Source: Agrobacterium tumefaciens
Lineage (GTDB): Bacteria; Pseudomonadota; Alphaproteobacteria; Rhizobiales; Rhizobiaceae
Direction of reading: 5' to 3'
DNA length: 64,000 nucleotides
Assembly: GCF_013337285.1 (NCBI RefSeq)
Contig: NZ_SUPW01000003.1
Coordinates: forward strand, 186,001 to 250,000
The notes under the pieces were generated by a model that saw only the letters and a program-made list of their open reading frames with translations, was not told the DNA's origin and did not search any database. Within the stretch, counting starts at the first letter, position 1; each line of letters begins with the position of its first letter. The position numbers and the translations under genes were made by a program. This document shows positions 1-64,000 of this stretch, piece after piece.

Positions 1-1
1 T

Positions 2-1165
2 ACGATCGATACCTGGATGAGCTACACCTTGCCCGACAATTTTGAGAATCTCAGGGTGACGGGCGACGGCCGTTACGCTTTCGGGAACTCGCTCGACAAC
101 ATCATCACCGGTGGATCGGGCAGCCAGACGATCGATGGCGGAGCCGGCAATGATGTGCTGATCGGCGGCGGCGGGGCCGACACCTTCGTCTTCACCAGCG
201 GCAACGGCACCGATCTCATCATGGATTTCAGTGCTAACGATACGATCCGGCTCAACGGTTACGGCATTACATCCTTCGATCAGCTTGTCAGCAATGCCAC
301 GCAGCAAGGCAGCGATCTGTGGCTGAATTTTTCGAACGGCGAAGCCGTGGTTCTTGCCGGAACGACCATCGACGACCTTCAGGCCGACCAGTTCGAACTC
401 AGTCTCGACCGGTCATCCCTGACACAGACCTTTGCCGATGAATTCGATGCGCTGTCACTGCGTAGCGGCGATCAGGGAACCTGGGATGCCAAATATTGGT
501 GGGCACCGGAAAAGGGAAGTTCGCTGACGACGAATGGCGAGGCGCAGTGGTATATCAACCCCGCCTATGCCGGCACGTCGGAGGTCAACCCGTTCAGCGT
601 CGAAAACGGCGTACTGACCATCACCGCTGCGGAAACCGCACAATCGGTCGCCGATGAGGTCGAGGGTTACGATTATACTTCCGGCATGCTGAACACCTAT
701 TCCTCCTTCAGCCAGACCTATGGATATTTCGAAATCCGCGCCGATATGCCGACCGACCGGGGCGCCTGGCCGGCCTTCTGGCTTCTGCCGGAGGACGGAT
801 CATGGCCGCCGGAACTCGATGTCATTGAAATGCGCGGCCAAAATCCCAACACGCTCATCATGTCCACCCATTCCAACGCCACGGGTGAACAGACATCGGT
901 CGTCAACAATGTCAGCGTGCCGAGCACGGAAGGGTTTCACACCTACGGCGTGTTGTGGGAAGCAGACCATATCACCTGGTATTTTGACGATGTCGCCGTG
1001 GCGCAGACGGATACGCCTGATGATATGCACGACCCCATGTATATGGTCGTCAATCTCGCCGTCGGCGGCATGGCGGGAACGCCCTCAGCCAATGATTTCA
1101 GCGACGGCTCGCAGATGATGATCGACTACATCAGGGCCTATTCGCTGTCCGACTGGGCCGCTTGA
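2..1165 (+). CDS. Secreted RTX / glycoside hydrolase family 16 beta-glycanase, 5' truncated (ExsH/ExoK-like)
   Basis: The frame is open from the first base, so the N-terminus lies outside the window. Visible order: an RTX-type calcium-binding block (two glycine/aspartate nonapeptides, GGAGNDVLI and GGGGADTFV, about 40 residues after the internal ATG at 17), a linker, then a GH16 domain with the catalytic ELDVIE (ExDxxE) motif, its two Glu and one Asp about residues 266-271 counted from that ATG. RTX repeats usually mark type I (PrsDE-like) secretion. The likely role is endo-cleavage of exopolysaccharide beta-glucan outside the cell, as known for rhizobial ExsH/ExoK. Substrate is inferred; family is clear. 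Confidence 0.88.
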   Translation, partial: TIDTWMSYTLPDNFENLRVTGDGRYAFGNSLDNIITGGSGSQTIDGGAGNDVLIGGGGADTFVFTSGNGTDLIMDFSANDTIRLNGYGITSFDQLVSNATQQGSDLWLNFSNGEAVVLAGTTIDDLQADQFELSLDRSSLTQTFADEFDALSLRSGDQGTWDAKYWWAPEKGSSLTTNGEAQWYINPAYAGTSEVNPFSVENGVLTITAAETAQSVADEVEGYDYTSGMLNTYSSFSQTYGYFEIRADMPTDRGAWPAFWLLPEDGSWPPELDVIEMRGQNPNTLIMSTHSNATGEQTSVVNNVSVPSTEGFHTYGVLWEADHITWYFDDVAVAQTDTPDDMHDPMYMVVNLAVGGMAGTPSANDFSDGSQMMIDYIRAYSLSDWAA

Positions 1166-1203
1166 TAAAAACGCCGGCAGCCGCGTCCAGAACTGCCGGC
1201 GTT
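1165..1203 (-). terminator. Rho-independent terminator of the minus-strand sugar/glycerophosphodiester operon
   Basis: An 11-bp perfect inverted repeat (AACGCCGGCAG at 1170-1180, CTGCCGGCGTT at 1193-1203) with a 12-nt loop. Read on the minus strand it runs into a T-tract, which overlaps the stop codon of the plus-strand GH16 gene. It sits about 40 nt beyond the last gene of the minus-strand operon. On the plus strand there is no T-run, so it acts mainly on the minus transcript. Confidence 0.8.
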
Positions 1204-1244
1204 ACAGACATCAGCCTTTGCAGGCTGTGCCTTGTTCGAACGCC

Positions 1245-2159
1245 TTACTCAGCCGCAAGCTGTGTCCGTGCGGCATAAAGCGACATGAGGTGCCGCGCCG
1301 TTTCCAGACTTGCCGGCTGCTCGGCGCGGTAACGGCGGCTAATTTCCATCGTCAGCACCGTATCCGGAAGGAAGGTCAGTTCCGAGAAGATGCTCTCCCA
1401 CTCGATATCCCCCCAGCCGAGCGGCATATGCAGATCGCCGATACCAAGGGCGGTATTTTCCTGTGTGAAATAGGCCTCGTAGAAGCCTTGCGGCCGGCCG
1501 AAGGAATCGTGCACATGCAGATGGCCGGCAACGGGCGCCATGGCGCGAAGCTGTTCGCGGAAATCGAGACCACGATAGGTGGATTCGAGATAGGCATGGC
1601 TGAAATCGATCAGCGCCACGACATTGTCGTGACCGACCGCCTTCACGGTCGCGGCCACCTCGGCCGGCGTCTGGCGATACTGGCCGGGTTCGGTGGAGAA
1701 GATATTCTCAAGCGCGATACGCACACCATAGGGTTTGCAGAATTCCGCAAGCTCGAACAGCGCTTCGCGCTCACGGGCATCGGCATCGGCACGCTCGGCA
1801 ATCTGGTCCGCACGCAGCGCGCCACTATGCTGGACGAGAATGCCCGCGCCGATGCGGTCGCAGAGGACAGCGAGCGCCTTGGCGGCATCAATCTGGTAAC
1901 GGCAGGTCACCGGGTCCATGAAGTTGGACGACACCAGACCATGCACGGTGTAGCGGAAATCAAACTCTTTCGCGAGCGCCACGAACCGGTCGGCGCGCTC
2001 CTCGATGATACGGCCGCCGGCGATCATATCGAGGCTGGTCGCCGCGATTTCCACCGTGTCGCAGCCAATCTCGGCCAGTGCCCGCAGATCGCTTTCAAGA
2101 GTGGCCAGTTCGCCGTCGTTCGAGCCGGCGTTGAAACCGGTACCAATCAGATTTGTCAT
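1245..2159 (-). CDS. Sugar phosphate isomerase/epimerase-like TIM-barrel protein
   Basis: 304 residues of the AP-endonuclease-2/xylose-isomerase-like TIM-barrel superfamily. Visible family features: an N-terminal Gly-Cys-Asp-x-Val-Glu strand, YTVHGL early on, ALENIFS in the centre, ALIDFSHAYLE and HLHVHDSFG later, whose Glu, Asp and His residues normally bind a divalent metal. Such proteins isomerise, epimerise or dehydrate sugars and cyclitols (IolE/IolH-like). It is the last gene of an operon with a CUT1 ABC transporter and a glycerophosphodiesterase, 27 nt downstream of the latter, so it probably acts on the sugar or polyol released. The exact substrate cannot be read from sequence. Confidence 0.8.
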   Translation of the reverse strand: MTNLIGTGFNAGSNDGELATLESDLRALAEIGCDTVEIAATSLDMIAGGRIIEERADRFVALAKEFDFRYTVHGLVSSNFMDPVTCRYQIDAAKALAVLCDRIGAGILVQHSGALRADQIAERADADAREREALFELAEFCKPYGVRIALENIFSTEPGQYRQTPAEVAATVKAVGHDNVVALIDFSHAYLESTYRGLDFREQLRAMAPVAGHLHVHDSFGRPQGFYEAYFTQENTALGIGDLHMPLGWGDIEWESIFSELTFLPDTVLTMEISRRYRAEQPASLETARHLMSLYAARTQLAAE

Positions 2160-2186
2160 GTCGTCATCTCTAGGGAGTAAGTAAGG

Positions 2187-2912
2187 TTATGTTAGTTCAG
2201 GCAGCCGCGCGGCACGCCGCGCCGTATCGAACAGGTCCGGGCGATCGATATTGACGTAGTCTACTCCGGCCAATGCGATCTCATTATGAAGGTCCATGTC
2301 ATCGCCGCCGTAATAGGCCATGACTTCGAGACCGGCCTTGCGGCATGCCGCGACAAGTCCGGGCTTGCGCATCTGCGCCGGTGTGATCTCGATGATCGAG
2401 GCATGATGCACCGCCGCCGCCAGTGAGGGCGACTTGGCAATGTCAAGCGTCATCATCTTGCGAAGCTCAGGCGCGGCGGCGGCCAGGCCCCGGCGCATCT
2501 CTTCGGAAAAGGAGAAGAAGAACGTATCGCGCACCATGCCGAGATCCCGCACCAGCGCGGCGACCTTGACCGGGTCGCAATATTTCAGCTCGACATAAAC
2601 ACCGCAGCGGCCACGCAGATGGCGCAAATAGGCATCGAGACGCGGCACCACCGCCCCCTTGGAGCTTTCTCCGAACCAGCCGCCGGCATCCAGCGCATCG
2701 ATCTCGCTCGACAGGGCATGACCGATCGGTCCGGTGCCATTGGTGGTACGATCAAGCGTTTCATCGTGAAAGACATAAAGCACGCCATCCGCGCTCTCGC
2801 GCACGTCAAGCTCGATGTAATCAGCACCCTGCTGCAAGGCGAGATCAGCGGCGGCGAAGGTGTTTTCCGGTGCAAAGCGATTGGCGCCGCGGTGGGAGAC
2901 TATTTTGGGCAT
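2187..2912 (-). CDS. Glycerophosphodiester phosphodiesterase (UgpQ-like)
   Basis: 241 residues with the GDPD signature at the N-terminus: SHRGANRFAPENT, then the metal ligands in YIELDVRES and the VFHDETLDRTTNG segment, and a C-terminal VDYVNIDRPD. The family hydrolyses glycerophosphodiesters to sn-glycerol-3-phosphate and an alcohol. There is no signal peptide, so it acts in the cytosol on an imported diester. It follows the ATP-binding subunit of the ABC transporter by 11 nt, the same arrangement as ugpC-ugpQ. The presence of a sugar isomerase-like gene next door suggests the alcohol moiety may be a sugar or polyol (inference). Confidence 0.9.
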   Translation of the reverse strand: MPKIVSHRGANRFAPENTFAAADLALQQGADYIELDVRESADGVLYVFHDETLDRTTNGTGPIGHALSSEIDALDAGGWFGESSKGAVVPRLDAYLRHLRGRCGVYVELKYCDPVKVAALVRDLGMVRDTFFFSFSEEMRRGLAAAAPELRKMMTLDIAKSPSLAAAVHHASIIEITPAQMRKPGLVAACRKAGLEVMAYYGGDDMDLHNEIALAGVDYVNIDRPDLFDTARRAARLPELT

Positions 2913-2923
2913 GGAATGTCCTG

Positions 2924-4036
2924 TCAGTTTACGGGTTCCGGCTGACGCGCCGGAATGGTCGAGTGCTGTGAAAGATCGGCGTGCAGCCCGGCGATGCGAT
3001 TGCCGGTGACGCCGAAAATCAGTGTCAGGCCGGATGCGCAGGCAAGGCCGACCCGTTCACCCGGTGCATGTCTTATCGTCTCGCCATATTCCAGCGCGTG
3101 CACCATGCCTGCGGGCGTATCGACCGTGTAGAAAACCTCGCGCCCCATCGGCTCGACGGTAGCGATCTCGCCCTCAAGCCGTGCTTCGGCGGGTTTGACC
3201 AGCGCAATATCCTCAGGACGCAATCCGAAGGTGATCTCGCCATCGTAATGGGTATTGAGCTCAAGCCGCGCGTCGCCGATCCGCAATCCTTCGCGCTCAG
3301 CCCGCCCCCTCAGTAGGTTCATTGGCGGCGTGCCGATGAACCCGGCGACGAACAGATTGTCGGGCCGGCGATAAAGATCGTCAGGCGTGCCGATCTGGGC
3401 AATCGCACCATTGTTCATGCAGATGATCCTGTCGGCCATGGTGATCGCTTCGATCTGGTCATGGGTGACGATCAACGTCGTGATCTTCAGCCGCTTCTGC
3501 AGGCTTTTCAGTTCGGCTCGCATAGTGATGCGCAGCGTCGCATCGAGATTGGAGAGCGGCTCGTCCAGCAAAAGGATGTTCGGCTCCTTGACCAGCGCTC
3601 GGGCCAGCGCCACGCGCTGCTGCTGGCCGCCGGAAAGCTGCGAAGGCCGCCGGTCAAGCAGTGCGCTGATCTGCACGAGGCTCGCCGCCTCTTCCACCCG
3701 CCGCGCCGCTTCCTCACGCGGAACATTCTTGAAGCGCAGCGGAAAGGCGATGTTCTGCCGCACCGTCAGATTGGGATAAAGCGCATAGGACTGGAAAACG
3801 ATGCCGACATTGCGGTCACGCGCATCGATGCGGTTGACGTTGTGACCGTCAAAGGCAATCTCGCCGCCGGTCGGGGCATAAAGCCCGGCCAGCAGGAAAA
3901 GCGTGGTCGATTTTCCGCACCCGGACGGGCCGAGAACGGCGACAAATTCGCCGTCTTCGATAGCAAGCGTCATTGGTTGCAGCACGCGGGTGTCGCCCCA
4001 GCTTTTGGTGACGTTGTTAAGGGTGATCCTGGCCAT
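2924..4036 (-). CDS. CUT1-family ABC transporter ATP-binding protein (UgpC/MsmK-like)
   Basis: 370 residues: an N-terminal ABC ATPase (Walker A GPSGCGKST, Q-loop VFQSYALYPN, signature LSGGQQQR, Walker B ILLLDEPLSNLDA, H-loop VTHD) followed by a regulatory TOBE/MalK-type C-terminal domain containing GLRPEDI. This layout is typical of CUT1 carbohydrate and glycerol-3-phosphate importers. The start has an AAGGA ribosome site; 5 nt separate it from the permease gene upstream. It energises the two permeases encoded at 4042-6041. Confidence 0.92.
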   Translation of the reverse strand: MARITLNNVTKSWGDTRVLQPMTLAIEDGEFVAVLGPSGCGKSTTLFLLAGLYAPTGGEIAFDGHNVNRIDARDRNVGIVFQSYALYPNLTVRQNIAFPLRFKNVPREEAARRVEEAASLVQISALLDRRPSQLSGGQQQRVALARALVKEPNILLLDEPLSNLDATLRITMRAELKSLQKRLKITTLIVTHDQIEAITMADRIICMNNGAIAQIGTPDDLYRRPDNLFVAGFIGTPPMNLLRGRAEREGLRIGDARLELNTHYDGEITFGLRPEDIALVKPAEARLEGEIATVEPMGREVFYTVDTPAGMVHALEYGETIRHAPGERVGLACASGLTLIFGVTGNRIAGLHADLSQHSTIPARQPEPVN

Positions 4037-4041
4037 GGCGA

Positions 4042-5130
4042 TTATCCTTTGATCCCGCCGAAACTCATCTGGGTGATGTATTTCTGCGTGAAGATGTAGA
4101 TGATCAGCACAGGCAGCAGATAAACGATGCCGACAGCGGCGATCATGCCGTAATTCACGCCCACGCTGTCCTGTGCCACGAAGAAGAGATAGAGGCTCAT
4201 CGTCATCTGGCTTTTTTCGATGAGCAGGGTCTGGACGAAGACATACTCCTCCCAGCCGCGCAGAAAGGTGAAGGTGGCGACCGCGATCAGCCCGCTTCTC
4301 ACCTGCGGCAGAACCACCATGCGGAAGGCCTGAAAACGCGTCGCACCATCGGTGACGGCGCTCATTTCGATGTCCCAGGGAACATTGTCGAAGAAGCCCT
4401 TGAGAACGAAGATCGCAAAGGGCAATTCCAGCGCGCTCATGACCAGCACGACGCCGAAGAGATTATTGAGCAAGCCCATGTAATGCAGCTGCACGAAGAT
4501 CGCGACGGTGAGCGCGAGTGCGGGAAAGGCATGCAGCAGCAGCAGCCCGCGCAGCACGTTTTCACGCCCGGCAAAGGTGAAGCGCGACAACGCATAGGCG
4601 GCGGGCGTGGCAACCAGCGCGACAATCAGCGTCTGCGAAGCGGCAAACAGCAGCGAGCTGCGCATGGCGGTCCAGACGGACGGCATCAGCGCCATGCGCG
4701 TGGTGCCGGTTTTCTCGATATCACGGCTCCACAGGAAGCTGTAGTTCTCGATGGTCAGATGCGGCAGCACCAACACAAAAACCAGCGCCGCCACAACAAC
4801 GGCGAGCGCCAGCCAGAGCAGCAGGGGATTACGCAGGCGCTGGGAATAGAGTGCGACCGCAATCACGCTGGCATAGGCAAAAGCGGCGATTGCACCACTG
4901 CGCCACAGCACGAGCCGGCTGAGATTGTCGTCGGAACTCGTCAGCGATTTCACCAGTAGCCACAGATAGGGCAGGAGAACGGGAACCGAAACCACCGTCA
5001 GGAACACGAGGATGACGGGAAGAAAACCGGCGCGGTGAGCGATGCTGCGCTTTTCAAGGCGCGTCCAATCCGGCTTCAGATCAAGGGCACGCCTGTTATG
5101 GGCAGGTGCCTGTGTGTGGGCGAGCGTCAT
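4042..5130 (-). CDS. ABC transporter permease, MalG/UgpE-like
   Basis: 362 residues from the ATG that overlaps the upstream permease stop (TGATG-type ATGA overlap at 5130), preferred over an earlier in-frame ATG. A long hydrophilic N-terminus precedes several membrane segments; a pair of extra hydrophobic stretches lies between the first TM and the canonical BPD_transp_1 region. The EAA-loop equivalent lies in the MSAVTDGATRFQAFRMVVLPQ segment region, characteristic of the MalG-type subunit, and the C-terminus ends in a helix typical of the family. It forms the membrane channel together with the next permease. Confidence 0.87.
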   Translation of the reverse strand: MTLAHTQAPAHNRRALDLKPDWTRLEKRSIAHRAGFLPVILVFLTVVSVPVLLPYLWLLVKSLTSSDDNLSRLVLWRSGAIAAFAYASVIAVALYSQRLRNPLLLWLALAVVVAALVFVLVLPHLTIENYSFLWSRDIEKTGTTRMALMPSVWTAMRSSLLFAASQTLIVALVATPAAYALSRFTFAGRENVLRGLLLLHAFPALALTVAIFVQLHYMGLLNNLFGVVLVMSALELPFAIFVLKGFFDNVPWDIEMSAVTDGATRFQAFRMVVLPQVRSGLIAVATFTFLRGWEEYVFVQTLLIEKSQMTMSLYLFFVAQDSVGVNYGMIAAVGIVYLLPVLIIYIFTQKYITQMSFGGIKG

Positions 5131-6041
5131 CACAGCACCTCGATTTTGGCAGGAGCAAAGGTCGAACGCATATTGCTGAGGCGCCATTGCACCAGCGTCA
5201 CGGCGACGCCGATGGCCATCAGGCCAAGCGCCAGCGCCGCACCATAGGCGTAAGCGCCGTTTTCGAACGCGCGGCGGTAGATATAAAGCGCGTAGGTCGT
5301 GCTGTCGTAGACCGGGCCGCCACCGGTGATCAGCAGAATATATTCATAGGTCGTCATCAGCGACAGCGCCTGATAGAGCGTGATGAAGCGGACCGGTGCC
5401 GAGAGCGCCGGTGCGACGACATGGCGAAGCACGCCCCATTCGCTGGCGCCATCGACACGCGCCGCATTGGCCAGATGCGACGGTATGGAGCGGATGGAGG
5501 ATGTGAGAATGACCATGGCGAAGGATGCGCCGACAACACCGTTCGCCACCACCACCAGCAACAGCGGAAAGTCGTTGCGCAGATTGAGAGCGGGTGCGCC
5601 GAGCGCGCCGAGAAACTGGTTGAGCAGGCCCGATGAGGTGGGATCGGCGATCCATATCCACAGCACGCCGTAAAGCACGGCCGGGCTCATGCGCGGCAAA
5701 AGCCACAGACCGCGAAAGAAATTGCCGATCCGGTCCGGGATCGCCGTCGTCGTCACGGCCAGCAGCGCGCCGAGGCCTATATTGAAGAAGAACAGCGTCG
5801 CGCCGACATAGATGAACGTCGTCAGAAGCACGATTGGCAGGCGCATGTCACGTTGCACCATGCGCTGGAAATTCTCGACCGTGAATTTTCCCACCTTCAG
5901 ATTTGCGCCCATATCGGTAAAGGCGATCACCAGATTGACGACGATGGGCGCAAGAAAAAACACCCCGAGCAAAGCGAGAGCCGGTGCCAGATAAAAGATC
6001 GGCCGGGCCGGGCGACGCGCCCTGAGCTGGAATTGAGACAT
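5130..6041 (-). CDS. ABC transporter permease, MalF/UgpA-like
   Basis: 303 residues with six predicted membrane segments and a cytosolic EAA loop (around ANAARVDGASEWGVLRHVV), the surface that docks onto the ATPase. N-terminus rich in Arg/Pro before the first TM (FYLAPALALLGVFFLAPIVV). It is the second gene of the operon, 67 nt after the solute-binding protein gene, with a strong hairpin in the gap, and is translationally coupled to the following permease by a 3-base overlap. Confidence 0.9.
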   Translation of the reverse strand: MSQFQLRARRPARPIFYLAPALALLGVFFLAPIVVNLVIAFTDMGANLKVGKFTVENFQRMVQRDMRLPIVLLTTFIYVGATLFFFNIGLGALLAVTTTAIPDRIGNFFRGLWLLPRMSPAVLYGVLWIWIADPTSSGLLNQFLGALGAPALNLRNDFPLLLVVVANGVVGASFAMVILTSSIRSIPSHLANAARVDGASEWGVLRHVVAPALSAPVRFITLYQALSLMTTYEYILLITGGGPVYDSTTYALYIYRRAFENGAYAYGAALALGLMAIGVAVTLVQWRLSNMRSTFAPAKIEVL

Positions 6042-6069
6042 TACGATATACCGGTGGGAACGCAGGAAA

Positions 6070-6092
6070 GCCGCCCGGCAGAACCGGGCGGC
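6070..6092 (-). terminator. Intercistronic GC hairpin between binding-protein and permease genes
   Basis: Perfect 9-bp stem GCCGCCCGG/CCGGGCGGC with a 5-nt loop, followed on the minus strand by only a short T-run. Hairpins at this position often cause partial termination or protect the upstream mRNA, giving excess binding protein over permease. That role is inferred. Confidence 0.6.
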
Positions 6093-6108
6093 GTGGTGTC
6101 AGGCAAAC

Positions 6109-7482
6109 TCAGTTGCTTGCGGTTTCACGGATTTCGACGTCTGCGCCGAATTGCAGCTCAAGTTCGTCGGCGATGAAATCAACCGCCTGAGCGGCCGTCA
6201 TCTTACCGGTCTCAACCGCCTGCAGGCCGCTGAACAGCACCTTGTTATAGCTGCCGAACTTGGTGTGATTGGGCACGAACTTCGCGTCCTTCATCATCGG
6301 CGAGGCAGCGGAAAGGACCCAGTTGTCCCGGTATTTCGGCATGGCCGTCTGGGCGTTGCTGATAGCCGTATGATAGGAGGTCACGGCGTGTTCGTTGTTG
6401 AAATAGGGCAACGTCGCGAGCGCCACGAGATCGGCGGCGATATCGGCATTTTTGCTCTTGGGATTGACGGTATAGAGCAACGGATGCGACAGGTTGGCCG
6501 GTTTGCCGCCCTTTTCGGCTGCCGGCGCGGAAATCCAGCCGATCTTGTTGAAATAGCCCGCGCCATCGGTCGGCCAGGTCGCGCCGTTCTTCTCACCCAC
6601 CTGCCAGGCAACCGCCCACACACCCTGATGGAAGATGAAAGCCTTTTCCTGCTTGAAGGCAGTCTGGATGGCTTCCCAGCTCATGGCGGTGTTGTCGACC
6701 GGGGTAACGCCCTGCTTGGCGTTGCGCTCGTACCAGCCCAGCGCCTTGACCATTTCCGCCTTGGGGAAGACGAGCTTGCCGGTCTTTTCGTCCATGAACT
6801 TCACGCCATAGGACTGGAACACCATCAGATAATCGATGCCGACATTCGGGCGGTGCAGCATGCCATATTGCGCGGCCTTGCCGTCAACCACTTCCTTCGA
6901 CAGCGCGGTCAGATCGTCGAGCGTAAACTCACCGGCATCGACCTTGGCCGGCAGGCCCTCGATGAAGGCTTCGTCCTTGCCGATCTTGCGCAGCATATCC
7001 TTGTTGTAGAAGAACATACGGATTTCCGCGTCCTGCGGAATGCCATAAATCTTGCCGTCGGTTGCTTTGGCCGAGTCCCACAGGACCGGCAGGATATCGC
7101 CGTAGACCCAGGGAGCGGCGGCAATCTTGTCTTCCATCGCCATCGCATAGCCATCCTGCGCGAACTGGCCGATCCATTCATGCGGCAGAATGTAGACATC
7201 CGGTCCCTGCCCTACCGAAAACGCCTTCAGCGTATCGAGTGCGAAGCCATCCCAGCCCTGCACGCTGCTGTTGTTGGTATCGATGACGATACGCTTGTCG
7301 ACACCGGCGGCCTTGAACTGCGCATTCATGACGCCGGCCGCCGCTTCGATGTTGGTGATGCGGGCAGGCGCATTCTTGTCGGCAAGCGTCCAGAGCTTGA
7401 TGTTGATGTCTTCGGCAAAAGCAGCGGCCGGCAAAAGCGCGCCGAGGGCGACCGTCGCCGCCAAGGAGAGAGACTTGAACAT
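6109..7482 (-). CDS. ABC transporter extracellular solute-binding protein
   Basis: 457 residues from the second ATG, which has a GGGA ribosome site at good spacing (an ATG 9 nt upstream has none). The N-terminus is a classical Sec signal peptide (FKSLSLAATVALGALLPAAAFA, cleavage after the second AFA). The mature part is a family 1 (MalE/UgpB-like) periplasmic binding protein, with QGPDVYILPHEWIGQFAQDG and a IYGIPQDAEIRMFFYNKDM segment. First gene of the transporter operon; the ligand cannot be read from the sequence, but the GDPD gene in the operon suggests a glycerophosphodiester. Confidence 0.9.
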   Translation of the reverse strand: MFKSLSLAATVALGALLPAAAFAEDINIKLWTLADKNAPARITNIEAAAGVMNAQFKAAGVDKRIVIDTNNSSVQGWDGFALDTLKAFSVGQGPDVYILPHEWIGQFAQDGYAMAMEDKIAAAPWVYGDILPVLWDSAKATDGKIYGIPQDAEIRMFFYNKDMLRKIGKDEAFIEGLPAKVDAGEFTLDDLTALSKEVVDGKAAQYGMLHRPNVGIDYLMVFQSYGVKFMDEKTGKLVFPKAEMVKALGWYERNAKQGVTPVDNTAMSWEAIQTAFKQEKAFIFHQGVWAVAWQVGEKNGATWPTDGAGYFNKIGWISAPAAEKGGKPANLSHPLLYTVNPKSKNADIAADLVALATLPYFNNEHAVTSYHTAISNAQTAMPKYRDNWVLSAASPMMKDAKFVPNHTKFGSYNKVLFSGLQAVETGKMTAAQAVDFIADELELQFGADVEIRETASN

Positions 7483-7512
7483 GTGATCCATTCCCGTTGA
7501 AACTGATTATTT

Positions 7513-7529
7513 AATTAAGTTGCTTAATT
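7513..7529. promoter_or_regulatory. Palindromic operator candidate between ABC operon and ROK regulator
   Basis: Perfect 7+3+7 inverted repeat, AATTAAG-TTG-CTTAATT, in the 93-nt divergent intergenic region. AT-rich dyads of this kind in such positions are typical ROK-repressor binding sites. Binding by the adjacent regulator is inferred. Confidence 0.55.
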
Positions 7530-7575
7530 TACAGCTTTATGACATTTCCGGTGACAAAGCTGGGAGAGCGAAACT

Positions 7576-8715
7576 TTGGCTGACAGACGAAACGGTGGGC
7601 TTGCGGGTATTGGCGCGACACAGGGCGCGCTTCTGGGCTACATAAGGCGCAAGGGCTCGGCCTCACGGGTCGAACTTGCCGAGTATTGCAGCGTAACGCC
7701 GGCTGCCGTCAGCATGATGACACGCAATCTGCTGGAACGTGGCCTTATCGAGGAAGGCGCGCGCCGGCAGGAGGGTCGCGGTGCCCCCCATATCGACCTC
7801 ATGCTCAGGAAAAATGTCGGTTACGCCCTGGGAGCACATGCCAATCGTTATTCGGTCACGCTGACGTTGTTGAATTTCAGCGGGGAAATCGTCGGCGAAT
7901 TACGGATGCGTGGCGCCTATGACGCCTTTTCCGACGTCCAGCGGGCGCTTCAGGATGGATCCGAAGAGCTGCTGTCGAAAAACGCGGTCAACCGAGACGA
8001 CCTGATCGGCGCGGCGATTGCCATGCCCACCCGCTTTCGCAAAGAGGCGATGTCTCTCGACCTTGCCGAAGAGGTGATTTCCTGGGCGGGCTCCGACCTT
8101 TCCACCATGCTGCGCGAGGCGCTGCGCTGCCCGGTGATCATCGAAAACGATGCCAATGCGGCCGCGATGGGCGAACTGACGCTCGGCAACAAGGCGGCAC
8201 ACGAGAACTTCGCCTATCTCTATCTGTCTGAAGGCATCGGCGGCGGCATCATCATCAGGAACGAGCTTTATCGTGGTTATCTCGGCAATGCCGGCGAGAT
8301 TGGCGCTCTGCGCGGCCGTGGAGACTCCCGCCCTTCTTTCGAAGACCTGGCGGCCTGGTGTCTTGAGCATGTGGGCGAAAAACCCTCGGGGCGCGCGCCG
8401 GATGTCTGGACGGATTATCTGTTGCGCAATGCCGACGTGCTCGATGCATGGCTGGAGCGGGCCGGGCCGCAGGTCGCCCGCCTCGGCTTTGCCGTCAGCG
8501 CCGTGCTCGCACCCACCGCCATCTATGTCGGCGGCACCTTACCGCGAATAGTACGCGAGAAGCTGATGCAATGGCTGGATTATGAATGGTCGAACCCGTT
8601 TAACGGCTCGAAGGTCATACAGCCGCAGGTCCTGCTGCCGGAAGTCGTCGCGACGGACCCCGTGGCCTTCGGCGCAGCGGCAATGATCCTGCACGGCATC
8701 AGCGAACTTGGCTGA
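7576..8715 (+). CDS. ROK-family transcriptional regulator
   Basis: 379 residues from a TTG codon preceded by GGGAGAG at good distance. N-terminal winged helix-turn-helix (about residues 15-70, with VELAEYCSVTPAAVSMMTRNLLERGLI), then a ROK kinase-like sugar-binding fold with IIENDANAAAMGEL and EGIGGGIIIRNELYRGYLGNAGEIG. The usual zinc-binding Cys cluster of ROK proteins (CxCGxxGC) is not present after this segment, which may affect ligand binding. Divergent from the transporter operon, so it is the probable sugar-responsive repressor of it. Confidence 0.87.
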   Translation: MADRRNGGLAGIGATQGALLGYIRRKGSASRVELAEYCSVTPAAVSMMTRNLLERGLIEEGARRQEGRGAPHIDLMLRKNVGYALGAHANRYSVTLTLLNFSGEIVGELRMRGAYDAFSDVQRALQDGSEELLSKNAVNRDDLIGAAIAMPTRFRKEAMSLDLAEEVISWAGSDLSTMLREALRCPVIIENDANAAAMGELTLGNKAAHENFAYLYLSEGIGGGIIIRNELYRGYLGNAGEIGALRGRGDSRPSFEDLAAWCLEHVGEKPSGRAPDVWTDYLLRNADVLDAWLERAGPQVARLGFAVSAVLAPTAIYVGGTLPRIVREKLMQWLDYEWSNPFNGSKVIQPQVLLPEVVATDPVAFGAAAMILHGISELG

Positions 8716-8734
8716 TACCCCGCGCGTGAGCGGT

Positions 8735-9055
8735 TCAGCCGAGATTGTTCACCATGAAATAAATCAGCCAGCAATGTGCGATCGCCAAAACCGCCCAGGC
8801 CCATTTTGCGACCCTGATATCGGCATCAACGACCGTGTTGCTGATCTCAGCTCCACCCGGAACCTCTTCGCCGCGGCCATCCCGTGTCAGAGACGGGGAT
8901 GACGCCTTGATATCCGGCTCGATGACGGCATAAAGCCTGTCGTTGCGCATCGATGCACGCGGCTCATCGTCGACGCTCTCCGCTTGGGAAAGCGCGCCGT
9001 CGCCGGAAGCGTAATTCACCGCCAGAAGTTGCGATGACACCCGCCTGTTACGCAT
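8735..9055 (-). CDS. Small hypothetical protein with C-terminal membrane segment
   Basis: 106 residues if translation starts at the ATG with GAAG upstream; up to 18 residues longer if one of the earlier ATGs is used. Residues before about 80 are hydrophilic and low in recognisable motifs; the last 25 residues (AKWAWAVLAIAHCWLIYFMV) form one membrane helix, giving a tail-anchor topology. An AT-rich promoter-like stretch lies just upstream (9070-9110). No family recognised. It lies between the ROK gene and the YcaO cluster but on the opposite strand. Confidence 0.5.
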   Translation of the reverse strand: MRNRRVSSQLLAVNYASGDGALSQAESVDDEPRASMRNDRLYAVIEPDIKASSPSLTRDGRGEEVPGGAEISNTVVDADIRVAKWAWAVLAIAHCWLIYFMVNNLG

Positions 9056-9220
9056 GTTACTTCGATTGGGCATCATAATTGTCCACATAATAAAAATAAA
9101 AATATCCACCAGTAGTACCGGATAAAGCCGTGGCTCTTCCGGGCATGTCAGCGATATGCGCAGTTCACGAGCGTCTACCGACCAGGTATTTCCCCCATGC
9201 CTTTGCGTCCCCCTGAACGC

Positions 9221-9250
9221 AAAAGGCCCCGGTAATCACCGTCCCGGGCC
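9221..9250 (-). terminator. Terminator of the 9236-9727 hypothetical gene
   Basis: GC hairpin (GGCCCCGG paired with CCCGGGCC, one mismatch, 11-nt loop) followed on the minus strand by TTTT. It overlaps the end and stop codon of the gene at 9236, supporting that gene as real. Confidence 0.65.
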
Positions 9251-9727
9251 TGCCGGCAAATCGCGCCTGGCCGCGTAAGGCTTGGCCTCCCGCTGGATCA
9301 GGAAGACGGATTTTTCGACCGGAAGCGGCTCGGCCGTCCGGTACCGCTGAAACCGTCTGGAATATTCGAACCGGATCAGCCTGCCTTCGAACTTCCCCGC
9401 CAGAACGCGATAGCCGTTGACGAATTCGTTCAGGATTTCCAGCTCTTCCCCCCACAGCCAGCCACCGTAAGAGGTGCCCTCGTTCGAACGCAGCACGATC
9501 TCGAAAAAATGCCCGCCCGCCACCACCGGCATGCGAAAAAGAATATCGAGATTATCCTCATCCTGATCATCACACTTCTCAGCCGATAGCCTGGCATGGG
9601 CAACTTTCGCATGAACCAGCGCCGAGACCGGATAGAACGGACGTCCCTTGAACCACATGAACTCGCTGACCGCGTATCCGACATCGTCGGCACGCTGGTA
9701 AGGTTCAGTACGCGGCTCGAACGCCAT
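9236..9727 (-). CDS. Hypothetical soluble protein
   Basis: 163 residues from an ATG with a GGAAG ribosome site; a GTG 39 codons upstream (9844) keeps the frame open but has no ribosome site. The protein is mixed alpha/beta and soluble, with recognisable stretches such as FMWFKGRPFYPVSALVHAK and GWLWGEELEILNEFVNGYRVLAG. I recognise no domain. A terminator at its end supports expression as a single gene. It is divergent from the regulator of the YcaO-TfuA operon, 196 nt away, so it could share the control region. Confidence 0.6.
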   Translation of the reverse strand: MAFEPRTEPYQRADDVGYAVSEFMWFKGRPFYPVSALVHAKVAHARLSAEKCDDQDEDNLDILFRMPVVAGGHFFEIVLRSNEGTSYGGWLWGEELEILNEFVNGYRVLAGKFEGRLIRFEYSRRFQRYRTAEPLPVEKSVFLIQREAKPYAARRDLPAGPGR

Positions 9728-9923
9728 GTAGCTTCCGTTGAACGCTATCAATTTCGAAATTTCCCGATGCCTGCCCGCTGCATGTCCGCTGTTTTCCGCC
9801 CGTCTTTCATGCTTCTGTCTGCGACAATAGGCAGGCCGCGTCACACCAGCGTCAAATGGAACGCTATGATGACTTTCAATTTCCCGGACACGTTGTTAGA
9901 TGGTGATTCATGAGGGGACGAAA

Positions 9924-11852
9924 GTGGCTGGGAACGCTGAACTGATACCGATCAGGCTTTTTGGCACCCCGCGCTGTGACGCGGTGAGGGAGGCGTTTTT
10001 CCCGTCCAAGGGTTTTGCCCTCATCGCAGCCCTCATTCTTGCGCCCAACCAGTCGCTTTCCCGCCAGTCCGCCGCATCGCTCCTGTGGGAAAATGTCGAG
10101 CAAAAACGGGCACTCGGCAACTTGCGACAGCTGATCCTGCGCCTTCAGAAGCTGCCCAATGAAGACGAGGCCATCCTTCTCACCGAAGGGAACGATCTGA
10201 AGGCCGGACAGCTGGCGCAGCGGACCGACCTTGCGATCTTTCTTGTCGGCGCCAGAGCCGAAGACCCGATGCGCCGGCTGCAGGCCCTGCTGGAATTCGG
10301 CGGCGATCTGCTGGATGGGCTGGATGCCGGGCAGGATCATCTCTACCTCTGGCTGTTGTCGGAACGCCGCCGTCTCAAGGACCTGTTCTTTTCGAGCTAC
10401 ACGCAGCTTCTGGAGGAGCTGACCCGCTTTGGCCGCGCCAGCTCCAATGATATCGCGAGACTTGCCGAATGCGCGCGCAATATCGAACCGGAACGCGAGG
10501 AAACCTACCGCGCCGCCATGGCCGCCTATGCGCGGATCGGCAATATCAGCGCCTGCGAAGGTATGTTCGGCCTGTTGCTGGAGCAGCTGCGTCAGGAGGA
10601 ACGTTCGCCGGAAGCCGAGACCGTGGCGCTGAGACGCCGGATACAGAGCCTCGCCTCGACGATAGCCACCCCCGCCGAGCCGGACGACGCCAACCGGCGA
10701 AAAGCCACTGCGAAACCGCGCGTCGCCTTCGGCCTGCCGGCGCGGGTGGATGGGCTGCCGGCATCGCCGGTCATGCATGCCTTTATCGAGGATGTCGCCA
10801 ACAGCCTGGTGCGCTATCGAACATTTACCGTCCTTTCGCCGCACAGCACCTTTGCTCTTTCACGAGGCCGGGCCGATGATGGTTACGCCATGCTGCGGGC
10901 CGACTACCGGATCATGTCGTCGGTTTTCGACGATACCGGCATGTCAGTGGCGCTGATCGAGGAAGCGACCGGCGAAATCGTCTGGTCGCTGGAAGTGGTC
11001 CTCTCCGAGCGGCACATCCACACCGCCTTTCGTCTGCTCTCCAAACAGGTGGCTGCGGCGCTTGCCCGTGAGATCGAGCGGCTGCAGGTGGAACCCGACC
11101 GGAACCACAGCGGCGAGGCCTACCGGCAATTGCTGGAGGGCCAGCAGCTCCTGCGCGGCAAATGCGACCTGCCGCTTCTGCGCAGAGCCCGTTCGATGTT
11201 CCGCAGAGCCGTCGATCTCGATCACAACATGGCCGTCGCTCGCGCCCGGGTGGCGCAGAGCCTGCAGCTGGAATGGCTGATGCTGGGCGGCAACGACCCT
11301 CACCTGCTGCACCGCGCCAAGGCGGAGGCTGACGCTTCCGTGGAAATCGACCCCGCCCTCGGCGTCGGCCACTGGATGTGCGCCGTGGTGGCGCTCTACC
11401 AGCGGGATTTCGACATATCCGCCGAAAAATTCTTCGAGGCGGAGGCGCTTGCGCCCAACTCCGCCGACCTCCTGCTCCAGCATGCGGATGCGCTTGCCCA
11501 CTTTGGCGATGCCGAGACCGCCTGGGAGAAATTCCAGCAGGCGATCGATCTCAACCCGCTCGCACCCGATATCTACTGGTGGGCAGGCGCCAGCATCGCC
11601 TTCAAGCGCGAGGATTACGGCGCGGCGGTGGAATTATGCGCGCGAATGGAAAATGACGAGCCGGCCCTGCGGGTTCTGACCGCAAGCCACGCGCTGCATG
11701 GGGATTTGGCCGCTGCACGGGAAACCGGCGGCAGGCTTCAGGAAAACTATCCGGGTATGTCGGCGAGGGAGATCAGCAGCCTTTCTCCAGACCGCGACCC
11801 GATAGCGAATGAGAAATTCTATCACGCACTTCGATTAGCTGGGATCAAATAG
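9924..11852 (+). CDS. SARP/BTAD-type transcriptional regulator with TolB-like and TPR regions
   Basis: 642 residues from a GTG preceded by GAGGGGAC; an ATG 24 nt upstream has no ribosome site. Order: a short winged-helix-like DNA-binding region (about residues 5-75), a bacterial transcriptional activation (BTAD) helical region (about 140-240), a central segment resembling the TolB/FlgO-like domain seen in CadC/HilA-type regulators (VAFGLPARVDG...VLSPHSTFAL), and C-terminal TPR helices (about 390-640). No membrane segment, so a cytosolic one-component regulator. It is the first gene of the YcaO-TfuA operon, 8 nt before the next gene, and is the likely controller of it (inference). Confidence 0.75.
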   Translation: MAGNAELIPIRLFGTPRCDAVREAFFPSKGFALIAALILAPNQSLSRQSAASLLWENVEQKRALGNLRQLILRLQKLPNEDEAILLTEGNDLKAGQLAQRTDLAIFLVGARAEDPMRRLQALLEFGGDLLDGLDAGQDHLYLWLLSERRRLKDLFFSSYTQLLEELTRFGRASSNDIARLAECARNIEPEREETYRAAMAAYARIGNISACEGMFGLLLEQLRQEERSPEAETVALRRRIQSLASTIATPAEPDDANRRKATAKPRVAFGLPARVDGLPASPVMHAFIEDVANSLVRYRTFTVLSPHSTFALSRGRADDGYAMLRADYRIMSSVFDDTGMSVALIEEATGEIVWSLEVVLSERHIHTAFRLLSKQVAAALAREIERLQVEPDRNHSGEAYRQLLEGQQLLRGKCDLPLLRRARSMFRRAVDLDHNMAVARARVAQSLQLEWLMLGGNDPHLLHRAKAEADASVEIDPALGVGHWMCAVVALYQRDFDISAEKFFEAEALAPNSADLLLQHADALAHFGDAETAWEKFQQAIDLNPLAPDIYWWAGASIAFKREDYGAAVELCARMENDEPALRVLTASHALHGDLAAARETGGRLQENYPGMSAREISSLSPDRDPIANEKFYHALRLAGIK

Positions 11853-11860
11853 GAGATATT

Positions 11861-12289
11861 ATGTCCTCGCATTTCTTCATTGTTGGAAAAAAGGGCTTCG
11901 GCGTTCTTTTCATTCGCACGACGCCGCTGAGGGTTGCGTCCGTATCGCATGAGACGATCGCGGCCTATGAAGCCAGCCACCCCGGCGTGGACGGCTATGC
12001 ACGCGTCGCGGCTGCGGCAAAGGCCATGCTCGTCCGCCAGGACGGCCAGCCCGAGGCTGAGCTGGACCAGGTCCAGATCCAGGGCATCGAAGCTCTCGTC
12101 GCCGGCGGCGCCGTGGTTTCCGAGGCAGATTTCGCCTTTATCGGTGAAGTGACCGACGCCGGCTGGGATTTCAACCGCATGGTGCAGGCACCGATCGGCG
12201 CGGCGCTGAAGGCTGTCGGTCCGGCGGGTTCCGTCACCGGCGAGCTGTTCGACGCCATCCTTGCCGACGACGCCAACTCTGCACCCTGA
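11861..12289 (+). CDS. 142-residue cysteine-free protein, candidate substrate of the YcaO/TfuA/PAD-like enzymes
   Basis: Excellent ribosome site AGGAGA overlapping the regulator's stop codon region. No recognised family. Features: a basic, hydrophobic N-terminus (SHFFIVGKKGFGVLFIRTTPLR), an alanine-rich middle, an acidic C-terminus (ELFDAILADDANSAP). It has no cysteine, five arginines (residues 19, 24, 48, 59, 106) and several Gly-containing loops. Absence of Cys argues against thiazoline formation but allows backbone thioamidation or arginine modification. Its position immediately before the YcaO gene, which it overlaps, is where RiPP precursors usually lie; it could equally be an accessory protein. 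Substrate role is inference only. Confidence 0.75.
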   Translation: MSSHFFIVGKKGFGVLFIRTTPLRVASVSHETIAAYEASHPGVDGYARVAAAAKAMLVRQDGQPEAELDQVQIQGIEALVAGGAVVSEADFAFIGEVTDAGWDFNRMVQAPIGAALKAVGPAGSVTGELFDAILADDANSAP

Positions 12290-13520
12290 TCGCGGTTCCG
12301 CAGCCTTGACCGGTGCCGGTGCTCCCATATCAGCGACAGCGGCTTCGAGGCATGCGGACGCATCGTTCTTCGATCCCGAACTGCTCCGGCAGTTCGGGAT
12401 TACCCGCGTCGGTGACGTGACCGGTCTCGATATTATCGGCATACCCGTCTGGTTTGCGGTGCGCCCCAATTCGCGCGGACTTTCGGTTTCGCAAGGCAAG
12501 GGACTTGTTGCGGAACAGGCGCGGCTCTCGGCGATCATGGAAGCCATCGAAGGCGCCGTCGCTGAAGATACCCGCAAACATGTCTCGGCCTTCGGCTCCC
12601 TCGAGCAGATGCGGGCAAAGGGCGTTCCTCTCATTCCTTTCGAAACCGTCGGCCGCGTCGATCCGGACAGGCTCGATCCTCGCCGCGAACGCGGCTGGGT
12701 GAAGGGAATATCCGTTCGCCAGCAGCAGGAGGTATTTGCTCCTTACGAACTCATCGGCATGGATTTTCGCGCGGATTTCCCTTGGGATCGGCAGGCTTTC
12801 CTCATGAGTTCGCAGGGTCTCGCGGCGGGGTTTAACGACGACCATGCGGTTCTCCACGCCTTGCTCGAACTCGTCGAAAACGATGCCTGTTTTCTCGTCG
12901 ATACATTCGAAACCCGCACGATCGCGCCGGAGCCGGTCACATTTCCGGCCGGCGTCGATACGTCGTTCGACAGCCTTGTTGACCGCCTTTCAGACATTGA
13001 CCTGAAACCGTCCTTCTTCGACATGACGAATACACTCGGCGTGCCGGTGGTGATGGCAAGCCTTCCCCGCTCCGTTAACGCGCTGGACGGCCCCGCAACC
13101 CGTAATGCGGCGGGCGCGGCCTGCCGGACCGCAACCTATGACGCCGCCGCTGCAGCGCTGCTCGAAGCGATCCAGTCGCGACTGACGGATATCAGCGGTG
13201 CGCGGGATGATCTCTCCCCGCTGCGTTACCGGCGGGACATGTTGAGTGCGCCTGCATCAGCGCGGCAGCCGGTAGAGCGGACGCCGGTGCAGCTTGATCT
13301 TGTAACGGATGGCAGATCTTCGCCACCCTGGCGCAAGCTTGCCGAGCGCCTTTTTACCGCAGGGATTGAGGACATTTATGTCTTCGCACTGGAAACGGGT
13401 TTCCCGGGCCTCAATGTCGTGCGGGTTCTGGCAAGCGGCCTTACCCCGACCAGCGGCGGCCTGCAAAACATATCGCCGCGGACACTCGATCATTTCCTGA
13501 GCACCGGAGGTGTTCGATGA
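12261..13520 (+). CDS. YcaO-domain ATP-dependent amide-modifying enzyme
   Basis: 419 residues from a TTG 29 nt inside the preceding gene; another TTG at 12306 is possible and neither has a clear ribosome site, so translation is probably coupled. The YcaO ATP-binding elements are visible: SVSQGKG and MEAIEG (about residues 75-97), GLAAGFNDDHAVLHALLELVENDA (split motif, Glu203 and Glu206), and AALLEAIQSRLTDISGARDD (about 298-317). YcaO enzymes activate backbone amides with ATP; with TfuA they install thioamides (McrA, thiovarsolin-type peptides). The C-terminus lacks the PxPxP tail of azoline-forming YcaOs, in keeping with a TfuA-linked thioamidating type. Overlaps TfuA by 4 nt. Confidence 0.88.
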   Translation: MPTTPTLHPDRGSAALTGAGAPISATAASRHADASFFDPELLRQFGITRVGDVTGLDIIGIPVWFAVRPNSRGLSVSQGKGLVAEQARLSAIMEAIEGAVAEDTRKHVSAFGSLEQMRAKGVPLIPFETVGRVDPDRLDPRRERGWVKGISVRQQQEVFAPYELIGMDFRADFPWDRQAFLMSSQGLAAGFNDDHAVLHALLELVENDACFLVDTFETRTIAPEPVTFPAGVDTSFDSLVDRLSDIDLKPSFFDMTNTLGVPVVMASLPRSVNALDGPATRNAAGAACRTATYDAAAAALLEAIQSRLTDISGARDDLSPLRYRRDMLSAPASARQPVERTPVQLDLVTDGRSSPPWRKLAERLFTAGIEDIYVFALETGFPGLNVVRVLASGLTPTSGGLQNISPRTLDHFLSTGGVR

Positions 13521-14230
13521 AAACCGTGGTTTTTGCCGGCCCCTCCATCCACGGCGTCACTGGCAAAAAAACGTCAGGTCTCGATCTTCGCGGACCCGCC
13601 GCCTGCGGTGATATTTTCGATGCCGTGCAGCAGGGCGTCCAGACGATCGGTCTCATCGACGGCCTTTATGGGGACTGCGCCGCCGTCTGGCACAAGGAAA
13701 TCCTGCATGCCCTGTCATCCGGCGTCACCATTCTCGGTGCCGCCAGCATGGGAGCGCTCCGGGCGGCGGAATGTGCGGCCTTCGGCATGATCGGCATCGG
13801 CGAAATCTTCGAAGCCTATCGCGATGGACGACGGTTTTCCGACGCCGATGTGGCCGTCAGCCACGCGCCGGGTGAACTTGGCTATCGCCCACTGACAATC
13901 GCGCTGGTCGACGCCGAGGCAACGCTGGAAGCGTGCCGCGATAAAATCGCACCGGAAGAACACGATACTCTGCTGCACGCCGCCCGGCATCTGCATTTTA
14001 CCCGCAGAACATGGCGCGCCATTGCCGCTGAAGCCGGGCTTGGTTCGGACGTGGCAAATCTTCTGGCCAAAGAGGCCGTTTCCGTAAAAAGAAACGACGC
14101 GGTCGAACTTCTGGAGGTGCTCAATGCCGGGGACCTGCCGTCCCCGCCATCGCCATCATGGAAATTCCAGAACACGGTGTTTTTTCAGCAATTAGCTGCA
14201 CGGCGGATGACAGGAGAAAAGACGCCGTGA
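13517..14230 (+). CDS. TfuA-like protein, partner of YcaO
   Basis: 237 residues, starting in an ATGA overlap with the YcaO stop. Family hallmarks: an N-terminal VVFAGPS, GPAACGDIFDA, GLIDGLYGD, VWHKEILHAL, and the invariant-looking GAASMGALRAAE block at about residues 74-85 followed by GMIGIGEIFEAY. TfuA was first described in trifolitoxin production in Rhizobium; TfuA proteins partner YcaO enzymes in peptide thioamidation, presumably by delivering sulfur or assisting YcaO. Its coupling to the YcaO gene makes a joint function almost certain; the thioamide product itself is inferred. Confidence 0.9.
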   Translation: MKTVVFAGPSIHGVTGKKTSGLDLRGPAACGDIFDAVQQGVQTIGLIDGLYGDCAAVWHKEILHALSSGVTILGAASMGALRAAECAAFGMIGIGEIFEAYRDGRRFSDADVAVSHAPGELGYRPLTIALVDAEATLEACRDKIAPEEHDTLLHAARHLHFTRRTWRAIAAEAGLGSDVANLLAKEAVSVKRNDAVELLEVLNAGDLPSPPSPSWKFQNTVFFQQLAARRMTGEKTP

Positions 14231-15372
14231 CAATTTCCCGGTCTCCGTCTTTCGTGCCCGATTGTGGTGGACTGATTGACACGATCGCATTCGCGCTTCC
14301 GGCATCGTTTTTTACCGAGCACCGCGACAGGGATGGCATTTCGCCACTCCTTCCCATCGGAAACCTGCTTTCGGCCCTGCCCCGCGAAATGATCGCGGCC
14401 ATCGTCGTCGACCGGGCCTGCCTTTCATCGGCGCAGAACTGGCTCGAAAGGCTGGCGCCCCCCTGCGCCGCCGAGTTGCTGCCGCTTGATGAAAACAGCA
14501 GCATTTCGCACCCGTGGATACAGGATATCGTCCATGTTCGGACCGATGGAAAAGGCACCGCGACCGAACTGGTTTCGGCAGCGGGAAACGCCAGCGCCAG
14601 CGCGCTTGCCAGGCGTTTCGGGCTCGTAACGGCCGTTTCGGACGTCCTTTTGGATGGTGGCAACCAGCTGGTTGGTGCGGATTTTCGGCTGGTCGGACAC
14701 TCGAGCCTCCAGGACAGTAGCGGGGCAGGTGTCGGGAGCAACGCCGTAGAATGTTTGCAGCAATGGCAGAAGGTTCAGGTTCTCGACGGCAGAACAGTCT
14801 ACAGTTTTGGATACCGGCCGGAAGACCTTGGAGTTACGGAGGCCACGCTCGACCTTTCCCAGGCAAGATCAGCCCCCATGCCGATGGCCGCCCGGAAAAT
14901 GCACCAATGCGGTTTCCACGTTGACCAGTTCGTTGCGGTAACCGGTCTGAGGCAGGAAAACCGTCCACTGCTTCTGGTCGCCGATCCGGTGGCGCATGCG
15001 GGATGCAGCAGCCGTGCGGCGACGGATCTGAAACGAAAACTCGACGCCTCGGTGCTTTCGCTGATCCGGGACGGTTTCGCAGTAATACGAAATCCCATTC
15101 CCCTTTCACCGGCCATCGACAGCAACAAATGTATTCCGCGACTTTACAACAATGCCATTCTTGAAAATGTCGCACGATCAGGCCAAAAACAGCCATTCGT
15201 CTGGCTGCCGCATTTCGGCGACGAGGAGGCGCTTGAGGAGTTCGACGAAGACAACAGGCAAATCTGGGAAAGGCTCGGTTTTCATCCCATCGGCGTGGCC
15301 GGATGGAGCCATCTCGCAAGCCGCAACGGGGCGTTGCGTTGCGCCACAAAGGTTATAAACCGGGCCTCGTGA
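14227..15372 (+). CDS. Peptidylarginine-deiminase-like pentein enzyme
   Basis: 381 residues from a GTG that overlaps the TfuA stop (GTGA) and has AGGAGA upstream; an earlier ATG at 14158 is less likely. All four catalytic positions of PAD-type guanidino hydrolases can be matched: Asp100 in PWIQD (same WIQD as animal PAD4), His231 and Asp233 in FHVDQF, and Cys372 in GALRCATKV near the C-terminus; a DGGN motif is at 143-146. Penteins attack the guanidinium carbon of arginine. Peptidyl-Arg to citrulline would fit, as in citrulline-bearing lasso peptides. No signal peptide; cytosolic. Related agmatine deiminase or dihydrolase activity is the alternative. Confidence 0.78.
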   Translation: MTISRSPSFVPDCGGLIDTIAFALPASFFTEHRDRDGISPLLPIGNLLSALPREMIAAIVVDRACLSSAQNWLERLAPPCAAELLPLDENSSISHPWIQDIVHVRTDGKGTATELVSAAGNASASALARRFGLVTAVSDVLLDGGNQLVGADFRLVGHSSLQDSSGAGVGSNAVECLQQWQKVQVLDGRTVYSFGYRPEDLGVTEATLDLSQARSAPMPMAARKMHQCGFHVDQFVAVTGLRQENRPLLLVADPVAHAGCSSRAATDLKRKLDASVLSLIRDGFAVIRNPIPLSPAIDSNKCIPRLYNNAILENVARSGQKQPFVWLPHFGDEEALEEFDEDNRQIWERLGFHPIGVAGWSHLASRNGALRCATKVINRAS

Positions 15373-15437
15373 CGTGTTCTGTAACTGTAAAACTGCGTTA
15401 TTTTGTCAATAAGAGTTCATATTACCCGTGGAAATTG

Positions 15438-15459
15438 TGTTGAATGTCTACCTTCAACA
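15438..15459. promoter_or_regulatory. Inverted repeat upstream of XRE regulator
   Basis: Perfect 7+8+7 inverted repeat TGTTGAA-n8-TTCAACA in an AT-rich intergenic stretch 52 nt before the XRE regulator start. It is a plausible operator for that regulator (autoregulation) or for another DNA-binding protein. Confidence 0.45.
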
Positions 15460-15511
15460 ATATTAATTGATAATTATCCGATTTAAGACCCTCAACATGG
15501 AGGAATTTATT

Positions 15512-15949
15512 ATGCAGCCCAAACTTCCCAGCCCGATCGACGTGCATGTCGGCACCCAGATCAGAATGCGGCGCAAGTCGCTCGGCATGAGCCAGAGCGC
15601 TCTGGCCGGCCGGCTCGGCATCACCTTTCAGCAGGTCCAGAAATACGAAAAAGGCGCCAATCGCGTTGGTGCATCGCGTTTACAGGCCATCGCATCGGTT
15701 CTCGGCGTCGATGTCAGCTCGCTTTTCGCCAATGCCACGCCCGATGTCGGAAACGACAATCCGGCCATCGGCTCGATAAACGCCATGCAATCCTTCGTCG
15801 CTTCGAATGAAGGATTTTCGCTCAATCAGGCCTTTTCGCGAATCAAGAGTTCAAGCATTCGCAGAAGCATTGTCGCCCTCGTAACATCGCTCGCAGCGAC
15901 CGAAACGGCGGAAAATACGGCCGCGCCGGAGAAAAAGAACGATGAGTAA
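15512..15949 (+). CDS. XRE-family helix-turn-helix regulator
   Basis: 145 residues from an ATG with GGAGG at ideal spacing. The N-terminal two-fifths is a Cro/C1-type HTH (VGTQIRMRRKSLGMSQSALAGRLGITFQQVQKYEKG, then NRVGASRLQAIASVLGV), of the type common in rhizobial single-copy regulators such as PraR. The C-terminal half is poorly conserved with a short helical segment. It follows the YcaO cluster after 139 nt but on a separate AT-rich promoter, so it is probably an independent unit. Confidence 0.85.
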   Translation: MQPKLPSPIDVHVGTQIRMRRKSLGMSQSALAGRLGITFQQVQKYEKGANRVGASRLQAIASVLGVDVSSLFANATPDVGNDNPAIGSINAMQSFVASNEGFSLNQAFSRIKSSSIRRSIVALVTSLAATETAENTAAPEKKNDE

Positions 15950-16043
15950 CGCAGGTGTGACGCTCGCGTGACGCTCGATATGGTCGAAAATGAATAACGC
16001 GGGATCAACGCGTTTTCATACTGTCGATTGTCGAGAGGGAAGC

Positions 16044-16277
16044 ATGGCGGCGTCTACCACAGCAATACTTGAACAGGACAATTCAGACGAGATTCTGGCG
16101 CTTGGAAGGATGGTTTCATACCTTTGCCAACGCTCGAAATCCATGGAACTGGGCATGTCGACCTATTTCCTGGAAATGGCATTGTTGTCGCTGGCCCAGG
16201 ATATCAATCAGCACGGCCTGCCGCATGCAGGCGCAGAGCTGAATTCCAGCGGTTTCGCATCGGCCGATCTGCATTGA
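16044..16277 (+). CDS. Small conserved-looking protein of unknown function
   Basis: 77 residues starting at an ATG with GAGAGGGA upstream; an earlier ATG (15990) is without a ribosome site. Mostly helical, with ILALGRMVSYLCQRSKSMELGMSTYFLEMALLSLAQDI forming an amphipathic core. I recognise no family. It lies 94 nt after the XRE gene and may be co-transcribed with it. After it there is no gene until 16568; that gap holds two weak hairpins. Confidence 0.6.
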   Translation: MAASTTAILEQDNSDEILALGRMVSYLCQRSKSMELGMSTYFLEMALLSLAQDINQHGLPHAGAELNSSGFASADLH

Positions 16278-16428
16278 GCAATTTCCTATTCGCAGCCGCA
16301 TAGATGCCTAAGACGGAACGTTCCCGCACCGTCCTCCAGACGGGAACCTCCTGAAATAAGTTGGCGCATCTTGCATCTGCCTGTATTCGCATAACCCCTC
16401 CCACGGGATTTCATCGCAAATGATGATC

Positions 16429-16453
16429 GAGGCCCGGTTTTTCGCCGGGCCTC
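16429..16453. other. Strong hairpin in the 16.3-16.6 kb intergenic region
   Basis: Perfect 9-bp stem GAGGCCCGG/CCGGGCCTC with a T-rich 7-nt loop, between convergent genes. Neither strand has a good T-run after it, so a bidirectional terminator is possible but unproven. A weaker 7-bp hairpin with a 14-nt loop lies at 16320-16347. Confidence 0.4.
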
Positions 16454-16567
16454 GCCTATTATCAGGGCAACGCAATCCGGGTTGATCCAGAGCTGCCGAT
16501 CTTCAAGCCGCTGTTGCGCCAGAAGATCAACCATTTCGCCCACTGCCGGTACATGCGGCGAAGGCAC

Positions 16568-17350
16568 TCAAGACGCGACAGCGCCCGGCCCCGGCACCGC
16601 ACCCGGCGGCACCTTGCCCAGAATGATCATGCCCAGAACCTCGTCTTTCGTGACATCCTCGGTCCGGGCATGGCCGACAACCTTGCCGTTCTTCATCACG
16701 AAGACCCGGTCGGCCAGATCGAAGACATCGTGAATATCGTGGCTGATGAGGAAGATGCCGATGCCCTGCCGTTTCAGTTCCTTGACGAGGTCGCCAACCT
16801 GCGCCGTTTCCTGTGGCCCAAGTGCTGCCGTCGGTTCATCCATGATGAGGATGCGAGCGTCGAAGAGAATGGCGCGGGCGATGGCAACGGACTGCCGCTG
16901 ACCGCCTGACAGCGCCTTGACCGGCTCTTTGAACCGCCGGAAATTGGGGTTGAGACGCCCCATCACTTCGCGGGCCGAGGCTTCCATGGCGACATCATCA
17001 AGCGTGCCCCATTTCGTCTTCAACTCGCGGCCGAGATAAAGATTGGCCGCCGCATCGACATTGTCAGCCACGGCAAGCGTCTGGTAGATGGTCTCGATAC
17101 CGTATTTCTTGGCGTCGCGGGGGTTACGGATATCCGCATCCTCGCCGTTGATAAGGATATCGCCGTCATCGCGCCGGTATGCGCCAGACAGGATTTTGAT
17201 GAGCGTCGATTTGCCCGCGCCATTATGGCCGAGAAGGGCAACCACCTCACCGGGGAAAAGATCGACAGAGGCGTTTTCCACTGCATGGATGCCGCCGAAG
17301 GAAATGGAAATATTGCGCATTTCCACGAGGGGCGTGACTTGGTCCGTCAT
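16568..17350 (-). CDS. xylG: Xylose-type ABC transporter ATP-binding protein
   Basis: 260 residues, a single ABC ATPase domain: Walker [11 protein letters not shown]-loop [10 protein letters not shown], signature ALSGGQRQ, Walker [14 protein letters not shown]-loop ISHDIHDV. Many xylose/ribose (CUT2) ATPases have two fused domains (about 500 residues); this one is single-domain, like FrcA-type rhizobial proteins, with a Gly/Pro-rich C-terminal tail. It follows the permease gene by 18 nt and is the last gene of the operon. Confidence 0.88.
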
Positions 17351-17368
17351 AGGAGTTCTCCTCGGTTC

Positions 17369-18682
17369 TTACTTGGCGCGGGCGCGGTAGATCGTGTCGA
17401 GCCAGACGGCGACGACCAGAACCACACCGACCACGATGCGCTGGAAGGGCGTATCGATGCCCACCAGCACCATGCCGGATTGCAGCGATTGCATGACGAG
17501 CGCGCCGAGCATCGCGCCCGCGATGGTGCCGACACCGCCGGCAAGCGAGGTGCCGCCGATGACGGCCGCCGCGATGGTGTAAAGCTCATCCAGCTCGCCC
17601 TGCGCATTGGTGGCGGCGTTGAGGCGGGCGGTCGAAATCGCCGCAGCGATGGCGCATAGAACGCCCATCAGCGTGAAAATCTTCACCGTGACCCAGCGGG
17701 TCTTGATGCCGGCCAGTTCCGCCGCTTCCGGGTTGCCGCCGATGGCAAAAACGTAGCGTCCAAAGCGCAGCCGCGTGGCGATGAAGGTCATCACCGCGCC
17801 CACGGCGAGCGCCATCAGAACCGGAACGGCAATGCCGTGCGAGATGAACAGACCACCTTCAGGCCAGACGATCCCGTTTGCATCGGCATAGTTGCGGGCG
17901 ATGTTGATCGGCCAAGGATAGCTGTTCACGACGGCAACGAAACCGACGACGATGAGGCAGCCGAGCGCCACCAGAAAATATTCCGCCCAGACCGGCCGCA
18001 GCGGAAAACCGAAACGGCGGCGCTGGTGGCGGGAATTGAGAATGGCCGCCACGATGGCGACGCAGGCGACGACGGCGGCGATCCAGCTCCATGTCGCGCC
18101 GATCGAGCCATTGGTGCCGCCGCCCATCAGACGGAAGGTGGAATCCATCGGCGCAACGGTACGGCCACTGGTGATGAACCAGGTGCCACCGCGCCAGACC
18201 AGCAACCCGCCGAGCGTGACGATGAAGGATGGCACGTTCAGGAAAGCGATGATCGAGCCCTGCAACATGCCGATGGCGCCACCGACAAGAATGCCGGTGA
18301 GAAGCGTGACGATCCATGTCGCCCAATGTTCGAAACCGAGGATCTGCGGCAGGATTTCCGCCTGCATGACCCCCATGATCATGCCGGAAAAACCGAGGAT
18401 CGACCCGACCGACAGATCGATATTGCGGGTGACGATGACCAGCACCATGCCGGTTGCCATGACAGCCACGGAAGCAGTCTGCACCGAAAGGTTCCAGAGG
18501 TTTCTGGGCGTCAGGAACAGGCCGCCGGACAGGATATGAAATCCGATCCAGATCAGAAGAAGCGCGCCGACCATGCCGAGCAGCCTGGTATCCAGCTCCG
18601 TGGCGCTGATGAAGCGCGTTATCGAGCCTGTCTTTTCCGCCTTGGGAGACGCTGTGGAATTGGATTGGGTCATATCGGCCAT
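17369..18682 (-). CDS. xylH: Xylose-type ABC transporter permease (XylH-like)
   Basis: 437 residues from the ATG preceded by GGAGGA. About ten membrane segments, BPD_transp_2 fold, longer than simple RbsC permeases, as for XylH. Typical segments: VLVIVTRNIDLSVGSILGFSGM in the first third, and IGGNPEAAELAGIKTRWVTVK with IGGTSLAGGVGTIAGA near the end. A hydrophilic region with HQRRRFGF connects two halves in the middle. It is separated from the binding-protein gene by a strong hairpin. Confidence 0.88.
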   Translation of the reverse strand: MADMTQSNSTASPKAEKTGSITRFISATELDTRLLGMVGALLLIWIGFHILSGGLFLTPRNLWNLSVQTASVAVMATGMVLVIVTRNIDLSVGSILGFSGMIMGVMQAEILPQILGFEHWATWIVTLLTGILVGGAIGMLQGSIIAFLNVPSFIVTLGGLLVWRGGTWFITSGRTVAPMDSTFRLMGGGTNGSIGATWSWIAAVVACVAIVAAILNSRHQRRRFGFPLRPVWAEYFLVALGCLIVVGFVAVVNSYPWPINIARNYADANGIVWPEGGLFISHGIAVPVLMALAVGAVMTFIATRLRFGRYVFAIGGNPEAAELAGIKTRWVTVKIFTLMGVLCAIAAAISTARLNAATNAQGELDELYTIAAAVIGGTSLAGGVGTIAGAMLGALVMQSLQSGMVLVGIDTPFQRIVVGVVLVVAVWLDTIYRARAK

Positions 18683-18710
18683 GAACTGCCGGTCCTCCTT
18701 ACATCTGAAA

Positions 18711-18740
18711 GGCGCCACGCCACCAAGGTGGCGCAGCGCC
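18711..18740 (-). terminator. Intercistronic stem-loop between xylF and xylH
   Basis: Inner perfect 7-bp stem CGCCACC/GGTGGCG with a 2-nt loop and outer 5-bp stem GGCGC/GCGCC separated by a 2x2 internal loop; only TTT follows on the minus strand. Like the hairpin at 6070-6092 it probably lowers permease and ATPase expression relative to the binding protein. Confidence 0.6.
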
Positions 18741-18760
18741 CAAAGCTGGACCCTTGGGTC

Positions 18761-19801
18761 TTAGTCGCAGGCCTTGACGGTTCCAGCCTTCACACCCTGG
18801 CAGGCCGTTTCCTTCTTGATCCAGCCGGCATCGACGACGACGTTCAGATTGTCCTTGGTAATAGCAATCGGCTTGAGGAAGACCGACTGCATCGCTACCT
18901 TCTTCGGACCGCCATCAAAGGAGGTGACACCCTTGATTTCCGTCATCTTCTTGCCGCCGGCCAGCTCCAGCGCGATGCCGGCCGCTTCCTTGCCGAGTTC
19001 ACGGCTGTCCTTCCAGACCGACACCGTCTGCGTGCCAAGCGCGACGCGGTTAAGCGCAGCGAAGTCAGCATCCTGACCGGAAACGGGAACCGAACCGGCC
19101 ATGCCCTGCGCAGCGAGCGCGGCAATGGCGCCACCGGCCGTGCCGTCATTCGAGGCAACGACCGCATCGACCTTGTTGTTGTTCTTGGTCAGGAATTGTT
19201 CCATGTTCTTCTGGGCATTTTCCGGCTTCCAGCCATCGGTATAGGCTTCGCCGACATTCTTGATCTTGCCGCCGTCGATGGCCGCCTTCAGCACTTCCTG
19301 CTGACCAGCGAAGAGGAAGTCCGCATTCGGATCGGAAGACGAACCCTTGATGAAGACGTAGTTACCTTCCGGCTTCACCTTGAACACTTCGGCAGCCTGA
19401 AGACGACCGACTTCCTTGTTGTCGAAGGTGATGTAGAAGGCGTTCTGATTTTCGATCAGGCGGTCATAACCAACGACCGGAATGCCTTCGGCAACGGCCT
19501 TCTCCACCGCCGGGCCAATCGCGTCGCTATCCTGCGCCAGGATGATCAGCGCATTGGCGCCCTGCGAAATCAGCGATTCCACGTCGGTCAGCTGCTTTGC
19601 GGCGGAAGACTGCGCATCGGCGGAAATGTATTTCGCGCCGGCCTTGTCGAGTGCTGCCTTGATGGCCGCCTCATCCGTCTTCCAGCGCTCTTCCTGGAAG
19701 TTCGACCAGGACACGCCAACGACGAGATCAGCCGCGATGGCCGCAGTATGCAGGGAAACGAGTACAGCCGTACCCGCCAAAAGCTTGGCAAATGAATTCA
19801 T
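18761..19801 (-). CDS. xylF: D-xylose-type periplasmic binding protein
   Basis: 346 residues from the ATG with GGGAGGA. N-terminal signal peptide ([21 protein letters not shown]). The mature part matches the XylF/RbsB-like type 1 fold: [58 protein letters not shown]. The wording around ERW and the tandem Asn/Asp residues is closer to XylF than to ribose-binding proteins; other aldopentoses remain possible. First gene of the operon with a perfect palindrome in its promoter region. Confidence 0.88.
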
Positions 19802-19883
19802 GATGTCCTCCCGGTAAGGGCGAAGCCTGCACCTCCATGCAGGGAAAACGCCCGGAAAAAGCTGTCGGCCTTTGTGGTTACAC

Positions 19884-19908
19884 AATTTTCTCGACAGTCG
19901 AGAAAATT
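19884..19908. promoter_or_regulatory. Perfect palindromic operator for the ROK regulator
   Basis: A 12+1+12 perfect inverted repeat, AATTTTCTCGAC-A-GTCGAGAAAATT, centred on 19896, between the divergent xylF and ROK genes and about 83 nt upstream of the xylF start. This is the best dyad in the window and the obvious binding site for the adjacent ROK (XylR-like) repressor. Confidence 0.75.
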
Positions 19909-20042
19909 AATGTCAGAGATTCCGAATGCTGTCAACAACGGCTGCGGGCAGCATCCGGGTGCCTTGATCTTGCTCGCGGCATGCGCCATCAGACGAGGTG
20001 AGCACGACAGGAAAAAGCCGTTCAGGGAGCAGGCCCCAGCCC

Positions 20043-21281
20043 ATGTCCGCCATTGCAAGTACGGAACTGGTGCGCCAGAAAAACAGCCTGTCGGTGATGG
20101 CGGCCCTGCGTCTGCACGGCAGCCTTTCCCACACGGACATGTCGTCGTTTACCGGGCTTGCCTCCGCCACCGTTTCGGCCATCACCATGGAACTGGAGCG
20201 TGCCGGTCTTATTATGCGCAAGGAACAGCTCACCGCCACCGGTCGCGGGCGGCCGCGCATTCTCTTTGCGCCGCGCGGCGCATTCTGCCACGTCGCCATC
20301 GTCATCATCTCCTCCGACAGCGTGCAATATTCGCTGGTCGACTATGCCGGCAAGCTGGTGGATCGCTTCACCGAACAGAGATTAGCTGCCGAGAGAGGCA
20401 GATTCGGCGGGGCGATCCTTGCTGGTCTCGCACGACTTGCGGACCGCTCGCGCATCGACCGTCACGATATTCTTCAGGTGTCGATCAGCAGCAAGGGGCT
20501 GGTGGATGCGGCAGCGGCAACGCTCGTCTGGTCGCCGGTACTCGGCAATGAAAGGATCGATTTCCGGCAACTGCTTTCCGGGGACCCCCGCATCCGCGTG
20601 ACACTGAACAACGAAACCCTGCTCGCCGCCAAGGCAATCTGGATGCGTGAGCAGGCGAAGACAGATGAGAACGCGCCACCGGAGGCGCTCGTCACCCTGT
20701 CACTCGGCCACAGCATCGGCCTCGGCATTGCCCGCTCCGCAGGCGGCACGATCGATGTCAGCGCCCCCAATTTCGGCCATATGCTGCATCTGGCCGATGG
20801 CGCCTTGTGCCGCTGCGGCACCAAGGGCTGTATCGAAGCCTATTCCGGGTTCTACGCCATCCTGCGCTCAGCCTTCGAAGCACCGCCACAAGCCGAACCG
20901 GCGAAATTCGTGCCGATTGCGGAGGTGGACAAGATCGCCACCTCTGCCCGCGCCGGCGGCCGCATGGCGCGCTTTGCCTTTCGCACGGCCGGGCTGGCGC
21001 TCGGTAACGGTCTTTCACGCCTTTTCAGCCTGCATGGCCATATGCCGGTTTTTATCACCGGACCCGGCACCCGCTACTACGATCTTCTGGAAAGCGGCCT
21101 GCATGACGGCCTTGCGCAATCGCAGGCGGTACGTTTCGGCGGCATGCCTAAAATAGGCATCGCGCCCGACGAACCAGAACTGGTGTTCGAAGGGCATATG
21201 GAACACGCGCTTTCCACCGCCGACGATTATGTATTAAGCGCTGAAAACCTGCAGAAACCGGCAAGGAACTCTGGCAACTGA
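20043..21281 (+). CDS. ROK-family regulator of the xylose-type transporter (XylR-like)
   Basis: 412 residues from the ATG; a GTG at 19998 is also in frame and neither has a strong ribosome site. N-terminal winged HTH (SHTDMSSFTGLASATVSAITMELERAGLI) then a ROK fold. The zinc site CRCGTKGCIEAY is intact, unlike in the ROK protein at 7576. Divergent from xylF with a perfect palindrome between, so it is the probable repressor relieved by the transported sugar. Confidence 0.87.
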   Translation: MSAIASTELVRQKNSLSVMAALRLHGSLSHTDMSSFTGLASATVSAITMELERAGLIMRKEQLTATGRGRPRILFAPRGAFCHVAIVIISSDSVQYSLVDYAGKLVDRFTEQRLAAERGRFGGAILAGLARLADRSRIDRHDILQVSISSKGLVDAAAATLVWSPVLGNERIDFRQLLSGDPRIRVTLNNETLLAAKAIWMREQAKTDENAPPEALVTLSLGHSIGLGIARSAGGTIDVSAPNFGHMLHLADGALCRCGTKGCIEAYSGFYAILRSAFEAPPQAEPAKFVPIAEVDKIATSARAGGRMARFAFRTAGLALGNGLSRLFSLHGHMPVFITGPGTRYYDLLESGLHDGLAQSQAVRFGGMPKIGIAPDEPELVFEGHMEHALSTADDYVLSAENLQKPARNSGN

Positions 21282-21323
21282 TTGAGACCTAACGCGCTTC
21301 CGCGATAATACACAGCCACCTCC

Positions 21324-22217
21324 CTAAAGGCGGCGGAGGCCTTCACGATGCATCGTATTTTCCGGCAATTTAACTCCGCTGGCGATCCCAAGCCACATCA
21401 GCAACTGGATAAAATTCCAGCCAAGATCAACTTGTCCCGGCTCCAGCCCAAGCCGGGCCGACTCAGGAAAGGCATGGTGGTTGCCGTGAAAGGACTCGCC
21501 GAAAGTGACCACTGCTGCTGTGGGAATATTGTAGCCCTGCACGGCGACATTATCGACTGCCCATCCCTGATGTCCTCCGCGATGTGCGAAATGGCCAACA
21601 AGCCAATGCCCAATCAATGAAACCGAAATGCGCACCGCAGTGCCCCACACCACCCAGCTCCAGCCACCGAGGAGATAAAACAACAACATCCAGGGGAATT
21701 GCTGCGCCATCCAGCTCCGCTCCAGGAACTGGTAAAACCCGTCATTCGCAACCTCCGGCTCAATAACGAACGTTGGCGGATGCTTCAGTATGACTGCACA
21801 ATGCATCTGCCACCAAGCATCAACGAAAAAGGAACGCCGGTGCGCGTAAAGATCATGGCACTTCGTCTGTCGTTGGGCCCAATCGCGGATGTCATGGGCG
21901 TAAATCATGCCAAACGGTCCAGCCATGCCGACCAGCGTGCCAAGATAGACCAGCAGGCGCTCAACAGCCTTGCCGGTGCGGAACGAGCGGTGGATCAGCA
22001 GCCGGTGCATCCCCACTGAATGCCCGGCGCAGATGGTGATCATGGTCATGACAACGAACAGAGTGAAACTGCTCCAGGAAAATGTCAGCGGTCCGAGCAT
22101 CACCGCCGCCGCTATCATTGACCCGGTCCAGAGCGACTTTGCTGGCATCCAGCATACCCGCCCTTCGCTTGCATCGGAAAGCGGTTGCGAGATCATGCGT
22201 CCTGTGGAAACCGTCAT
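21324..22217 (-). CDS. Fatty-acid-desaturase-like membrane protein
   Basis: 297 residues with four to five membrane segments. Start is an ATG with AGGA upstream (an adjacent GTG is also possible). First histidine region GHSVGMHRLLIHRSF and third box FHGNHHAFPESARLG match acyl-CoA (SCD-type delta-9) desaturases. Where the second HxxHH box should be, the sequence reads AHDIRDWAQRQTKCHDLYAHR, so the canonical box is lost or rearranged. It is divergent from an ArsR regulator 167 nt away. Function on a lipid acyl chain is likely, but the missing box leaves catalytic type open. Confidence 0.75.
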   Translation of the reverse strand: MTVSTGRMISQPLSDASEGRVCWMPAKSLWTGSMIAAAVMLGPLTFSWSSFTLFVVMTMITICAGHSVGMHRLLIHRSFRTGKAVERLLVYLGTLVGMAGPFGMIYAHDIRDWAQRQTKCHDLYAHRRSFFVDAWWQMHCAVILKHPPTFVIEPEVANDGFYQFLERSWMAQQFPWMLLFYLLGGWSWVVWGTAVRISVSLIGHWLVGHFAHRGGHQGWAVDNVAVQGYNIPTAAVVTFGESFHGNHHAFPESARLGLEPGQVDLGWNFIQLLMWLGIASGVKLPENTMHREGLRRL

Positions 22218-22286
22218 CACAATATCCTCTCCATGCCGTGCGCACGCTTGCCTCGCCAGCCACCAAATGATACTTATTTAGTCTAT

Positions 22287-22337
22287 AAGCTAATTACCTT
22301 TGTAATTGATTTTTATAATTAGGCAATTAGCTAATTA
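22287..22337. promoter_or_regulatory. AT-rich operator region between desaturase and ArsR genes
   Basis: Direct repeats of AGCTAATTA at 22288-22296 and 22329-22337; the second lies in the perfect 12-bp palindrome AATTAGCTAATT (22325-22336). A second dyad AATTAC-n4-GTAATT is at 22292-22307. These are plausible ArsR-family binding sites for divergent control. Confidence 0.5.
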
Positions 22338-22383
22338 ACTCAAGCGCCGATATTTGTGAATTGCCAATGAAAGGCAGGACGAT

Positions 22384-22761
22384 GTGACTGGGCAGGAAAA
22401 TGATTCCAACATGCTGGCAGAACAGGTAACGACTCCGCCCATGCAGCTTGTCTTCGAGGCACTTGCGTCCGCCCCACGCCGCAAAATCCTGGCCTATCTC
22501 TCCCATACGGATCTTACGGCCGGGGAAATTGCTGCACGCTTTGACATGTCAAAGCCTTCCATCTCACAGCATCTAAATGTGTTGGAAACCGCCGGTTTGA
22601 TCTCCGGCAAGCGCGAAGGCCAGTTCATTCGCTATTCGCTGACACCGAACAAGCTGGTGAACACACTCAACAGCTTCGTTCAGGACGTCTGCCCCGTTGG
22701 CCGACCGCTTAAGAAGGAAAGCAAGGGGTTGGCGAAACTGAAGTCGGATGAGACGACGTGA
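22384..22761 (+). CDS. ArsR-family transcriptional regulator
   Basis: 125 residues from a GTG with AGGA upstream (an ATG at 22411 is an alternative). Winged HTH: FEALASAPRRKILAYLSHTDLTAGEIAARFDMSKPSISQHLNVLETAGLISGKREGQFIRYSL, the standard ArsR core. The metal-binding CxC motif of ArsR/SmtB (ELCVCDL) is absent, so a non-metal signal is likely. A single Cys is near the C-terminus. Divergent from the desaturase-like gene, which it probably regulates. Confidence 0.88.
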   Translation: MTGQENDSNMLAEQVTTPPMQLVFEALASAPRRKILAYLSHTDLTAGEIAARFDMSKPSISQHLNVLETAGLISGKREGQFIRYSLTPNKLVNTLNSFVQDVCPVGRPLKKESKGLAKLKSDETT

Positions 22762-22839
22762 AAGCTCGATTGCGAACCGTTGAAGGCCTTCCCGAAGCCG
22801 GCGAGACATTCGGGGAACTGACGGGCAATTGCTGAAGGC

Positions 22840-24384
22840 TCAGGCCCGCTCCGCCACGGCTGCAGTTTCTTCCTCGGCGCCCGTCAAAAGCCGGACGAAT
22901 TCATCCAGACCGGCCGCCTGTTCCTTGCTGAGCAACAGGCCCTGCTTCGTCCGCCGCCAGAGAATATCCTCGGCCGTGCAGGCCCATTCATGCTGCACCA
23001 GAAAGCGAACCTCGCATTCGTAAAGCGTGCCGCCGAAATGGCGGCCGAGACCGGACACATCGGTGGCCGGGCCGAGCAGATCTACCGCTTTGGTGCCGTA
23101 ATTTCTGACGAGACGTTCCGCATGGCGGCGGTCAAGAAAGGAATAGCGGTCGATAAGCCCTCTCACCTGAGCATCATAGCGCTCCACACTGAAATCGCCG
23201 CCGGGCAGGTGGGAGCCAGCCGTCCACGGCTTGCCCTTCTCGCCGATTGCCGTGCCGATCTTTTCCAGCGCATGTTCCGCCAGCCGCCGATAGGTGGTCA
23301 ACTTGCCGCCGAAAATGTTGAGAAGCGGCGCTTCGCCTTCGCCTTCTTCCACCTTCAGCACATAGTCGCGTGTGGCTTCCTGCGCTTTCGAGGCGCCGTC
23401 ATCGAAGAGCGGCCGCACGCCCGAATAGGTCCAGACGATGTCTTCCGGCTTTACCGCTTCGCTGAAATAGTCACTTGCCGCATTGCAGAGATAGGAAATC
23501 TCTTCCTCCGAGATGCGAACCTTGGCCGGGTCGCCCTGATAATCACGGTCCGTTGTGCCGATCAGCGTGAAATCCCGCTCATAGGGAATGGCGAAGATGA
23601 TGCGGTTGTCCGGGTTCTGGAAGAAATAGGCGCGCGGATCCGAGAACTTCTTGCGCACGATGATGTGGCTGCCCTGTACGAGGCGGACATTGTGAATATC
23701 GTTACGGCCAAAGACGCCGGACAGCACAGTGTCCACCCATGGGCCGGCGGCATTGACCAGCATGCGCGACCGGTGTGTGGCGGAATGTCCGGTTTTTTCG
23801 TCCAGCGTCTCGATGAGCCAGAGACCGCCTTCACGTTTTGCGGAGACGACCCGCATGCGGTTCATGATCGTGGCGCCACGATCCGCCGCGTCGCGGGCGT
23901 TCAGGACCACGAAACGGGCATCGTCGACCCAACCGTCGGAATATTCGAAAGCCTTGGCGAAAACCGGTTTCAATGGCTTGCCTGCCGGGTCTTGCCGTAG
24001 ATCGAGCGTGCGGGTCGCTGGCAGGAGCTTGCGGCCGCCGAGATTGTCATAAAGAAACAGGCCGAGCCGGACCATCCAAGCCGGGCGTATACCGCCTTTC
24101 TGGATAGGCAGAACGAAGCGCATCGGCCAGATGACATGCGGCGCCATAGCCCAAAGGATTTCCCGCTCCATCAGGGATTCGCGCACCAGACGAAACTCGT
24201 AATGTTCGAGATAACGCAGACCGCCGTGAATGAGCTTGGTGGCAGCCGAAGACGTGCCGGAGGCAAAATCGCCCTTTTCCGCAAGCGCCACGGAATAACC
24301 CCTGCCCACCGCATCGCGGGCAATGCCGCAGCCATTGATGCCGCCACCGATGACAAAAAGATCGAAAATGGTCTCGCCGGACAT
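22840..24384 (-). CDS. glpD: Glycerol-3-phosphate dehydrogenase, aerobic FAD-linked
   Basis: 514 residues from an ATG with GGAGGC. N-terminal FAD-binding GGGINGCGIARDAVGRG, DFASGTSSAATKLIHGGLRYL, then an HTH-less C-terminal DAO_C domain with RYSFLDRRHAERLVRNYG. It oxidises sn-glycerol-3-phosphate to DHAP and passes electrons to quinone at the inner membrane. The GDPD of the first operon would feed glycerol-3-phosphate into it. Stand-alone gene with its own AACGAAA-rich upstream region. Confidence 0.93.
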   Translation of the reverse strand: MSGETIFDLFVIGGGINGCGIARDAVGRGYSVALAEKGDFASGTSSAATKLIHGGLRYLEHYEFRLVRESLMEREILWAMAPHVIWPMRFVLPIQKGGIRPAWMVRLGLFLYDNLGGRKLLPATRTLDLRQDPAGKPLKPVFAKAFEYSDGWVDDARFVVLNARDAADRGATIMNRMRVVSAKREGGLWLIETLDEKTGHSATHRSRMLVNAAGPWVDTVLSGVFGRNDIHNVRLVQGSHIIVRKKFSDPRAYFFQNPDNRIIFAIPYERDFTLIGTTDRDYQGDPAKVRISEEEISYLCNAASDYFSEAVKPEDIVWTYSGVRPLFDDGASKAQEATRDYVLKVEEGEGEAPLLNIFGGKLTTYRRLAEHALEKIGTAIGEKGKPWTAGSHLPGGDFSVERYDAQVRGLIDRYSFLDRRHAERLVRNYGTKAVDLLGPATDVSGLGRHFGGTLYECEVRFLVQHEWACTAEDILWRRTKQGLLLSKEQAAGLDEFVRLLTGAEEETAAVAERA

Positions 24385-24442
24385 AGAGCCTCCACGACAG
24401 CGCAGGGGATCGTATCCCCATCGTTGAAAGACAATTGCCATA

Positions 24443-24486
24443 AAAACGAAAACAAAACGAATGTCAAAAGAAAACAAACGAAACAC
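24443..24486 (-). promoter_or_regulatory. Repeated AACGAAA motifs upstream of glpD
   Basis: Three AAACGAA-type repeats (24445, 24456 and 24478 regions) in an A-rich stretch 60-100 nt upstream of the glpD start; on the coding strand they read TTTCGTTT. DeoR-family GlpR operators are built from such repeats, so this is the likely glycerol-3-phosphate-responsive control region. Confidence 0.5.
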
Positions 24487-24555
24487 GTTTTGGCAAAAGC
24501 GGTCGGCGGCTGCTCACCGTTCACCGCATGGCCAGCGTCTTATGTGCTCTGTGTT

Positions 24556-24972
24556 TCAGCCGTGTGTCGGGGTAGCCTGCTCGAGTTCATAGAGCACGCC
24601 GCCCATGTCTTTCGGGTGCAGGAAAAGAACGGGATTGCCATGCGCGCCGATCTTCGGCTCGCCATCGCCCAAGATGCGGACGCCCTTTTTGACGAGATCG
24701 TCGCGCACTGCCAGAATATCCGGCACCTCGAAGCAGAGATGATGCGTGCCGCCAGCCGGGTTCCTGTCGAGGAAGGCGGTGATGGGCGAATTTTCCCCGA
24801 GCGGATGAAGGAGTTCGATCTTGGTGTTGTCAGCCTGAATGAACACCACGGTCACACCATGTTCGGGCAGGGATTGCGGCTCCGAGACATCTGCGCCCAG
24901 CGCCCTATAACGGGCAATGGCGGCATCCAGATCGGGCACCGCGATGGCGACGTGGTTCAATCTTCCGAACAT
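24556..24972 (-). CDS. mce: Methylmalonyl-CoA epimerase
   Basis: 138 residues from an ATG with GAGGGA. Vicinal-oxygen-chelate fold: LNHVAIAVPDLDAAIARYRALGA, then FIQADNTKIELLHPLGENSPI, GGTHHLCFEVPDI, and YELEQ at the end, containing the expected metal ligands (His, His, Glu). It interconverts (S)- and (R)-methylmalonyl-CoA between propionyl-CoA carboxylase and the mutase. It lies 14 nt after the mutase gene. Confidence 0.92.
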   Translation of the reverse strand: MFGRLNHVAIAVPDLDAAIARYRALGADVSEPQSLPEHGVTVVFIQADNTKIELLHPLGENSPITAFLDRNPAGGTHHLCFEVPDILAVRDDLVKKGVRILGDGEPKIGAHGNPVLFLHPKDMGGVLYELEQATPTHG

Positions 24973-24985
24973 GGGTGTCTTTCCC

Positions 24986-27127
24986 TCATGCGTTGCGCCG
25001 GATGCCTTCCAGCAGGTCGAGGACCTTGTTGGCGGCATCCATGACATTGGTGCCCGGTCCGAAGATTGCCGAAACCCCGTGGTCGAGCAGGAATTGGTAG
25101 TCCTGCCGCGGAATGACGCCGCCGACGACGACGATGATATCGCCCGCACCCTTCTGTTTCAGCGCGTCGACCAGCTGCGGCGCCAGCGTCTTGTGGCCAG
25201 CTGCGAGCGACGACATGCCGACCACATGCACTTTGCTTTTAACGGCAAGATCGGCCGCCTCAGTGGGTGTCTGAAACAGCGGCCCCGCCAGCACGTCGAA
25301 ACCGATATCGCCGAAGGCGGAGGCGATGACCTTCGCACCGCGATCATGCCCGTCCTGCCCAAGCTTGGCGACCATGATGCGCGGTTTGGTGCCGATCCTT
25401 TCCGCAACGCCGGAAAGTCGGGCGGCGAGCGTGGCCAGCTCCGGCTCGTCTTTATAGGCCTCGCCGTAAATATCGCTCACCACCTCCGGCACTGCGGCAT
25501 GATCGCCGAAGGCCAGGCGCAGCGCATCGGAAATCTCGCCGACCGTGGCGCGGGCGCGGGCGGCAATGACGGCGGCTTCGAGAATATTGCCCTTGCCGCT
25601 GCGCGCGACTTCGGACAGTGCAGCCAGCGCCCTGGAAACATCTCCACCATCCCGGCGGCGTTTGGTGTCCTCAAGCCGGCGGATTTGCGCGGCGCGCACG
25701 GCGGCGTTGTCGATATCGAGGACATCAATATCCTCTTCGCTCTCCAGCCGGTAGCGGTTGACCCCGACGATGACCTCTTCGCCTTTGTCCACCGCTGCCT
25801 GTCGGCGTGTCGCGGCCTCCTCGATCAGCCGCTTCGGCAGACCCTCCGTCACGGCCTTGGTCATGCCGCCAAGCGCCTCGACTTCCTCGATCAGCGCCCA
25901 AGCCTTTTGCGCCAGCTCATCGGTCAGGCTTTCAACGTAATAGGAGCCGGCCAGCGGATCGACGACTTTTGTGACGCCGGTTTCATGCTGAAGGATAAGC
26001 TGGGTATTGCGGGCGATGCGGGCAGAAAACTCAGTCGGCAGGGCAATCGCTTCATCGAAGGAATTGGTGTGCAGCGACTGCGTGCCACCAAGCACGGCGG
26101 ACATGGCCTCAAAGGCGGTGCGGACGATGTTGTTATAGGGATCCTGTTCCTGCAACGATACACCGGATGTCTGGCAATGGGTGCGCAGCATCAGCGACGA
26201 AGCCTTTTGCGGCTTGAACTCTTCCATGATGCGCGACCACAGGAAGCGGGCGGCGCGCAGCTTTGCCGCCTCCATGAAGAAATTCATGCCGATGGCGAAA
26301 AAGAACGACAGACGGCCGGCGAAATCATCGACATTCAGCCCTTTGGCAAGCGCAGCGCGAACATATTCCCGCCCATCCGCGAGCGTGAAGGCCAGTTCCT
26401 GCACCAGCGTCGCGCCCGCCTCCTGCATGTGATAACCGGAGATCGAGATGGAATTGAATTTCGGCATCTCCTTGGCCGTATATTCGATGATATCGGCGAT
26501 GATCCGCATCGAAGGTTCGGGCGGATAGATATAAGTATTGCGGACCATGAACTCCTTGAGGATATCGTTCTGGATGGTGCCGGAAAGTTTTTCGCGGGAA
26601 ACGCCCTGTTCCTCGCCAGCGACGATGAAATTGGCAAGCACGGGAATAACAGCGCCATTCATGGTCATCGATACCGAGACTTTTTCGAGCGGGATGCCGT
26701 CGAACAGGATTTTCATGTCCTCGACGCTGTCAATCGCCACGCCAGCCTTGCCGACATCGCCTTCTACCCGCGGATGGTCGCTATCGTAACCACGATGGGT
26801 GGCAAGATCGAAGGCGACGGACACGCCCTGCTGGCCGGCGGCGAGCGCCTTGCGGTAAAAAGCGTTCGAGGCTTCCGCCGTGGAAAAACCGGCATATTGA
26901 CGGATGGTCCAGGGCCGCCCGGCATACATGGTGGCACGCGGGCCGCGCGTGAACGGCGCAAAGCCCGGCAGGCTTTCGAGATGGGAAACCTGATGCAGAT
27001 CGTCGGCCGTATAGAGCGGCTTTACCTCGATGCCTTCAGGCGTGTGCCAGACGAGTGTTTCCGGTGACCGCTTCAGCTCCTTTTCGGCAAGCTGCAGCCA
27101 ATCCCGCACCGTTTTTTCACCCGACAT
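24986..27127 (-). CDS. Methylmalonyl-CoA mutase, B12-dependent
   Basis: 713 residues, single-chain type. N-terminal TIM barrel with [30 protein letters not shown] and the conserved [13 protein letters not shown]-terminal cobalamin-binding domain with the base-off GQDGHDRG (DxHxxG, His as the cobalt ligand) about residue 600. It converts (R)-methylmalonyl-CoA to succinyl-CoA. Followed by the epimerase; the adenosyltransferase at 38590 could provide AdoCbl. Also known in S. meliloti as bhbA. Confidence 0.95.
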
Positions 27128-27268
27128 GCATCTCTCCCCTTCTGCATTTCATTTTAGTACTGTGACGGGCAATCGTGACCGAAATCCAGCAATCCCCTGC
27201 CCGGCCAAACCTGCCGACCCGGTAAACCGCTCCGGCCCGCATCCGTTCCGGAGAAATGGCAACGGCCA

Positions 27269-29272
27269 TCACTCGAATTCGAGGATCACCTCATCCACAG
27301 CAAGGCTATCGCCCGGTTTCGCCGAAACCTTCGCGACGCGGCCGCGTTTTTCCGCACGCAGGATGTTTTCCATCTTCATGGCCTCCACCGTCGCCAGCGC
27401 CTGACCGGCCTCCACCTCGTCGCCTTCGCTCACCGTGACGCCGGTGATAACGCCCGGCATGGGGCAGAGCAGCAGTTTCGAGGTATCCGGCGGCAGTTTT
27501 TCCGGCATCAGCAGCGCCAGTTCCGCCACGCGCGGGCTGCGCACGCGGGCAACAACATCCATGCCCCGCCAGCGAAGGCGGATCGCGGCCCCGGCAAGAT
27601 CGACCTTGGCGGCGATCACCTCGCCCGCCACCGTGAACAGCCCCAGCCTCTGGCCGGGAAGCCAGCCGGTATCGACCGTCAACGCCGCACCGTCCTCAAA
27701 ACGGATCGCAGTGCCATTCGCGCCGGTTTCAACGCCGACCCGGTGACGGGAAGCGCCAAACGACACTACCCAGTCCTGACCGACGATGCGGCGATGATTA
27801 CCGATGGTGCCGGAAATTTCCACCGCGCGGTTCTGCAGCCGCTGCTGAATAATAGCCGCAATGGCGGAAAGTTTTCGCGCAGCGGCGTCATCCGGCTCGA
27901 CGCCGGAAAAGCCTTCCGGAAATTCTTCCGCGATAAAGCCCGTCGTCAGGCGACCGGCGCGAAAACGCTCATGCTGCATGACCGCCGACAGGAACGGCAG
28001 GTTGTGGCCGATACCCTCCACCTCGAAACGGTCCAGCGCCTCTCCCATGGCGTCGATTGCCGTTTCGCGGTCCTTGCCCCAGCTACACAGCTTGGCGATC
28101 ATCGGATCGTAATACATCGATATCTCGCCGCCTTCGAAAACGCCGGTATCGTTGCGGATCACGGTGCCGTTTTCCTGCGCGCCCTCCTGCGGCGGGCGAT
28201 ACCGCGTCAACCTGCCGATGGAGGGAAGGAAGTTGCGATAGGGGTCTTCGGCATAAAGCCGGCTTTCTATCGCCCAGCCGTTCAGCTTCACATCCGCCTG
28301 CCCGAAGGACAGCTTTTCACCAGACGCGACACGGATCATCTGCTCGACTAAATCAATGCCGGTGACGAGTTCCGTGACCGGATGCTCCACCTGCAGGCGG
28401 GTATTCATTTCCAGAAAATAGAAATTACGGTTACCATCAACGATGAATTCCACCGTTCCGGCAGAATGATAGCCGACAGCTCTTGCCAGCGCGACGGCCT
28501 CTTCGCCCATGGCTTTTCGTGTCGCCTCATCCAGAAATGGCGACGGCGCCTCCTCGATAACCTTCTGGTTGCGGCGCTGGATCGAGCATTCGCGCTCACC
28601 GAGATAAAGAATGTTGCCGTGCTTGTCGCCCAAGACCTGAATTTCGATATGGCGCGGCTGGGTGACGAATTTCTCGATGAAGATGCGATCATCGCCAAAA
28701 GAGGATTTCGCCTCGTTCTTCGAAGACTGGAAACCCTCACGCGCCTCGACGTCGTTAAAGGCGATGCGCATGCCCTTGCCACCACCGCCGGCAGAGGCCT
28801 TGATCATGACAGGATAACCAATCTGCGATGCGATCTTCACTGCCTCTTCGGCATCGCCGATCAGCCCCATATGGCCGGGAACGGTGGAAACACCCGCTTC
28901 CGCGGCGAGTTTTTTCGAAGTGATCTTGTCGCCCATCGCCTTGATGGCGCCGACGGGCGGGCCGATGAAAATGACGCCCGCCTTCTCGAGCGCCTCGGCA
29001 AAGGCGGCATTTTCCGACAGGAACCCGTAACCCGGATGTACCGCATCCGCCCCGGTTTTTGCGATTGCCTCCAGGATTTTGTCGATGACGATATAGGACT
29101 GCGACGAAGGGGCCGGGCCGATATGAACGGCTTCATCCGCTTGTCTCACATGCAGCGCATTGGCATCCGCATCAGAATAGACTGCGACGGTGGCAATGCC
29201 CATTTTCTTAGCCGTCTTAATCACCCGGCAGGCGATCTCGCCGCGATTGGCGATGAGGATTTTCTTGATCAT
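27269..29272 (-). CDS. pccA: Propionyl-CoA carboxylase alpha (biotin) subunit
   Basis: 667 residues from an ATG with GGGGAG. N-terminal biotin carboxylase (KILIANRGEIACRVIKTAKKMG; ATP-grasp segment KASAGGGGKGMRIAF; LEMNTRLQVEHPVTE), a middle BT region, and a C-terminal biotinyl domain with EAMKMENILRA where Lys carries biotin. It carboxylates biotin for PccB. The two subunit genes are in the same orientation but separated by kptA, a GST and two small genes. Confidence 0.94.
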   Translation of the reverse strand: MIKKILIANRGEIACRVIKTAKKMGIATVAVYSDADANALHVRQADEAVHIGPAPSSQSYIVIDKILEAIAKTGADAVHPGYGFLSENAAFAEALEKAGVIFIGPPVGAIKAMGDKITSKKLAAEAGVSTVPGHMGLIGDAEEAVKIASQIGYPVMIKASAGGGGKGMRIAFNDVEAREGFQSSKNEAKSSFGDDRIFIEKFVTQPRHIEIQVLGDKHGNILYLGERECSIQRRNQKVIEEAPSPFLDEATRKAMGEEAVALARAVGYHSAGTVEFIVDGNRNFYFLEMNTRLQVEHPVTELVTGIDLVEQMIRVASGEKLSFGQADVKLNGWAIESRLYAEDPYRNFLPSIGRLTRYRPPQEGAQENGTVIRNDTGVFEGGEISMYYDPMIAKLCSWGKDRETAIDAMGEALDRFEVEGIGHNLPFLSAVMQHERFRAGRLTTGFIAEEFPEGFSGVEPDDAAARKLSAIAAIIQQRLQNRAVEISGTIGNHRRIVGQDWVVSFGASRHRVGVETGANGTAIRFEDGAALTVDTGWLPGQRLGLFTVAGEVIAAKVDLAGAAIRLRWRGMDVVARVRSPRVAELALLMPEKLPPDTSKLLLCPMPGVITGVTVSEGDEVEAGQALATVEAMKMENILRAEKRGRVAKVSAKPGDSLAVDEVILEFE

Positions 29273-29276
29273 GCGG

Positions 29277-29678
29277 TTATTCTCCCCTCGCATCGTCATC
29301 ATCGTCGCGAAATTTTTTCTCATAAGGCATCAGCAAGATCGCCGAGGCAGCGGCGGCCGCGCCGAAGAGCGACGCGATGGGCACGACGACCAGCAGCACG
29401 GGCACGACTGGATTTGCGGCACGGCCGATCCGCGCGCCCAAACCGCCAATATCGAGAAAGATCAGTGCCGCCCCGACGCAGATACCGATCAAAACACCAA
29501 CCGCCGCATTGAGCGCCATGAAGCGCAGCATCTGCCGATGATCTTGCTGCGCGGCCTCCGGTGTCAGCCTGGGTTTCAGGTTACGATTACCGGATGCCTT
29601 ACCGGAGCCAGGGCGATGCCGCTGCCGCAGCCAGCGATGCAGCCAATCCATATCGATCTGAAATATACCGACACCCAT
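29277..29678 (-). CDS. Two-TM membrane protein of unknown function, upstream of pccA
   Basis: 133 residues from an ATG with a near-perfect GGAGGGAGG. Hydrophilic basic N-terminus, then two membrane helices (VGVLIGICVGAALIFLDIGGLG and PVVPVLLVVVPIASLFGAAAAAS), ending in an Asp-rich tail KKFRDDDDDARGE. It overlaps nothing but ends 4 nt before the pccA start, so it is co-transcribed. No family recognised; perhaps a small rhizobial membrane protein. Confidence 0.7.
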   Translation of the reverse strand: MGVGIFQIDMDWLHRWLRQRHRPGSGKASGNRNLKPRLTPEAAQQDHRQMLRFMALNAAVGVLIGICVGAALIFLDIGGLGARIGRAANPVVPVLLVVVPIASLFGAAAAASAILLMPYEKKFRDDDDDARGE

Positions 29679-29713
29679 TTTGCCTCCCTCCTCCATTATC
29701 AAACGTCACCCCG

Positions 29714-30274
29714 TCACCTGTCGCTTTCCGCTAAGGAATCCGCAGACACGGTCAGATACGAAAAAGGTACGGCATCCGTCAGCCAAACGCCGTTATCGGC
29801 CAGGTAGAAACGGCAACCATCCGCAGACATCTGAGCGGCATCGACAACAAGGACCACAGGCTTTCCATGCCGTTGTCCGACGGCAAGCGCGGTCGTCCGG
29901 TCAACGGAAAGATGAACCTGTTGCCTTTGCCCCGGGTGCAGGCCTTCCCGCAGGATGGGTTCGAGAAAACGGGTCGCCGTACCGTGAAACAATTGCGGCG
30001 GCGGCTCAACAGGCGGCTGGCCAAGATCGACCTTCACGGAATGCCCCTGCGCCGCCCGGATGCGGCGACCGTCTTCCGAGAGCGTGAAGCGTTTCTTGTC
30101 GCTTTCTGCAACGACCGCAAGCAAGCCCGCCTCATCGAGCGGCGTGCCACTCGCATTGGCTTTTGCCAGCAGGTCTGCGACATCCGCCCAACCCTGATTA
30201 TCCAGAGTGAGGTCAATACTTTCAGGCGCATGGCGCAGAACATAACTCAGGAACTTGCTGGTAGCCGTCGACAT
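29714..30274 (-). CDS. kptA: Putative RNA 2'-phosphotransferase (Tpt1/KptA family)
   Basis: 186 residues. Family elements: [24 protein letters not shown] at the N-terminus, [67 protein letters not shown]. The Arg-His-Arg-Arg set used in the NAD-dependent transfer of RNA 2'-phosphate is present. In eukaryotes it ends tRNA splicing; its bacterial role is unclear because these bacteria have no such splicing. Located between pccA and pccB without apparent functional link. Confidence 0.9.
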
Positions 30275-30309
30275 CGAATTTCATTCCCCGCTGGCGGATG
30301 ACAGCACCC

Positions 30310-30687
30310 TCAAATCTCGAAAAAATTCTCGAAGGATTCCGGGAAATTCTGCCGGGCGACGCGTTCGTCGATGACAAGCATCGCCTGATAGGACAACGGA
30401 TCGAAATTCTTCTCCGCTGGCAAGACCTCACGGCCGAACAGCAGGCTGAGGCGAGCGGCGTCGAGATTGCCGCGCTCGAACGGTTCCGGACCGAAATGGT
30501 GCCAGAGCGAATGCAGGAAAGCGGCGTCGATGCGGTGTTCCTTGGAGTCGTCGCGCGCCCGGCGGGGTATCATCTTGACAGGCGTTACCCCTTTGGGGTT
30601 GGCGCGGCGGATGGTGAACTGGACGCCCGTGCTTGGCATGCCGGAGGGAAACCCCTTGTGTTTGGTCATTTCGGGCAGGTTCGCCAT
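30310..30687 (-). CDS. Hypothetical protein
   Basis: 125 residues from an ATG with GGAAGG (the frame remains open upstream but without a ribosome site). Soluble; the first third has GFPSGMPSTGVQFTIRRANPKG and the rest a helical AFLHSLWHHFGPEPFERGNLDAARLSLLFG. It ends 35 nt before the kptA start, so it probably shares a transcript. I do not recognise the family. Confidence 0.6.
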   Translation of the reverse strand: MANLPEMTKHKGFPSGMPSTGVQFTIRRANPKGVTPVKMIPRRARDDSKEHRIDAAFLHSLWHHFGPEPFERGNLDAARLSLLFGREVLPAEKNFDPLSYQAMLVIDERVARQNFPESFENFFEI

Positions 30688-30787
30688 CTCTAGTCCTTCC
30701 AGAAGCATTTCCAGTAAAATGCGTAAATTCAAATAATGAGAGCGCTTCCAGGGTTCCAGTAAAACCAGAAGCGCTCCAGTCTTTTCG

Positions 30788-31684
30788 TTATGCCTTGCCG
30801 ATCTTGTCCTGCGTCTTCGTCTCGAAGTCGGAGGCATCGTGGCGTTCATGCAATTGTTCGGACGGTTCGCCCGAGGTCTTGTTGACGATCACACCGCGTT
30901 TTACCGCCGGGCGTTCGCCGATTTCAAGCGTCCAGCGCATGACGTTCTTATAGCCGTCTGCTTCAAGGAAAGCACCGGCATCGCCATACGCCTGACCGAG
31001 AGCGATCTTGCCATACCACGGCCAGACGGCCATGTCGGCAATCGTGTATTCGTCACCGGCCAGATAACGGTTTTCAGCGAGATGCCGGTCCAGCACGTCC
31101 AGCTGGCGTTTAACTTCCATGGCGTAACGGTCGATGGCGTATTTGATCTTCACCGGCGCATAGGCGTAGAAATGCCCGAAACCGCCGCCGAGGAAGGGGG
31201 CGGAGCCCATCTGCCAGAAAAGCCAGTTCAGCGCCTGCGTGCGGGCATTGCCCTCTTTGGGCAGGAAAGCGCCCAATTTTTCCGCGAGATAAACGAGGAT
31301 CGAACCGCTTTCGAAAACCCGCGTCGGCTCTGATGTCGAATGATCCATCAGCGCCGGGATTTTGGAATTCGGGTTGACGCCGACAAAACCAGAACCGAAC
31401 TGGTCGCCTTCGCCGATCTTGATCAGCCATGCATCATATTCGGCGCCCTTGTGGCCAGCGGCCAGCAATTCTTCCAGCATGATGGAAACCTTCTGGCCAT
31501 TCGGCGTCGCCAGCGAATAAAGCTGCAGCGGATGTTTGCCGACCGGCAGTTCCTTTTCATGGGTGGGACCGGCAATCGGACGGTTGATGCTGGCGAACTG
31601 GCCGCCATTGCCCTTGTCCCAGGTCCAGACCTTGGGCACTTCATATCCGGCGGGGAAATTATCTGCAGAGGAATTTTCGGCCAT
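30788..31684 (-). CDS. yghU: Glutathione S-transferase family protein, YghU-like
   Basis: 298 residues from the ATG with AAGGA. N-terminal extension typical of YghU (YEVPKVWTWDKGNGGQFASINRPIAGPTHEKELPVGKHPLQLYSLATPNGQKVSIMLEE in pieces), then the thioredoxin-like domain and a helical GST_C domain (GGGFGHFYAYAPVKIKYAIDRYAMEVKRQ region). YghU proteins show disulfide-bond reductase/peroxidase activity with glutathione. Single gene between pccB and an uncharacterised gene. Confidence 0.9.
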   Translation of the reverse strand: MAENSSADNFPAGYEVPKVWTWDKGNGGQFASINRPIAGPTHEKELPVGKHPLQLYSLATPNGQKVSIMLEELLAAGHKGAEYDAWLIKIGEGDQFGSGFVGVNPNSKIPALMDHSTSEPTRVFESGSILVYLAEKLGAFLPKEGNARTQALNWLFWQMGSAPFLGGGFGHFYAYAPVKIKYAIDRYAMEVKRQLDVLDRHLAENRYLAGDEYTIADMAVWPWYGKIALGQAYGDAGAFLEADGYKNVMRWTLEIGERPAVKRGVIVNKTSGEPSEQLHERHDASDFETKTQDKIGKA

Positions 31685-31786
31685 AAAACTCTGTCCTTGT
31701 GCGTTTCGGGAGGGCATCCGCAAGTCCGGGCGCCTGAACATCATTATAGTAAGGTGGCCGAAGCATTTTTCCAGCCCCGCAGCGGA

Positions 31787-33319
31787 TCAGAGCGGAATGG
31801 TATCGTGTTTCTTCCAGCGGGTTTCGACACTCTTGTTGCGCAGCGAGGCAAACGCACGGGCGATGCGGCGGCGCGAGGAATGCGGCATGATCACCTCATC
31901 GATGAAACCGCGTTCCGCCGCCACGAACGGATTGGCGAAACGCTCCTCATATTCCTTCGTGCGCGCGGCGATCTTCTCGGGATCGGCAAGCTCGGAGCGA
32001 TAGAGGATTTCCGCAGCGCCCTTGGCGCCCATGACCGCGATTTCCGCCGTCGGCCAAGCGTAATTCACATCCGCACCGATATGTTTCGAAGCCATCACGT
32101 CATAAGCGCCGCCATAGGCCTTGCGCGTAATCAGCGTCACCATCGGCACCGTCGCCTCCGAATAGGCGAAGAGAAGTTTTGCGCCGTGCTTGATGACGCC
32201 GCCATATTCCTGCGCCGTACCCGGCAGGAAGCCCGGCACATCCACGAGCGTCAACAGCGGAATGTTGAAGGCATCACAGAAACGCACGAAACGGGCGGCC
32301 TTGCGCGAGCTGTCGATATCGAGGCAACCGGCCAGCACCATCGGCTGGTTTGCGACAACCCCCACCGTCTGGCCTTCGAGACGGATGAAGCCGGTGATGA
32401 TGTTGCGGGCAAAGGCTTCCTGCAACTCGAAGAAATCCCCCTCATCGGCAAGCGCGTGGATCAGTTCCTTCATGTCATAGGGCTTGTTGGAACTGTCGGG
32501 GATCAGCGTATCGAGCCGCGCTTCCAGCCGCGCCGGATCGTCATGGAACGGGCGGACCGGCGGTTTTTCGCGGTTGTTCAGCGGCAGGAAATCGAACAGC
32601 AGCCGCACATGTTCCAGCGTTTCGATGTCATTTTCGTAAGCGCCGTCAGCGACGGAGGATTTTTTCGTATGGGTAGAGGCCCCACCCAGCTCTTCAGCCG
32701 TGACGATTTCGTTCGTCACCGTCTTCACTACATCCGGCCCGGTGACGAACATGTAAGAGGTGTCGCGCACCATGAAGATGAAATCGGTCATGGCAGGCGA
32801 ATAGACCGCACCACCGGCACATGGCCCCATGATAACGGAGATTTGCGGCACGACGCCGGAGGCGACGACATTGCGCTTGAAGACGTCGGCATAACCGCCG
32901 AGCGAAGCGACGCCTTCCTGAATACGCGCGCCGCCGCTGTCGTTAAGCCCAATCACCGGCGCGCCGTTCCTCACCGCCATATCCATGATCTTGCATATCT
33001 TCTGGGCGTGGGTTTCCGAGAGCGAACCGCCAAGCACGGTGAAATCCTGGGAAAACACATAGACCTGCCGGCCATTGATGGTGCCCCAGCCGGTAACGAC
33101 GCCGTCGCCGGCGATCTTCTGGCCCGCCATGCCGAAATCCACCGCCCGGTGGGTGACATACATGTCGTATTCTTCGAAGGAGCCCTCATCCAAAAGCACG
33201 TCGATGCGCTCGCGCGCCGTCAGCTTGCCCTTGGCATGCTGCGCCTCGATGCGCTTGACGCCACCGCCGAGCCGCGCCTCTTCCCGCCGCGTTTCCAACT
33301 GCTCCAGAATGCCGGGCAT
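31787..33319 (-). CDS. pccB: Propionyl-CoA carboxylase beta (carboxyltransferase) subunit
   Basis: 510 residues from an ATG with GGAGGAAA. Acetyl/propionyl-CoA carboxyltransferase fold: [102 protein letters not shown]. It carboxylates propionyl-CoA to (S)-methylmalonyl-CoA using biotin from PccA. Divergent from the pccR regulator with TTTGCAA-type sites between. Confidence 0.95.
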
Positions 33320-33407
33320 GTTTCCTCCATGCGTTGTTATTACGATCCATAGCCCAGAAAATAGTCGTCCAGAAGCCTTGATCGTGCGCGTATGCGTGCC
33401 ATAAATA

Positions 33408-33438
33408 TTTGCAATATTAAATTTTGCAAAGTTGCAAC
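33408..33438. promoter_or_regulatory. Tandem TTTGCAA palindromes between pccB and pccR (PccR operator)
   Basis: Three dyads: TTTGCAAT (33408-33415), TTTGCAAA (33423-33430) and GTTGCAAC (33431-33438), the last ending at the pccR start codon. ScfR/PccR proteins are reported to bind TTTGCAAA-type repeats. The spacings here (7 and 0 nt) differ from the 4-nt spacing I recall, so the match is to half-sites rather than to the exact consensus. Confidence 0.65.
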
Positions 33439-34857
33439 ATGGCGACGGAAAAACTCTTCATCGGCCGCAAGGTTCGCGGCCTTCGCGAAAATGCCCGCGC
33501 CACGCAGGCACAATTTGCCGAACGGCTGGGCATCTCCGCAAGTTACCTGAACCAGATCGAGAATAACCAGCGCCCGGTTTCGGCCAGCGTTCTGGTGACG
33601 CTGGTGGAGAAATTCCAGCTGGACATGGCGGAACTGGCGACCGGCGAAAACGACCGGCTGGTTTCCGCCGTGCGCGAGGCGCTAAAAGACCCGTTATTCA
33701 TGAATTATGAACCGGGGCTTCAGGAGTTGAAGCTGATTGCCCAGAACGCGCCGGGTTTTGCCCACGCGCTGCTACGCGCCCATCAGGCCTATCGCCAGAA
33801 CAGCGAGCAGCTGGTGCAACTGGATGACCGGCTGGGTCGCGGAACCGCACAGGTGGAGAGAACACCCTATGAGGAGGTTCGTGACTTCTTCCACTTCGTC
33901 GACAATTACGTCGCCGAGATCGATCTTCTGGCCGAGCAGCTGGCGGAGGAACTGGAGATAGAAGGCGGCGAGACCTACGGCATTCTGGCGGCGCATCTGC
34001 GCGGCCGTTACGGCATCCACATCACAAGAACGGAGGCGGCAGGCGGTCTGATCCGGCATTTCGATCCTGCCGGCAAAACGCTCGCGCTCAGCTCCTACAT
34101 GGCAGCGCCGACCCGCAGCTTTCAGCTGGCGTTGCAGATAGCCCAGCTTCACGCCAGCGCTTCGATAGACAGGCTGCTGGCCGGCGCCGGTTTCCGCAAT
34201 ACGGAAGCGGCCGAAATCTGTCGTATCGGGCTGCACAATTATTTCGCCGCAGCCCTCATCCTGCCCTATGGCCCATTTCACCGGGCGGCGCAGGAGCTGC
34301 GCCACGATCTCGAGCTTCTGGCGGTGCGTTTCGGCGCGAGCCTCGAACAGGTGGCGCACAGGCTCAGCACGCTGCAACGGCCGGGCATTAAAGGCGTGCC
34401 GATCTTTTTCGCCAAGATCGACCGGGCCGGCAACATCACCAAACGCCACAGCGCCACACGACTGCAATTTGCCCGGTTCGGTGCGGCCTGTCCGCTGTGG
34501 AATATCCATCAGGCTTTCGAAAGCTCCGACAGGATCGTGCGGCAGCTGGCGGAAACGCCTGATGGCGTGCGCTATCTTTCCATTGCCACCCAGATCGAGA
34601 AGGCCGGCGCCGGTTTCAATACCGAGAGGCCGCGTTATGCGATTGCACTCGGCTGTGAAATTTCCCACGCGCAGAATTTCGTTTATGCCGATACGCTCGA
34701 TCTTGGCAATTCAGGCTCCTTCAAACCCATCGGCATTTCCTGTCGGGTCTGCGAAAGGGTGGATTGCGTGCAGCGCGCCGTACCGCCGCTGAAACGCAAA
34801 CTGCAATTCGACCACCTTTCGCGCGGCGCATTGCCTTATAGCATCGCAGATTTTTAG
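33439..34857 (+). CDS. pccR: PccR-like short-chain acyl-CoA regulator (XRE + IrrE-like)
   Basis: 472 residues from the ATG immediately after the operator; no ribosome site is visible. N-terminal XRE HTH ([41 protein letters not shown]), then a long region with the IrrE/ImmA-like (DUF955) segment ([12 protein letters not shown]..., [13 protein letters not shown]) and a C-terminal DUF2083-type domain with CRVCERVDC near the end. This is the ScfR architecture, in which PccR activates propionyl-CoA carboxylase. Divergent from pccB. Confidence 0.88.
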
Positions 34858-34871
34858 CCTTCAAAGCCCGC

Positions 34872-35528
34872 TCATGGCAGCGGCACCATGGCGCGGCGCA
34901 TGATGTTGGCATAATAGCCCCAGAAAAGCCGGGCAGCGACGGAGCGCCACGGCGACCAGAGTGTCGCCCGCTCCGCCAGCCATTTCGCTTCCGGCCTCAC
35001 TTCCAGATCAAGCGCATGCGCCACTGCCGATCTCAGCGCCACATCCCCCACCGGAAAAATATCCGGATGCCCGCCGCAGAACATCAGATAGACCTCTGCC
35101 GTCCATGGGCCGATACCACGAAGCGCGACCAGCTCGGAAAGGGCAGCTCCCGGCTCCTTGCGCACCACGCCGTCCAGATCGATCTGCGCTTCCGTGACGG
35201 CACGCGCCAGCCCTTCCAGCGTCGTCGCCTTGGCACGGGAAAGGCCGAAAGTGGCGCGCAGCTCCTCCGGTGCGGCCAGATAATTTTCCGCCGTGACCAC
35301 CCCGTCGGTGCCGGCAAGGATTCGCGCCCAGATGGCATTGGCGCTGGCGCGTGACACCATCTGCGAGACGATGATATGGGCAAGGCCGGCAAAGCCGGGC
35401 TCATGAATGCGCAGTTCCAGCGGGCCGGCTTTTTCGATGACGAGGCCGAGCGCAGGATCGAGGCGGGCCAGATGCTCCAGCCCTTCGTTGATATCATCCA
35501 TTCTGGTAATGATTTTCATCTTCGTCAT
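34872..35528 (-). CDS. DNA-3-methyladenine glycosylase II (AlkA-like)
   Basis: 218 residues (a second ATG three codons later is possible). HhH-GPD fold: LRGIGPWTAEVYLMFCGGHPDIFPVGDVALR, whose helix-hairpin-helix and catalytic Asp (in PVGD) remove alkylated bases from DNA. Convergent with pccR (14 nt) and divergent from gluQ with only 46 nt between starts, so promoters overlap. Confidence 0.9.
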   Translation of the reverse strand: MTKMKIITRMDDINEGLEHLARLDPALGLVIEKAGPLELRIHEPGFAGLAHIIVSQMVSRASANAIWARILAGTDGVVTAENYLAAPEELRATFGLSRAKATTLEGLARAVTEAQIDLDGVVRKEPGAALSELVALRGIGPWTAEVYLMFCGGHPDIFPVGDVALRSAVAHALDLEVRPEAKWLAERATLWSPWRSVAARLFWGYYANIMRRAMVPLP

Positions 35529-35574
35529 TCCGTATCCGCCCTGCCCGCAGCCGGCTGGCGGGGTGCTTTAAAAC

Positions 35575-36474
35575 ATGGCAGAAGAAACCATGCCTTCGCC
35601 TCTCCGTCAAAAACCGGTTTACCGCTTTGCGCCAAGCCCTAACGGCCTGCTGCATCTCGGCCATGCGCTTTCCGCCTTCCTGAACCATGATATGGCGCGG
35701 GACAATGGCGGCCGCTTTCTGCTGCGTATCGAGGATATCGACCAGACGCGCTGCACGCCGGAACTGGAGCAGGCGATCTATGATGATCTCGGCTGGCTGG
35801 AGCTGGGCTGGGAAAAACCTGTCAGGCGTCAATCGGACCATTTCGATGCGTATCGGGTGGCGCTGGACAGACTGATCGGCGCCGGCCTTGCCTACCCTGC
35901 CTTTCTGAGCCGTGGAGAAACCAAAGCGATCGTCAAAGCCTTCGAGGCAGATGGCGGGCTTTGGCCGCGCGATCCGGATGGCGCACCGCTTTATCCATCC
36001 GTGGACCGCGAAAGGCCTGAGACGGAACGGGCAGCGCTGCTTGCCTCCGGTCGGCAGCATGCCTGGCGGCTCGACATGAAAAAGGCGATCCGCGCCGCCG
36101 ATAACCCCCTGTTCTGGCAGGAGAGCGGCGATGGCGAGACGGGACAAATCGAGGCGCTGCCAGCACTCTGGGGCGATGTGGTGCTGTCGCGTTCCGACGC
36201 GCCTTCGAGCTATCATCTTTCCGTTGTGGTAGATGATGCGCTGCAGGGCATCACTAACGTGGTGCGCGGCATGGACCTGTTCCACTCAACCGCCATCCAT
36301 CGGCTGCTGCAGCACCTGCTGGACCTGCAGCAACCCACCTATCATCATCACCGGCTGATCCTCGGCGCGGACGGGCGCAAGCTTTCAAAAAGTGAAGGTA
36401 GCACCGGGCTTTCCGCCCTCCGCGCGGAAGGGGCGACACCCTCAGATATCCGCCGGCTTGTCGGCCTCCTCTAG
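35575..36474 (+). CDS. gluQ: Glutamyl-Q tRNA(Asp) synthetase
   Basis: 299 residues, class I synthetase catalytic core without an anticodon-binding domain, which is the GluQRS hallmark. HIGH-like motif PSPNGLLHLGHALSA, RIEDIDQTRC, and KMSKS-like KLSKS. The Cys-x-Cys zinc element of E. coli GluQRS is not evident. It attaches glutamate to the queuosine base at position 34 of tRNA(Asp); a queuosine-precursor transporter is at 62858. Its 3' end overlaps the convergent yihY-like gene by 33 nt. Confidence 0.9.
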   Translation: MAEETMPSPLRQKPVYRFAPSPNGLLHLGHALSAFLNHDMARDNGGRFLLRIEDIDQTRCTPELEQAIYDDLGWLELGWEKPVRRQSDHFDAYRVALDRLIGAGLAYPAFLSRGETKAIVKAFEADGGLWPRDPDGAPLYPSVDRERPETERAALLASGRQHAWRLDMKKAIRAADNPLFWQESGDGETGQIEALPALWGDVVLSRSDAPSSYHLSVVVDDALQGITNVVRGMDLFHSTAIHRLLQHLLDLQQPTYHHHRLILGADGRKLSKSEGSTGLSALRAEGATPSDIRRLVGLL

Positions 36475-37359
36475 CGCCCGCTCACGGCGAGCACCGTTGC
36501 TGCCGATATTGCGGCGGATGATCTGCCGCACCTTGTATTTCATGAGCGCGGCATTGACCTCCGCACCGAGCATGAAGATGACGCCGACCATATAAAGAAA
36601 CACCAGAACCACCATGACAGAGGCGAGACCCGCATAGGTGGCCGCATAATTGGCAAAGGTGGAAAGATAATAGGCAAAGATCGCCGCACCGATGACCCAG
36701 AAGATCATCGTCAGCAGGATACCCGGCCAGACGTCCCAGATGCGCCGCTTTCCGGCCGGAAGCCACAGGTGCGCCGCCACCAGCCCCGCCGTCAGCACGA
36801 CGATGGTGCCGTAGAGGCCGAGGTTGGAGACTGTGTTCAGTATATCCGTCAACCACGGAAACCGCTGTTCGGCAAAGGAGGTGGCGACCGGCACGGCAAC
36901 GAGCACGATGCTGATGCCGGTGAAGACCACCACTGCGATGAGCACATATAGCAGGCTGAGCAGGCGGGTGATGTACCACCAGCGGGTTTCGGTGACGCGA
37001 TAGGCGCGGTTCAGCGAAATTCTCAGCGCCTCGACGCCGTTGGAGGCGAAATAGGCGGCGGCCAGCACCGAGATCGTCAGCAGCCCGCCGCGCGGAATGG
37101 TGAGCACCTGCTGCACCTGCGCGGCAAGTGGCCCGGCAATCGCCTCCGGCCAGGTATCGAAAATCAGATGCACCGCCGTTTCGGAAAACTGGTCGGCCCC
37201 CAGAAAACCCGCCAGAGCCGTGCCGAAGATCAGGAACGGGAAAAGCGCGAGCAGAATGGAGAGCGCCATATGGCTCGCCATCGCCCAGCCGTCATCCTCG
37301 GCGAAATGGGAATAGGCATCGAAGGCAACCTTGCCTGCCAGGCGCACTGCGGCAACCAT
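36442..37359 (-). CDS. YihY/UPF0761 (virulence factor BrkB) family membrane protein
   Basis: 305 residues from an ATG with GGAGGTGAC (the frame extends upstream without a ribosome site). Five or six membrane segments: MASHMALSILLALFPFLIFGTALAGFLG, GLLTISVLAAAYFASNGVEALRISLNRAY, then the LLSLLYVLIAVVVFTGISIVLV region. The family was once called ribonuclease BN but is a transporter-like membrane protein. The C-terminus is charged and cytosolic. Confidence 0.88.
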   Translation of the reverse strand: MVAAVRLAGKVAFDAYSHFAEDDGWAMASHMALSILLALFPFLIFGTALAGFLGADQFSETAVHLIFDTWPEAIAGPLAAQVQQVLTIPRGGLLTISVLAAAYFASNGVEALRISLNRAYRVTETRWWYITRLLSLLYVLIAVVVFTGISIVLVAVPVATSFAEQRFPWLTDILNTVSNLGLYGTIVVLTAGLVAAHLWLPAGKRRIWDVWPGILLTMIFWVIGAAIFAYYLSTFANYAATYAGLASVMVVLVFLYMVGVIFMLGAEVNAALMKYKVRQIIRRNIGSNGARRERALEEADKPADI

Positions 37360-37539
37360 GTCACCTCCATTAATCGGCATTTCATTTGTAACTTCGAGCC
37401 GAATATGGGAAATCAGCTTTGCTTTGTACAGCGCGCCAACCCGTCTTTCGGTTCCCGCCGAGGCACGAATTTTGCGCAATTCAATTTTCGCAGGCCGGAC
37501 CATCGGGCCAGAACACCATTCGGCTTCCCGGAGCGGCAG

Positions 37540-38373
37540 ATGTCTGAAAAACCCGTCATCATCATCACCGGATGTTCCTCGGGCATCGGCGCTTATTGCG
37601 CCGGCGCGCTCCACCGGGACGGCTGGCGGGTCTTCGCCACCGTGCGTCGCATCGTCGACATGGCCGCGCTTGAAAACCAGGGCATCGAAACCCTGATCAT
37701 GGATTACACCAAGCCGGAAACCATCGCCGCCCTGGTGGACACCGTCGCAGCCCGCACCGGCGGCCACATCGACGCGCTGTTCAACAACGGAGCCTATGGT
37801 CAGCCGGGCGCGGTGGAAGATCTGCCGGTGGAGGCGCTGCGGGCGCAGTTCGAAACCAATGTCTTCGGCTGGCACGATCTGACAAGCCGGGTCATTCCTT
37901 TCATGCGCAAGCGTGGTTCGGGCCGCATCGTGCATTGCTCCTCCATTCTCGGCCTCGTGCCCTATCGGTATCGTGGCGCCTACACCGCGTCGAAATTCGC
38001 CATTGAGGGGCTGGGCGTCACGCTGCGCATGGAGCTTCAGGGCAGCGGCATCCATGTGAGCCTGATCGAGCCCGGTCCGATCACCTCAAAATTCACCACG
38101 ACGGCGCTTGCCCATGTCAGGGACAAGATCGATCTGGAAAATTCGGCCCATGCGGTGGAATATAAACGCCAGCTGGCCCGCATGGATGGTTCAGGCCCCG
38201 TCAACCGCCACAAGCTTGGCCCCGACGCCGTTTATGCCGTGCTGAAACACGCCCTGACCGCCGCGAAGCCAAAACCGCATTATCCCGTCACCGTTCCAGC
38301 CAAACAGGGGCTGTTGCTGAAACGGCTCTTGCCTGCCGGACTGTTCTATCGTCTGCTGCGCAGATTCGATTGA
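37540..38373 (+). CDS. Short-chain dehydrogenase/reductase
   Basis: 277 residues from an ATG with GGAG. Rossmann N-terminus IIITGCSSGIGAYCAGAL, NNGAYGQPG, Ser in SSILG, YTASK catalytic Tyr/Lys. Classical SDR; substrate cannot be predicted. The start lies 180 nt from the divergent YihY-like gene. It is followed by the twin-TM protein after 17 nt. Confidence 0.88.
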   Translation: MSEKPVIIITGCSSGIGAYCAGALHRDGWRVFATVRRIVDMAALENQGIETLIMDYTKPETIAALVDTVAARTGGHIDALFNNGAYGQPGAVEDLPVEALRAQFETNVFGWHDLTSRVIPFMRKRGSGRIVHCSSILGLVPYRYRGAYTASKFAIEGLGVTLRMELQGSGIHVSLIEPGPITSKFTTTALAHVRDKIDLENSAHAVEYKRQLARMDGSGPVNRHKLGPDAVYAVLKHALTAAKPKPHYPVTVPAKQGLLLKRLLPAGLFYRLLRRFD

Positions 38374-38390
38374 GGAGGAGTAACCCCTAA

Positions 38391-38588
38391 ATGTCCGGCT
38401 TCACCAGTGTTCTGGCCCTTATTGTCATGGGCCTTGTCGTCATCGTGCTGATACGTGGCCTTTTCAACATGCTGAAGGGACAGGACGCCAACCGTTCCAA
38501 CAAGCTGATGCAGCTTCGTCTGCTGTTACAGGCCATAGCCATCGTGCTGATCATGCTGACGCTCTGGCTCACCGGCGGCGGCCGTTGA
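38391..38588 (+). CDS. Twin transmembrane (HIG1-like) small protein
   Basis: 65 residues: two hydrophobic helices (LALIVMGLVVIVLIRGLF and LLLQAIAIVLIMLTLWL) joined by a polar loop GQDANRSNKLMQLR. It matches the alphaproteobacterial twin-TM/HIG1 domain pattern, associated with respiratory complexes. It ends 1 nt before the adenosyltransferase start, suggesting co-transcription. Confidence 0.8.
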   Translation: MSGFTSVLALIVMGLVVIVLIRGLFNMLKGQDANRSNKLMQLRLLLQAIAIVLIMLTLWLTGGGR

Positions 38589-38589
38589 C

Positions 38590-39168
38590 ATGGTCAAGTT
38601 GAACAAGATCTACACCCGCACTGGCGACAAGGGCACGACAGCGCTGGTTTCCGGCCCGCGCCGACTGAAGCACGATCTGCGCGTCGAGGCCTATGGCACG
38701 GTGGACGAGACCAATTCGGCCATAGGCGTCGTGCGGCTGCACACGGGTGGGCTGGAAAAGCTTGATGCCATGCTGTTCCGCATCCAGAACGACCTCTTCG
38801 ATCTCGGCGCCGATCTCGCCACACCGGACAATGGCGAGCCGCTGTCCTACGAGCCGCTGCGCATCGTCGAAAGCCAGGTTACCCGGCTCGAAAACGAAAT
38901 CGACGAAATCAACGCCGCGCTTGACCCGCTCACTTCCTTCGTGCTGCCGGGCGGTAATGCGGCAGCGGCCAATCTGCATTTGGCGCGCACGATCTGCCGC
39001 CGGGCGGAAAGGCTCATGGTGGCGCTTTCAGTCACTGAGAACGAGATCGTCAGCCCGGCGGCCATCAAATATGCTAACCGCCTGTCCGACTTCCTGTTCG
39101 TGGCCGCCCGTTTCGCCAATGACACGGGCAAGGCCGATATTTTATGGGTTCCCGGCAAGAACCGCTGA
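38590..39168 (+). CDS. Cob(I)alamin adenosyltransferase, PduO type
   Basis: 192 residues: KIYTRTGDKGTTALVSG (ATP-binding P-loop-like motif TGDKGTT at residues 11-17), EAYGTVDETNSAIG, FVLPGGNAAAANLHLARTICRRAER, NRLSDFLFVAARF. It adenosylates cob(I)alamin to coenzyme B12, the cofactor of the mutase at 24986; both are in the same window but 11 kb apart. It is in an operon with the SDR, the twin-TM protein and the rhomboid gene. Confidence 0.92.
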   Translation: MVKLNKIYTRTGDKGTTALVSGPRRLKHDLRVEAYGTVDETNSAIGVVRLHTGGLEKLDAMLFRIQNDLFDLGADLATPDNGEPLSYEPLRIVESQVTRLENEIDEINAALDPLTSFVLPGGNAAAANLHLARTICRRAERLMVALSVTENEIVSPAAIKYANRLSDFLFVAARFANDTGKADILWVPGKNR

Positions 39169-39193
39169 CAACTGTTCCACCAAAGGGCATTCG

Positions 39194-39967
39194 ATGTTCA
39201 TACCACTGCACGATGCGAATTCCCTCAAACATATCCGAGTGCAATATGTCACGATCGGCCTGATCGTGGTCAATGTGCTGGTCTGGCTGTTTACCGGCGT
39301 GCTTGCCAGCGACGTGCAGGCCAATGCCGCCGCACTCGGCCTCGGCTTCATTCCCGCCGTGGTGTTCGACTACGCCTATCTGGAGCCGGCCTTGCAGGTC
39401 GTGCCTGATGATCTGACCTTCGTCACCTATGCGTTCCTGCATCTCGATTTCTGGCATCTGGCCGGCAACATGCTGTTCCTCTGGGTCTTCGGCGACAATG
39501 TCGAGGACGCGCTCGGCCATTTCCGTTTCCTGATTTTTTATCTCGCCTGCGCCGTAGCCGGTGCGCTGTTGCACGGTTTTGTCGGCCCTACGTCGGAAGG
39601 ACCACTGATCGGTGCATCCGGTGCGGTTTCCGGTGTCGTCGCGGCGTATTTCCTGCTGCATCCAAAGGTGCGCGTGTGGGTGCTGGTCTTCATGCGTATT
39701 CCGTTGCCCCTGCCCGCCTTCATTCCGCTGGCGCTGTGGATTGGCCAGCAGTTCCTGATGCTGGCGCTCGGGCTGGAAGAAAACGTCTCCTGGGGCGCGC
39801 ATGTGGGCGGCATATTGGCAGGTGCCGTCATGGTGCTTTTCATGCGCAGGCCGGGCGTTCCGCTGTTCGACCGCACCATTGTTCCGCCGAGGGCGGCGCA
39901 GTTCAAGAATCCGTCGCAAACGGCAGGGTTGTCGCAAATCGAACGGGGCTATGACGGGGGCGGATAA
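39194..39967 (+). CDS. Rhomboid-family intramembrane serine protease
   Basis: 257 residues from the ATG with AAAGGG. Six membrane helices; LAGNMLFLWVFGDNVED, catalytic Ser in GASGAVSG and His in SWGAHVGG of the last helices. It cleaves membrane proteins within the bilayer; the substrate is unknown. The longer frame that starts upstream overlaps the adenosyltransferase and is not used. Confidence 0.9.
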   Translation: MFIPLHDANSLKHIRVQYVTIGLIVVNVLVWLFTGVLASDVQANAAALGLGFIPAVVFDYAYLEPALQVVPDDLTFVTYAFLHLDFWHLAGNMLFLWVFGDNVEDALGHFRFLIFYLACAVAGALLHGFVGPTSEGPLIGASGAVSGVVAAYFLLHPKVRVWVLVFMRIPLPLPAFIPLALWIGQQFLMLALGLEENVSWGAHVGGILAGAVMVLFMRRPGVPLFDRTIVPPRAAQFKNPSQTAGLSQIERGYDGGG

Positions 39968-39990
39968 GCCCACGACGAAGAGATGAAGTA

Positions 39991-40012
39991 TTTACGTGAA
40001 CGTCAACGTAAG
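39991..40012. promoter_or_regulatory. ACGT-repeat dyad upstream of etfBA (LiuR-like)
   Basis: TTACGT-n8-ACGTAA inverted repeat with a third ACGT in between, 140 nt before etfB. It resembles the binding sites of MerR-family LiuR regulators of branched-chain and acyl-CoA catabolism (TTTACGTTTACGTAAA-like). Another CTTACGTGC lies at 40018-40026. Assignment is by similarity only. Confidence 0.5.
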
Positions 40013-40150
40013 ATATGCCTTACGTGCATGTGATAATGAACATTGCTCCGTTGTATTTGCGGGAAAAATGCTTATCCATGTCGCCAACCTGTTTTTGGAG
40101 GTCCGCGCGGTCTATTCACCAAGCGGACAGGAGTTTGAGGAAAGCCGCCG

Positions 40151-40897
40151 ATGAAAATCCTTGTCCCCGTTAAACGAGTCGTCGATTACAACGTGAAAAT
40201 CCGCGTGAAATCGGATGGTTCGGGCGTTGAGCTTGCGAATGTGAAGATGTCGATGAACCCGTTCGACGAAATCTCGGTGGAAGAGGCGCTTCGTTTGAAA
40301 GAGGCCGGCAAGGCCGAAGAGGTTGTGGTCGTTTCCATCGGCCCGGCCAAGGCGGAAGAAACGCTGCGCACGGCGCTTGCCATGGGCGCTGACCGCGCCA
40401 TCCTGATCGAGACCGACGAAGCGGTGGAGCCGCTCGCCGTCGCCAAGCTGCTGAAGGGCGTGGCGGAGGCCGAACAGCCCGGTCTCGTCATCGTCGGCAA
40501 GCAGGCGATCGACGACGATTCGAACCAGACCGGCCAGATGCTGGCAGCTCTCCTCGGCTGGGGCCAGGGCACCTTTGCCTCCAAGGTTGTGCCGTCCGAC
40601 GGCAAGGTCGCCGTGACGCGTGAAGTTGATGGCGGCCTGCAGACCGTGGAGCTGAAGCTTCCCGCCGTCGTCACCACCGATCTTCGTTTGAACGAGCCGC
40701 GTTATGCTTCGCTGCCGAACATCATGAAGGCGAAGAAGAAGCCGCTCGACAAAAAGGCTCCGGCCGATTTCGGCGTCGACGTTTCGCCACGCCTCAAGGT
40801 GCTGAAGACCGAGGAGCCGGCAGGCCGCAAGGCTGGCATCAAGGTTGGCTCGGTCGCCGAGCTGGTCGAAAAGCTCAAAGCTGACGGCGTCCTCTAA
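40151..40897 (+). CDS. etfB: Electron transfer flavoprotein beta subunit
   Basis: 248 residues. ETF beta fold: [41 protein letters not shown], and the AMP/FAD-associated [24 protein letters not shown]. With EtfA it accepts electrons from acyl-CoA dehydrogenases and passes them to ETF-quinone oxidoreductase. First gene of an operon with etfA; the -180 nt upstream holds an ACGT dyad. Confidence 0.96.
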
Positions 40898-40922
40898 GGT
40901 TTCGGAAAAGGGAGATTATATT

Positions 40923-41852
40923 ATGGCCATTCTTCTTCTGGCAGAACACGACAACGCAACCCTTTCCGACCTGACGGGCAAGACGCTGACGGCAGCAACC
41001 CAGATCGGCGGCGACGTCCACGTACTGGTCGCCGGCTCCGGCGCGAAGGGCGCTGCGGATGCGGCTGCGAAACTGTCGGGCGTATCCAAGGTGCTGCTCG
41101 CCGATGACGCCTCCTATGCCAATTCGCTGGCAGAACCGCTGGCGGCGCTGATCATCTCACTTGCACCTTCCTATGACGTCATCCTCGCACCTGCCACCGC
41201 CTCGGCCAAGAACGTGCTGCCGCGTGTGGCAGCGCTTCTCGACGTGGCGCAGGTCTCGGAAATCATCGAGGTGGTCTCCGCTGACACCTTCAAGCGCCCG
41301 ATTTATGCCGGCAACGCCATCCAGACGGTGCAGGCGACTGACGCCAAAAAGGTCATCACCGTGCGCCCAACCGCCTTTGCCGCCGCAGCTGAAGGCGGTT
41401 CGGCAGCGGTTGAAACCATCGGTGCGGCCGAAAACCCCGGCCTTTCCAGCTTCGTTTCCGATGCGCTGGCCTCGTCCGACCGTCCGGAACTGACCTCTGC
41501 GAAGATCATCATCTCGGGCGGCCGCGCGCTTGGCTCCTCGGAAAAGTTCAAGGAAGTCATCCTGCCCGTCGCCGACAAGCTGGGGGCCGCCGTTGGCGCG
41601 AGCCGTGCGGCAGTCGATGCCGGTTATGCGCCGAACGACTGGCAGGTGGGTCAGACCGGCAAGGTGGTTGCACCGCAGCTTTATATTGCTGCCGGCATTT
41701 CGGGCGCCATCCAGCATCTGGCTGGTATGAAGGACTCGAAGGTCATCGTCGCCATCAACAAGGATGAGGAAGCACCGATCTTCCAGGTTGCCGATTACGG
41801 CCTCGTCGCCGATCTGTTCGTGGCCCTGCCAGAGCTCGAAAAGGCACTGTGA
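40923..41852 (+). CDS. etfA: Electron transfer flavoprotein alpha subunit
   Basis: 309 residues from an ATG with GGGAG. N-terminal domain [23 protein letters not shown] and C-terminal FAD-binding domain with [68 protein letters not shown]. Partner of EtfB, 25 nt downstream of it, followed by a strong terminator. Confidence 0.96.
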
Positions 41853-41868
41853 TTTTAAGCAACTGGGC

Positions 41869-41907
41869 AAGGCGGCGCGTTTTTTGAACGCGCCGCCTTC
41901 TCTTTTC
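41869..41907 (+). terminator. Rho-independent terminator after etfBA
   Basis: Perfect 13-bp stem AAGGCGGCGCGTT/AACGCGCCGCCTT with a 5-nt T-rich loop, followed by CTCTTTT. Ends etfBA and separates it from the next gene. Confidence 0.85.
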
Positions 41908-41967
41908 CGGCCAGATGCGTAACATCGCCGCCAATGACGCAGACCAAGCCATACAGGAGAACTACAT

Positions 41968-42849
41968 ATGACCGCCCCCTTTAAGAATATCGGTATCATC
42001 GGAGCCGGTCAGATGGGGTGCGGCATTGCGCATGTTTCCGCCTTGGCGGGCTACAAAGTCCATATTTACGACCTCTCCAAGGACGGCATCGAAGCCGGGC
42101 TTGCCACGATAAACGGTAACCTCGCCCGCCAGGTGACCAATGGCAAACTATCCGACGACGCCCGCAAGCAGGCGCTGGCGCTCATCAGCGGATCGACTGA
42201 TGTCAACGATCTCGCGCCGATGGATATCGTCATCGAGGCCGCGACCGAGAACGAGGAGATCAAGCGCAAGATCTATGCGCAGGTCTGCCCGGTCCTGAAA
42301 CCGGAGGCGTTGCTCGCCACCAACACCTCATCGCTTTCCATCACCCGTCTAGCATCTGCGACCGACCGTCCCGAACAGTTTATGGGCATCCACTTCATGA
42401 ACCCGGTGCCGGTCATGAAGCTGGTGGAACTGGTGCGCGGCATCGCCACCAACGAAAAGACCTTCGACGCGGCCAAGGACTATGTTCGGACACTGGAAAA
42501 GGCGATCACCGTCGCCGAAGATTTCCCGGCCTTCATCGTCAACCGCATCCTGCTGCCGATGATCAACGAGGCGATCTATACGCTTTACGAAGGCGTCGGT
42601 TCGGTGGAAGCCATCGACACCGCCATGCGGCTCGGTGCCAACCACCCGATGGGTCCGCTGCAGCTTGCCGACTTCATCGGTCTCGACACCTGTTTGTCGA
42701 TCATGCAGGTGCTGCATGACGGGCTGGCCGACAGCAAATACCGCCCCTGCCCGCTGCTGGTTAAATATGTCGAGGCCGGCTGGCTCGGCCGCAAATCCGG
42801 CCGCGGCTTTTACGACTATCGCGGCGAGACGCCGGTTCCGACGCGCTAA
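41968..42849 (+). CDS. hbdA: 3-hydroxybutyryl-CoA dehydrogenase
   Basis: 293 residues. N-terminal NAD-binding GAGQMGCGIAHVSALAGYKV; IHFMNPVPVMKLVELVRG; C-terminal FIVNRILLPMINEAIYTLYEGVGSVEAIDTAMRLGANHPMGPLQLADFIGLD. Oxidises (S)-3-hydroxybutyryl-CoA, in butyrate and polyhydroxybutyrate metabolism; electrons of the preceding step go to EtfBA. It has its own start region after the etf terminator. Confidence 0.92.
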   Translation: MTAPFKNIGIIGAGQMGCGIAHVSALAGYKVHIYDLSKDGIEAGLATINGNLARQVTNGKLSDDARKQALALISGSTDVNDLAPMDIVIEAATENEEIKRKIYAQVCPVLKPEALLATNTSSLSITRLASATDRPEQFMGIHFMNPVPVMKLVELVRGIATNEKTFDAAKDYVRTLEKAITVAEDFPAFIVNRILLPMINEAIYTLYEGVGSVEAIDTAMRLGANHPMGPLQLADFIGLDTCLSIMQVLHDGLADSKYRPCPLLVKYVEAGWLGRKSGRGFYDYRGETPVPTR

Positions 42850-42876
42850 GCGGGCATCTCCCCGGACGCTGGATGA

Positions 42877-42894
42877 GGGAGGGAAACCCCTCCC
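42877..42894. terminator. Possible bidirectional terminator between hbdA and tlpA
   Basis: 7-bp stem GGGAGGG/CCCTCCC with a 4-nt loop between convergent genes. T-runs are weak on both sides, so the assignment is tentative. Confidence 0.4.
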
Positions 42895-42909
42895 GCCACG
42901 TTTTACGAA

Positions 42910-43578
42910 CTATCTGGCCTTCACCGCCGATACCAGCGCCTTGGCATCTTCGCTATCCCACGCCGCGGGGCCATTCATGGCAGCGAGAAGGCAGCCGTTT
43001 TCGTCGAGCAGCATGGTCGCGGGCAGGCCGAAGGCGAGGCCTTCCTTTTTCAGCGTGTTGAACACACCCATGGAACTGTCGCGGTAAAGCTTCAGCGCAT
43101 CGATCTTGTATTCGTCCATGAAGGCTCTCGGCTTTTCGTCCGCGCCGATGTCGATATTGACGGTGACCACCTCGAAATCATTGCCGCCTTTTTCTTTCTC
43201 AAGCGCGTTCAGCGCCGGCATCTCCTCCCGGCACGGCACACACCATGTGGCCCAGAGATTGAGAAGGACCGCCTTGCCCTTGAGATCGGCAAGCGTCATA
43301 TCCTGTGCCTCCGGGCCCTTGAAGGACAGCGGGACGACACGCGGCCTGTCCGCGGCGGACATGGCGGCCACCTGCCCCTTCAGAAAGGGTTTCAGCGAGG
43401 CGATGCGGTTTGCAGCACCTTCACATAAACCGGCGTCAGCGACCGCTGCCCCTTGAACCGGGCTCTCAGACCCAATATGCCTGAACCAGACCGCGCCCGC
43501 GCCAAACACGACACCGGCAACGGCAGCAATTGCAACCAATTTGGCGGATGGAAGCCTGAACGGCCTTTTTTCTGTCAT
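42910..43578 (-). CDS. tlpA: Thiol:disulfide interchange protein TlpA
   Basis: 222 residues. One N-terminal membrane anchor ([18 protein letters not shown]), then a periplasmic thioredoxin-like domain with WATWCVPC (Cys113, Cys116). TlpA-type proteins reduce cytochrome c oxidase copper-site assembly partners. A nearby pair of Cys residues (Cys52 region) resembles that of Bradyrhizobium TlpA. Divergent from argH; start codons 24 nt apart. Confidence 0.92.
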
Positions 43579-43602
43579 CGAATACTCCAGGGCACTGCGA
43601 AC

Positions 43603-45003
43603 ATGGCTGACGGCACAGATCAGAAATCCTCCAACCAGATGTGGGGCGGACGTTTTGCTTCCGGTCCATCAGCCATCATGGAAGAGATAAATGCCTCCAT
43701 CGGCTTCGACAAGAAGCTTTACGCCCAGGACATCCGCGGCTCTATGGCGCATGCCAGCATGTTAGCATCTAAAGGCATTATTTCGACGGAAGATAAAGAC
43801 AAGATCATCGAAGGGCTGAACACGATCCTGTCAGAGATCGAAGCCGGCACCTTCGAATTTTCGCGCAAGCTCGAAGATATTCACATGAATATCGAAGCAC
43901 GGCTTGCCACCCTCATCGGCACAGCCGCCGGCCGCCTGCACACCGCCCGTTCGCGCAACGACCAGGTAGCGCTCGATTTCCGCCTCTGGGTCAAGGAAGA
44001 ATTGCAGAAGACCGAGGGCATGCTGACCGCCCTCATCGCCGCCTTCCTCGACCGCGCCGAAGAAAACGCCGATACCGTGATGCCCGGCTTTACCCATTTG
44101 CAGACGGCACAGCCCGTCACTTTTGGTCACCATTGCATGGCCTATGTGGAAATGTTCGGCCGTGACCGCGCCCGCGTACGCCACGCCATCGAGCATATGG
44201 ACGAAAGCCCGATCGGCGCAGCCGCCCTTGCCGGCACCGGCTATCCCATCGACCGCCACATGACGGCAAAGGCGCTCGGTTTCCGCGAACCGACCCGCAA
44301 TTCCATCGACACCGTGTCCGACCGTGATTTCGCGCTGGAATTCCTGTCGATCGCCTCGATCTGCGCCACACATCTGTCGCGTCTCGCCGAAGAGATCGTC
44401 ATCTGGTCGACGCCGCAATTCGGCTTCATCCGCCTGTCGGACGCCTTCTCCACCGGCTCGTCGATCATGCCGCAGAAGAAGAACCCGGATGCCGCCGAAC
44501 TGGTGCGCGCCAAGACCGGCCGCATCAACGGCTCGCTGGTCGCCCTTCTGACTGTCATGAAGGGCCTGCCGCTCGCCTATTCCAAGGACATGCAGGAAGA
44601 CAAGGAACAGGTTTTCGACTCCGCCGAAAGCCTGGAACTAGCGATTGCCGCCATGACCGGCATGATCCGCGACCTTGAAGTGCGCAAAGACCGCATGCGT
44701 GCGGCGGCAGGCTCGGGCTATGCCACAGCCACCGATCTCGCCGACTGGCTGGTGCGCGAGGCGGGCCTGCCCTTCCGCGACGCGCATCATGTGACCGGCA
44801 ATGCCGTGGCGCTGGCGGAAAAGAAGGGCTGTGATCTGGCCGATCTTTCGCTGGAGGAGTTGCAGGCCATCCACCCCGACATCACCAACGGTATTTTCGA
44901 CGTTCTCTCGGTCGAGGCATCGGTCGCCAGCCGCACAAGCTTTGGCGGCACCGCTCCCTCGGAAGTGAGGAAGCAGATCGCCTGGTGGCGTGGACGCAAC
45001 TGA
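43603..45003 (+). CDS. argH: Argininosuccinate lyase
   Basis: 466 residues from the ATG at 43603 (a longer frame upstream overlaps tlpA). Fumarase/aspartase superfamily: [58 protein letters not shown], and the [12 protein letters not shown] signature loop. Last step of arginine biosynthesis: argininosuccinate to arginine and fumarate. Followed by a terminator, then lptM and lysA, the usual rhizobial order. Confidence 0.95.
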
Positions 45004-45031
45004 TAAATTCACGTTACGCTGCGATCACAAG

Positions 45032-45059
45032 AAACAGGGTGCACAAGCGCCCTGTTTTT
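45032..45059 (+). terminator. Rho-independent terminator after argH
   Basis: Stem AAACAGGG/CCCTGTTT with an additional inner GC pairing, 10-nt loop, then TTTTT. It ends argH transcription before lptM. Confidence 0.8.
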
Positions 45060-45097
45060 CGTTATCAGAGAGGCACACATTTCCTTTGGACAGGCTC

Positions 45098-45301
45098 ATG
45101 CTTTCAAAAACCGCGCGCAAACTCATCGTTCCCATTGGCATGACGCTCGCCGTCAGCCTTGCTCTCAGCGCCTGCGGGCGAAAGGGCGACATCGACCCGC
45201 CGAGCACGCCGGTCGAAATGCGCAACAAGCGCAATGCCGACGGAACAGAGACGAAGCCGGTAACGGCGGAACGGCCGTTCATCCTTGACAAGCTTCTCTG
45301 A
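45098..45301 (+). CDS. lptM: Small outer-membrane lipoprotein LptM (YifL-like)
   Basis: 67 residues. Signal peptide with lipobox LSAC (Cys after SLALSA), then the conserved CGRKGDIDPPS that resembles the LptM/YifL CGQKGPLYFP motif. LptM assists LptD assembly in E. coli. It sits just before lysA, as yifL precedes dapF in E. coli, and its stop is 13 nt before the lysA start. Confidence 0.85.
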   Translation: MLSKTARKLIVPIGMTLAVSLALSACGRKGDIDPPSTPVEMRNKRNADGTETKPVTAERPFILDKLL

Positions 45302-45314
45302 CGGGTAAAAAGCC

Positions 45315-46583
45315 GTGAACCATTTTGGCTATATCGACGGCGTGCTGCACGCCGAAAACGTGCCCGTGCCTGAGATCGCCAAGGCGGTCGGCACGCCCTT
45401 TTACGTCTATTCCACCGCGACGCTGGAGCGCCACTACAAGGTGTTCTCCGGCGCTTTCGCCGATGTGGACGCCATGGTCTGTTACGCCATGAAGGCCAAT
45501 TCCAACCAGGCGGTGCTGAAGACGCTGGCAAAGCTCGGCGCTGGTATCGACGTCGTCTCCGGCGGCGAATTGCGCCGCGCGCTTGCCGCCGGTGTGCCGG
45601 CAAGCCGCATCATGTTTTCCGGCGTCGGCAAGACGGTTGCGGAAATGGATTATGCGCTGGATGTGGGCATTTATTGCTTCAACATCGAATCCGAGCCGGA
45701 ACTGGAAGTCCTCAACCTGCGCGCCGTGAAAGCGGGCAAGCGGGCGCATGTCTCCTTCCGTATCAATCCGGATGTGGATGCGCGCACCCACGCCAAGATT
45801 TCCACCGGCAAGAAGGAAAACAAGTTCGGCATTTCCTATGAGCGGGCGCGGGCGGTCTATGCCCATGCAGCCACTTTGCCCGGCATCCAAGTCACCGGCA
45901 TCGACATGCATATCGGCAGCCAGATCACCGAATTGCAGCCTTTCGAGGATGCCTTCCGGCTGCTGCGCGAACTCGTCGAGGCGCTGCGCGGGGATGGTCA
46001 TGCGATCAGCCACGTCGATATTGGCGGTGGTCTCGGCATTCCCTATCGCGAGGACAACAATCCGCCGCCGCTGCCGGATGCCTATGCGCATATCGTCAAG
46101 AACGAGCTGAAAAGCCTCAACTGCAAGATCATTACCGAACCGGGCCGCCTGATCGTCGGCAATGCCGGCATTCTGGTGACGGAAGTCATCTATGTGAAGG
46201 ATGGCGGTGACAAGACTTTCGTAATCGTCGACGGCGCGATGAACGATCTTATCCGTCCGACGCTTTACGAGGCCTATCACGGCATCCGTCCGGTGGTGCA
46301 GCCGTCCGAGAACGCGCCGCGCATCAAGGCCGATATTGTCGGCCCGGTCTGCGAAACCGGCGATTATCTGGCGCTGGATCGCGAGATGGCAGCACCTCAG
46401 CCGGGCGATCTGATCGCCGTCAGCTCTGCCGGTGCCTATGGTGCGGTGCAGGCAGGCACCTACAACTCGCGCCTGCTGGTTCCAGAAGTGCTTGTGAAGG
46501 ACGACAAGTTCCACGTCATCCGTCCGCGCGGCACCTATGAGGAGCTGATCGCGCTCGATTCAGTGCCGGCCTGGCTCGACTGA
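45315..46583 (+). CDS. lysA: Diaminopimelate decarboxylase
   Basis: 422 residues, fold III PLP decarboxylase. CYAMKANSNQ (Lys that forms the Schiff base), HIGSQITEL, IDIGGGLG region as DIGGGLGIPY, EPGRLIVGNAG, GPVCETGDYLA (active-site Cys), GAYGAVQAGTYNSRL. Decarboxylates meso-diaminopimelate to lysine. Probably co-transcribed with lptM. Confidence 0.96.
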   Translation: MNHFGYIDGVLHAENVPVPEIAKAVGTPFYVYSTATLERHYKVFSGAFADVDAMVCYAMKANSNQAVLKTLAKLGAGIDVVSGGELRRALAAGVPASRIMFSGVGKTVAEMDYALDVGIYCFNIESEPELEVLNLRAVKAGKRAHVSFRINPDVDARTHAKISTGKKENKFGISYERARAVYAHAATLPGIQVTGIDMHIGSQITELQPFEDAFRLLRELVEALRGDGHAISHVDIGGGLGIPYREDNNPPPLPDAYAHIVKNELKSLNCKIITEPGRLIVGNAGILVTEVIYVKDGGDKTFVIVDGAMNDLIRPTLYEAYHGIRPVVQPSENAPRIKADIVGPVCETGDYLALDREMAAPQPGDLIAVSSAGAYGAVQAGTYNSRLLVPEVLVKDDKFHVIRPRGTYEELIALDSVPAWLD

Positions 46584-46762
46584 ACCGGCTTTATATCCCG
46601 TTTGGCCGATCACAATTGAGCGAAGCTGCCTAAAAAATGGGGGTTAGCACTTAGCTGCCCTCGTCTTCGCCACAAACAATGTTATCCTTACCTTTCGTAA
46701 TCCAAACAGCTCGCCGTTCCGGGAATGGCGTTTGACGTGGCCAGAACCGGGAGAACGGATTG

Positions 46763-49456
46763 ATGACCACAGCCGGTAAGGACAGCACAGGCAGAAAGCG
46801 CCCGACCGGCGCATTCGCGCAGCGGCCGGACCTTGCCCGCCGGGTTGCGGCCAAGCGCTTCTTCGCAAAAATCGTGCTGTTTTCGGAAAAAGTAGCGCCG
46901 AAGACGTTGTGGCCGCTGTCCATCGCTGCCGTGTTTCTGGCACTCGCCTGGTTCGGCCTTTACCGGCACATGCCGGATTTCCTGCGCCTCGGCATCGTTT
47001 TCGTTCTGGTTTTCGCTTTCATCACCACCGTCCTGCCGATCCTGCGGCTGAAATGGCCGACGGACAATGACGCCTCCCGCCTGCTGGAGGAACGCAATGG
47101 CATGGCGCACCAGCCGGTCGGCGTGCAGGAGGACGAACCGGCCTTCGATACGCCTTTTTCCCGCACGCTGTGGAAAGAACACCAGATCCGCATGGCGGAA
47201 CGCATCGCCGCGCTCAATGCCGGCCTGCCGAAACCCGATATCGCCCGCCACGACCGTCTGGCGCTACGTGCCATTCCGGCGCTGCTTCTGGTCACTGCTT
47301 TCGGTTTTTCCTATTCCAATGGTGCAGGCACGGTTGCCGATGCCTTCCGCAGCCGACCTGCGGTTGGGCCACTCGATCCCGATATTCGTCTTGACGCCTG
47401 GGTGACGCCGCCCGCCTATACCGGCCGCGCGCCGATTTTTCTGACGGGACGCGACGCAACCAACCGCGACGCGGTTTCCGTGCCGCAATCCTCCAAGCTG
47501 ACGATCCGCATGACCGGTGGTGATGGCGGGGAGGAAGTGACATTCGAGCCCGAAATGGCGGGCGCCCTCCAAAAGCTCATCCCCGAAGCGGCGCGCGCGG
47601 ACAGCGCAAGTGGCGATGTTGCGGTTCAAACGCCGACCCGCTCGGCTGATCAGCCCGTCACGCCACGCACCTTTGCCATGGATGTGACCGAAAGTGGCAT
47701 GATTACCGCCAATGGCGAACAATGGCTGTTCAACGTCATTCCCGACCAGCCGCCGACGATCGCCTTCGACAATATGCCACGCCGCGCCGTCAACGGTGCG
47801 CTGGAAGTGGGCTTCACCGCCAAGGATGATTACGGCCTGAAGGAAGCCCACGCCATCATCGAGCCGCTCGACATTGCGGAGGGTGCGACGGCACTTTACC
47901 CAGCGCCGGAATTCAAGCTCGATCTGCCGCGGCAAAACAATCGCGAGATAAAGGGCCTGACCAGCCGCAACCTGACCGAACATCCGATGGCGGGCAAGCG
48001 GGTGCGCATCACGCTCGTCGCAACGGACGGTGCCGGCCAGACCGGCCGCAGCCCCGCGCATGAGATGGTGCTGCCGGGCCGCAATTTCTCCGAACCGCTG
48101 GCGGCGTCCATTGCCGAACAGCGGCAGATCTTCTCGCTGGATACACGCCAGATGCCGAAGGCGATCGCCTATAACGAGGCGGTGGGAATGCGCCCCGAAG
48201 AAACCATTCCCAACACCACGCATTATCTGCTGCTGCAATCGGCGCAGACCCGCATGCGGCTTGCCTACAATGAGGAAATGCTGAAGAACACGTCGGATTA
48301 CCTCTGGGAGATTGCGCTCGGCATCGAGGATGGCGATCTTTCGCAGGCAGAAAAACGACTGCGCGATGCCCAGACAGCGCTTTCCGAGGCGCTTCAGCGT
48401 AATGCCTCCGACGAGGAGGTCGCCAAGCTGATGCAGGAATTGCGCGAGGCGATGCAGCAATTCATGAGCGAAATGGCCCAGCGCATGCAGAATGCGCCGC
48501 AGGCCAACATGAACCAACAGGCGCAGAATGTATTGCGCCAGCGCGATCTGGAAAACATGATGAACCAGATCGAGAACCTTGCCCGTTCCGGCAATCGCGA
48601 TGCGGCGCAGGAGATGCTTTCGCAGCTGCAGCGCATGATGAACAATCTGCAGGCGGGCAGGCCGCAACGTCAGGGCCAGCAGGGACAGCAGCAGAGCAGC
48701 AAGATGCGCCAGCAGATCGACAAGCTCGGCGAAATTCTGCAACAGCAGCAGAAGCTGATGGATGAGACCTTCAAGCTCGATCAGTCGCTTCGCGACCGCA
48801 TGCAGCGCGGTGACCCCCAGCAGGACGGCGACGGCGAAGAGCCGCAGACGGGCGAAAACGGCCAGCAGCCGCAGCAGGGCCAGCAAGGCCAGCAAGGCGA
48901 GAATGGTCAGCAGGGCGGACAGAACGGCGAGCAGATGACCGCCGAACAATTGCGCGAGGCGCTGAAGAACCTGAGAGCGCAGCAGGATGCGCTCGGCAAG
49001 CAGCTCGGCGAATTGCAGCAGGGCCTGCGTGATCTCGGCATGGAACCGGGCGAAAACTTCGGCAAGGCGCAGCAGGAAATGCAGGGCGCCGGCGAGGCGC
49101 TCGGCAAAAGCCAGGGCGAGCAGGCGGTCGAAGGTCAGGGTAATGCGCTAAACGCGCTGCGTCAGGGCGCGCAGGATATGATGGGCCAGATCATGCAGGC
49201 CATGCGCCAGCAGGGTCAGCAACCCGGACAGGGGCAGGAAGGCATGGCCGGCCAGGGCGGACAGAACGGCCGCGACCCGCTCGGCCGCCCGCGCAGCACC
49301 ACCGGCCCGGATTTCGGCGATCAGGTGAAGGTGCCTGATGAAATCGACGTGCAACGCGCCCGCGAAATTCTCGAAGCCATCCGCGAAAAGCTCGGCAACA
49401 ACCCGCCCGGTGAAATCGAACGGCGTTATCTGGAGCGGTTGCTGGATATTCGGTGA
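46763..49456 (+). CDS. Large DUF4175 / TIGR02302-type membrane-associated protein
   Basis: 897 residues. One or two N-terminal membrane helices (WPLSIAAVFLALAWFGLY; LGIVFVLVFAFITTVLPIL), a periplasmic beta-rich middle with DAWVTPPAYTGRAPIFL and MDVTESGMITANGEQWLFNV, then a long C-terminal helical region extremely rich in Gln, Gly and Met (about residues 560-860, many QQGQQGQ blocks), ending in a conserved ReP-helical tail with YLERLLDIR. The family is rhizobial/alphaproteobacterial and of unknown function; cell envelope is suspected. Confidence 0.85.
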   Translation: MTTAGKDSTGRKRPTGAFAQRPDLARRVAAKRFFAKIVLFSEKVAPKTLWPLSIAAVFLALAWFGLYRHMPDFLRLGIVFVLVFAFITTVLPILRLKWPTDNDASRLLEERNGMAHQPVGVQEDEPAFDTPFSRTLWKEHQIRMAERIAALNAGLPKPDIARHDRLALRAIPALLLVTAFGFSYSNGAGTVADAFRSRPAVGPLDPDIRLDAWVTPPAYTGRAPIFLTGRDATNRDAVSVPQSSKLTIRMTGGDGGEEVTFEPEMAGALQKLIPEAARADSASGDVAVQTPTRSADQPVTPRTFAMDVTESGMITANGEQWLFNVIPDQPPTIAFDNMPRRAVNGALEVGFTAKDDYGLKEAHAIIEPLDIAEGATALYPAPEFKLDLPRQNNREIKGLTSRNLTEHPMAGKRVRITLVATDGAGQTGRSPAHEMVLPGRNFSEPLAASIAEQRQIFSLDTRQMPKAIAYNEAVGMRPEETIPNTTHYLLLQSAQTRMRLAYNEEMLKNTSDYLWEIALGIEDGDLSQAEKRLRDAQTALSEALQRNASDEEVAKLMQELREAMQQFMSEMAQRMQNAPQANMNQQAQNVLRQRDLENMMNQIENLARSGNRDAAQEMLSQLQRMMNNLQAGRPQRQGQQGQQQSSKMRQQIDKLGEILQQQQKLMDETFKLDQSLRDRMQRGDPQQDGDGEEPQTGENGQQPQQGQQGQQGENGQQGGQNGEQMTAEQLREALKNLRAQQDALGKQLGELQQGLRDLGMEPGENFGKAQQEMQGAGEALGKSQGEQAVEGQGNALNALRQGAQDMMGQIMQAMRQQGQQPGQGQEGMAGQGGQNGRDPLGRPRSTTGPDFGDQVKVPDEIDVQRAREILEAIREKLGNNPPGEIERRYLERLLDIR

Positions 49457-49510
49457 GCGTTGCGCACAATCGTAGTGCACTTCGATACGTCCTCAGAGCT
49501 AAAATTTTTC

Positions 49511-49624
49511 CGTCATGCCGGACTTGATCCGGCATCCAGCCGCAGCGCGTCTGCGCGGCGAGAAGAAGTTCTTTCAGCCCAAGGACTTGGGCTGGCTAGA
49601 TTCCGGCTCAGGGCCGGAATGACG
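49511..49624. repeat. Palindromic intergenic mosaic element (RIME-like)
   Basis: About 114 bp whose two ends are inverted repeats of each other (CGTCATGCCGG and CCGGAATGACG, one mismatch) and which contains further hairpins: ATGCCGG/CCGGCAT (49515-49535), GCCGC/GCGGC (49539-49559), CAGCCCAAG/CTTGGGCTG (49575-49594), ATTCCGGC/GCCGGAAT (49600-49620). The pattern matches rhizobial interspersed mosaic elements, which are mobile-looking repeats found between genes. Confidence 0.75.
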
Positions 49625-49667
49625 AAGGTGGGGAATTGCGCAGAGCCAGAGGATGAGTAAGACCAAC

Positions 49668-49692
49668 AAAAAAGGCGGCCCGCAGGCCGCCC
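49668..49692 (-). terminator. Rho-independent terminator of cpdR
   Basis: Stem GGCGGCC/GGCCGCC with a 4-nt loop, followed on the minus strand by TTTTTTG. Lies 25 nt beyond the cpdR stop. Confidence 0.85.
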
Positions 49693-49716
49693 TTTCAGTC
49701 TCAGTAATCTTCTCGT

Positions 49717-50076
49717 TCACGCCGCCAGCGCCCGCGCCACAGCCTTGCGAATATCCGGCAGCGCAAAGGGCTTGGAAACCACGTCCACAATCTTCGTCGC
49801 CAGATCATCAGCGCGTTCGCGCTGTTCGGCATAACCGGTCATCAGCAGGATGCGCATGGCCGGGAAGCGTTCGGCGGCGCGGTGCGCCAGCTCGATGCCA
49901 TCCATGACCGGCATGCGGATATCCGAAAGAAGAAGATCGAAACTGGTCTCCTGAAGTTTTTCCAACCCCTGCTCGCCATCGGCCGCCTCATGGGTCTCGT
50001 GACCGTCGAGACGCAGCGCGCGGGCGACGAAAGCCCGCAATGCATCCTCGTCTTCGGTAATCAGAATTTTCGCCAT
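49717..50076 (-). CDS. cpdR: Response-regulator CpdR
   Basis: 119 residues, a stand-alone receiver domain. Acidic pocket ITEDEDA, phosphoacceptor Asp52 in LLLSDIRMP, Thr in LLMTGYAEQ, Lys in VVSKPF. The C-terminus ends in ALAA; the terminal Ala-Ala is the ClpXP tag by which CpdR is degraded. In Caulobacter and Sinorhizobium CpdR localises ClpXP and controls cell-cycle proteolysis under the CckA-ChpT phosphorelay. Single gene, with its own terminator. Confidence 0.95.
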   Translation of the reverse strand: MAKILITEDEDALRAFVARALRLDGHETHEAADGEQGLEKLQETSFDLLLSDIRMPVMDGIELAHRAAERFPAMRILLMTGYAEQRERADDLATKIVDVVSKPFALPDIRKAVARALAA

Positions 50077-50218
50077 TAATCATTGCTCCTGGGCATCATT
50101 TCCAGCCGTGAGCAACATCGCAGGCTCCTCTTTTCAAGAGGTAAACACCCGAGCCTTGGCTGGGTGAATGGTTAATGAGGCGTCTCCGTCCTGTGCCGTT
50201 CCGGCACGGCGACAGGGA

Positions 50219-50761
50219 TCAGGCGTCGCCGGTCACGACGCCGACGAAGGGCAGTTCGCGGAAGGCATAGGCCACGTCCATGCCGTAACCAACGACAAAA
50301 TAATCCGGGCATTCAAAGCCGACATAATCGGCCTCCAGATCTTCCTTGCGCTTGACCTTCTTGTCCAGCAGCACGGCGATGGTAACGTTACGCGCACCGC
50401 GCTCAAACAACAGTTCCTTGGCGAAACGCAGCGTGCGGCCGGATTCGAGAATATCGTCGACCAGAAGAACGTCGCGGTCCTTCACGTCGCTGTCGATATC
50501 CTTGACGATCCGCACCCCTTGCGAGACCGTGCCGGCGCCATAGCTAGACAGCGTAATGAATTCGACTTCGGGGGCAAGGCCGCTATCATGCAGTGCGCGG
50601 ATAAGATCGGCCGCGAAAATAAACGATCCCTTGAGCACGGCGATGACCAGCAAATCCTTGGTCGGGCCACCGGCAATGTGCTTGGCCATATCGCGATTGC
50701 GCTCGGCGATCTGCTCGGCGGTATAAAGCGGCTCGATGTTTTTTCCACGGACGACGGGCAT
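50219..50761 (-). CDS. hpt: Hypoxanthine phosphoribosyltransferase
   Basis: 180 residues. PRPP-binding DVLLVDDILESGRTL (the Asp-Asp pair plus loop), VIAVLKGSFIFAADLIRAL, RNVTIAVLLDKKVKRKEDL, and YVGFECPDYFVVGYGMD. Salvages hypoxanthine/guanine with PRPP. The gene stands alone between cpdR and a divergent pair, with a GTGCCG/CGGCAC hairpin after its end that may terminate it. Confidence 0.94.
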   Translation of the reverse strand: MPVVRGKNIEPLYTAEQIAERNRDMAKHIAGGPTKDLLVIAVLKGSFIFAADLIRALHDSGLAPEVEFITLSSYGAGTVSQGVRIVKDIDSDVKDRDVLLVDDILESGRTLRFAKELLFERGARNVTIAVLLDKKVKRKEDLEADYVGFECPDYFVVGYGMDVAYAFRELPFVGVVTGDA

Positions 50762-50831
50762 TCTTTCTCCTGTGCTGCGCCTCGCTGATTTTACCTTTCA
50801 GTAAAAATACGAAGACCACGCGTTAGCACAG

Positions 50832-51509
50832 TCAACGTTCGGACGCACCCGCCTCGACAAAGGAAAGCTTGATCTCCGGCGTTTTTCCACCGGGATGGCG
50901 CAACTTTGCCGAAAAACCGTGGCTGAAACCGGGCTGCATCTCTCTCACCGGCGGCTCGATGACCATGCTGGCCACCAGTTGCCCCTTGGCAACAAAGAGA
51001 TCGGCACGCAGTGCCGGCACCTCTTCGAGGGCAGTGCCGTTATTTTCCACGATGCCACTAATGAGCAGGACATCCATGCCGCCCGCCTCCTGCGGCGTGA
51101 TGGTGACATGGGAAATGGCGAGCGGGTTTACCGGTGCCGCAACCGCCGTTTTTTCCGGCACGACCACCGACAGGCCACCCGAGCAAACGAAAACTAAAAT
51201 GGCAAGCCCGGCAACCAGCGCCGAATAGGCATCCGCCGACAGGCGCGACAATTTGCGATCCACCCAGCCGATGAAGGCAAGGCCGAGAATGCCGACGCTG
51301 ACCGTCGGTTTTGCCATCTGCCGCCGCGCCGCGCCGCGATTGTCGTTTCCGGGCTGGCGCGCACGGTTTTCCTTGATGGTGACAAATTCCGCGTCTACCA
51401 CGTCGTGGTCTGGATTTGCCGCCCGCGTCGTTCGACGCGACGGCGTCTCCGGCATCAGGAGGTCGAAATCGAATGCCGCTTGCCGGCGAGATGAACGGAA
51501 CATAGCCAT
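50832..51509 (-). CDS. Hypothetical membrane protein with C-terminal DUF3426-like region
   Basis: 225 residues from an ATG with AAGGA. Charged N-terminus, one membrane helix (AYSALVAGLAILVFVCSGGLSVVV), then a periplasmic domain LAISHVTITPQEAGGMDVLLISGIVENNGTALEEVPALRADLF, which resembles DUF3426. In many rhizobia such a protein begins with a zinc ribbon; none is visible here. Divergent from ftsE; the promoter region is shared. Confidence 0.65.
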   Translation of the reverse strand: MAMFRSSRRQAAFDFDLLMPETPSRRTTRAANPDHDVVDAEFVTIKENRARQPGNDNRGAARRQMAKPTVSVGILGLAFIGWVDRKLSRLSADAYSALVAGLAILVFVCSGGLSVVVPEKTAVAAPVNPLAISHVTITPQEAGGMDVLLISGIVENNGTALEEVPALRADLFVAKGQLVASMVIEPPVREMQPGFSHGFSAKLRHPGGKTPEIKLSFVEAGASER

Positions 51510-51704
51510 AGAATTCCTTGGGTGAGGTTTTCCGGCCCGCAAAACTGGGCATTGCAACGAATCCTGCCAAGTTTTAAATTTAATTGGTTAATGCTTCGCA
51601 AAAACGGCTCGCACAGGCCACCGGAACCGGGTTACACCGCGACGTCCGACCCTCGTGCGCCAGCGGCTTGCGAACCACCACGAACCGAAGAGACTGGAAG
51701 TCCG

Positions 51705-52364
51705 TTGATCCATTTCGAAAATGTCGGGTTGCGTTACGGCATGGGACCCGAGATCCTGAGGGACATGACCTTCGACATTCCCAAGGGCTCGTTCCAGTTT
51801 CTGACCGGCCCCTCGGGTGCGGGCAAGACCTCGCTGCTGCGCATGCTGTTGATGTCGCTGCAGCCGACACGCGGCCATATCCGCATGTTCAACCGCGATG
51901 TGTCGCGCATTCCGCGCAGTGAGCTGCCGATGTTGCGCCGCCGCGTCGGCATCGTCTTTCAGGATTTCCGCCTGCTGGATCATCTGACGACCTATGAGAA
52001 TGTCGCCCTGCCGCTGCGCGTGCGCGGCAAGGAAGAAAGCGCATACCGCAACGACGTGATCGAGCTTCTGAAATGGGTTGGGCTTGGCGAGCGCATCAAC
52101 GTGCTGCCGGCCATCCTGTCCGGTGGCGAAAAGCAGCGCGCCGCCATTGCCCGCGCCCTGATGGACCAGCCGGAAATTCTGCTGGCCGACGAGCCGACCG
52201 GTAACGTCGATCCGCCCATGGCCAAACGCCTTCTCAACCTCTTCCTTGAACTCAACCGGCTGGGTACGGCTGTCGTCATCGCAACCCATGATTTCGCGCT
52301 GATGGACCAGATCGACGCGCGCCGGATGATCCTGACCGAAGGGCGGCTCGACATCTATGAATGA
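51705..52364 (+). CDS. ftsE: Cell division ATP-binding protein FtsE
   Basis: 219 residues from a TTG with TGGAAG at 5 nt; the length agrees with E. coli FtsE (222). An ATG at 51591 would add 38 residues. Walker A GPSGAGKT, signature LSGGEKQR, Walker B ILLADEPTGNVD, H-loop THDFALMD. With FtsX it regulates peptidoglycan hydrolases at the septum. It overlaps ftsX by 8 nt. Confidence 0.9.
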   Translation: MIHFENVGLRYGMGPEILRDMTFDIPKGSFQFLTGPSGAGKTSLLRMLLMSLQPTRGHIRMFNRDVSRIPRSELPMLRRRVGIVFQDFRLLDHLTTYENVALPLRVRGKEESAYRNDVIELLKWVGLGERINVLPAILSGGEKQRAAIARALMDQPEILLADEPTGNVDPPMAKRLLNLFLELNRLGTAVVIATHDFALMDQIDARRMILTEGRLDIYE

Positions 52365-53364
52365 GATCACCCGCAAACAATTGACGCCAGAAGCGGCCCA
52401 GCCGAAGCGCCCGCCCATGCGCATCCGCCCCATGGCACCCATCCTGCCGCCGTCGAACATTCAGGGCAATGCGCTGATGGTGGTGATTGCCATCATGGCG
52501 TTTCTCGCCTGCCTGACACTCGGCGCCGTCTCCATGGTGCGCGCCACAGCCGCCACCTGGCAGAGCCAGATTTCCCGCGAGATCACCATCCAGATCAAGC
52601 CCGAGGACGGACTGGATATGAATGCGGCGCTCACCAAGGCGCGCAATCTCGCGCTTACCTTCGTCGGCACGCGGGATGGCACGATCCTCGACGATGCAGC
52701 CACTGCGCGCCTGCTCGAACCATGGCTCGGCAGCGGTCTCGATCTTTCCGAGCTGCCCATACCGCGCCTCGTCGTCATCACCATCGACGAAAACAACCCA
52801 CCCGATTTTCAGGCGATGCGGGACATGCTGAAGGCCGAGCTGCCGCAGGCGTTTCTGGACGACCACCGCACATGGGTGGACAGGCTGGTCTCCATGGCCA
52901 GAACCACGGTCATGATCGGCCTCGGCGTTCTGATCCTCGTTTTCACCGCCATGGTGTTGACGGTGGTGTTTGCGACGCGCGGGGCGCTTTCCGGCAACCG
53001 GCATATCGTCGAGGTGCTGCATTTCGTGGGGGCGGAAAGCAGCTTTGTGGCGAGGGAATTCCAGAAACACTTCCTGAAGATCAGCCTTAAGGGAGCGGCG
53101 GCAGGCGGCGCCCTTGCCGCAGCGGTTTTCCTGGCTGCCGGTTTCTGGCAATCGAGTACGGTCGCCACGCCGCAGAGCGATCAGGCGAGCGCGCTTTTTG
53201 GCTCCTTTTCAGTTGGTCTCGGCGGCTATATCGGCATCGCCACAACGATGATCGTCATCGCGCTTCTCACCACCATCACGGCGCGCGTGACCGTCATCCG
53301 AACCATCGACGATATCGACCGCGTCCGCTCCGATCCGTCGAAAAGTGACGGCCTCACATCGTGA
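52357..53364 (+). CDS. ftsX: Cell division protein FtsX
   Basis: 335 residues. Proline-rich N-terminal extension, four membrane helices (GNALMVVIAIMAFLACLTLGAVSMV; MIGLGVLILVFTAMVLTVVF; AAAGGALAAAVFLAAGFW; IGIATTMIVIALLTTITARV) and an extracytoplasmic loop before the second helix. Forms the ABC-like complex with FtsE. Confidence 0.93.
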   Translation: MNEITRKQLTPEAAQPKRPPMRIRPMAPILPPSNIQGNALMVVIAIMAFLACLTLGAVSMVRATAATWQSQISREITIQIKPEDGLDMNAALTKARNLALTFVGTRDGTILDDAATARLLEPWLGSGLDLSELPIPRLVVITIDENNPPDFQAMRDMLKAELPQAFLDDHRTWVDRLVSMARTTVMIGLGVLILVFTAMVLTVVFATRGALSGNRHIVEVLHFVGAESSFVAREFQKHFLKISLKGAAAGGALAAAVFLAAGFWQSSTVATPQSDQASALFGSFSVGLGGYIGIATTMIVIALLTTITARVTVIRTIDDIDRVRSDPSKSDGLTS

Positions 53365-53482
53365 CCTTACGCCCCAAATCCCGTTGCAAACTGAAACGGT
53401 CACAAGCCGGATGTAACCTGCGGACGGTAGACAAAAATGCCTGTTCCTTGCCTTAATCGGCGAGTATTCAGGAGGAATGTTT

Positions 53483-54208
53483 GTGAGTCGAACAGACCAG
53501 GATCAGACGGCGACGCGATCGGCCAGAAAGGGCCTGTTGTCGCGGCGGGGTCCGTTGCGCCGTTTTATTCGCGGTATCATCCTGATTTGCGTCATTCTTT
53601 TCGGCATTTTTTTAGGTGGCTTCCTGTGGTTCGCCGATTCCGTCGCCTCAATGCGCCCGCCGGAGGGCACGAAGGGCGATGCCATCATCGTTCTGACCGG
53701 CGGCTATCAACGCATCGAACAGGCGGTCGGTCTGCTACGTGATGGCGTGGGCAAACGTTTACTGATTTCCGGCGTCAACCCCGCCACCACCCGCACGCAG
53801 ATCCGCAAGATGACGCAAGGCTCATCCGACATGTTTTCCTGCTGCGTGGATATGGGTTACAAGGCCATGGACACGATCGGCAATGCCAACGAAGCGGCAA
53901 GCTGGATACGCGATCACAACTATTCCTCGATCGTCGTCGTCACCAATAATTATCATATGCACCGCAGCCTGCATGAATTGCGCAGCGCCAGCCCGCAGAC
54001 GCGATTCATCGCCTATCCCGTCATCAGCGCCGATCTCGCCCGCACGAACTGGTTCGTGGAGCCGGATGTGGTCAGAACCATGCTCTACGAATATTTAAAG
54101 TTCGTGGCGGCAGCAGGACGCGACCTGACCGGCTTCGGCAAGGGCGATGGCCTGCGCAAGGCCGCCGCCGATCATTCCATGCCGAAGGTGGCGACCGCTT
54201 CTCCATGA
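53483..54208 (+). CDS. YdcF/SanA-family (DUF218) protein
   Basis: 241 residues from a GTG with GGAGGA (an ATG two codons earlier abuts the ribosome site). Basic N-terminus, one membrane anchor (FIRGIILICVILFGIFLGGFLWF), then a DUF218 domain: AIIVLTGGYQRIEQAVGLLRDGVGKRLLISGVN, IGNANEAASWIRDHNYSSIVVVTNNYHMHRSLHELR. The family includes SanA and ElyC, envelope proteins linked to peptidoglycan or lipid carrier metabolism. Confidence 0.87.
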   Translation: MSRTDQDQTATRSARKGLLSRRGPLRRFIRGIILICVILFGIFLGGFLWFADSVASMRPPEGTKGDAIIVLTGGYQRIEQAVGLLRDGVGKRLLISGVNPATTRTQIRKMTQGSSDMFSCCVDMGYKAMDTIGNANEAASWIRDHNYSSIVVVTNNYHMHRSLHELRSASPQTRFIAYPVISADLARTNWFVEPDVVRTMLYEYLKFVAAAGRDLTGFGKGDGLRKAAADHSMPKVATASP

Positions 54209-54322
54209 ACGGCAAGAAACGCGCTTGCTGCGGGACCTTGTTTTCGTGTAGGCGTCTGGCATCGGCATCCGGCATCGAGGCCATCAGAGCTTCGGAACGG
54301 CTGCGCCCCGGGAAGGTTGTTG

Positions 54323-55123
54323 ATGCTCAAGCTGCGCTCTTTTCTTTTCAATACGCTGTTTTATCTCAACCTGATTGTCCGCATGATCGTGCTAACGCCG
54401 ATCTATTTCATCCTGCCGCGCAAAATCGCCTTCGAAATTCCCAAGAACTGGGCGCGGTCCAACCATTGGCTGATGAAAAACATCGTCGGCACCACCTTCG
54501 AGATCGAAGGGCTGGAGAACATCCCGGAAACCGGCTGCATTTTCGCGCCCAAGCATCAATCCTTCTGGGATACCTATGCACTGCTGCCCAATCTGCCGGA
54601 CCCCGTCTACATTCTGAAACGGGAATTGATGTGGATTCCGCTGTTCGGCTGGTATGTGATGAAACAGCGGATGATCCCGGTCAACCGCGCCGCACGTGGC
54701 AAGGTCATGCTGAAGGTGATGGAGCGGGCGAAAGAGGAAATGGCGGCAGGCCGCGAACTCATCATCTACCCCGAAGGCACACGCCGTCCGCCCGGCGCCG
54801 AACCCGAGTACCGTTACGGTATCGCCCGGCTCTACCGTGACCTGCAGGTGCCAGTCATTCCCGTCGCCATGCATCCCGGCCTCTTCTGGCCACGCCGTTC
54901 GACCATGCGTTATCCCGGCCATTTCAAGGTGCGTATCCTGCCGGCCATCGAGCCGGGGCTGGACCCCGACGTGTTTTTCAAGCGATTGATCGAGGTGACG
55001 GAAAAAGCGAGCGACGAATTGCTGCTGGAAACCGCGCGCAACAATCCGCACCTGCCGCTGCCGCCAACCGCCATCAAGCGCATCGCCGAACTTCAGGGCA
55101 CGGAAACGACCTCCGCCGACTAA
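54323..55123 (+). CDS. plsC: 1-acyl-sn-glycerol-3-phosphate acyltransferase
   Basis: 266 residues from the ATG with GGAAGG. N-terminal membrane helix (NLIVRMIVLTPIYFILP), then the PlsC domain with the catalytic HQSFWD (Hx4D) and EGTRR motifs, and NRAARGKVML in between. Transfers a second acyl group in phosphatidic acid synthesis. Its stop overlaps the stop of the convergent chaC by 4 nt. Confidence 0.93.
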   Translation: MLKLRSFLFNTLFYLNLIVRMIVLTPIYFILPRKIAFEIPKNWARSNHWLMKNIVGTTFEIEGLENIPETGCIFAPKHQSFWDTYALLPNLPDPVYILKRELMWIPLFGWYVMKQRMIPVNRAARGKVMLKVMERAKEEMAAGRELIIYPEGTRRPPGAEPEYRYGIARLYRDLQVPVIPVAMHPGLFWPRRSTMRYPGHFKVRILPAIEPGLDPDVFFKRLIEVTEKASDELLLETARNNPHLPLPPTAIKRIAELQGTETTSAD

Positions 55124-55647
55124 ACCGCAAGCGTGCCGACATTGGCGGCGATGCTTTCCAGCAGAGAGTCGCGGATGCCCATATCCTGCAGATGCTGCAC
55201 GGTATTGAAAACGTAATCGGTGTTGGGACCCGAGCGGCCGGATGCGGCAGCAATGATCGTCGCCGCCTCTGCGACACCCAGCCCGCCGATATATTGTTCA
55301 TGCGCGGGATCGGCCACATAGGTCACGGCACTGCTGCGCCGGCCATCGGAAAGCGCGATGGCGACGACACGTTCCTTGTAGACATTCGTTACCAGCTCGC
55401 GCTCACGCAGGTAAGCCATCACCGGCTCGTGGTCCTTCGCCTCGACCCGGAAGGCGACACCAAGGCAGGAGCCGCCACGCTCCAGACCCAGCACGAGACC
55501 GGGCTTTTCCGTAGTGCCTCTGTAAAAATTGGAACTGATGCAGAGCGAGCGACGATAACCGTGCAACCGCGCCTGCTGCCTTTCCGCGAAGGCAAAGCCG
55601 GGGTTCCACATCAACGAACCGTAGCCAAAGACCCAAAAATCGTCCAT
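55120..55647 (-). CDS. chaC: Gamma-glutamylcyclotransferase, ChaC type
   Basis: 175 residues from the ATG (the frame is open further upstream but without a better start). WVFGYGSLMWNPGF is the ChaC N-terminal motif, with the catalytic Glu in GLERGGSCLGVAFRV or a nearby position; ENVYKER-like VTNVYKERVVAI follows. Degrades glutathione to 5-oxoproline and Cys-Gly. Convergent with plsC. Confidence 0.88.
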   Translation of the reverse strand: MDDFWVFGYGSLMWNPGFAFAERQQARLHGYRRSLCISSNFYRGTTEKPGLVLGLERGGSCLGVAFRVEAKDHEPVMAYLRERELVTNVYKERVVAIALSDGRRSSAVTYVADPAHEQYIGGLGVAEAATIIAAASGRSGPNTDYVFNTVQHLQDMGIRDSLLESIAANVGTLAV

Positions 55648-55696
55648 ATCCCAAGCCAAATCTAAATTCCCTGAAGTCTGTTCATCGGAGATCAAT

Positions 55697-56698
55697 ATGG
55701 CAGCGTCAAGCCAATCCGGCACCGCCAAAAAATTCCTCTGGCTTGCCATCGCCATCCTTGTGGTCATCGGACTTTATACGGCCGGATGGTTTTATGCCGC
55801 CGACAGGCTGAAACAGACGGTACTGAACGTCATTTCGCCCTCGCAGGCGAGGAATGTCAGCGGCGAATGCGGCGATATCGCCTTCCGCGGTTATCCCTTC
55901 CGCATCGGCCTTTTCTGCTCCAAAGTGACCGTGGACGACAGCGGCAACGGCGTTTCAGCGTCTTTCGGCGAACTTCGCTCGGCGGCACAGGTCTATAATC
56001 CCGGCCATATTGTCTGGGAACTCGATTCGCCGGCGGAAATCCGATCCGCCCATGGCCTGACCGTTTCAGCCTCCTGGCAGAACATGCAGTCGAGCATCGT
56101 CACCAAGCTGAAGGGCATCGACCGCACCTCGCTGGTGATCGACGGTCTCAAGGCGCAGGCGGTTTCCTCCGTTACCGGCCAGACGATTGATTTCGATGCC
56201 GTCAAGACGGAAATGCACCTGCGCCAGAACGGCGCCGATCTTGACGGCGCAATCACGCTGACCGACTCGGCAACCGTCATCAAGGATTGGCCGCAGGTTC
56301 TTCCCCGCCTCGATGCCATCATCGATGTGACGCTCGCGGGTAAGGCGGGCATGGTGGACGGCAGCGACACGTCAGGCCTTTATGGCACAAGCGGCGAGCT
56401 TCGCCGGCTGTTGGCCGATATTGGCGACGGCCGCACCATGCGCATCAGCGGCCCTTTCTCCTTCGACAATGAAGGCTATCTATCCGGTCAGTTCAAGCTG
56501 GAGATCGAAAAGCTCGGCGCATGGTCGGACAATGCCAAGCAGGCGTTTCCACAGCTGCAATCCACCATCGATACGGCCCGCAAACTGCTCGGCGCGCTCG
56601 CCGGCGGCGGAGACAGGGCATCGGTCGATCTCGTGGTGGACCGCGGCCGTGCCACCGTCAGCGGCTTCATCCCGCTGGGCAAGATACCGCCGATTTAA
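55697..56698 (+). CDS. DUF2125 domain-containing protein
   Basis: 333 residues. One N-terminal membrane helix (FLWLAIAILVVIGLYTAGWFYAA), then a large extracytoplasmic beta-rich domain: CGDIAFRGYPFRIGLFCSKVTVDD, a repeat of DLDGAITLTDSA-type strands, and a C-terminal VDLVVDRGRATVSGFIPLG. Matches the alphaproteobacterial DUF2125 family; function unknown. Its stop overlaps the convergent GNAT gene by 4 nt. Confidence 0.88.
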   Translation: MAASSQSGTAKKFLWLAIAILVVIGLYTAGWFYAADRLKQTVLNVISPSQARNVSGECGDIAFRGYPFRIGLFCSKVTVDDSGNGVSASFGELRSAAQVYNPGHIVWELDSPAEIRSAHGLTVSASWQNMQSSIVTKLKGIDRTSLVIDGLKAQAVSSVTGQTIDFDAVKTEMHLRQNGADLDGAITLTDSATVIKDWPQVLPRLDAIIDVTLAGKAGMVDGSDTSGLYGTSGELRRLLADIGDGRTMRISGPFSFDNEGYLSGQFKLEIEKLGAWSDNAKQAFPQLQSTIDTARKLLGALAGGGDRASVDLVVDRGRATVSGFIPLGKIPPI

Positions 56699-57114
56699 CA
56701 GAGAGGTTTTGTGAAAAATACCTCAGCGGCATCCTGAATCTCCGCAAAGTTCAGGATGCCCGCTTCTTGATATCCATTGTGACGATGCCACCTCTGTGGT
56801 TCCTCTTCATCCTGCTGGCTCGAGGTCATCACCAGAGATGCCCCTTGCTGACGCATTTGAGTTTCCCAAAAACCCGTAAGCGCTGCGCCGACTCCATGCC
56901 GGCGAAATTCAGGAATGACGCGGATCATGTCCATATAGGGAATCTTTCCCCAGAACATTGAGAAGCGCAGAAAGCCGACTAAAACCAAATCTTTTTTTGC
57001 GACGAGATATTCGCGGTGTCCAACGCACCGCCGCAACCAAGCCTCATCAATCCATTTGTCTTCACGCAGGAGCCAATCGATATCGCCATCCATCGCTGCC
57101 GATATCGATATCAT
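56695..57114 (-). CDS. GNAT family N-acetyltransferase
   Basis: 139 residues from an ATG with AGGTGG (a GTG three codons earlier is also in frame). GNAT core: YLVAKKDLVLVGFLRFSMFWGKIPYMDMIRVIPEFRRHGVGAALTGFWE, where RRHGVGAAL is the acetyl-CoA loop. Substrate unknown. Ends just before tyrC on the same strand (10 nt). Confidence 0.85.
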   Translation of the reverse strand: MISISAAMDGDIDWLLREDKWIDEAWLRRCVGHREYLVAKKDLVLVGFLRFSMFWGKIPYMDMIRVIPEFRRHGVGAALTGFWETQMRQQGASLVMTSSQQDEEEPQRWHRHNGYQEAGILNFAEIQDAAEVFFTKPLC

Positions 57115-57123
57115 GCCAGCCAC

Positions 57124-58053
57124 CTATTTCTTCTGGTCCAGCGCATGACGCCCGAAGTCGGGCGTATCAACGTCCTGACCAGCCTCAATGATGGAGCGGC
57201 GGATGGAGCGTGTGCGGGAGAACAACTCAAACAACTTGTCGCCCTCGCCCCAGCGGATCGCTCTTTGCAGCGACGCAAGGTCCTCGGAAAACCGCGCCAG
57301 CATTTCGAGAATGGCATCCTTGTTGTGCAGGCAGACGTCACGCCACATGGTCGGATCGGAGGCGGCGAGACGGGTGAAGTCACGGAAGCCGGAAGCGGAA
57401 TATTTGATGACTTCCGATTCGGTCACCGTCTCCAGATCGTCCGCCGTGCCGACGATATTGTAAGCGATGATATGCGGCAGATGCGAGACGATCGCCAGAA
57501 CCTTGTCGTGATGTTCGGCATCCATTTCATCGACGCGCGAGCCTAGCGCCCGCCAGAAATCCTTCAGCTTTTCCAGCGCCTCGGCGTCCGTGCCCGGCAG
57601 CGGCGTAAAGATGCACCAGCGCTCACGGAACAGACCGGCGAAACCGGCATCCGGACCGGATTTTTCCGTGCCCGCCAGCGGATGGCCGGGAATGAAATGC
57701 ACATTGTCAGGCATATGCGGCGCCATCTGGGCGATAACCGAGGCCTTGGTGGAGCCGACATCGGTGACGATGGCGCCCGGTTTCAGATGCGGCGCAATCT
57801 GCTGCGCCACACTTTCCGACGCGCCGACCGGCACCGAAACAATGACGAGATCGGCATCCTTCACCGCTTCCGCCGCCGAGACGGAATAGTCCGTGCCAAG
57901 CGCCAGTTCCTCCGCCCGTTTCAGCGTGTCTTCGCTGCGGGTGGAAATCGTCACATTGCGGGCAAGCCCCAGTTCGCGGATGTCGCGGGCAATCGACGAG
58001 CCGATCAGGCCGATGCCGATCAGCGCGATGCGTTCAAACATGATCTCGCCCAT
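57124..58053 (-). CDS. tyrC: Prephenate/arogenate dehydrogenase
   Basis: 309 residues from the ATG that overlaps the hisC stop. NAD-binding IGIGLIGSSIARDIRELG, then the GHPLAGTEKSGP substrate segment and a helical C-terminal domain with HHDKVLAIVSHLPHIIAYNI. It oxidises prephenate or arogenate in tyrosine synthesis (single-function type, no chorismate mutase domain). In an operon with hisC, a common alphaproteobacterial arrangement. Confidence 0.93.
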   Translation of the reverse strand: MGEIMFERIALIGIGLIGSSIARDIRELGLARNVTISTRSEDTLKRAEELALGTDYSVSAAEAVKDADLVIVSVPVGASESVAQQIAPHLKPGAIVTDVGSTKASVIAQMAPHMPDNVHFIPGHPLAGTEKSGPDAGFAGLFRERWCIFTPLPGTDAEALEKLKDFWRALGSRVDEMDAEHHDKVLAIVSHLPHIIAYNIVGTADDLETVTESEVIKYSASGFRDFTRLAASDPTMWRDVCLHNKDAILEMLARFSEDLASLQRAIRWGEGDKLFELFSRTRSIRRSIIEAGQDVDTPDFGRHALDQKK

Positions 58054-59159
58054 CACGCCTGCCCCATGAACTCGGTAAGTGCGGCGATAACGCCGAGATT
58101 GGCTTCTTCCGAGCCGACGGTCATTCTCAGCGCATTCGGGAAACCGTAACCACGCACTGCACGCAGGATGTAACCGCGTCGGCTCAGGAACTCATCCGCA
58201 TCCGTTGCCCGCCTGCCATCCTGATCGGGGAAATGGATCAGGACGAAATTGGCAACAGACGGCGTGATTTCGAGGCCGAGACCGGTGAAGGCGGTCGTCA
58301 GCTTGTCCATCCACAGCGCATTATGCGCCACGGCCTGTTGGACAAAGCCCTGATCGCGGATTGCAGCGGCACCGGCAGCGATGGCTGGCGCGCTCATGTT
58401 GAACGGGCCGCGAACGCGGTTCAACGCATCGATGACGGCGGCCGGACCATACATCCAGCCGACGCGCAGCGCGGCCAGACCATAGACCTTGGAGAAGGTG
58501 CGGGTCATCACCACGTTGCGGTTGCCGGATACCAGCTCAAGCCCCGCTTCGTAATCATTCCTGCGCACATATTCGGCGTAAGCCGCATCCAGCACCAGCA
58601 CGGCATGTTTCGGCAGACCGGCCTGCAGGCGGCGGATTTCCGCGACGGGAACATAGGTGCCGGTAGGGTTGCCCGGATTGGCGATGAAAACCATCTTCGT
58701 CCTCGGCGTGACGGCGGCAAGCACGGCGTCCACATCCACCGCGCAGTCCTTTTCCTTCACGGTCACCGGCGTCGCGCCCGCACCCATGATCTGGATCTTG
58801 TAGACGAGGAAACCGTGCTCGGTGATGATCGCCTCATCGCCCGCGCCGAGATAGACATGGCAAAGCAGGCCCAGAAGCTCATCCGAGCCATTGCCGCACA
58901 TGATGTTCGCGATGTTGAGGCCGTGCACGTCGGCAATCGCCTGACGCAACGCTATCGCCTGACCGTCGGGATAGATCTCCAGATGGCTGGCGGCCGCACC
59001 GAAAGCTTCGATCGCCTTCGGGCTCGGACCGAGCGGTGTTTCGTTGGAGGAGAGCTTATAAACCTTCGCAACGCCGTCCACATGTTCCTTGCCAGGAACA
59101 TAAGCGGCGATATCCAGAATACCCGGACGCGGAACAGGTTGGTTAAGCTCTGCACTCAT
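58053..59159 (-). CDS. hisC: Histidinol-phosphate aminotransferase
   Basis: 368 residues, PLP fold [69 protein letters not shown] with the Schiff-base Lys. Works in histidine synthesis; in many alphaproteobacteria it also transaminates aromatic precursors, which fits its coupling to tyrC. The upstream methyltransferase gene is separated by a terminator. Confidence 0.93.
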
Positions 59160-59173
59160 TTGATCGACCTTTG

Positions 59174-59195
59174 GAAAAACGCCGGAGAACCCGGC
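59174..59195 (-). terminator. Terminator between methyltransferase gene and hisC
   Basis: Stem GCCGG/CCGGC with 5-nt loop, followed on the minus strand by GTTTTTCC; an adjacent AATGCC/GGCATT hairpin precedes it. Ends transcripts of the methyltransferase gene, so hisC-tyrC probably has its own promoter. Confidence 0.65.
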
Positions 59196-59243
59196 AAAAG
59201 CAATGCCGGAGGCATTAGACCGGAATGGCCGCTTTGTCGAGGG

Positions 59244-60005
59244 TCAGCGCGGCTTTCCCGGTTTTGCAGCAGTGCGGGTGGTGGGTACCCCCTGCGGCGC
59301 GAGAACCGGCACAAAAACCCGGCGCGAGGCGCGCTGGGTGACTGGCAATCCCTGATAGAGACGCTTCTGGGCTTCAACCACGATGACGCCGGAAAACAGC
59401 GGCCAGAGCCTGCGGCCGGTGAGTTCGAGGTAACGGCGGAATTTCAGCACGGGCCGGCTGGTAGTGGGCGGAAAGAACAGTGCTTCGGCCGAAGCCCCCG
59501 GCGTGAAATTGGTTTCGCGCAGAAGCGCCGTCAGCTGTCCGCGTGAGTAGGGCCGCCCGGAACCGAAAGGCGTGTGTTCCATGCGCGCCCAGACCCCCCG
59601 CCGGTTCGGCACCACGATGACCAGACGGCCACCCGGCGCCAGCACCCGCCACAGTTCCTTCAAACTCTCGCGTGGATTTTCGGCAAATTCCAGCGCATGC
59701 ACCATCAGGACCCGATCTATCGACGAATCGGGCAGCGGCAATTCCTCGTCAAACACCAGCGCGGTGGAGGAAAGTTCGCCAGCCGGCCAGTTCACCGCCC
59801 CCTGCCCCGCCGGCATGAAGGCGAAAGTGCGCTCCGTATCGTGGCGGAACCGCTCTAGAAACGGCACGGCATAACCGAGGCCGACCAGCCGTTCCTCCGG
59901 CAAGGGCGGCCATAGCGTCGAAAGCGCCATGGTAATCGCCTGCTCGGCGGAGCGGCCAAGCGGAGAATGATAGAATTCGCGCAGATCGACGATATCGGTA
60001 TTCAT
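59244..60005 (-). CDS. Class I SAM-dependent methyltransferase
   Basis: 253 residues from the ATG at 60005 (a longer frame upstream is not supported). SAM-binding elements are weak at the N-terminus; VGLGYAVPFLERF, then LPLPDSSIDRVLMVHALEFAENPRESLKELWRVLAPGGRLVIVVPNRRG is the standard methyltransferase 11 pattern. C-terminus rich in Arg/Pro. Substrate unknown. Divergent from gloB with 119 nt between. Confidence 0.88.
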   Translation of the reverse strand: MNTDIVDLREFYHSPLGRSAEQAITMALSTLWPPLPEERLVGLGYAVPFLERFRHDTERTFAFMPAGQGAVNWPAGELSSTALVFDEELPLPDSSIDRVLMVHALEFAENPRESLKELWRVLAPGGRLVIVVPNRRGVWARMEHTPFGSGRPYSRGQLTALLRETNFTPGASAEALFFPPTTSRPVLKFRRYLELTGRRLWPLFSGVIVVEAQKRLYQGLPVTQRASRRVFVPVLAPQGVPTTRTAAKPGKPR

Positions 60006-60124
60006 GGGCGAGAATGTAGCATCAGGCGGTTGGACTTCAAGGCGTCTGCCCCTACATTGGAAGTCAGTTGGGAAAGTCAGGCGGACAAATGCGCCGGTTT
60101 TGGCCGGTAAATGGAGAGGACACG

Positions 60125-60895
60125 ATGAAACCTTTGGAAATAGACGTCTTTCTTTGCCGCAGCGACAATTTCGGAGTGCTCCTGCACGATCCCGAAAGCG
60201 GGGCAACCGCTGCCATCGATGCGCCGGAGGAAGGGCCGATCCTGCATGCTCTCGATGGCCACGGCTGGAAACTGACGCATATCTTCACCACTCACCACCA
60301 TCAGGACCATGTGGAAGCCAATCTGGCGCTGAAGGACAAGTTCCGCTGCGAGGTGTACGGCCCCTATGACGAGGCGATTGCAATACCGGGCCTTGATCGC
60401 TCGCAGGCCGATGGTGATGAGTTCGAATTCGCCGGACGCCGCGTTCAGGTCATTGCCACACCCGGCCACACGGCGGGCCACATCTGTTATTATTTGCCGG
60501 ATGATGGCTTGCTATTTGCCGCCGATACGCTGTTCGCCATGGGCTGCGGCCGCCTGTTCGAGCGCCCCGCGGCGGATATGTGGCACTCCTTCCAGAAACT
60601 GATGGCCCTGCCGGATGAGACGCGCGTCTATTTCGGCCACGAATATACGCTTTCGAATGCCCGTTTTGCACTGACCGTTGATCCCGACAATGCAGTGCTG
60701 AGCGAACGCGCAGCGCGTGTCGAGACGGCGCGGAAGGCCAATGAGTTCACCATTCCCACCACCATCGGGCTCGAAAAGCAGACCAATCCCTATATGCGGG
60801 TGACGGACGCCGGCATTCGCAGACATCTTGGCCTTGAAGGGGCCACCGATGCCGACGTCTTTGCGGAAATTCGCACGCGCAAGGACAATTTCTGA
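60125..60895 (+). CDS. gloB: Hydroxyacylglutathione hydrolase (glyoxalase II)
   Basis: 256 residues from an ATG with GGAGAGG. Binuclear metal motif [12 protein letters not shown] (THxHxDH), [39 protein letters not shown], and the C-terminal domain. Hydrolyses S-D-lactoylglutathione in methylglyoxal detoxification. Its stop overlaps the next start (TGATG). Confidence 0.95.
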
Positions 60896-61335
60896 TGGGC
60901 GCCGATCTGTCTGCGGAAGCGATCATTCGCGAATTGGGGCTGGAACCGCATCCCGAAGGCGGTTTTTACCACCAGACTTTTCGCGACAGGGCAGGCGGCG
61001 AGCGTGGCCACTCGACGGCGATTTATTATCTGCTGGAAAAGGGTGTGCGTTCGCACTGGCATCGGGTCACCGACGCGGTGGAGGTCTGGCATTATTACGC
61101 CGGCGCGCCGATCACGCTGCATCTTTCGGACGACGGCCGGGAAGTGCAGACCTTCACGCTCGGCCCTGACATTCTTGAAGGCGAGCGCCCGCAGGTGATC
61201 GTGCCGGCCAATTGCTGGCAATCGGCGGAAAGCCTCGGCGACTTCACCCTCGTCGGCTGTACCGTTTCGCCGGGCTTCGCTTTTTCGAGCTTCGTTATGG
61301 CTGAACCCGGCTGGTCGCCGGGTGGTGTGCCGTAG
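60895..61335 (+). CDS. DUF985 cupin protein
   Basis: 146 residues. Cupin beta-barrel of the DUF985 type: LGLEPHPEGGFYHQTFRD, STAIYYLLEKGVRSHWHRVTDAVEVWHYYAGAPITLHL, VIVPANCWQSAES, VGCTVSPGFAFSSFVMA. Coupled to gloB. Related proteins include RmlC-like sugar epimerase-fold enzymes, but function is undefined. Confidence 0.9.
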   Translation: MGADLSAEAIIRELGLEPHPEGGFYHQTFRDRAGGERGHSTAIYYLLEKGVRSHWHRVTDAVEVWHYYAGAPITLHLSDDGREVQTFTLGPDILEGERPQVIVPANCWQSAESLGDFTLVGCTVSPGFAFSSFVMAEPGWSPGGVP

Positions 61336-61374
61336 ACGCCAGAACAATGCCGGTGGAGTGAACCTATGCCACTT

Positions 61375-61403
61375 GTTTCTTCTCCCTGAGGGGGAGAAGA
61401 AAC
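61375..61403. terminator. Hairpin between convergent cupin and DUF3108 genes
   Basis: Perfect 12-bp stem GTTTCTTCTCCC/GGGAGAAGAAAC with a 5-nt loop. Stable enough to act in both directions, although neither side ends in a long T-run. Confidence 0.55.
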
Positions 61404-61432
61404 GCGCGGCAACGCCGTGCTATCAATCCCGG

Positions 61433-62206
61433 TCAGCCCCCGTATTTCGTCGCGGTAATATAGACCTGCCCCACCCGCGTTGGAATGATGGCGTAGACCG
61501 GCGCATAAACATCCATATTGTTCGACTTGGCGAACCAGATCTCCATCGAGATGGATTTCAGATATTCGATATCCTTGCGTCCCTGCCGATAACCCGATTT
61601 CGGCACGTAACGCGCCTTGCAGACGATGGCATCGCCACTGAAGCCGTTGGTCTTGAACGGCTTGGTGCCACTGGGGCTCAAAACGAGGTCGAGACGCGAT
61701 TCGCCATCATAGATCGGCAGACGCGTGGGGCAGATGCGGCCACCTGAGGGAATGATGAGACCGGAAATCGGATCGAGAACCGAGCGCAGGTCGCGATCCT
61801 TCACGTCCACCCAGTTGTCCGGCCGGGCCTTCTGCTCCGGTTTCACCGTCGTCGAGGTGACATTGCCGTTGCGGTAGACGACGTCATAGGTCCGTACCCG
61901 CTTGCCGTCCTTGTAGACCAGCGAATATTCGTTCGCCTGCAGCCGGTGGCCGCGCTTGGCGCCGGAAACCGTCGTCTTGCCGGAAATATCCTTGAGAATG
62001 CTGGCAAGGCCGGCGGCGCTGAAGGAGCCGGAGATCGAATAATTCGGCCCGTCCATGCGAGTCGAAAAACTTGCCCGCGCAATCGGCAGAATGCCGAGAT
62101 TGATGCTGTATTCGCTTGTATGGCGTGCTTCGGCGGCGAGCGAGGGGGAGACGCCCGCAAACGCCATTGTCACGGCCATGAAAATGCTTTTTCCTCTGGC
62201 AATCAT
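61433..62206 (-). CDS. DUF3108 domain-containing protein
   Basis: 257 residues. Signal peptide (SIFMAVTMAFAGVSPSLAAEA), then the DUF3108 beta-sheet domain: INLGILPIARASFSTRMDGPNYSISGSFSAAGLASILKDISGK, KPEQKARPDNWVDVKDRDL, DLVLSPSGTKPFKTNGFSGDAIVCKARYVPKSGYRQGRK. Exported, function unknown. Divergent from rpmB. Confidence 0.88.
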   Translation of the reverse strand: MIARGKSIFMAVTMAFAGVSPSLAAEARHTSEYSINLGILPIARASFSTRMDGPNYSISGSFSAAGLASILKDISGKTTVSGAKRGHRLQANEYSLVYKDGKRVRTYDVVYRNGNVTSTTVKPEQKARPDNWVDVKDRDLRSVLDPISGLIIPSGGRICPTRLPIYDGESRLDLVLSPSGTKPFKTNGFSGDAIVCKARYVPKSGYRQGRKDIEYLKSISMEIWFAKSNNMDVYAPVYAIIPTRVGQVYITATKYGG

Positions 62207-62457
62207 TTCGATATCACCTTAAAAGAGGCGCGGAAGCGGCCTTATCGGGCGATGATATACGCTGACTTGTGGCAATAAAAAAGCGGACGACGGTTGAAAA
62301 CGCCGGAATTTCCTTTCATTTGATCGCGAGCGGCTTGACTGTTAAGTCTCGTCTGACTATAGAACCGCAACTTTCCAATCAAGGCCAGTTGGATTGCCTC
62401 TCCGGTTTTGCCGGTGGCGAGCCAGTGGCGAAACAGACGAACGAAATAGGTGTACCC

Positions 62458-62748
62458 ATGTCCCGTGTATGCGAATTGACCGGCAAGGGCGTCCAGACGG
62501 GCAACAACGTCAGCCACGCCAACAACAGGACCAAGCGCCGGTTCCTTCCGAACCTCTGCCAAGTCACGTTGATCTCCGATGCTCTCGGCCAGCGCTTCCG
62601 CCTGCGTGTTTCCGCAGCTGCTCTGCGTTCCGTTGAACACCGTGGCGGCCTCGATGCTTTCCTTCTGAAGTCCGGCGAAAATGATCTGAGCATGCGCGCT
62701 CGTCTCCTGCGCCGCCAGATCGCCAAGAAGACGGCTGAAGCTGCTTAA
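62458..62748 (+). CDS. rpmB: 50S ribosomal protein L28
   Basis: 96 residues from an ATG with AGGTG, with a conventional N-terminus [29 protein letters not shown] and basic C-terminus [11 protein letters not shown]. The zinc Cys motif of some L28 is absent. Alphaproteobacterial L28 is of this length. Followed by a strong terminator. Confidence 0.96.
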
Positions 62749-62777
62749 TAGCGGTTTCGACATCATCGATATTCAGA

Positions 62778-62811
62778 AGGCTTGAATGGCTTTTGCCGCT
62801 CAGGCCTTTTG
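62778..62811 (+). terminator. Rho-independent terminator after rpmB
   Basis: 8-bp RNA stem (AGGCTTGA with TCAGGCCT, one G-U pair), 14-nt loop that itself contains short pairing, then TTTTG. Located between rpmB and the VUT-type transporter start. Confidence 0.75.
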
Positions 62812-62857
62812 TCTGTCTAAATTCGCTCCAACTGGTGGCATCACCCAGGATAAAAAA

Positions 62858-63496
62858 ATGCTGACCCTGCGCTATACGCTGATCTACGTTCTACTGATGA
62901 CACTGGTGGTCGTCGCTTCCAATATTCTGGTGCAATATCCGCTTTCCGGATCGCTGTTCGGCGTCAATCTGGGCGATCTGTTGACCTGGGGCGCCTTTAC
63001 CTATCCGGTCGCCTTCCTCGTCACCGACCTGACAAACCGCCAGTTCGGCCCCTCGGTCGCGCGGCGCGTCGTGCTCGCGGGCTTTGTCGTTGGGGTAACG
63101 CTGTCCTTCTGGACTTCCATTCCGCGCATCGCAGTGGCTTCCGGCACCGCCTATCTCATCGGCCAGTTGCTCGATATTTCGGTCTTCAACCGCCTGCGCC
63201 GCCAGCGCTGGTGGCATGCGCCGCTTGCCGGCTCGATGCTGGGTTCGGTACTGGATACGGCACTGTTCTTCTCCATCGCCTTTGCCGCGAGTTTCGCCTT
63301 TGTCGGCCCCAATGATGCCTTCGCCATCGAAAACGCACCCATACTCGGCGCGCTTACCCTTGAAGCGCCGCGTTGGATTTCCTGGGCATTGGGCGATCTT
63401 TCGGTGAAAATCCTTGTCGGCCTGGTCATGCTTCTGCCTTACGGCGCGCTGATGAACACGCTGAAGCCGATGCCGGGCACAGTCAAATCGGGCTGA
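62858..63496 (+). CDS. VUT-family queuosine precursor transporter (YhhQ-like)
   Basis: 212 residues from the ATG with AGGA (a longer frame overlaps the rpmB terminator). Six membrane segments; typical family stretch WGAFTYPVAFLVTDLTNRQFGPSVARRVVLAGF and AYLIGQLLDISVFNRLR. COG1738 members import preQ0/preQ1 or queuine for tRNA queuosine. The gluQ gene of this window acts on the same modified tRNA. Confidence 0.88.
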   Translation: MLTLRYTLIYVLLMTLVVVASNILVQYPLSGSLFGVNLGDLLTWGAFTYPVAFLVTDLTNRQFGPSVARRVVLAGFVVGVTLSFWTSIPRIAVASGTAYLIGQLLDISVFNRLRRQRWWHAPLAGSMLGSVLDTALFFSIAFAASFAFVGPNDAFAIENAPILGALTLEAPRWISWALGDLSVKILVGLVMLLPYGALMNTLKPMPGTVKSG

Positions 63497-63609
63497 CATT
63501 ATCCGCCAGCCGCATTTGAAGCTGTGCAGGCGTGGATCAAATCACGCTTGCAAACCGGCGGACCGCGTTGCAGTCTGCCGTCCGTGGTGCAGCACGGAGG
63601 CGGATCGGC

Positions 63610-63945
63610 ATGCAGATCAAGGATGTTATCGACATTGTGGATGCGACGAGCGCGACGCTTTCGGGCTCCAGCTTTGATGACGTCAATCTGTCGGGAACGG
63701 TCTTCAACAATGTCAATCTGGCCGGCACACGCTTCAACGACATCAACTTTTCCGGTGCGTCGTTTACGGATAGCAACATGTCCGGCTGGTCGATCGATGA
63801 CGTCAATTTTACCGGACTGAAGCTGAGCAACACAAATCTGTCCGGCGCGCAGATAACGGCATGCCGAATGACAGGCATGAAGATCGACGGCGTTCCGGTC
63901 GAGGATCTCCTCGCTGCCTACAAGGCGGCACAGGAGAAGGCCTGA
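63610..63945 (+). CDS. Pentapeptide-repeat protein
   Basis: 111 residues from an ATG with GGAGG. After about 12 residues there is a series of pentapeptide-type repeats (SSFDDVNLSGTVFNNVNLAGTRFNDINFSGASFTDSNMSG), each unit with a central hydrophobic residue followed by polar ones, forming a right-handed quadrilateral beta helix. C-terminus helical (VPVEDLLAAYKAAQE). Role unknown. Confidence 0.87.
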   Translation: MQIKDVIDIVDATSATLSGSSFDDVNLSGTVFNNVNLAGTRFNDINFSGASFTDSNMSGWSIDDVNFTGLKLSNTNLSGAQITACRMTGMKIDGVPVEDLLAAYKAAQEKA

Positions 63946-63948
63946 TAT

Positions 63949-64000
63949 TCACTCCACCAGCTTGAATTCCAGCATCAGATTGCGCTGGAGAAACGAGTGG
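63949..64000 (-). CDS. 3' end of a further minus-strand gene (partial)
   Basis: On the minus strand a stop codon at 63949-63951 is preceded by an open frame of 16 codons to the window edge, reading HSFLQRNLMLEFKLVE. It is too short for family assignment; coding potential is inferred only from an open frame at a conventional distance from the neighbour. Confidence 0.35.
   Translation of the reverse strand, partial: HSFLQRNLMLEFKLVE

Follow-up and report, generated by a model that had tools for sequence, protein, structure and literature searches.

Can a single small protein receive the modifications made by both a YcaO-TfuA pair and a PAD-type arginine deiminase? This question is raised by a compact operon in the window, a stretch of 64,000 nt from Agrobacterium tumefaciens (contig NZ_SUPW01000003.1, positions 186,001 to 250,000), all coordinates being those of the window. 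We consider it reasonably likely that the operon specifies a compact RiPP-type (or protein-modification) pathway, in which a 142-aa protein, P142, would be thioamidated by YcaO-TfuA and citrullinated by the deiminase. What was computed here comprises the operon and its conservation, the fold and catalytic residues of the deiminase, the association of an arginine motif with this enzyme, and the repeat cores of P142 relatives. The features of the locus are as follows.

9239–9844, minus strand: divergent 202-aa gene, family not assigned, a conserved neighbour of the cluster by tblastn
9924–11852, plus strand: SARP-type regulator with BTAD and TPR (PF03704, E = 2.3e-16)
11861–12289, plus strand: P142, the proposed precursor, 8 nt after the SARP gene
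12164–12196, plus strand: core motif WDFNRMVQAPI, with the Arg106 codon at 12176–12178
12261–13520, plus strand: YcaO, TTG start, 29-nt overlap with P142 (PF02624, E = 3.7e-49)
13517–14230, plus strand: TfuA, 4-nt overlap with YcaO (PF07812, E = 5e-41)
14227–15372, plus strand: pentein guanidine deiminase (PAD/agmatine-deiminase fold; D100, H231, D233 and C372), GTG start, 4-nt overlap with TfuA
15512–15949, plus strand: XRE-type regulator, ATG at 15512 with GGAGG upstream, a conserved neighbour (PF01381, E = 5.3e-14)
15990–16277, plus strand: small ORF, 95 aa long (77 aa if it starts at 16044), kept in all 14 P142-holding loci compared

Coordinates and frames were re-derived, and the gap and overlaps of the five-gene operon proposed in the initial annotation all hold. 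The SARP gene starts at the GTG at 9924, which has a Shine-Dalgarno-like GAGGGG, the ATG at 9900 being an alternative, and the TTG start and 29-nt overlap of the YcaO gene are common to 11 of 12 contig-derived loci, the exception being L019. The conserved unit exceeds these five genes, since it also includes the XRE gene and the small ORF downstream and the divergent 202-aa gene upstream. This last gene has tblastn matches in 16 fetched loci (the twelve from L009 to L020, plus L007, L032, L033 and L034), although its start is unsettled, with conservation from about residue 28; neither it nor the small ORF had a match in a Pfam scan. The near flanks contain a ROK-family regulator (PF00480) and genes that by eye resemble parts of a sugar ABC transporter, and a Pfam scan of the cluster and near-flank genes revealed no lasso cyclase or leader-protease genes. 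Promoter and terminator counts were lower than the shuffled means.

The identities of YcaO and TfuA, read at first from motifs, are secure, with Pfam scores far above the cut-offs for these adjacent genes (168.3 versus 25.7 bits for PF02624, and 139.7 versus 30 bits for PF07812). The best NCBIfam match for YcaO was TIGR03266, and the two equivalogs for McrA-glycine thioamidation remained below their cut-offs (TIGR03266, 129.2 versus 365 bits; NF033432, 168.1 versus 235.2 bits). On sequence grounds, the pair is predicted to form a thioamide. The P142 of the window lacks cysteine, as had been noticed, and a Cys-derived thiazoline is thus excluded there.

By itself, the deiminase (P0005) had no relevant match in Pfam, NCBIfam or the PDB sequences, so that the initial reading of the last gene as PAD-like, with four catalytic residues, required a structural check, which it passed. 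The predicted structure has the pentein fold and its comparison agrees with a catalytic quartet formed by D100, H231, D233 and C372, the cysteine being near the C-terminus; we take the counterparts in PAD4 to be D350, H471, D473 and C645. All four residues are retained wherever the homologue alignment covers them, and a profile alignment with agmatine deiminases pairs the quartet, at a low probability of 22–26 %. The loop with the catalytic cysteine was modeled with pLDDT below 50. C302, in the sequence NKCIPRLYNN, was discarded as catalytic cysteine, being kept in Agrobacterium but substituted in distant relatives. The family PF04371 (Porphyromonas-type PAD/agmatine deiminase) did not match the enzyme and matched only weakly 2 of 17 relatives (best E = 8.8e-4), and PDB sequence searches with queries A1 and A2 returned nothing significant.

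The check proposed at the outset, that the genes, including that for P142, should be conserved together in relatives, was run, and the genes stay together. The order SARP, P142, YcaO, TfuA, deiminase, XRE and small ORF is identical in 12 contig-derived and two plasmid loci with P142, one of these 14 (L006) being a record that stops inside the SARP gene. Within the genus, 21 of 39 genomes have the deiminase and the same 21 have P142 (lists compared by eye), a co-occurrence that far exceeds chance. The deiminase was found in 5 of 151 sampled genomes of the family (own included), in all five adjoining YcaO-TfuA, and in 7 of 397 genomes of the order, adjoining YcaO-TfuA in five of them (G000, G160, G393, G506 and G523); the G523 gene lies in two pieces on separate contigs, the C-terminal one facing TfuA. 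In G314 (L035) there was no YcaO-TfuA within the 19 kb inspected, and in G175 (L038) the deiminase lies on a 7-kb contig on which nothing else was recognised. At the level of the class, P142 is present in 4 of 385 genomes (own included), and the three found via P142 all hold SARP-P142-YcaO-TfuA-deiminase-XRE. YcaO-TfuA clusters are common in this order, TfuA appearing in 35 of 249 genomes at 42 places, with the deiminase at three of the 42, its absence being less sure in part of the 36 fetched stretches because contig ends cut some of them. Among the 18 deiminase-free genomes of the genus, eight were inspected for an empty site: the downstream flank was nearly whole in six, and in two fetched genomes it had a different context with no cluster genes.

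Sequence variation was unevenly distributed among the genes. P142 was 100 % identical in Rhizobium rhizogenes GBBC3284; another ten Agrobacterium/Rhizobium records had 86–95 % identity, and R. populisoli had 73 %. In a comparison with ten Agrobacterium-type loci, P142 had a median identity of 94 %, unusually high for a precursor, the medians of the other genes being 91 % for SARP, 77–79 % for YcaO/TfuA and 64 % for the deiminase; mean amino-acid difference was 0.073 for P142 versus 0.364 for the deiminase, and differences at fourfold sites were 0.31 versus 0.53. This constancy of the product suggests an endogenous role, not that of an arms-race antibiotic.

P142 is probably a RiPP precursor, because of its position in the operon, its repeat-core homologues, its tandem duplication and its invariant core arginine. 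As in RiPP precursors, a conserved leader and a variable core are encoded beside modifying enzymes; the core hardly varies among Agrobacterium P142 proteins. The protein can be divided into a leader (about residues 1–95), a core (about 97–113, W102-x3-R106-x4-P111-I112) and a follower to residue 142, and homologues of it are found again between SARP and YcaO in different families. In G344, G298 and G269, from another family and without deiminase, one P142 homologue contains tandem repeats, such as (QSQAGV)n with a DNA unit of 18 nt, situated between SEVDFAF and P..xAL, that is, at the place of Arg106 in P142. A first match of the repeat-core proteins to both halves of P142 came from a profile, A7, that included rows from two of these loci; in the search repeated with a profile free of the three loci, the match was strong for their leaders (E = 8e-19 to 1e-22) and modest for the followers (E = 2e-4 to 4e-3; 12,421 ORFs). 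Locus L031 has two tandem copies of P142, and other SARP-YcaO-TfuA clusters in the Rhizobiales have a short ORF in the place of P142, which in several cases contains repeats (for example SGGFFEA or RSDAASHHYFPNRG). The leaders of P142 and of short repeat-core precursors are alike in register, a likeness that is statistically weak, with 3 of 200 shuffles reaching the score; a stronger leader-homology result was discounted, because the L037 protein was on both sides and the signal was weak without it. The structure model of P142, with pLDDT 47, was too poor for a fold search. In L100, a YcaO-TfuA locus without P142, no precursor was recognised by eye.

Only M1, G9, P22 and R106 are invariant among eleven diverse P142 homologues, the eleventh of which, from L037, is poorly aligned at R106. 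All 25 P142 proteins encoded at deiminase loci, most of them close relatives, contain the motif [WY]x3Rx4P[IL], versus none of eight from deiminase-free loci; at 70 % identity, it is present in eight of eight deiminase-linked representatives versus none of five deiminase-free ones, and in 0 of 5000 shuffled C-termini. The most divergent deiminase-linked precursors, from L037 and L040, are outside the 25-protein set and lack the motif, with an arginine in the core region, which makes 25 of 27 overall. The mere presence of arginine was rejected as a discriminator, as many deiminase-free short precursors have it and, of the eight P142 proteins without deiminase, five have two or more after the leader; only the full motif discriminates. 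One deiminase-free type (L054–L056) has an arginine aligned with Arg106 but lacks the W/Y and the P that flank it in the motif. The residue preceding the arginine is Asn in Agrobacterium (W-D-F-N105-R106), and Asn, Tyr, Cys, Ile or Thr in other families. The YcaO tree places the deiminase-free clade within deiminase-bearing rows, with four label changes (support 83/87 for the sister branch and 96/95 for the enclosing one); this clade is also inside the P142-type group in the SARP tree, but placed differently. This nesting indicates that the enzyme and the motif were acquired or lost jointly at least once, instead of marking a single clade, the independent events behind this reading being few.

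We infer the following scheme for the substrate, for the two reactions and for the sites at which they occur. The SARP regulator would turn the operon on, and P142 would be the precursor, with a leader of ca. 95 residues, the end of which is near SEADFAF, then a short [WY]x3Rx4P[IL] core and a C-terminal follower. YcaO and TfuA would put sulfur in place of one carbonyl oxygen in the core backbone, most likely on the residue preceding Arg106 (Asn105 in Agrobacterium, the predicted thioamide residue), and the deiminase would convert the guanidine of Arg106, the predicted citrulline site, with Cys372 as nucleophile and D100, H231 and D233 as partners. The product might be released by housekeeping peptidases or remain within the protein, because no protease or exporter was recognised within the cluster. 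A thioamide before the arginine plus deimination of R106 is the simplest model. In two characterised YcaO-TfuA systems the thioamide immediately precedes a basic residue: in thiovarsolin it is between Pro and Arg (PMC6511847), and in std from Streptomyces thermodiastaticus it is on Asn13, preceding the Lys14 that is turned into homocitrulline (PMC13174530). The initial idea of a RiPP or protein with both modifications was partly supported, namely as to the deiminase fold, its quartet and the precursor-like P142, whereas the nearest folds include small-molecule agmatine deiminases besides peptidyl deiminases and the McrA cut-offs were missed.

Three other explanations were weighed against double modification of P142. 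P142 could be an adaptor or recognition protein for enzymes with another target, which could be the small ORF downstream or, by analogy with McrA/uL16 thioamidation, a housekeeping protein; the strong conservation of P142, the N-terminal strands and helices in its low-confidence model and the resemblance of YcaO and TfuA to McrA-modifying families would fit, but the repeat cores inside P142 of relatives, its two copies in L031 and the tracking of the deiminase by the Arg motif make this explanation rather improbable. The small ORF is also a less likely target or precursor, since it follows TfuA in deiminase-free loci too (L076, L080, L081, L083, L094 and L096). Only slightly less probable is that the deiminase has a small guanidine, agmatine or arginine, as its substrate and is merely co-regulated with a YcaO-TfuA pathway modifying P142, as would agree with the top 15 Foldseek hits of its model, all agmatine deiminases, and with the record of R. 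daejeonense, which annotates its own copy as agmatine deiminase family; agmatine deiminases and PPAD are within about 1 Z of each other as structural neighbours of the enzyme. Quite unlikely is a single modification of P142, thioamide or citrulline, with the Arg motif serving YcaO-TfuA or a protease for recognition or cleavage: the thiovarsolin thioamide site does include an Arg with unmodified guanidine (PMC6511847), but the absence of the motif from all eight P142 relatives with YcaO-TfuA and without deiminase indicates that it follows the deiminase rather than YcaO-TfuA.

Doubly modified P142 would resemble several known products. The thiovarsolin cluster (VarA/VarY/VarT/VarO; PMC6511847) shares the YcaO-TfuA pair, a thioamide before Arg, here predicted, the lack of a dedicated protease and a precursor with repeat cores, which the wider kin of P142 also have; unlike our locus, it is from Streptomyces and has short APR repeats and no deiminase, VarO desaturating the Arg side chain. 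The std cluster also places a YcaO-TfuA thioamide beside a residue gaining a ureido side chain, as predicted here, but homocitrulline comes from Lys via a carbamoyltransferase, followed by MNIO hydroxylation, and the paper states that the cluster is without deiminase (PMC13174530). In citrulassins a PAD-type enzyme likewise makes citrulline on a ribosomal peptide, but these are lasso peptides from Actinobacteria, with no YcaO-TfuA reported in the text available (PMC12971885). It is conceivable, if doubtful, that P142 carries a thioamide-citrulline dyad (Asn105 C=S beside citrulline 106) on a long precursor, a second, independent counterpart of the std thioamide and ureido pair. If so, both products might act alike, for instance by binding a metal or an anion or by serving as a conserved endogenous signal, given the nearly unchanged core across Agrobacterium. 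Citrulline would then join the thioamidated RiPPs, and a deiminase would act on a ribosomal precursor from its own operon. Both reactions are testable in one co-expression, because the precursor is defined, the predicted target Arg is single and the enzyme set is minimal.

The pairing of YcaO-TfuA with a PAD-type enzyme had been flagged as unfamiliar, and we found no report of a joint pathway: among the matches listed from 5.39 million open-access papers, a collection which leaves out most subscription papers, none combined YcaO-TfuA with a deiminase in one pathway, and only PMC13174530, in its available text, named YcaO, TfuA and deiminase together. A thioamide and citrulline on one small protein thus appears to be undescribed in the literature searched. 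In the available text of PMC8692822, nothing was relevant to this question. Agrobacterium TfuA clusters are among the dominant proteobacterial families in PMC8120280, so that the present locus has very likely been catalogued already; the available text names no deiminase, the main text contains neither "arginine" nor "agmatine", the word "deiminase" is absent from the paper, and it states that the thioamidated RiPPs then (2021) known from YcaO-TfuA were all actinobacterial. The available texts of PMC9231227 and PMC7369419 each contain both "citrulline" and "TfuA".

In loci L037 and L040, the deiminase adjoins YcaO-TfuA together with precursors that are of the short type and do not belong to the P142 clade, that of L040 being encoded on the opposite strand; this suggests that the deiminase was recruited more than once into such clusters. 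Other relatives, as well as a genuine PF04371 protein separate from the cluster deiminase, are found elsewhere:

L008 8152-9468, deiminase relative, Paenibacillus polymyxa plasmid pPPM1a
L035 8593-10095, deiminase relative
G000:C13:446789-447772, genuine PF04371 protein, same genome as the window

No YcaO-TfuA was recognised near the L008 and L035 relatives, in both of which the catalytic Cys is preceded by His, not Arg; the former adjoins a gene for a DNA/RNA non-specific endonuclease. Family PF04371 was present in 2 of the 19 genus genomes searched.

Two further features flank the cluster in the window:

9239-9844 (-), divergent 202-aa gene
15512-16277, XRE regulator and small ORF

The 202-aa gene, whose product has no match in Pfam, accompanies a single subclade of such clusters, being present in 16 of the loci fetched, and is a candidate eighth component. 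Pairs resembling the XRE gene and small ORF also occur around deiminase-free SARP-YcaO-TfuA clusters (L076, L080, L081 and L096).

Three deiminase-free P142-type clusters each contain three SARP, two P142-type, two YcaO and one TfuA genes:

L054 4994-17345, multi-copy cluster
L055 4188-16590, multi-copy cluster
L056 1859-14252, multi-copy cluster

An FMN_bind_2 protein (PF04299, E 3.9e-57) sits in L054 between P142 and the TfuA-less YcaO. In six Rhizobiales loci (L085, L087, L088, L091, L092 and L081), the SARP-to-YcaO interval contains precursor-like ORFs with repeat cores, whose units include RSDAASHHYFPNRG, SESLSAASSHNWGEPVRGGD and SGGFFEA, and which adjoin YcaO-TfuA without a deiminase.

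Separately, window positions 17-1165 (+) encode a protein with GGAGNDVLIGGGGADTF-like repeats, judged by eye to be putatively RTX-type.
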